Shown here piece after piece: positions 1 to 20,944 of a stretch of DNA of 20,944 bases. The notes below the pieces were generated by a model. It was not told the DNA's origin and did not search any database. It was given only the letters and a program-made list of their open reading frames with translations. Made by a program: the position numbers and the translations under genes. Each line of letters starts with the position of its first letter. The stretch's first letter is position 1. Origin of the DNA: a virus; the IMG/VR virus record IMGVR_UViG_3300042357_000068, positions 1 to 20,944 of that record; one strand, written 5' to 3'.

Positions 1-1
1 G

Positions 2-544
2 GAATTTAATAACCTGCTTATCGGTACTTTTGAAGTCTACGGAACAAAACTAACGCCAGCTTCAATAATGATCTGGGCGAACTCGATGGATAAGTATTCG
101 TTTTCTGATCTTAAAAATGCTCTTTCATACCATATTCAAAGTTCACCTTTCGCTCCAAAGCCTTCAGATCTGATTCATATCATACAAGCTCAAGACGGTA
201 GACCTTCTGCCGATGAAGCGTGGGGCATGATTCCACGCAATGAAAGCGTCAGTGCTATCCTGTCCCAAGAAATGCTAACCGCTATGGCAGCAGCGCAGCC
301 GTTGCTTAACGAGGGCGATCAGGTGGCAGCTAGAATGGCTTTTAAAGAATCCTATTCGAATCTGGTCAATTCTGCCCGCCAGACTTCTCGACCTGTCGAG
401 TGGTTCCCTTCGCTTGGGAATGATAAGTACGGTAGGGAAGCAGTCGTTAAAGAAGCTATTAGACTTGGTAGAATCTCAGAGACACACGGCAAAAAGCTAC
501 TGCCCCAGATCACAAACTGGACTGAATTAATGAGGCTGTCATGA
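2..544 (+). CDS. Replicative helicase loader-like protein (5' partial)
   Basis: The reading frame is open to the left edge, so this is the 3' part of a gene; 180 residues are visible. The visible protein begins EFNNLLIGTFEVYG, followed by a helical stretch with SMDKYSFSDLKNALSYHI and then a PKPSDLIHII segment. This layout (acidic/aromatic helix, 'ALxxHI', proline, 'PSDLIHII') resembles the N-terminal domain of phage G39P/DnaT-type helicase loaders and inhibitors, which bring the replicative helicase to the phage origin. The first ATG at 68 lies inside this conserved-looking part and is not taken as the start. Its last codon overlaps the ATG of the next gene (ATGA at 541), which suggests translational coupling. 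The family assignment rests on pattern memory and is moderate; the partial state is certain from the open frame. Confidence 0.6.
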   Translation, partial: EFNNLLIGTFEVYGTKLTPASIMIWANSMDKYSFSDLKNALSYHIQSSPFAPKPSDLIHIIQAQDGRPSADEAWGMIPRNESVSAILSQEMLTAMAAAQPLLNEGDQVAARMAFKESYSNLVNSARQTSRPVEWFPSLGNDKYGREAVVKEAIRLGRISETHGKKLLPQITNWTELMRLS

Positions 545-945
545 ATTGGCCTGTAGGTTCTCAATACTTCGACCTGACTGGCAAAGGATCGCTTGTTGGT
601 ATCGCTGAGGAGATTCTAAGTATCAATAAATTAAACCGCCAGAAGCGAGACTCTGCCCAAAGAATTAGACTTATGCGAACGGTAGAGATGAGGGACTATA
701 AAAGGGAAAGCCGCGCTAGACCAAGCAAAAGAATGACTGAAGCAATGCGAGACATTGTGAAATACATTACTAAAAAACCCGGCGCACAACGTAGAGAGTT
801 GCTGGAAAAGGCTTTAGGTGGACACATTATCTCGCCCTCAAGTCTTGGTGGTAGCTTAAAAGCCCTCGTCGATCAGAAGATCATCACTGGAAACGGACGC
901 ACTACAAACCGCAAATTCTACTTAGTAGGGGAAAGTTTTGACTGA
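541..945 (+). CDS. Winged-helix-like DNA-binding protein, unknown function
   Basis: A protein of 134 residues starting in an ATGA overlap with the upstream gene. The N-terminal half is charged and helical, rich in Arg and Lys (residues 25-70). The C-terminal half (about 70-130) reads as helix-helix-helix followed by a hairpin: MRDIVKYITKKPGAQRRELL, then SSLGGSLKALVDQKIITGNG and RKFYLVGE. This is the usual shape of a winged helix-turn-helix. The position next to a helicase-loader-like gene suggests a role in replication initiation or its control, which is inference. I do not recognise a named family. Confidence 0.6.
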   Translation: MNWPVGSQYFDLTGKGSLVGIAEEILSINKLNRQKRDSAQRIRLMRTVEMRDYKRESRARPSKRMTEAMRDIVKYITKKPGAQRRELLEKALGGHIISPSSLGGSLKALVDQKIITGNGRTTNRKFYLVGESFD

Positions 946-1285
946 CACTATTGATCCAATTATCAGCCCTTTTGCAGCACTTGATTTCATACGCGACCAT
1001 TCAACAGCTCTAGCAGAATCAAAGGCAGTCGTTTTATATCTGACTGAGTATCGCAAAAGTAAGAAGGCGTTGCTCATGATCGAGTCGGACGCTAAGACGG
1101 AATCGGCAAAAGAAAGCTACGCCTACGCTCATGTAGACTACATCGCCCACATTAAAGCCCTAGCATCAGCAGTACAAGAGTACGAGAGGCTGCGTTGGCT
1201 AATGGTGGCAGCAGAAGCTAAGATTTCTGTTTGGCAGACGTTAGAAGCGACTGCACGAATAGAGATGAAGGCTTCTAATATATGA
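938..1285 (+). CDS. Conserved phage protein of unknown function, TTG start
   Basis: A protein of 115 residues. The TTG at 938 is the only reasonable start: a GGGGA stretch lies several bases upstream, the frame overlaps the previous gene by 8 bases, and the next Met is deep inside the protein. The sequence is almost entirely helical, with the order 'AESKAVVLYLTEYRKSKKALLM', a Tyr-rich YAYAHVDYIAH segment, and 'ERLRWLMVAAEAKISVWQTLEA' near the end. Small helical proteins with this pattern occur in phage recombination/replication modules next to nuclease genes, but I know of no assigned function. It ends in an ATGA overlap with the HNH gene. Confidence 0.65.
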   Translation: MTDTIDPIISPFAALDFIRDHSTALAESKAVVLYLTEYRKSKKALLMIESDAKTESAKESYAYAHVDYIAHIKALASAVQEYERLRWLMVAAEAKISVWQTLEATARIEMKASNI

Positions 1286-1764
1286 AAAACATTCCTACAT
1301 TTAAAAATTATTCCATTAATAAAAATGGAGAGGTTTGGATAGATAGATTAAATAGGAAAAAAAGGACATTTCTATTAAAAAATGGATATGCAGCCGTTTC
1401 TTTATCAAAAGATGGTAAACAAAAAAACTACACTATTCATAGCTTAGTATTGCTTACTTTTGTTGGTGAGCGTCCATCTAATAAACATGAGGCTATGCAC
1501 TTAGATGGAACAAGATGCAATAACTCATTGTCAAATTTAAAGTGGGGAACCAGAAGTGAAAATTGTTTAGACAAAAAAAATCACGGCACTTTCCAAGAAG
1601 GTGAAAAGCACGGGATGCACAAATTAAATAAAGATCAAGTATTACAAATAAAAAGTAGCAATTTACCTTTAGTTTATTTTGCAAAATTGTTTTCCGTTAC
1701 ACCAGAAGCTATAGGCTATGCAAAAAATATAGGCTGGAAAAGCCTAGATGTGAAACCCCAATGA
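1282..1764 (+). CDS. NUMOD4/HNH homing-type endonuclease
   Basis: A protein of 160 residues with three parts. Residues 1-30 are a NUMOD4-like segment (PTFKNYSINKNGEVWI). Residues 50-95 are an HNH nuclease core: H53 in the YTIHSLVLLTF helix, H73 in AMHLDG, N80/N81, then LSNLKWGTRSEN. Residues 110-150 are a helix-turn-helix-like DNA-binding tail (HKLNKDQVLQI, then VYFAKLFSVTPEAIGYAK). Free-standing enzymes of this type cut DNA at specific sites and spread by homing. The gene is visibly richer in A and T than its neighbours, which supports recent arrival. It joins both neighbours by ATGA overlaps, so it sits seamlessly in the operon. No intron or intein is seen around it. Confidence 0.9.
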   Translation: MKNIPTFKNYSINKNGEVWIDRLNRKKRTFLLKNGYAAVSLSKDGKQKNYTIHSLVLLTFVGERPSNKHEAMHLDGTRCNNSLSNLKWGTRSENCLDKKNHGTFQEGEKHGMHKLNKDQVLQIKSSNLPLVYFAKLFSVTPEAIGYAKNIGWKSLDVKPQ

Positions 1765-2042
1765 ACAGGAAGAAGGAGTACGCGAGGATTGCTGAATGGG
1801 GCTGCATCCTGTGTCGGCATAAGGAGATGTATGATACTCCGGCAGAAATTCATCACATTAGGAATGGTGGTAAGCGTGAGAACTCTCCTGTTATTCCTTT
1901 ATGCCCGGAGCATCATCGAGGAAAAACGGGAGTTCACGGGTTGGGTAGTCGAGGCTTTCTACGAGTTCACGGGATTAGCGAGGAGACATTATTGAGTTAT
2001 CTAATATTAATTATGGGAGGTAATCGTGACAACAAAATTTAA
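1761..2042 (+). CDS. Ref-like HNH nuclease
   Basis: A protein of 93 residues that carries the metal-binding and HNH pattern of the phage Ref/RecA-dependent nuclease family. It has a C15-x2-C18 pair, H31-H32 in AEIHHIRNGGKR, C48 with H51-H52 in IPLCPEHHRG, and H59 in the GVHGLG segment. The family is known for nicking or cutting DNA in recombination contexts; P1 Ref depends on RecA. The short length is close to that of the catalytic domain alone, so any N-terminal regulatory arm is absent. It starts in an ATGA overlap with the HNH gene upstream and overlaps a small membrane ORF at its 3' end. Confidence 0.8.
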   Translation: MNRKKEYARIAEWGCILCRHKEMYDTPAEIHHIRNGGKRENSPVIPLCPEHHRGKTGVHGLGSRGFLRVHGISEETLLSYLILIMGGNRDNKI

Positions 2043-2145
2043 GCGTAAGTTATCGGCTCACGAAGGTCTGATTGTCTTTCTAGCAATGGCCCCAATAGTC
2101 GTGATCTTGGTTATCGTTGGGTATCTAATAGGATTGATGTTATAG
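2026..2145 (+). CDS. Small single-span membrane peptide
   Basis: A 39-residue reading frame with a GTG start preceded by GGGAGG (2015-2020) at a good spacing. The N-terminus is basic (MTTKFKRKL), followed by a short linker and one hydrophobic helix of about 20 residues (MAPIVVILVIVGYLIGLML). Positive-inside charge predicts an N-in, C-out topology. It overlaps the end of the Ref-like gene by 17 bases and lies directly ahead of the SleB-type hydrolase gene. A holin-like or hydrolase-helper role is possible from that position but is only inference. Confidence 0.6.
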   Translation: MTTKFKRKLSAHEGLIVFLAMAPIVVILVIVGYLIGLML

Positions 2146-2146
2146 A

Positions 2147-2173
2147 ATCGACACATTATCTCTATATGTCGAT
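2147..2173 (+). other. Inverted repeat ahead of the SleB gene
   Basis: ATCGACA (2147-2153) and TGTCGAT (2167-2173) form a perfect 7-bp stem with a 13-base loop. It lies between the stop of the small membrane peptide and the AAAGGAGG ribosome-binding site (2175-2182). No T-run follows, so it is not a classic terminator. It could protect mRNA ends or tune access to the ribosome-binding site. Confidence 0.45.
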
Positions 2174-2187
2174 CAAAGGAGGCTTTG

Positions 2188-2553
2188 ATGGCTGAAGTTC
2201 TTTTATGGTTAACAATGACGGTGTATTTTGAAGGTCGCAGCGAGCCTGTAATCTGTCAGGAAAAAATAGCGAGAGTAGTTTTGAATCGGATGAAAGGCGG
2301 AGATATTAAGAAAGTTATTCTAGCCCCGTATCAGTTCTCGTGGGTGCCTGAGAAGATGAACGGAGAAGTTTTAAAGCCTGAGCATCGACCAAACATAGAA
2401 AGCGTGGCGTGGAAGCAAGCCGAGCAGTCTGCTAGGACCGCCCTTTATACAGATAGAGAATTCAAAGCTACACACTTTCACTCAAAATCAGTTAACCCTA
2501 AATGGGGCAGACCTTTTTACATAACTTGCGGGAATCACCACTTTTACTTATGA
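2188..2553 (+). CDS. SleB-type cell wall hydrolase
   Basis: A protein of 121 residues that covers the SleB/hydrolase_2 domain almost exactly. Visible family motifs are TVYFEGRSEP near the N-terminus with the predicted catalytic Glu (E15), ARVVLNRM, the PYQFSW block, a THFHSKSVNPKWGRP block and the terminal CGNHHFY. Such enzymes cleave peptidoglycan glycan strands and serve phages as endolysins. There is no signal peptide, so it would need a holin or other route to reach the wall. The start is ATG at 2188, with a near-ideal AAAGGAGG five bases upstream, rather than the TTG one codon earlier. The location in the early-strand operon, away from the other lysis genes, is unusual. Confidence 0.88.
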   Translation: MAEVLLWLTMTVYFEGRSEPVICQEKIARVVLNRMKGGDIKKVILAPYQFSWVPEKMNGEVLKPEHRPNIESVAWKQAEQSARTALYTDREFKATHFHSKSVNPKWGRPFYITCGNHHFYL

Positions 2554-3047
2554 GAACAGCATACGAGACAGCACGTCAATTAGCCGTAGAACGAGCCATA
2601 GCTACCGCAGTTGAACAAAAACGCGGAACAAAGTTACTTAAACTGCCCGATAAATGGATTTTAGATTATGCTGTACATAATAAAAACAATGAGATTACTT
2701 GCTATGTAGAAATACGAACGCTGACTAATACTTATGAACAGGTAAAGCGATATGGTGGATATTTTTTAAATGTTAACAAGTGGCTTGCAGCAAAACACTA
2801 TTACGAAGCATTAAATAAACCGACCGTTATAATAGTACGAACATCAGAAGGGAGAGTCTCGTATTTAACACTTACAGACTTTCCTAATAATATTCCCCAT
2901 TGCATTACAGGAAGGGAAGATCGTGGCGATCCCGATGATAAAGAACCTGCGTTTAAATTCAAGATAGAGAATCTTAAATTTCTGTTAAATTTTTCTGATG
3001 AAGAATTAGAAGCGTCAATCTTGGCAGCTAATAAGTCGGGCGGCTGA
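2550..3047 (+). CDS. Possible PD-(D/E)XK-fold protein
   Basis: A protein of 165 residues starting in an ATG that overlaps the SleB stop (ATGA); an in-frame upstream ATG at 2502 lies within the hydrolase gene and is less likely. The centre suggests the nuclease fold: D39 in ILDYAV, then CYVEIRTL with E54 and R56 as an E-x-R variant of E-x-K. This is followed by YEQVKRYGGYFLNVNKWLAAKHYYEAL and two strands, TVIIVRT and VSYLTLTD. Similar proteins with 'YGGY..L..NKW' occur in environmental phages near recombination genes. Catalysis is uncertain because the final Lys is replaced. The gene is AT-rich and is the last one on this strand before the convergent late operon. Confidence 0.5.
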   Translation: MRTAYETARQLAVERAIATAVEQKRGTKLLKLPDKWILDYAVHNKNNEITCYVEIRTLTNTYEQVKRYGGYFLNVNKWLAAKHYYEALNKPTVIIVRTSEGRVSYLTLTDFPNNIPHCITGREDRGDPDDKEPAFKFKIENLKFLLNFSDEELEASILAANKSGG

Positions 3048-3172
3048 TAAAGAATTTACTGGGTTTCCCGACGCAGAACTCTAAAACAGTTTTCGGCTAT
3101 GTCCTCCTAGCCTGACTTAATCGGCACTTTATACTCATGTATATATCAAAACAGGTATAAATGGGTATACTT
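3048..3172. other. Convergent intergenic region between early and late operons
   Basis: This 125-base stretch separates the stop of the last + strand gene from the stop of the last - strand gene. A two-way terminator would be expected here, but only weak symmetry is visible: AAAACAGTTTT near 3084-3094 and GTATA...TATAC near 3154-3169. Neither forms a GC-rich stem followed by a T-run. A 13-codon - strand frame (3097-3138) lacks supporting features. Confidence 0.5.
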
Positions 3173-3607
3173 TTAACTGTAGAGACGGGTTCCAGCACTA
3201 TCAATAATCAATCCGTTTCGTCTTGGCTTGAACTCAAGCAGTGGAATAGATACATGAGTCCAGCTATTGAACTCCAAAATTACTTGGTCGTATTCCAATT
3301 TCGATTTAATGATCGCCTCGCAGACCTGCCGAGGTGTCATGCCGACCACACGAATATCTGCCGCGCAGCCAAAGCGGTGTTGGCTCGTGTCCTTACTTCC
3401 AACCGAGTCATTAACCAGTTTGCATCGATAGCCTGACGTAATCGAGATAGGCTTATTCCCTAACACCACTCTAACTCGCTCTAGGAACGCCGCCAGTCGC
3501 ATTAAATTAGCTGCGTGGTCGGCATTAGGGGTGTTATCCCACCCGCGTCTTTGCGCCGCGTCTGAAGCGGTCATTTCGTCAAGTGTAAAGTGTTCGGATA
3601 GCTTCAT
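3173..3607 (-). CDS. M15 peptidase endolysin
   Basis: A protein of 144 residues matching the peptidase M15A family in length and motif order: LSEHFTLDEMTASDAA at the start, then ITSGYRCKLVNDSVGS, SQHRFGCAADI and WTHVSI. The predicted zinc ligands are H77, D84 and H118. Enzymes of this family cut peptide cross-links of peptidoglycan (L-alanyl-D-glutamate or D-Ala-D-Ala type). No signal peptide is present. The start overlaps the stop of Rz by ATGA, and the gene ends the late transcript. Together with the holin-like gene and the spanins it makes a complete Gram-negative lysis set. Confidence 0.9.
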   Translation of the reverse strand: MKLSEHFTLDEMTASDAAQRRGWDNTPNADHAANLMRLAAFLERVRVVLGNKPISITSGYRCKLVNDSVGSKDTSQHRFGCAADIRVVGMTPRQVCEAIIKSKLEYDQVILEFNSWTHVSIPLLEFKPRRNGLIIDSAGTRLYS

Positions 3608-4086
3608 TCTATTTTCGATTGATTACGAATCCACTCTTGCAGCGAGTTCAGTTGCGTTATGTTTTCGTGGCACGAACCGTAATTGGCGTTGATGGTTTCG
3701 GTAACGTCTGCAATTGAGACGGTGGCAGCATCAATAACGTCGGTGGATGAGGGAACGGTGTTCGTGGCGGCAGAGTCGTGGAACACCCGAAAGCTAGAAG
3801 GCAGAATAATACTATCGTCCACTTTTGCATTTCTTAATATCTCCCTCGACCGCTTCTGTACTTGTCCAATAGTTGCTGAGTAATCCGTGATGATTTTATC
3901 AGTAACCAACACCTGCTCTGTGACTGCCTGTATCGTATGCTTCTGGGACTCAATTACAGCCTCTCTACAGGACGCTTCGCCAATTCTGATGCCCTGATAA
4001 ACCCCCGTGCCGAATAATGCGACAGAGAGCGTTATAACGGCTGCAATTTTAGTGGCAAGCGGAAGTGCTAACAAAAACGGAATCAT
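3604..4086 (-). CDS. Rz: Rz-like inner-membrane spanin
   Basis: A protein of 160 residues with one N-terminal membrane helix (FLLALPLATKIAAVITLSVA), then a long periplasmic part that is largely helical. Its C-terminal pattern NANYGSCHENITQLNSLQEW resembles that of many Rz-like proteins, which often end in 'N..Y..CHE....L..LQ.W'. Rz-type proteins span the periplasm and pair with an outer-membrane lipoprotein to fuse the two membranes at lysis. That lipoprotein is encoded inside this gene in another frame (3657-3830). The start overlaps the stop of the holin-like gene (ATGA), and the end overlaps the M15 peptidase start. Confidence 0.85.
   Translation of the reverse strand: MIPFLLALPLATKIAAVITLSVALFGTGVYQGIRIGEASCREAVIESQKHTIQAVTEQVLVTDKIITDYSATIGQVQKRSREILRNAKVDDSIILPSSFRVFHDSAATNTVPSSTDVIDAATVSIADVTETINANYGSCHENITQLNSLQEWIRNQSKIE
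3657..3830 (-). CDS. Rz1: Rz1-like outer-membrane lipoprotein spanin, nested in Rz
   Basis: A 57-residue frame lying wholly inside Rz in a different frame. It starts MQKWTIVLFCLLAFGC: a Lys, a hydrophobic stretch and a lipobox-like AFGC with Cys16 as the lipidation site. The mature part (about 42 residues) is proline-rich, with 11 Pro, including LPPRTPFPHPPT and MLPPSQLQTLPKP. A short lipoprotein with a proline-rich body embedded in Rz is the defining arrangement of lambda-type Rz/Rz1. GAGGGAG (3841-3847) lies ten bases upstream of the ATG as ribosome-binding site. The protein would sit in the outer membrane and bind the C-terminus of Rz. Confidence 0.9.
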   Translation of the reverse strand: MQKWTIVLFCLLAFGCSTTLPPRTPFPHPPTLLMLPPSQLQTLPKPSTPITVRATKT

Positions 4087-4271
4087 TCAATCGGTTCGGT
4101 AGTTTTGAATCTCAAAATCATATTTCCGGCGCTGCTCACAAAGATTAAGCCAGCGTAAACAATTGGCTGGATAAAAAATTGAAATGTGGTGGCGGCTAAT
4201 TCTATTAATCCTAAAGACAGAATTAATACTCCATTCCACCAGAGCGTCTTTGACTGACGGGCTTGTTTCAT
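4083..4271 (-). CDS. Holin-like small membrane protein
   Basis: A protein of 62 residues with two predicted membrane helices (WWNGVLILSLGLIELAAT and IVYAGLIFVSSAGNMILRF), a basic N-terminus (MKQARQSKT) and a short tail (KTTEPIE). The 'SKT.WWN' opening and 'LRF.TTEPI' ending are typical of a small phage protein often found beside endolysin genes and presumed to be a holin. It is chained by ATGA overlaps to the gene on each side. Holin activity is inferred from topology and position. Confidence 0.7.
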   Translation of the reverse strand: MKQARQSKTLWWNGVLILSLGLIELAATTFQFFIQPIVYAGLIFVSSAGNMILRFKTTEPIE

Positions 4272-4501
4272 TTATCGGCTTTGGTATCTAACTTATCGAA
4301 TAACTTTTCCAGCGTAAGATCGATCCGATCAAACCTGCACTGGATGTCATCCTTCCGGCTGTAGTTACTCGGCAGACATACATCTATCCTTTGAATATCT
4401 GTCCTGAGTCTCTCTACTGCATCATAAAGAGTTCTATAAAACCAGCCTATGGTAGCTAATACAGCACCAGCACCGATATTAATTAAAGTTTGAGCATCCA
4501 T
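4268..4501 (-). CDS. Membrane-anchored coiled-coil protein of the lysis cassette
   Basis: A protein of 77 residues. The N-terminal half has a hydrophobic segment (LINIGAGAVLATIGWFY). The rest is a charged helix with heptad-like spacing (VERLRTDIQRIDV, then IDLTLEKLFDKLDTKADK). This resembles XhlA-type or other holin-associated small proteins that accompany holins in many phages. It begins directly after the stop of the 920-residue fibre gene (TAA then ATG) and overlaps the holin-like gene by ATGA. Its exact role is not known; assistance to the holin is the usual assumption. Confidence 0.65.
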   Translation of the reverse strand: MDAQTLINIGAGAVLATIGWFYRTLYDAVERLRTDIQRIDVCLPSNYSRKDDIQCRFDRIDLTLEKLFDKLDTKADK

Positions 4502-7264
4502 TTATGTTGGGTAGACTAGGTCTACCCTCGTATTAAGTGCCACGCCAGTTGTGAATACTACTGAAGTTCCGCTTGTTACCGTTACGTCAGCAGCGTTAAC
4601 CATCTTTACACCGTTGGCGAATACTTGAATTTTACCAGTTATGTATGTCGCTGAAGTAGTAAAAGTAGTTTGAAGTGCCGTAGCGGTAAATGAATCATAT
4701 ATCATCTTGCCAGCGACCACACCAGCAGCTACCCCGTTCGCAGTTGTAGCTGTTGCCGCATTACCTGTGCATGATGCTGATGAGCCTGAAGTTGAATCAC
4801 TTATGCGAGCAGAATCAACTCTCACGCCATATGTTGTTGATCCATTCCATCCCATTAAAGTAGGATATGTCCCTACCCACGCGACAGCTGAATTGGTGTT
4901 ATTAACACTAGAACCAGTTGGAGATGTGCTGGCTGAAGCATCAAATATAACGTGACCGTTTCCGTAATTTTTCCAACCTAGCATGTTTGCTACAGCGTTT
5001 GATCTATATGCTGTCCAGTTAGTTTGGTCACCGATGAATGTATAAGCCGTGCCTGTTGTGTTCTGATTAAGTGTCGGGAACGTGCAATTAGTAAGCGTTC
5101 CAGCCGATGGTGTGCCGAGGTTAGGCGTTACCAATACAGGAGAGGTGGCTACTACGAACGTACTCCCTGTTCCTGTCTGAGAAGCAATGCTCGTGGCGTT
5201 GCCAACAGATGTAATCGGGCCTGTTAGGTTAGCATTGGTCGTTACATTACTCGCAGTGAAAGCGGTAGCTGTGCCGGAAATGTTTGTTCCGACCAAAGCC
5301 GTTGGAGTGCCGAGTGCTGGTGTAACGAGTGTCGGAGAAGTTGCCCGAACGAATACTCCTGTTCCTGTTCCAGTATATTCCGCAGCGGTCGAGTGATAAT
5401 ACTCACCTGCCGAGCCGCCATTCAGACCCGCTAGGTCATTGTGCAGATTCGCCAGTGGAGAGTTGACGTGAGTATTCCTCTCTGTGCCGTTATAGGTCAG
5501 TGTGATAGTTCGCGTATGATCGGAAGTAACAAAGCCTAAAATACCTAGCTTAGTTGCGATAGTGACCGCTGTTGAAGGCTGAGTTATATACGCATCTAAT
5601 TGTGAATAATCTGGAGATATGGAAGTGATGTTCGGCGTTGTTACTCCAAAGAGTTTCTTCCATACCGTACCCGCTACTGCTGATTCGTTTGTGTATCCGC
5701 TTAGTGTTGCGATAGTAACGACTGTATCTGAAGTTCTACCCGTGATCTGATAAATCCCGTTCGGGGTTTGTAGATAGGAAGATACCAGCACACTTGCAGA
5801 AGCATCAATAACTGCCGCAGCGAAAGGAGTTCCAGCCGATGCCGTAGCGGTTCTGCTTGTTCCTGTTCCCGTGGTCGTAATCGTTCCAGTGACAAGTGGA
5901 ATCGCAGTATAAATCTGCCGCGTGATCGTAGTGATTGATCCACTAGCGTGGCTATCAACTCCCGCCCAGATAGTAAAATCCCAGATACCCGCATCGAATA
6001 TAGTCCGACCAAGAGCAGCCGAGACAAAAGCGGAAAAGCAGACCGTGTTACTAACCGCCGTTCCAGAGATGGTCTGTTCTGCGGTAGTGACTGGGATGGT
6101 TGCGAATGTCGAAATGGGTATAGCGTTATTTGCCCCGACAGGAGTTATGTTAGGGGTGGCGTTATAAAATACAACGCCCGTACCTGCTGACGATGTATCC
6201 GAATTCGCGTTAGCCCAAGCCGTTCCGTTATATCTCAACACCTGATTGACCAGCGGGGTTCCAATCGTTACTTCATTCAGATTAGATAATGGAATGTCTA
6301 TAGCTGCCGATCCATTAAATGAAACACCAGCAATGTTACGCGCAGTAGTTAGAGTCGCAGCCGATCCCGTAGTATCTGCATTAATGGTCGCTGGTAGGGA
6401 TAAAGTTATCGCACCAGTCGGAGAGGAAACGTCTATCTCGTTTGCTGTTCCTGTGATAGAGACTACAGCCCCATCACCTTTATCGTTAAAGGTATTCCAA
6501 TCAGTCGAGCTTAGATAGCCAGAGGTAGCTACTCCAGCAGCACTGATGCTTATATCAGGAGCCGCGCCGCCGCTGGATGAAATAGGACTGGTAGCGGTAA
6601 CAGAAGTGACCGTGCCTACACTGATCGAACCGCCGAGACTTGTAGGCGTTCCGTTTATTGTAATAGCAGAATTGACTAGCTTGGCGTTCGCTATCGAACC
6701 CGCCAGCATTGTATTGGTGACGGTCGAGGTGTCCGTTGTATAGACACCATCCGTAACCGTTCCAGCATTGCCGCCAATTGAAAGACCAGAGGCAGTGCCG
6801 CTTATATTAGTTCCGACTAAAGCAGAAGGAGTGCCGAGAGCCGGAGTGATGAGAGTCGGGCTATCTGCTAGAACATTATTGCCCGTTCCCGTATTCGCCA
6901 CGCTAACAAGATTATAAGAACCGTCTGTAGCCACCGCAGAGGAGGCTGTAAGCCCCGATATGTTCGCGCCTGATACAGAGACTACCCCCGAGTCATCCAG
7001 CGTAGCAGCAGAGTTCTGGATGAGAAGTCCGGTCACTCCATCAAATCGAGTTATAGCGTTGTCGGTAGATGAACCGGGGCCAACTACATCCCCCGATCCA
7101 GCCCCGCCAGTGTTAACCGTGACGATAGATTCTGTTCCATCATCCTTCTTTAGATAAAGTTTGCCATCGTATGTATTGATAGCAAGTTCACCCAACTCTA
7201 TATCAGTAGTCAGCGGAACCTTAGCGGCAACCGCCGACCGTTTGATCTTGATACTGTTAGCCAT
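4502..7264 (-). CDS. Large repeat-rich tail fibre protein
   Basis: A protein of 920 residues, very rich in Gly, Ala, Ser and Thr, of low charge and predicted to be beta-rich. The N-terminus (IKIKRSAVAAKVPLTTDIELGELAINTYDGKLYLKK, residues 4-40) is a common virion-attachment opening in phage fibres. The middle contains repeated fibre modules such as SPTLITPALGTPSALVGTNISGTA, its copy SPTLVTPALGTPTALVGTN and the shorter SPVLVTPNLGTPSAG. The C-terminal 70 residues hold a beta module, FTATALQTTF...GKIQVFANGVKMV, that is also common in receptor-binding and tip proteins. AAAGGAG lies six bases before the ATG. It probably contacts the host surface; trimeric assembly is inferred from the family. It follows the 425-residue fibre gene and precedes the lysis genes. 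Confidence 0.8.
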   Translation of the reverse strand: MANSIKIKRSAVAAKVPLTTDIELGELAINTYDGKLYLKKDDGTESIVTVNTGGAGSGDVVGPGSSTDNAITRFDGVTGLLIQNSAATLDDSGVVSVSGANISGLTASSAVATDGSYNLVSVANTGTGNNVLADSPTLITPALGTPSALVGTNISGTASGLSIGGNAGTVTDGVYTTDTSTVTNTMLAGSIANAKLVNSAITINGTPTSLGGSISVGTVTSVTATSPISSSGGAAPDISISAAGVATSGYLSSTDWNTFNDKGDGAVVSITGTANEIDVSSPTGAITLSLPATINADTTGSAATLTTARNIAGVSFNGSAAIDIPLSNLNEVTIGTPLVNQVLRYNGTAWANANSDTSSAGTGVVFYNATPNITPVGANNAIPISTFATIPVTTAEQTISGTAVSNTVCFSAFVSAALGRTIFDAGIWDFTIWAGVDSHASGSITTITRQIYTAIPLVTGTITTTGTGTSRTATASAGTPFAAAVIDASASVLVSSYLQTPNGIYQITGRTSDTVVTIATLSGYTNESAVAGTVWKKLFGVTTPNITSISPDYSQLDAYITQPSTAVTIATKLGILGFVTSDHTRTITLTYNGTERNTHVNSPLANLHNDLAGLNGGSAGEYYHSTAAEYTGTGTGVFVRATSPTLVTPALGTPTALVGTNISGTATAFTASNVTTNANLTGPITSVGNATSIASQTGTGSTFVVATSPVLVTPNLGTPSAGTLTNCTFPTLNQNTTGTAYTFIGDQTNWTAYRSNAVANMLGWKNYGNGHVIFDASASTSPTGSSVNNTNSAVAWVGTYPTLMGWNGSTTYGVRVDSARISDSTSGSSASCTGNAATATTANGVAAGVVAGKMIYDSFTATALQTTFTTSATYITGKIQVFANGVKMVNAADVTVTSGTSVVFTTGVALNTRVDLVYPT
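5286..5335. repeat. Fibre repeat copy 1 (50 bp)
   Basis: Imperfect direct repeat within the 920-residue fibre gene, matching 6810-6859 at about 40 of 50 bases. It encodes the PTLVTPALGTPTALVGTN module. A shorter diverged relative lies near 5097-5135. Confidence 0.8.
6703..6774. repeat. 72-bp module shared with the neighbouring fibre gene, copy A
   Basis: Encodes NAGTVTDGVYTTDTSTVTN and flanking residues in the 920-residue fibre. It matches 8254-8325 in the 425-residue fibre at about 58 of 72 bases, gap-free and in the same frame. Confidence 0.8.
6810..6859. repeat. Fibre repeat copy 2 (50 bp)
   Basis: Partner of the repeat at 5286-5335, about 1.5 kb away in the same gene and same frame; it encodes PTLITPALGTPSALVGTN. 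Differences fall mainly at third codon positions, so the protein module is conserved more than the DNA. Confidence 0.8.
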
Positions 7265-7278
7265 TAGGCTCTCCTTTA

Positions 7279-7290
7279 GGCTATATAGCC
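7279..7290. other. Perfect 12-bp palindrome in a fibre intergenic gap
   Basis: GGCTATATAGCC lies in the 36-base gap between the two large fibre genes, a few bases upstream of the AAAGGAG that serves the 920-residue fibre. It can form a short hairpin or be a protein site; it has no U-run and is not a terminator. Confidence 0.4.
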
Positions 7291-7300
7291 GGAGTTTAAA

Positions 7301-8578
7301 TTAGAACGTGCCGCCGTCCACATTGATTTCATAATCAGCCGCATCGGTTAACTGCCCCTGTGCGTTAACTGTGAACGTGGTTGTATAGAAGCCGTCAGTA
7401 GTTCCGTAGGTTGCTGCGGTTACTGCGGTGTTAGTAATCGAGAACTCGTTACCTGTCAGCGTCAACCCTGTGCCAGCGGTATATGAACCAGCGGCAGAGA
7501 ATTGAACCCAAGTTACAGGAGTCGTTCCGAGCGTTCCACCAGAGTTAACTGAGCAAACCCATCCGCTATCTGCTTGTGTGGTTCCCTGTTCGATAAAAGT
7601 AAATGCACCGATTAAAGAATCCCAAGTATTTGCATCGGTAGTCCGATTCCACGCACCAGCGTTACATTGATAGATGCCGTTGTTCTCGTCTAGCGTTTGA
7701 TTCTTTACCAGAACGCGCATACCAGCGGTGATTGAAATTCCGTCAATCGTTTGTGCGCCAGATAAAGTGATGTTAGCAGTGGTAGCAGCAACGCACGAAG
7801 CCTTTGGATCAAGACCCTGTGCGACTGAATCTACATAGGCTTTAGTAGCAGCATCTTGAGCAGAGGTAGGATCGCCCAGACCAGTGATCTTGTAAGTTCC
7901 CCAAGCTACATCACCTGTTGGCGCGGTCAAATCAGAGATGGAAGCATCGACCGCAGCCGTTACTAAACCCTTTCCATTTACGGTTACTTTGGTAAAAGTG
8001 CCTACATCAAGATTAACAGTAGAAAGCGTACCTGTTCCCGTCACTGCTGCTGTGCCGTCAAAAGCGTCCGAGGTGTAAGCAATATCGCCAGTGATGGAGA
8101 TAGTGCGACCAGTCTCTAAAGCTACAGCGGTATCGGCTGTTCCAGTTAGATCACCAACGAAGTCGGTAGAGGTAACAGAAACTAGGCCAACGATGGTAGT
8201 CTCAGAAGAACCTAAAGTAATTTCTGTGGTTCCTACTGTAACGGAATCATTCACCAGCATTGTGTTGGTAACGGTTGCCGTGTCGGTGGTGTAAACGCCG
8301 TCGGTAACTGTGCCAGCATTGCCGCTAATGTCAGCAACGATTTCATCAGTAAACGTTTTTATCCCATCGACTGTCTGTGCTGATGATAAATCTACAAACG
8401 CGCCATTACCAGCGATAGTAATAATGCTAGTAGCTGTACCACCAGCCCCGCCAGTTCCTGTACCGTAGTACAGAATATTCGTTTGTTCGTTAAAGGCTAG
8501 TTCTGCGTTCTCTAGTGAAGCGGGTGCGCCAGCCCCGCCGCCGTTTGCCCTACGTTTAATTCTGATCTTGTTTGCCAT
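7301..8578 (-). CDS. Tail fibre protein
   Basis: A protein of 425 residues. The N-terminus (NKIRIKRRANGGGAGAPASLENAELAFNEQTNILYYG in outline) is a variant of the attachment segment seen in the neighbouring 920-residue fibre. Residues about 90-110 carry the shared GTVTDGVYTTDT module. Residues about 220-350 contain the widespread fibre domain 'GDVAWGTYKITGLGDPTSAQDAATKAYVDS', followed by the ITAGMRVLVKNQ...NNGIYQC...WNRTTDA block, which many phage fibres share. The C-terminus ends DGGTF. AAGGAG lies eight bases before the ATG. Role: probable side or tail-tip fibre for host recognition. The shared N-terminal segment and module suggest duplication from the same ancestor as the 920-residue protein. 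Confidence 0.85.
   Translation of the reverse strand: MANKIRIKRRANGGGAGAPASLENAELAFNEQTNILYYGTGTGGAGGTATSIITIAGNGAFVDLSSAQTVDGIKTFTDEIVADISGNAGTVTDGVYTTDTATVTNTMLVNDSVTVGTTEITLGSSETTIVGLVSVTSTDFVGDLTGTADTAVALETGRTISITGDIAYTSDAFDGTAAVTGTGTLSTVNLDVGTFTKVTVNGKGLVTAAVDASISDLTAPTGDVAWGTYKITGLGDPTSAQDAATKAYVDSVAQGLDPKASCVAATTANITLSGAQTIDGISITAGMRVLVKNQTLDENNGIYQCNAGAWNRTTDANTWDSLIGAFTFIEQGTTQADSGWVCSVNSGGTLGTTPVTWVQFSAAGSYTAGTGLTLTGNEFSITNTAVTAATYGTTDGFYTTTFTVNAQGQLTDAADYEINVDGGTF
8254..8325. repeat. 72-bp module shared with the neighbouring fibre gene, copy B
   Basis: Encodes NAGTVTDGVYTTDTATVTN and flanking residues in the 425-residue fibre; it is the partner of 6703-6774. Most mismatches are at third codon positions. 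Confidence 0.8.
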
Positions 8579-8590
8579 TTTTAATACTCC

Positions 8591-8827
8591 TTAGAAATTT
8601 CCGCCGTCCGTTATTTCGGTTTGATTAACATTGTTCCATTCGTTAGAACCGAACATTACTACATCCCGATATTGAATATTACTCATCACCACGGGATAAC
8701 CTGCGATGAGATTGTTATTGCCACCACCACCAGTGCCTCTATTTATCTGAATGACTTGTCTGGGTACTGGCGTTACCTGTACCGTGAGATTATTCCCATC
8801 GGTTACGTTCACATTAAGGTTCGCCAT
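8591..8827 (-). CDS. Short fibre-associated protein with DGGNF C-terminus
   Basis: A protein of 78 residues. It opens MANLNVNVTDGNNLTVQVTP, a strand-forming segment, followed by a Gly/Asn linker (RGTGGGGNNN) and a C-terminal part ending EITDGGNF. The last codons and stop resemble those of the 425-residue fibre at the DNA level: 19 bases at 7301-7319 and 8591-8609 differ at only three positions. AAAGG lies about seven bases before the ATG, which follows the previous stop by one base. It is probably a small structural subunit of the fibre or tip complex. I do not recognise a named family. Confidence 0.6.
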   Translation of the reverse strand: MANLNVNVTDGNNLTVQVTPVPRQVIQINRGTGGGGNNNLIAGYPVVMSNIQYRDVVMFGSNEWNNVNQTEITDGGNF

Positions 8828-8828
8828 A

Positions 8829-9317
8829 TCAGACCTTTACTATTCCATCACTGCGAATGATAAAGAGAAGGAAGATTATATTGTCCTCTGCCGGAGTGCT
8901 TCCAGCAGCGACAAAGCCTATCTTAATCCGACCAGAGAAACCCGCGCCATTGACTGAACTTATAGCTAGTTGAGCGTCATCATCAACTAAGTCCCACGAG
9001 GTATCGTCTATGATAAGCGTGAAGGAGCCATTAGCATCATCACGATTAACGATGGTCAAAGGAATCGGGGTAGGGGTAGGGGTGTAATTCGTTATGTCGA
9101 AGGTCAACCCGTAGCGGGAGTCCTTCACATTGGATAAGGTTCTACGGACTATCTGAGCGTCTATGGTCGCGTCAACTAGATTGACAGGCGTTACGCCATC
9201 ATCACCAGTTAAAGTGAGATTCCAGAAGGTAGACTGTTGGTATACGAGTTCGCCAGCGATAATTGGATTATCAAAGCCGCTGACTTGAGATAGGGAATTC
9301 TTGTTAAAGACAGCTAT
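8829..9317 (-). CDS. Baseplate/fibre structural protein with probable AUA start
   Basis: The usual start codons allow only a 99-residue protein from a GTG at 9128. The frame, however, stays open and clearly coding upstream to a TAG at 9327-9329: AVFNKNSLSQVSGFDNPII, then GELVYQQSTFWNLTLTGDDG and NLVDATIDAQIVRRTLSN run straight into KDSRYGLTFDITNYTPTPTP. Starting at the ATA at 9317 gives 162 residues beginning (M)AVFNKNSLS. AGGG lies seven bases upstream of this ATA. The ATA overlaps the TAG of a 13-residue leader ORF (ATAG). The C-terminal half (IVNRDDANGSFTLIIDDTSWDL, GFSGRIKIGF, IIFLLFIIRSDGIV) resembles a structural protein common in aquatic phages. Alternatives are a point mutation of ATG or an indel in the assembly. 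Coding of the extended region is well supported; the exact start is not. Confidence 0.65.
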   Translation of the reverse strand: MAVFNKNSLSQVSGFDNPIIAGELVYQQSTFWNLTLTGDDGVTPVNLVDATIDAQIVRRTLSNVKDSRYGLTFDITNYTPTPTPIPLTIVNRDDANGSFTLIIDDTSWDLVDDDAQLAISSVNGAGFSGRIKIGFVAAGSTPAEDNIIFLLFIIRSDGIVKV

Positions 9318-9355
9318 GACGCTACCCTAACCTTTTGCTGCGATGCCGTTCTCAT
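9314..9355 (-). CDS. 13-residue leader peptide ORF
   Basis: ATG at 9353-9355 with a textbook AAGGAG (9362-9367) six bases upstream opens a short frame, MRTASQQKVRVAS, that stops at TAG 9314-9316. This stop overlaps the ATA that appears to start the downstream structural gene. It may be a leader that delivers ribosomes for re-initiation, or the remnant of the true N-terminus if an indel separates the two frames. The strong ribosome-binding site shows that ribosomes load here. Confidence 0.45.
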   Translation of the reverse strand: MRTASQQKVRVAS

Positions 9356-9378
9356 GCTCTGCTCCTTACTAGGAATTC

Positions 9379-9398
9379 GGTTCGCTCACTAGCGAATC
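9379..9398 (-). promoter_or_regulatory. Hairpin in the 5' leader of the fibre genes
   Basis: Bases 9379-9386 pair with 9391-9398 around a four-base loop (8 bp including one G-T pair). The hairpin lies just ahead of the AAGGAG of the leader peptide. No T-run follows on the - strand, so it is more likely an mRNA stability or processing element than a terminator. Confidence 0.5.
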
Positions 9399-9427
9399 CG
9401 TGCAGTCATGTCTTATCTTATTTTTAG

Positions 9428-9457
9428 ATTTTAACTTATATCAGAATTAAAATAAAT
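9428..9457 (-). promoter_or_regulatory. Possible promoter for the fibre/lysis genes
   Basis: This AT-rich gap, part of the largest non-coding stretch of the late strand, contains on the - strand TTTATT, a 17-base spacer and TAAAAT (9428-9433). A TGATATAAG (9435-9443) also resembles an extended -10. Matches to the sigma70 consensus are partial. Position upstream of a leader, hairpin and fibre genes supports a promoter, but this is inference. Confidence 0.3.
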
Positions 9458-9793
9458 TTATTTCCATACCTCTACAGGAGGCGTGGGCCAAACCACAGTG
9501 CCAGCAGGTGGATATACAGCAATCTGACGAATCACTTGGCGATAAGCAATGAACTGCTCCTGATTGGCTAGTCTGGGATTGGCTGTTGGGAGTGATACGT
9601 CAGCTATGGTGGTCCAGTCAGTGCTGTTTAGGATGCCTGTGGCGGTCTGTGCATTAGTCATCTTCTCAGATTCGAGTTGTACTGCTGCTGCATCATAGAT
9701 AACTGGATTGCCATCAACATCAAAGGCATCATCGCCCATAGTGCGAACAGTCTGAGGATAGAGTTTGAATAGTGCTGAAATAAAGTTGTTCAT
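9458..9793 (-). CDS. Tail fibre-associated / fibre assembly-like protein
   Basis: A protein of 111 residues with the order LYPQTVRTMGDDAFDVDGNPVIYD, then a helical segment and ILNSTDWTTIADV, then NQEQFIAYRQVIRQIAVYPP and a Trp-rich end (VVWPTPPVEVWK). The 'L..TDW..I.DV......L.N..E...YR..VR' pattern is typical of small phage tail-fibre chaperone and XkdW-like proteins, which are usually encoded next to a fibre gene, as here. It starts in an ATGA overlap with the fibre gene upstream. It may be a folding helper for the 221-residue fibre or a minor structural part. Confidence 0.7.
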   Translation of the reverse strand: MNNFISALFKLYPQTVRTMGDDAFDVDGNPVIYDAAAVQLESEKMTNAQTATGILNSTDWTTIADVSLPTANPRLANQEQFIAYRQVIRQIAVYPPAGTVVWPTPPVEVWK

Positions 9794-10455
9794 CCCTGTA
9801 TCTCCATTAGGGTAATAGTTCCAGTTTGACTATCTGAAAAAACAGTCACTGCCCCAGCTACATTTACTGACGCATAATAAATTGTATATGCAGTTGATGA
9901 TGTTGTGGCGGGAGAATCTAAATATGACATACTAGCAATCAATTGAAGATTACCTGCATTAGTATAAACCTTCCCAAACCCATTTAATGGTGTCCCGCTT
10001 GAAGATAGATTTGTAGCTCCTCTATAAATAGTAAGCGCCATCTGCCGATTAGCTGTACCAGTTTCTATTGGAATAGATGAGGTTATTAGTATTTTGCTTG
10101 ATGTGCTTCTTGGCGTAATAGAGGCAGTTAAATTACTTGTTACATAAGATGCGCTAGAAGTGCTGCCAAGAGTGGAATATGCTGTCTGCACCACCTGCAA
10201 CACACTCCCCGCTGGCATACCCCCAGAAGTCCAAGTAGTCCCATTAGATTTTAATATATTACCTGTAGTACCGGGAGCGACAAAAGTTACCGCGCTGGTT
10301 CCGGCTCCAAGTATTACATTGGCCGAAGTTAGAGTCGCTGCTCCGGTTCCGCCGTTAGCAACTCCAAGCGTACCACTGACTCCCGTTCCTAAAGCAACCT
10401 GACCTGATGAGTTCGTATTATTTGCTAACTGACTTAGATTGAAAGCGTTTGTCAT
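9790..10455 (-). CDS. Tail fibre protein (short)
   Basis: A protein of 221 residues. The N-terminal part has fibre modules GVSGTLGVANGGTGAATLTS and APGTTGNILKSNGTTWTSGG, which are common repeats of phage fibres. From about residue 80 (AGSVLQVVQTAYST, then LTASITPRSTSSKILITSS and MALTIYRGATNL) it matches a frequent C-terminal domain of short fibres and other structural proteins that likely forms the receptor-facing part. It overlaps the tip protein gene and the fibre-associated gene by ATGA on both sides, so it is probably made in fixed ratio with them. The specific receptor is unknown. Confidence 0.8.
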   Translation of the reverse strand: MTNAFNLSQLANNTNSSGQVALGTGVSGTLGVANGGTGAATLTSANVILGAGTSAVTFVAPGTTGNILKSNGTTWTSGGMPAGSVLQVVQTAYSTLGSTSSASYVTSNLTASITPRSTSSKILITSSIPIETGTANRQMALTIYRGATNLSSSGTPLNGFGKVYTNAGNLQLIASMSYLDSPATTSSTAYTIYYASVNVAGAVTVFSDSQTGTITLMEIQG

Positions 10456-13400
10456 GCTGCCCCCGCGCGCGCGAATGTTTGTTGAACAAGTATGTTATCA
10501 ATTATAGTCGGAGTGACTGCTAAAGTATATCCTGTTGATACAGCAGTATAATCCACGCCGTCTTTTTGTAATACTCCGTTTGTATACAAATTAAATCCAC
10601 CTACCGATAATGAAAACGCATAAGCAGCTTGACCAACTACAGTATTACGAACCGCATTTACAGGAGTTCCATTAGGAACACCTAGATTATTCGGAGTCCA
10701 TTGGATTATCTCAAGATCGCCCGTGGCTGCATTGGGGAAGTTTGTAATAATCTGTCCGATAATATCATAGTCTTGTTCATTGACTACCGTTCCATTCAAG
10801 AATAAAAGTTCGTATCCAGAGTAGATAACAAAGCCCGAAGCAGTATAGCTTCCAGCATCAGTAAGCGTTGCTGAATGTCTGGTAAATGAGGCGTAAGAAG
10901 CGCTGGTATTAGTATCGGTCGATCTAAAGGATATAATAGTAATAATGTTATTCAATACTATTCCAGTTCCGAACGTCACCCCGCCAGCAGCGTCCGTATA
11001 TTCCGAAGTCTGGCATAGTGTCCCTTGATTGAATACGAAGCACTGTCCGACTATATAGGCTGCGTTCCTAGAGACCGGGAATACTGTCTGTCCACTTGTC
11101 GCGGTAAATGTCGATATAGTCATCTCGAATGTGTCTGGCGTAGTAAATCCTACAACCCGACCATAAATATCTACCGTAAGAGTAGCCGCTGAAGCGGTAT
11201 AGGTATAAACACCCGCACCGAAGTCCAAATAAGGAGCTAATTGAGCGATTACCACTCCATCGGAATTATTAGAGACAGATATTTCACCAGTTCCGACGCT
11301 CGTAGTCCCCACCTTTAATAGCTGTCCTGTTCTTACATCAAGATCAATGTAATTAGTTCCATCAGGCAAAGCCGCCCAGATTGTAGGATCGAATAGATTT
11401 GTTTCGTAAGGAACGAAAGCCGCTGTGCCAGAAGCGTAGATAGCAAAGCCTGTATCGAAGGATATTTTGCGACCCGTTCTATTCGTATACAGAGGATAGA
11501 TAGTCGTTCCGAAAGCGGGTTCAGCTAGATACCAAGAGTATGCCGCTGGATCAATACTAGGCGTTATGCTGCTTTGATTAATCAACCCGTAGTAATACTT
11601 CCCTCTAGGATTAAGATCAAAGCCCGTACCTGTGATCGTATCAGCGTAAGCGATAACTAAGTATTGTTCTGAGTATTGGAAGGTTGTGGGCCGCCATTCA
11701 AAGGCCGCACTAGGCAGACTGAAGCTAGATGCTCCTAGACTGTTTCTCATTCGAGTGACAAAGTACCAATCCCCAGAAGGTATGCCAGCTAAAGATATTA
11801 AAGGAAGTGCGGTATTTATGTTCCACGGAGTCCCGTTAGATTGTACCTCGCTAGTACCTGTAAAGATTAACTGCGCTTCTGTAGGATCAGGAAACGCGGT
11901 GTAGTAGAGTTCTGCATACTGAGAAATACCCGCAGCCGGAGTCGTTACTTGAACCAAGAATAAAGGGTTAACCGCAGTCGGATATTCTGTCTCAACTATT
12001 GGTGGAGGTACTGTTCCGAATACTAGCGGATCGCCGATGCCCGTGTTCGGACTTGGTTGGAATTCGGTAATAGCTACATCATCATAGACGGTAGGATTAA
12101 ATTCCATCAGCAGCAGATTTACTACAATCGCCCCATCATCTTTGAAGGTCTGAGATACTTTATTGGTTCTGAATAGTTTATCTACCCATCCATAATTAGC
12201 ATTGGTTAAAGTCATTACATCGCCCGCTTCTAATTGGAGTCCATCAAACCCAACAGAACAAGTGACCTGCAAATCCTCCCGCGAAGCCTTTAAGAATCGG
12301 TTAGCTAGATACTGTGCGCGAACATTATTGTTACAGAACGGAACTGTTATTGATTGCTTATTAATCGGCTCATTAGGGAATAGAAGTGCCGGATCAATTT
12401 GGGCTAGATCAAAAGTTGAAGTATTAAACGCATCCTGATTAGACTTGTCGGGGAACTTGACCTCGGCAATATTGAATGAATTAGATAGATCAATAGGCGT
12501 AACCTGTATCGAGGATATAATATTGCTATCATTTATAGCCATTGCTACGGTGTATGTGGGCTTCTGGACGATCACGCCCCACTTAGCCGTTACCTCGTCA
12601 TATCTTAATAAGCAATCGCAGCTAGAGGTCATGTTCTGTAGCGTACTCATGATAGTCCGAGCCGCGTCTACCGCCCCATCAAACCTAAATCTGGTCTGGG
12701 TTGTTGTCACCCCATCATAATCTGTATAGGTAAATGACTCGTCCGAATAAACATCTAGTGCCGTAAGGCTTGTGGTGTCAATCTGAGTTGAAGGAATTGC
12801 CGCGCCATACCGAGTGTTGGTCAAGAAGTCTGAGAAACATTCTCCCGGCTTGTGTCTGCTATTTTTTACTTGAAACCTAGTCGGAGCCAAGCCTCGGATA
12901 TTTGCTGTGACGCTATAAGTAAGGACAAGAATTGCGAACGCGCAATTGGTCATTAGCTTTGTTCCGTCCCACTTGTAGATTAAATTACTATCCTGCATTA
13001 CTTGAATTGCGGTCTGGTCTGAATTCGTTGGCGTATTTGAGCCGTTGCTATACAAATATATATTAATTTTACCTTTTACATTCGTTTCAGATTCCCCCGT
13101 GGACTCATCTAGCAACGCATCCACTTGATATTGATTCGTCGCATTAAATACGCATTTCTTTCCTGAGTAGTAAATATCCCCGAAAGTAATTGTATCGGCA
13201 GTCTGACCGGGATTAGTATTCGTAACCTCGCTCAAAGCTAAAACGTAATATAATTTCTGATCGTTATCGGTTATGCTTAAATCTATTACGGTTCCACCGA
13301 TCCACGAATCGCCATATACGACGGGTAGCTTGTTGGATGTAGCCGGAGGTATCTGGGTTCTGTTCCCCGGGTCGCGCTGCTCCCCACCACCACCGGGAGC

Positions 13401-13628
13401 GTTCGGGCCACCTATAACCGCTGAGACTGCAAAAGATATAGCCATTGATACAACCATACTGATCGCAACAGCTAGGACTTGGGCTGTAGCAAGCGATATA
13501 GTTAACGCTGTCACAAGAAAAGCTGTTAGCGTAGCAACGAACGCATAAGCCTGACTTGTGAATGTCATCGTACTTATCCCGACGAAAATTACCCAAGTTC
13601 TTTTATTTATGAAAGTTCTTTTATCCAC
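10452..13628 (-). CDS. Tail tip / central fibre protein (J-like)
   Basis: A protein of up to 1058 residues. A hydrophobic N-terminal region (about 25-70) is followed by a Gly-rich linker (PNAPGGGGEQ) and NKLPVVYGDSWIGGTVID, which is characteristic of tail tip proteins of the J/Phage-tail_3 group. The central part (about 330-500) includes LLRYDEVTAKWGVIVQKP and YLANRFLKASREDLQVTC with LEAGDVMTLTN, matching the tip-domain core. Fibronectin-like segments follow. The last 200 residues hold three related beta modules (for example FTATSGQTVFPVS and LYTNGVLQKDGVDYT), also seen at the end of the 920-residue fibre. The GTG at 13628 overlaps the GNAT gene by 22 bases; an ATG at 13568 (MTFTSQAYAF, GGGA upstream) is an equally good start. 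The protein closes the tail tube and would start host contact. Confidence 0.88.
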   Translation of the reverse strand: MDKRTFINKRTWVIFVGISTMTFTSQAYAFVATLTAFLVTALTISLATAQVLAVAISMVVSMAISFAVSAVIGGPNAPGGGGEQRDPGNRTQIPPATSNKLPVVYGDSWIGGTVIDLSITDNDQKLYYVLALSEVTNTNPGQTADTITFGDIYYSGKKCVFNATNQYQVDALLDESTGESETNVKGKINIYLYSNGSNTPTNSDQTAIQVMQDSNLIYKWDGTKLMTNCAFAILVLTYSVTANIRGLAPTRFQVKNSRHKPGECFSDFLTNTRYGAAIPSTQIDTTSLTALDVYSDESFTYTDYDGVTTTQTRFRFDGAVDAARTIMSTLQNMTSSCDCLLRYDEVTAKWGVIVQKPTYTVAMAINDSNIISSIQVTPIDLSNSFNIAEVKFPDKSNQDAFNTSTFDLAQIDPALLFPNEPINKQSITVPFCNNNVRAQYLANRFLKASREDLQVTCSVGFDGLQLEAGDVMTLTNANYGWVDKLFRTNKVSQTFKDDGAIVVNLLLMEFNPTVYDDVAITEFQPSPNTGIGDPLVFGTVPPPIVETEYPTAVNPLFLVQVTTPAAGISQYAELYYTAFPDPTEAQLIFTGTSEVQSNGTPWNINTALPLISLAGIPSGDWYFVTRMRNSLGASSFSLPSAAFEWRPTTFQYSEQYLVIAYADTITGTGFDLNPRGKYYYGLINQSSITPSIDPAAYSWYLAEPAFGTTIYPLYTNRTGRKISFDTGFAIYASGTAAFVPYETNLFDPTIWAALPDGTNYIDLDVRTGQLLKVGTTSVGTGEISVSNNSDGVVIAQLAPYLDFGAGVYTYTASAATLTVDIYGRVVGFTTPDTFEMTISTFTATSGQTVFPVSRNAAYIVGQCFVFNQGTLCQTSEYTDAAGGVTFGTGIVLNNIITIISFRSTDTNTSASYASFTRHSATLTDAGSYTASGFVIYSGYELLFLNGTVVNEQDYDIIGQIITNFPNAATGDLEIIQWTPNNLGVPNGTPVNAVRNTVVGQAAYAFSLSVGGFNLYTNGVLQKDGVDYTAVSTGYTLAVTPTIIDNILVQQTFARAGAA

Positions 13629-14050
13629 GTTTCTTCCATTTTCTTAAAGCCATATTTTTTATAATTCAAATTAGGGCTGTTATGCAGCTTGCCCATTACA
13701 AAAAAAGTTATTCTGCCTTCGTCTTTTAATTGGTTTCCGTAGTTCACGAATTCTTTAAAAAGCCTATATCCTACCGTAGATTTCCTATATTCCGGCTTCA
13801 CATACCACGCCAATTCATGTAGTCCGAACGTCTTATTGCACCACAAAGACGGGACTATCATCCCTATTATCAACCCCTTCCCCGGCTCAATAAAAATTAC
13901 CCCTAGTCCAGAATTAATGCTATCAAATAACTGACTCCACCAGTCTGGGTTCTCTAATGCTCTAAGGAAGTCAATGTCGCTTTCCGTCTTGAACATTCTC
14001 ATCATTTCAATGACGTCGGTTTTATCAAATTTATTAGATTTTCTTATCAC
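13607..14050 (-). CDS. GNAT-family acetyltransferase in the tail operon
   Basis: A protein of 147 residues with GNAT features: an N-terminal MIRKSNKFDKTDVIEMMRMF helix, a central hairpin (GVIFIEPGKGLIIGMIVP), then motif A (HELAWYVKPEYRKSTVGYRL, with R89 and G94 in the acetyl-CoA loop). The late segment YKKYGFKKMEETWIKE is typical of the family C-terminus. Such enzymes transfer an acetyl group from acetyl-CoA to amines; the target here is unknown. The gene starts with GTG in a GTGA overlap with the minor tail gene and overlaps the tip gene. Its base composition is AT-rich compared with the tail genes. It lies where many tail operons carry an NlpC/P60 peptidase (lambda K). Confidence 0.8.
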   Translation of the reverse strand: MIRKSNKFDKTDVIEMMRMFKTESDIDFLRALENPDWWSQLFDSINSGLGVIFIEPGKGLIIGMIVPSLWCNKTFGLHELAWYVKPEYRKSTVGYRLFKEFVNYGNQLKDEGRITFFVMGKLHNSPNLNYKKYGFKKMEETWIKELS

Positions 14051-14652
14051 GACGAAGCTAAAGCATCTTTTCCAAAGTTATAATTAATAGTGCTTATGAA
14101 GGCCACTCTATTCATGCTTGTGTCACCCGGAGCAAAAAATTGCCAAGCGTTGTCATTCGTATATCTTCCAGCCGTTCTATTCTGCAAAATCATTTGAATT
14201 GATGAGGCTGATACAGTTATAACGCCAACGTAAGATCTAGCTTCTTCTAGCCATTCTTCCGAGATAGAGAATGAAGTTATATATCCGTTAAAATATTGAT
14301 ATAGCCCACCAGTACCGCCATCGGTGAGTAGCACCCCATCAGTCCCGAAAAAACCTTTCCACGCCTCGATCTGCGAACCCTTTATATTCTTACTTAATAC
14401 AAAGCCTAAAAACGCCGTATCAATTCCAACAAAAGAGAATATAGTTTCGTTGGCTGTAGACTTTATGTCTCTAATCGCATCTCCCGCTTTTACTAATACC
14501 CCTAGACCAGAGAATGGTTGTGCGTCTACTTCTGGAATGGTAAGTGTCGACGGGGCTGATGATATTAAAAAAACCTCCTCCGGCGTTGTGATCCTGAGAA
14601 AGTCTGCATAGCGAATGTTATTAGTGCCGTCTACTGGTGGAATAACATTCAT
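14047..14652 (-). CDS. Minor tail protein
   Basis: A protein of 201 residues from the ATG at 14652, which overlaps the upstream TGA as ATGA. An upstream in-frame start at 14688 lies within the previous gene and is rejected. The body alternates strands and loops: YADFLRITTPEEVFLISSAP, then GLGVLVKAGDAIRDIKSTANE, FSFVGIDTAFLGFVLSKNIK, and the end TSMNRVAFISTINYNFGKD. The position between another minor tail protein and the tip matches lambda L/M-type or DUF2163-like proteins that form the cone between tube and tip. Specific family recognition is weak; the role is inferred mainly from order and size. Confidence 0.65.
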   Translation of the reverse strand: MNVIPPVDGTNNIRYADFLRITTPEEVFLISSAPSTLTIPEVDAQPFSGLGVLVKAGDAIRDIKSTANETIFSFVGIDTAFLGFVLSKNIKGSQIEAWKGFFGTDGVLLTDGGTGGLYQYFNGYITSFSISEEWLEEARSYVGVITVSASSIQMILQNRTAGRYTNDNAWQFFAPGDTSMNRVAFISTINYNFGKDALASS

Positions 14653-15329
14653 AGGACCGCCTCGAACGCTTTGAATGTTCCCTGCCAACTTATAAACGAA
14701 TCATTCTGCATCGGAATGAGGGTGTAGGCGGGGTAGTCCCGAAGGATAACTGGGAAGGTGCAGCCCGTATAAGAATCTCCGCCCATTGCTACCGTTGTTC
14801 CATACTGCCCTATAACCGCCGCCACGGGGCTAACAAGTTCTGTGATTAGGTTACGGTGGACTGGAATGTTTACGGTCGACCCAGAGCCTCTAACAACGTC
14901 TGCTGTGGCGATGTAGGAATATCTGCCGACCTGACAGAAGTCTCCGGCTTTAACTACATAGAGTCCGGCTCCGATGCTAGGAAGCGAACCAAGTACAAGA
15001 ACCTTTGCTGCTGATGTAATCTGCCACTCGCATACTTCGATAGCACCAGAACTCATGTCTCCCTGATATGCTATGTAGTTGACCCATCCAGTCACGCCAA
15101 AATTTAAGTATTGCTCTAAAGACTTATCAGGAATCCGTAGGGAATTAAGAAGCCCTCTGCTTTGACTGTATTTCAAATAGTTATGCGGCTTCATCTCGAA
15201 CGCGAAAGGAACTACCGTTACAATTTCAGCGGTCGCTATTCTCTGATTCCGGCTGACTACTTGACCGACAAAGCGGTGGTCGTTGATCCCTACCGACTCG
15301 CTATTAATTAAGATCGTATTAAGGCTCAT
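14649..15329 (-). CDS. Minor tail / distal tail-like protein
   Basis: A protein of 226 residues. The opening NTILINSESVGINDHRFVGQ leads into RNQRIATAEIVTVVPFAFEM, then LNSLRIPDKSLEQYLNFG and TGWVNYIAYQGDMSSGAIE. The end reads PAYTLIPMQNDSFISWQGTF. The first gene after the tape measure in siphovirus tail operons commonly encodes the distal tail protein at the end of the tube, and this sequence fits in size and beta content. It starts three bases after the tape measure stop (TAA ACT ATG) and ends in an ATGA overlap. I see no decisive motif, so the exact role is inferred. Confidence 0.65.
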   Translation of the reverse strand: MSLNTILINSESVGINDHRFVGQVVSRNQRIATAEIVTVVPFAFEMKPHNYLKYSQSRGLLNSLRIPDKSLEQYLNFGVTGWVNYIAYQGDMSSGAIEVCEWQITSAAKVLVLGSLPSIGAGLYVVKAGDFCQVGRYSYIATADVVRGSGSTVNIPVHRNLITELVSPVAAVIGQYGTTVAMGGDSYTGCTFPVILRDYPAYTLIPMQNDSFISWQGTFKAFEAVL

Positions 15330-15332
15330 AGT

Positions 15333-17285
15333 TTACCTGTTCACTGGAACGGATTTGTTCGCGGATTGATTCGCCGCCCATACACCCATCTTGTTTTTAG
15401 ATAGGAACTGAAGTGCTGATTGGGTGTCTATCGCTGACATTTGCGCGATGTACGGGCCATTATATACAATGGAAGGCTGACCGCTTGGGCTGAGAGCATC
15501 CGATAGTCTGTTGTTAGGTATGACATTCCCCCTTCCGGACGGGATAAAAAGTTCTGGGCCTTTCTCTCCCACGATAGTTGGGCCGCCGATCTCTCCGCCT
15601 TCTGCTGCAAATCCAGTGCCAGTCATCCCAGAAGGCATAAACCCGCCCTTCATTGAGCCACCCTTCCCCATTCCACCACCACCAAACGCACTCGTAATAA
15701 ACCCGACCGCCATCATAGCCAATTGCATCGCATAGAACTTGGTAATCATTTTAGCTATATCAGCTATAATACTTAGCGTAAATTTGCCGAATGATTTGGT
15801 TCCATTCTCTGCGAACTGATCTATGGCTGATCCAATAGTATTGGTGAACATACTAAAGGCGTTCTCTCCCATCTTGCTATAGTTCATAGCGTCATCATTA
15901 AACTGATTAAAAGATTTTTCCCAACCAAAAGTAAATGAATACTGTTGAGCCTGTATGTTGCGGATCGTGGATTCAGTCTGCTCGACGTACATCCTTCCCT
16001 GATCTTGAATGATGTTTCTCTGCTGCTCTAGGACTACCGCCAGCTTCTCATTGCCCATAATTCTAGCGTCAAGAATCTTTAATTCTACTTGTGCGATTTG
16101 GTTGCTAAGTTGTTGTTCTACATTAAGAACGTCCATCCTTACTTTCTGTTCGCGTTGCGCGTAGACCGCTATTTCAGCACGAGTCGTAACCTGATCTAAA
16201 GCAAGTTTATTCTGCCTTATGTATTCTGCTGATAGTCTTTCTGCTAGACCGATCTGGTGATCTAGGGCTAGAGCCTTTGCAGCGTTAGGGTCTTTAGCAG
16301 CGGTTACAGTTCTTCCCGTACCAGCTACGCCAGAGGGAGCATTTTCTTCTGGATGGAAAATACTCTGCATCAGTTTTTGATTGTCAGCCCACGTTGCTTG
16401 ATTCTTTGCCTTCAATTCATCGTAGGCTGCTGATATACCTTTGAAGTCACCAGACAATACTTTAGCTAATGATGACCCCATAAATACTAGAGTGTCGGCA
16501 AGTTGAGCCACCGCCGATACCAGCGTATTTATTCCAACCGCTGAATATTTGACATAGTTTTCTAACTGGTCAAAAAAGAATTTCTGCGCCGCTGAATTCT
16601 TAGTCCAATGGTCAAATAGTTTCCCAAGCGTAGGGATAACCGCGTTAGTAAACATCAACATTGTCTGACCAGCTTTTGCGCTTAAAGCATCATGCAACCT
16701 TCCGGCTTCTTCTACCGCCGCCGCATAAGCCTTAAACTTATCCCGCGCCACTTGGGTTCCGCTTGCCAAACCTACAAAGTCCACCCCCTTCGCTGCGCGA
16801 CCGAACATCTCCATAGCCGCAGCGTTTCTAGTAATAGGGTCTTGTAGTGCAGCTATAGAATATAGCGTCTTGTCGAAAAGTTTATCGGGGCTTAGTTTAG
16901 CTAGATCATTTAATGAAACCCCCAAACGACCGAAGGCTTGTTGTGCGCCTAGTGAACCCTGTGCGGCTTCGCCGACCTTTGCAGTAAATGATGATATAAG
17001 TTTAGTAGCGTTGTCGGCGTTACCCCCGTTTTGTGCTAAACCCTTAGAAAGGGCTAGTATAGAGGCTACAGCGACTTCATTAGCTTTGGCAGTATCAGAG
17101 ATAGCGTCACCGTAAGATAACGCCTTATAGGTCATTGCAACGAACGCGGCACTTGCTAGAGTTGCGGCTTGCTGTGCATTATGAGCGAATTTTGCGAGAC
17201 TGCGATCAGCACCCTCAATGCCCTTCTGAAACTCTGCTGAGTCCAGCCCCAGAACTACGCCAAGTCTTGCTAACATTCCCATCAT
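15333..17285 (-). CDS. Tape measure protein
   Basis: A protein of 650 residues. The N-terminus (LARLGVVLGLDSAEFQKGIEGADRSLAKF) is typical for tape measure proteins, followed by long helices and coiled-coil regions (about 340-450, rich in Gln, Glu, Arg). Near 510-550 there is a hydrophobic stretch with a Gly-rich region (FGGGGMGKGGSMKGG). The C-terminal sequence GGEIGGPTIVGEKGPELFIPSG is a hallmark of these proteins. It sets the length of the tail tube and is ejected with the DNA. At the usual 1.5 angstrom per residue it predicts a tail near 90-100 nm. The ATG follows the chaperone stop directly; a second ATG three bases on has better spacing from AAGGGG. Confidence 0.93.
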   Translation of the reverse strand: MMGMLARLGVVLGLDSAEFQKGIEGADRSLAKFAHNAQQAATLASAAFVAMTYKALSYGDAISDTAKANEVAVASILALSKGLAQNGGNADNATKLISSFTAKVGEAAQGSLGAQQAFGRLGVSLNDLAKLSPDKLFDKTLYSIAALQDPITRNAAAMEMFGRAAKGVDFVGLASGTQVARDKFKAYAAAVEEAGRLHDALSAKAGQTMLMFTNAVIPTLGKLFDHWTKNSAAQKFFFDQLENYVKYSAVGINTLVSAVAQLADTLVFMGSSLAKVLSGDFKGISAAYDELKAKNQATWADNQKLMQSIFHPEENAPSGVAGTGRTVTAAKDPNAAKALALDHQIGLAERLSAEYIRQNKLALDQVTTRAEIAVYAQREQKVRMDVLNVEQQLSNQIAQVELKILDARIMGNEKLAVVLEQQRNIIQDQGRMYVEQTESTIRNIQAQQYSFTFGWEKSFNQFNDDAMNYSKMGENAFSMFTNTIGSAIDQFAENGTKSFGKFTLSIIADIAKMITKFYAMQLAMMAVGFITSAFGGGGMGKGGSMKGGFMPSGMTGTGFAAEGGEIGGPTIVGEKGPELFIPSGRGNVIPNNRLSDALSPSGQPSIVYNGPYIAQMSAIDTQSALQFLSKNKMGVWAANQSANKSVPVNR

Positions 17286-17632
17286 CTACCCCTTAAATAT
17301 TTTCTTGGGTGCGTTCGGTGCTGCTCTCATATAACTTTGCAAAGCCGTATTAGCGGCTGCGTCTTTTTGTTCCTTCGTCAGCGGTGGGTATAAATATTCA
17401 TACGCCTTCGGTATGATGTCTTGTAGTTTAAAAGCGGTCTGATTTTCAGACCTCATGTAATTATATATCGCGCCAGTCAATGATCCTAGCACTTCTAACA
17501 TCCCTCGGTTGCCTATCAGCCCATCGACATACATGATGCAAATGTCTGTGAACCGTTCTTCGTCTATGCTATCAGGATCAGTCCCGTTTGCCGTAAGCAT
17601 CGCTTTAACCTGCCTACGGACTGACCCCGTTA
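17286..17632 (-). CDS. Tail assembly chaperone T frame (frameshift extension of G)
   Basis: The frame is open from the slippery site (17633-17639) to the stop before the tape measure gene. It adds ITGSVRRQVKA and then 104 residues starting MLTANGTDPDS. An independent start at 17600 has only a weak ribosome-binding site (AGG eight bases upstream), so the protein is more likely made only as a G-T fusion of about 270 residues. As in lambda gpGT, the T part is expected to bind the tail tube protein while G binds the tape measure. The sequence itself is helical (RFTDICIMYVDGLIG, EYLYPPLTKEQKDAA) with no motif I recognise. Confidence 0.85.
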
Positions 17633-18097
17633 TTTTCCCTTTGCTTCCTCGTATCCGGGAGAGACTGTTTCGCTGATATTCTTAATCACCTGTAGCTGAA
17701 TCGGCAGAGGGAATAACTCATCTATCATAGGGTAGGTGATGTTAGCCATATCAAAGTCTGCTTCTTCTGGTACTAGCAGTCGGAATAGTTCTGTAATACG
17801 TTGCTCCAATATTCTTTTATTCGTTGCTGCCGCCTTCATAGAGTTGCCGTCTACTAGAACATCGTCCTCAGTAATGTGACAGTTCTCACTTTCTTCCAAA
17901 TCTTTAATCAGGTCTTGGTAGTAAATGTCGATGATTTCATCATCTATCAACTCCATCCGAACCTGCATCTCCTCGAATTCTTTTGTAAGCGGTACTTTAA
18001 CTTTAAAGGTATGACCGCCCATAGTGAATGATCGAGTCCTTACGCTTTCTTTATGCTTTACGAACTGTGAACCTAGTGCTTTCTCTAGCTTATTCAT
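17630..18097 (-). CDS. Tail assembly chaperone G
   Basis: A protein of 155 residues, acidic and mostly helical after a short beta segment (RSFTMGGHTFKVKVPLTKEF). It ends YEEAKGK just before TAA. Its place directly before the tape measure gene, and a slippery GGGAAAA as the last codons, mark it as the lambda gpG equivalent. Such proteins coat the tape measure protein during tail assembly and are absent from the final particle. AAAGGA lies six bases before the ATG. The gp10-like gene ends about 11 bases upstream. Confidence 0.85.
   Translation of the reverse strand: MNKLEKALGSQFVKHKESVRTRSFTMGGHTFKVKVPLTKEFEEMQVRMELIDDEIIDIYYQDLIKDLEESENCHITEDDVLVDGNSMKAAATNKRILEQRITELFRLLVPEEADFDMANITYPMIDELFPLPIQLQVIKNISETVSPGYEEAKGK
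17633..17639 (-). promoter_or_regulatory. Programmed -1 frameshift site GGGAAAA
   Basis: The - strand reads AAG GGA AAA TAA in the G frame. G GGA AAA fits the X XXY YYZ rule for -1 slippage and differs from lambda's GGGAAAG in one base. The stop lies directly after the site. After a -1 slip the frame reads ATA ACG GGG TCA and joins the T frame without a stop. This is the classic G/GT arrangement. Confidence 0.9.
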
Positions 18098-18108
18098 GTC
18101 TTGTCCTT

Positions 18109-18618
18109 TTATATGTATCGAGATTTGTACTTGCTCATATTTTCCCAGATCAGTTTAGATAAAATATTAAGCACTGCACCTGCTTGGCCTTCTAATGCCG
18201 GACGTAGGAATGGAGTTGCCGCCATATTCTTTGTCCCGAACTCTACTGCTGCTGCTCTTGCATCACTTGCGATTCCTGTCTGCTTAGACTTTGTTCTCAA
18301 GTTCTTAAATTTCATCTTTGCTAACTTCTTTCCGGGTGCTGTTGTAACCAGCCCAATTACCGTATCACTTGGGTCTATGTACTTTGACCGCTTATCCTTA
18401 CCCGTAGGGTTCCTAGCTTCGATCTGTAAGGACGCTGCGAGTGCGCCAGTGTCACGGGGTACTAATGCTTTCGCCTGAGCGAGAACGGGGGCCATAGCTT
18501 GCCTTACCGACTTCCTGAGAATAAGACTCTGATCTCTAGGCCCGAAGTCATAATATAACGCTTTAAATGCTTCGTGAAGTTCTCTGTGGCCTACGAAAGC
18601 AATTTTGACTGAGGCCAT
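18109..18618 (-). CDS. HK97 gp10-like neck/tail completion protein
   Basis: A protein of 169 residues. Family signs are AQAKALVPRDTGALAASL at about 49-66 and AAAVEFGTKNMAATPFLRPALE near residue 130, a pattern shared by HK97 gp10-type proteins placed at the head-tail joint. The middle is strongly basic (GKKLAKMKFKNLRTKSKQ). The start overlaps the stop of the 74-residue gene (TAATG). In most relatives this gene precedes the tail tube gene; here it lies after it. Confidence 0.75.
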   Translation of the reverse strand: MASVKIAFVGHRELHEAFKALYYDFGPRDQSLILRKSVRQAMAPVLAQAKALVPRDTGALAASLQIEARNPTGKDKRSKYIDPSDTVIGLVTTAPGKKLAKMKFKNLRTKSKQTGIASDARAAAVEFGTKNMAATPFLRPALEGQAGAVLNILSKLIWENMSKYKSRYI

Positions 18619-18842
18619 TAGTCTCCCTTAACGACTATCTTTTTATAGATTTCGTTATTCAAAGCGACCGTGTAATCTGCTACCTCCTCCGGCGTCATTG
18701 TGTCGGCGTGGTTCTTTGCTATCTCATAGGCTAGATGAATTCCAGCTATGCGCTGCTGCTGGTGACTGAACCAATTTTTTTGGCCTGAGTTAGCCTGATG
18801 AATTATGTATTCGAGAAGTGCTGCGGAATTATTTGTTGTCAT
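18618..18842 (-). CDS. Small protein of unknown function between tail tube and gp10
   Basis: A protein of 74 residues, predicted to be all-helical (SAALLEYIIHQANS, RIAGIHLAYEIAKNHA, PEEVADYTVALNNEIYKKI). No family is recognised. The ATG lies 8 bases downstream of a strong GC hairpin whose 3' arm contains the only plausible ribosome-binding sequence (GGGCGGG). Translation may therefore be kept low relative to the tail tube protein or depend on melting by upstream ribosomes. It may be an assembly factor of the tail; this is inference from position only. Confidence 0.65.
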   Translation of the reverse strand: MTTNNSAALLEYIIHQANSGQKNWFSHQQQRIAGIHLAYEIAKNHADTMTPEEVADYTVALNNEIYKKIVVKGD

Positions 18843-18850
18843 ATTGTATT

Positions 18851-18870
18851 TCCCGCCCCGAAGGGCGGGA
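18851..18870 (-). promoter_or_regulatory. Strong UUCG hairpin after the tail tube gene
   Basis: Bases 18851-18858 and 18863-18870 pair perfectly over 8 bp. On the - strand the loop is TTCG closed by C-G, the exceptionally stable cUUCGg tetraloop. It starts 8 bases after the tail tube stop. No T-run follows, so full termination is not expected. It likely protects the tail tube mRNA 3' end and dampens translation of the next gene. Confidence 0.75.
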
Positions 18871-18878
18871 TTATTCCT

Positions 18879-19403
18879 TTAGGCGTTATTTGACCAGCCG
18901 TAGTTCAAGCCACCAATCGGATGAATGGTAAACTCAAACTTACTTTCGGCGTTAGGCTGTAAGTCCCACTTCAGACCACCGACCATACCATTGAAAGCGT
19001 AAGCGACAGTATCGGTGCCGTCATATACAGCGACAACATAGGTGCGAACAACAGTCCCGCCATAACCATCAGCACGGATAAGTAACTGTGCTGTGTCAGC
19101 CGGATTCCAAGCTGCGGTAGTTGTTAGGGAGGTCACCTGATTCTGAGTTGTAACCTTTGCACCAGTCCTTGCGCCAGCGACCGAGTATGCCGCTACAGCA
19201 TCATCCGCACCGAAAGCAGGGACAGCCTCTACAGGAATTTGGATTCCATCGCCACCAGTGCCGCCAGCAGAAGTTCCAATAATTGCAGCAACGTGACCAG
19301 CCCATACCGATAGATTCGCTACGCTCAAAGCTGTTGGAGTTGAGCCTGTTTGCATCCAGAGGGTTGCTGTGTATCCGGGTAAAATTTTATTAATCAGCGC
19401 CAT
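18879..19403 (-). CDS. Major tail tube protein
   Basis: A protein of 174 residues, low in charge and predicted beta-rich, with a start of the type MALINKILPGYTATLWMQTG. The last third (RTYVVAVYDGTDTVAYAFNG, then GGLKWDLQPNAESKFEFTIHP) fits tail tube proteins. Size, position between the tail terminator and the chaperones, and the Ala/Gly/Thr-rich composition agree. It polymerises in rings around the tape measure. AAGGA lies eight bases upstream of the ATG, a strong site, and a stable hairpin follows the gene, both fitting a highly expressed protein. Confidence 0.85.
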   Translation of the reverse strand: MALINKILPGYTATLWMQTGSTPTALSVANLSVWAGHVAAIIGTSAGGTGGDGIQIPVEAVPAFGADDAVAAYSVAGARTGAKVTTQNQVTSLTTTAAWNPADTAQLLIRADGYGGTVVRTYVVAVYDGTDTVAYAFNGMVGGLKWDLQPNAESKFEFTIHPIGGLNYGWSNNA

Positions 19404-19439
19404 AATAATTCCTTTGAATAAGATTTAAGAAATTTTGTC

Positions 19440-19865
19440 TTATGATGATGTTGGAATGTCCATTTTTACATCTAGTATAATTTGATTCATGCCTAACTCG
19501 TTATCATAGGTATTGTATAACCAGTGTACGTCAGCTTTAGCAATGAAAAATCCTTCTGCTAGACTACCGAATAATCCCGAGTAGCCGTGCAATTCTTGCA
19601 GTATCGTATTGCCCAGACTAAAAGCGTCTGTCATAGCCTTACAAAATATCGAAGTCTGAAAGATCGGCGTGTCGATACCTTTGTTATCCTGAGTCTGTCC
19701 AGTGTACACGGGCTGATGGACGTTCCGCAGTTGCCACGTTATGAACTTTTCTTCTGTTGCCCAATTCCGATTAAAGTTTGCATAGACTGGAACAGGATCG
19801 ACAATCGCGGCAAGTTGATACTGTATAGCTTGGGCGTACACATACGGATTATTCTGGGTTGTCAT
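19440..19865 (-). CDS. Tail terminator protein
   Basis: A protein of 141 residues with an N-terminal helix (YVYAQAIQYQLAAIVDPVPVYA), strands ITWQLRNVHQPVY and IFQTSIFCKA, a second helix (DAFSLGNTILQELHGYSGLF), and the end DVHWLYNTYDNELGMNQIILDV. This alpha/beta order is that of tail terminators (lambda gpU, DUF3168-like), which stop tube growth and join tail to head. It lies directly before the tail tube gene and overlaps the head-closure gene by ATGA. The family is judged from layout; motif identity is moderate. Confidence 0.75.
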   Translation of the reverse strand: MTTQNNPYVYAQAIQYQLAAIVDPVPVYANFNRNWATEEKFITWQLRNVHQPVYTGQTQDNKGIDTPIFQTSIFCKAMTDAFSLGNTILQELHGYSGLFGSLAEGFFIAKADVHWLYNTYDNELGMNQIILDVKMDIPTSS

Positions 19866-20206
19866 ACAGGTGTCTCCGGGTCGTTGCGATAGCAGATATA
19901 AGTCACCTTCATCCGATCATTCGATTCCCTAATGTCCGTAATTCTCCAATCAAATCCGCGCCAAGTAATGCTAAACAAATTCTGGTTATCTACGATCTCC
20001 TTATTATTCGGAGTGTAATTAACCGTGATCTTTACTAAGTCTTGATAGACTCTATATCTCTCGCTTATCCGTAATGAATTAGCTACGTCAGCCACAAGCC
20101 CTCGCGTCTCGAACCACGGAGTAGTCGTGGTCGTGTATTCGCCAACGGTATCAACCCCGTTGGTGACGTTATTAATCGTGAGGTTCTCATAACGGACTAT
20201 AGTCAT
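19862..20206 (-). CDS. Head closure (stopper) protein
   Basis: A protein of 114 residues from the ATG at 20206, which shares its A with the stop of the connector gene (TAATG). A longer frame from 20254 would run into the connector gene and is rejected. The sequence is beta-rich: NVTNGVDTVGEYTTTTTPWFETRGLV, then ISERYRVYQDLVKITVNYTP and ITWRGFDWRITDIRESNDRM in outline. The pattern 'F...I.WRG.DWRI.DIRES' fits HK97 gp7/SPP1 gp16-type stoppers, which seal the capsid after packaging. Position between connector and tail terminator supports this. Confidence 0.75.
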   Translation of the reverse strand: MTIVRYENLTINNVTNGVDTVGEYTTTTTPWFETRGLVADVANSLRISERYRVYQDLVKITVNYTPNNKEIVDNQNLFSITWRGFDWRITDIRESNDRMKVTYICYRNDPETPV

Positions 20207-20868
20207 TACATAACCAGAGGTTTGTAAGGTCTTAGCAAAGTATCCACGCCCCAACTAATCATTTGAGTTGTATTCATCGCCCCGCTGCTAGTCGCGCTTC
20301 TGTTGTTATAGATGTGCGTAAGCAGCATTAATCCAGCCTGTTTAACGACAGGATAATTCGCAATAGGGTTAGCGTTTTGCGTGTATGTGACTATGATCGG
20401 ATTGTCTATGGTCTGATTAAGCGTGGTAGGTATTGCCGATACCACAACTCTATTCCCTGTCTGATCGTAGAAATAGTTACTTGATGCCAGAGTAATTGGT
20501 GCATTACTTTCCACTCCGTAATAGACCACCGAGTTCAGCGTTACACCTGCCGATCCAATTGATACTTCTGGCAAGTCGAGATAAAGTGCCGAACCATAGA
20601 CGCCAGAATTGCCGTAATACACTCTGAACTGCGTGCTGAATATAGCCATCCCTAAATAATCTTCAATGGCAAATCGAGTTGCTAGTTCGATGCTTTCGAG
20701 ATAAGCATCCTGAGATTCGTCTTGAAATAGGTTTAACTGCTGCGTTATTTCCTCAAGCGAGAGCCATTGCGTTACCGTGTCCCGCGCTATTTGTTCTACT
20801 TTCGCATAGTTATACGGATTTCGGTTTGACCCGAAAAACTCCGATAGCGTCATATTTTCGACTGGCAT
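20206..20868 (-). CDS. Head-tail connector (gp6-like adaptor)
   Basis: A protein of 220 residues. The signature of gp6-like adaptors is visible: LSLEEITQQLNLFQDESQDAYLESIELATRFAIEDYLG (about 36-73 in outline), then a beta region with repeated YYG motifs and a final helix (VVKQAGLMLLTHIYNNR). These proteins form a ring below the portal. GGGAG lies seven bases before the ATG. It overlaps the head-closure start as TAATG. The protein marks the border between head and tail genes, so capsid and portal genes should lie to the right of the window. Confidence 0.85.
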   Translation of the reverse strand: MPVENMTLSEFFGSNRNPYNYAKVEQIARDTVTQWLSLEEITQQLNLFQDESQDAYLESIELATRFAIEDYLGMAIFSTQFRVYYGNSGVYGSALYLDLPEVSIGSAGVTLNSVVYYGVESNAPITLASSNYFYDQTGNRVVVSAIPTTLNQTIDNPIIVTYTQNANPIANYPVVKQAGLMLLTHIYNNRSATSSGAMNTTQMISWGVDTLLRPYKPLVM

Positions 20869-20878
20869 AGTTCACTCC

Positions 20879-20944
20879 CTATGCTGGACAGACTGCGCGC
20901 ACACCAGCAAATACATCACGAATGGTTGAGCATACCCGCTTCTC
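20879..20944 (-). CDS. 3' end of an upstream gene (partial)
   Basis: A frame open from the right edge ends with TAG at 20879-20881, ten bases before the connector ATG. The visible 21 residues include CSTIRDVFAGVRAVCPA. Nothing identifies the family. Given the order, it could be a small head gene or the end of a capsid-module protein. Confidence 0.45.
   Translation of the reverse strand, partial: EKRVCSTIRDVFAGVRAVCPA

Follow-up and report, generated by a model that had tools for sequence, protein, structure and literature searches.

Analysis of a 20.9-kb virus record over its whole length (20,944 nt; the window) uncovered a tail gene that lacks a standard start codon, and comparison with its relatives makes capture of its start codon by a homing endonuclease gene (HEG) very probable. 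In the proposed course, a GIY-YIG HEG would insert precisely where the tail gene starts, its open reading frame (ORF) beginning at the gene's original ATG or GTG behind the original Shine-Dalgarno (SD) sequence and 5′ UTR hairpin. From the 3′ end of the insert, the displaced gene would receive AGGG as a further SD and ATA or ATC as a replacement start codon. The HEG stop either overlaps the ATA (as ATAG) or precedes the replacement codon by 4 or 9 nt, and initiation or re-initiation at AUA or AUC would be SD-assisted. In the lineage of the window, an internal deletion would have removed nearly all of the HEG and left a 13-codon leader, made of its start and its last ~10 codons, together with the ATA. 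This course is well supported at the sequence level by the identity of the insertion site, the perfect association of the HEG with ATA or ATC, the scars and the coding constraint; the putative HEG is presumably active.

Start codon of the tail gene in the window and its relatives

The tail gene lies on the minus strand at 8829–9317 and comprises 162 codons (confirmed by an ORF check), with ATA as its apparent start and TGA as its stop. Its frame is uninterrupted from just past a TAG at 9329–9327 down to the TGA at 8829, and the first standard start within it is a GTG at 9128 (codon 64 when the ATA is codon 1). The 63 codons between the ATA and this GTG contain no ATG, GTG or TTG. The ATA (9317–9315) is preceded by AGGG (9328–9325) with a 7-nt spacer, and further upstream lies a 13-codon leader ORF (MRTASQQKVRVAS followed by a stop; 9355–9314, minus strand; ATG AGA ACG GCA TCG CAG CAA AAG GTT AGG GTA GCG TCA TAG). 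The leader TAG (9316–9314) shares bases with the ATA of the tail gene, which gives the ATAG overlap, and an AAGGAG (9367–9362) stands before the leader. The original prediction had described 63 coding codons without a usual start upstream of the GTG, and this is borne out by the sequence and by coding constraint, as are, on the sequence itself, its ATA with AGGG 7 nt upstream, its leader with AAGGAG and its ATAG layout.

The 5′ UTR carries a hairpin (CGGATTCGCTAGTGAGCGAACCG; 9378–9400, minus strand) with a conserved GAG-type loop. RNAalifold analysis of 17 sequences recovers it as a 9-bp hairpin in which nine of nine pairs have pair-keeping changes on both sides, and no Rfam match to it was found when the window was scanned. 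It is kept with or without the HEG, and in HEG-bearing relatives it precedes the HEG instead of the tail gene. The window sequence at ~9400–9900 is unrelated to that at the same place in L002, L020 and L008, though the leader and tail gene are nearly identical, which places a recombination boundary just upstream of the hairpin.

Viral contigs searched at the protein level yielded 113 relatives of the tail gene product, of which 80 were kept. When aligned, most of these have ATG, and some GTG, at the exact position of the window's ATA; 11 have neither, and in five of the 11 the UTR and the gene are separated by an unrelated ORF of ~160 codons. A pattern scan for ATA, ATC or ATT before the conserved N-terminus yielded 46 contigs, nearly all with a HEG ORF or a short remnant of a HEG 3′ end directly upstream. 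The association was counted over 114 distinct loci, three of them cut by contig ends. All 33 loci with a HEG start with ATA (26) or ATC (7), all 61 loci with neither a HEG nor a HEG tail start with ATG (52) or GTG (9), and the 17 ATA or ATC loci that are without a HEG all retain a HEG-like 3′ tail. An ATA or ATC at the tail-gene start is found in 53 distinct sequences. A HEG-anchored search, which is blind to the start codon, placed 36 of 36 close HEG matches directly before the tail gene, all with ATA or ATC, and the HEG with ATA is also present in an NCBI MAG contig from another assembly pipeline (L209, JAHEYD010000010.1). This contig, L210 and L211 were binned into Nitrosotalea, Bacteroidetes and Desulfomonile MAGs and are most likely misbinned phage contigs.

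On a gene tree built by a quick method, at least 13 changes of start class occur, eight of them forced by well-supported (starred) branches, along with 18 changes in the presence or absence of the HEG. Six independent pairs on the well-supported branches all join the HEG with ATA or ATC (sign test p = 0.031), and 11 independent pairs with the same association are obtained from all branches. The window's ATA and leader recur in five further viral genotypes, which come from different metagenomes. Relatives with an ATG at this place, proposed in the original prediction as a refutation of the AUA start, do exist, but the refutation fails, since all of them are without the mobile element; these relatives therefore explain the window's ATA instead of refuting it. 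The closest HEG-free relatives (L003–L007, L009–L011, L048 and L031) have GTG rather than ATG at the start codon, which might also be a homing-resistant allele.

The inserted putative homing endonuclease and its scars

The HEG ORF between the 5′ UTR and the tail gene (MAVLYWLRLPEHTDMFTQGYVGV...KRLRSHKHRFK...) spans ~160 codons. An alignment of 13 members contains invariant Y5, G19-Y20-x-G22, R30, E62 and N74, which corresponds to the GIY-YIG pattern, and we take the invariant Y, Y, R, E and N to be catalytic residues by analogy with I-TevI. Four of the 13 members match phrog_314 (homing endonuclease; best 9e-8), and 11 match Pfam GIY-YIG, all below the curated cut-off (best 6e-4), which the more distant HEG relatives L167 and L169 exceed. 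A Foldseek search with the HEG model returned no significant match, and the HEG profile retrieved nothing relevant from solved structures, so that the assignment of the inserted ORF as a putative free-standing GIY-YIG homing endonuclease rests on motif and profiles.

Three occupied/empty pairs (L152/L076, L150/L053 and L149/L047) contain an insert of ~480–490 nt at the start codon and an unchanged UTR upstream. In such near-identical pairs, the HEG starts at the tail gene's own start codon and the insert ends in AGGG....CATMGC. This one exact site is polymorphic, being occupied in 33 cases and empty in 61. Sequence similarity between phages is greater for the HEG than for its adjoining gene, a pattern that a mobile gene would produce: the HEG is 100% identical in L158, L159 and L160, where the tail genes share 91–96% identity, and in L128 and L129 its identity is 98.7% vs. 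86.2% for the tail gene. Relative to the ATA or ATC, the HEG stop has an offset of +1, −7 or −12, in three frames and always within 12 nt. A second HEG type, which bears NUMOD3 (L051:3388-3918, L108:2900-3418 and L099), shares both the insertion site and the 3′ tail, as would result from exchange of the HEG body with retention of the tail. A group I intron at the start codon was considered and rejected, as the insert consists of an ORF that has a stop of its own, brings a new SD and varies in its frame relation to the gene; an Rfam scan of the window gave no match.

More distant GIY-YIG HEGs in other phages (L167 and L169–L172) are located directly before genes that have ATG. The L169 HEG and the gene downstream of it begin alike, with ATGGCTAA, a start-codon insertion without codon change. 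Since these other GIY-YIG HEGs leave ATG, the codon change belongs to the tail-gene HEG. Elsewhere in the window, a 160-aa HNH_3 endonuclease ORF (1282–1764, plus strand; Pfam E 5e-8) is possibly another homing endonuclease.

Judged by sequence comparison, the window locus is a predicted HEG-loss scar whose leader is a homing endonuclease remnant. A right-anchored match of 9350–9318 to HEG 3′ ends reaches up to 23 of 33 positions (0 of 20,000 shuffles), whereas the same 33 nt match empty sites at 17 of 33 positions at most. When the functionally constrained SD part is left aside, 13 of 20 bases still match (44 of 20,000 shuffles). The leader C-terminus, QQKVRVAS and a stop in ATAG, resembles the FEQKDRVAS or FEQKSRVAS termini of the intact HEGs with which it was compared (L090, L100, L101 and L107), which end in the same ATAG overlap. 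The motif AGGGTAGC.TCATAGC is common to the window and to intact HEG loci L127, L131, L133–L135 and L148; it marks the approximate HEG 3′ tail in the scar (9315–9346, minus strand), the likely source of the AGGG and the ATA. AGGGTA[AG] is absent from the last 25 nt of all empty ATG/GTG sites. At the other end of the leader, its ATG occupies the native GTG start position of the close relatives L003–L011 (AAGGAGCAGATC-GTG vs. AAGGAGCAGAGC-ATG). The AAGGAG-CAGAKC-start spacing is equal in the window and in these relatives, where AAGGAG serves the tail-gene GTG; from this spacing, the AAGGAG at 9362–9367 (minus strand) is the tail gene's original SD, now standing before the leader ATG.

Over six genotypes, 0 of 48 sites vary in the leader DNA and 28 of 71 fourfold sites vary in the tail gene. 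This invariance could be due to selection or, in part, to recombination, since the sequence upstream of the UTR is mosaic. A 13-codon ORF is all that the window itself retains of a HEG, which is thus not functional there. Searches returned no intact HEG that shares the exact UTR or tail of the window, and we therefore infer the deletion event from related HEGs. A second scar family carries a 15-codon leader (MSSNQGFLCF[AV]RKAG and a stop; seven distinct sequences) that is nearly invariant, like the 13-codon leader. Other scars (L085, L096/L104, L112 and L082) have no ATG-started leader and keep ATA or ATC. A pattern scan for scars reverted to ATG returned one chance match (L207), which is without the tail gene.

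Probable translation from ATA and retention of the codon

In codons 2–16 of the tail gene, pN/pS is 0.17 in ATA/ATC relatives vs. 0.15 in ATG/GTG relatives, and in the window clade the same codons contain zero non-synonymous vs. 35 synonymous differences (pairwise sums). The codons just after the ATA are under normal purifying selection, and translation therefore starts at or very near the ATA. The gene thus combines the lack of a standard start with coding constraint from the ATA onward, as looked for in a near-cognate start, and we infer that ribosomes initiate at AUA. The AUA start put forward in the original prediction is strongly supported, as the ATA is the start position in all relatives and the codons that follow are conserved as protein. 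Stop and start lie close together, as in termination-reinitiation, both in the window (ATAG) and at the HEG loci (stops at +1, −7 and −12). The re-initiation proposed along with the AUA start is plausible at the window locus, but it does not hold as a general requirement, given that L085, L096, L104, L112 and L082 have no ATG-started leader; these leaderless scars suggest that translation of an upstream ORF is not always required for tail gene expression.

Three other readings of the locus were weighed against initiation at AUA. A programmed −1 frameshift or readthrough could join the leader or HEG to the tail frame, with the protein starting at the leader ATG, and the leader and tail frames do overlap between 9326 and 9316 in the window. 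However, this short shared zone contains no canonical slippery heptamer on direct reading, in agreement with the original prediction, and the residues encoded upstream of the ATA (GSV, GKI and GKA) are not conserved as protein. The HEG ORF moreover ends in three frames relative to the tail gene, which no single shift would join, and the leaderless scars listed above offer no ATG-started leader to shift from; these two observations exclude frameshifting as a common mechanism and make it very unlikely here. Even less credible is a start at an internal standard codon (in the window, the GTG at codon 64) with the upstream codons as untranslated leftovers. An internal GTG is indeed present, but codons 2–16 are constrained as strongly as in ATG-started relatives, with the zero non-synonymous differences of the window clade, and a start at codon 64 would delete several strands predicted in the structure model. 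The position of the first internal standard start varies among the ATA/ATC genes, and 34 of the 53 have no internal ATG at all. Finally, a sequencing or assembly error could hide a true ATG or one extra base that joins the frames. Only the oddness of the start codon favours this reading, whose probability we consider negligible, and the substitution or indel offered earlier as an alternative is rejected: six genotypes whose tail genes vary at 28 fourfold sites share the ATA and leader, and an ATA or ATC is carried by 53 distinct sequences and by the independent NCBI MAG contig L209.

The return of ATG appears to be opposed. The third base of the start codon switches between A and C at least six times on each of the two trees, with no case of G or T; ATC is found only where the HEG stop does not overlap the start, since ATAG needs the A. 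Although six changes are few, this switching without G or T suggests selection against ATG. The most likely reasons for the absence of ATG are that it would recreate the endonuclease target next to an intact HEG, that a weak codon suffices when coupled to the HEG or leader, or both, and target avoidance is slightly favoured over expression coupling. By taking AUG from an essential phage gene and giving back AUA or AUC, the HEG would remove its own target and tie translation of the gene to itself, and HEG-free lineages such as that of the window would be locked with AUA since this codon would protect them from re-invasion, an account that we put forward tentatively. ATA or ATC might instead be kept purely for expression, with the weak codon setting a lower, HEG- or leader-coupled level that makes deletion of the HEG costly, and with no role in resistance. 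HEG stops that always fall within 12 nt of the ATA or ATC fit this account, as do the two scar families whose short ATG-started leaders (13 and 15 codons) are nearly invariant. It also finds a precedent in T4 HEGs with embedded promoters for downstream genes, which have been argued to be retained likewise (PMC2988022), and AUA initiates at ~10–30% of AUG in S. aureus reporters (PMC13009471). On the other hand, scars without any leader still have ATA or ATC, tail proteins are usually needed in quantity, and the GIY-YIG HEGs before other phage genes (L167 and L169–L172) leave ATG; a role in expression alone is conceivable but somewhat doubtful.

Known systems and the tail gene product

Phage HEGs inserted between genes include the free-standing GIY-YIG Seg family of T-even phages (PMC2988022). 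Like these, the tail-gene HEG is a promoter-less ORF beside a structural gene, in the same orientation and overlapping neighbouring start or stop codons; it is present or absent among relatives and more alike between phages than the adjoining gene. In the T4 cases, promoters are displaced, or start and stop codons overlap while the starts remain standard (PMC2988022), whereas the tail-gene HEG would take its neighbour's start codon and SD and leave ATA or ATC. Natural AUA or AUU starts are reported in bacteria for S. aureus infC, ccpN and citZ (PMC13009471) and, as stated in a reference within PMC2268962, an AUU start for E. coli infC. As in the phage tail gene, an SD stands a few bases upstream of these starts, which are expected to be weak and sensitive to IF3; this factor discriminates against non-canonical starts, and its reduction of re-initiation is milder in the presence of an SD (PMC2268962). 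The bacterial cases are regulatory or single genes, unlike the recurrent state of a phage virion gene found here, which is tied to a mobile element and represented by >50 distinct sequences. Coupling at overlapping stop and start codons is known from the UAAUGA of nrdA-mobE in T4 (PMC2988022) and from an M13-derived reporter (PMC2268962); the tail-gene loci likewise have stop and start overlapping (ATAG) or within 12 nt, but with AUA or AUC as the start.

The homing endonuclease and the near-cognate start are thus each known, and a search of the open literature, with subscription papers outside its scope, found no earlier report of a HEG combined with an AUA start in phages. In bacteria and phages, a near-cognate start is usually put down to an annotation error. 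The loci described here provide a natural set of >50 distinct sequences in which a virion gene has AUA or AUC in place of AUG; the cause is visible, and relatives with AUG serve as matched controls. Start-codon capture would be a further route by which a HEG settles in a compact genome, and it would leave a lasting scar after loss. The system allows direct tests of the efficiency of AUA with an SD and coupling, and of start-codon change as protection from homing. Gene prediction based on standard starts will overlook or shorten the tail gene in all such phages.

The tail gene is flanked by tail-tip or fibre genes on one side and by further fibre genes on the other. PHROGs and Pfam profile searches with its product gave no match. 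An AlphaFold2 model built from 39 relatives (pLDDT 80.6, pTM 0.78) retrieved 8hqz_T (E 8e-7) and 7qg9_L (E 2e-5) in Foldseek, and the predicted structure resembles a baseplate or tail-tip protein of ~140 residues from phages T5 and DT57C (PDB 7qg9 chains J and L; 8hqz chains Q and T), with a TM of 0.47–0.55 by query length. We take the matched T5 protein to be the p132 collar. The likeness extends to the setting, the window gene also lying among tail-tip and fibre genes, although sequence identity is 10–14%. In the nearest isolate, Methylophilaceae phage P19250A, the tail protein is 64% identical, and its gene starts with ATG and is without a HEG. The tail gene cluster of the window also encloses a GNAT acetyltransferase-like ORF (13607–14050, minus strand), whose Pfam match is below the cut-off.
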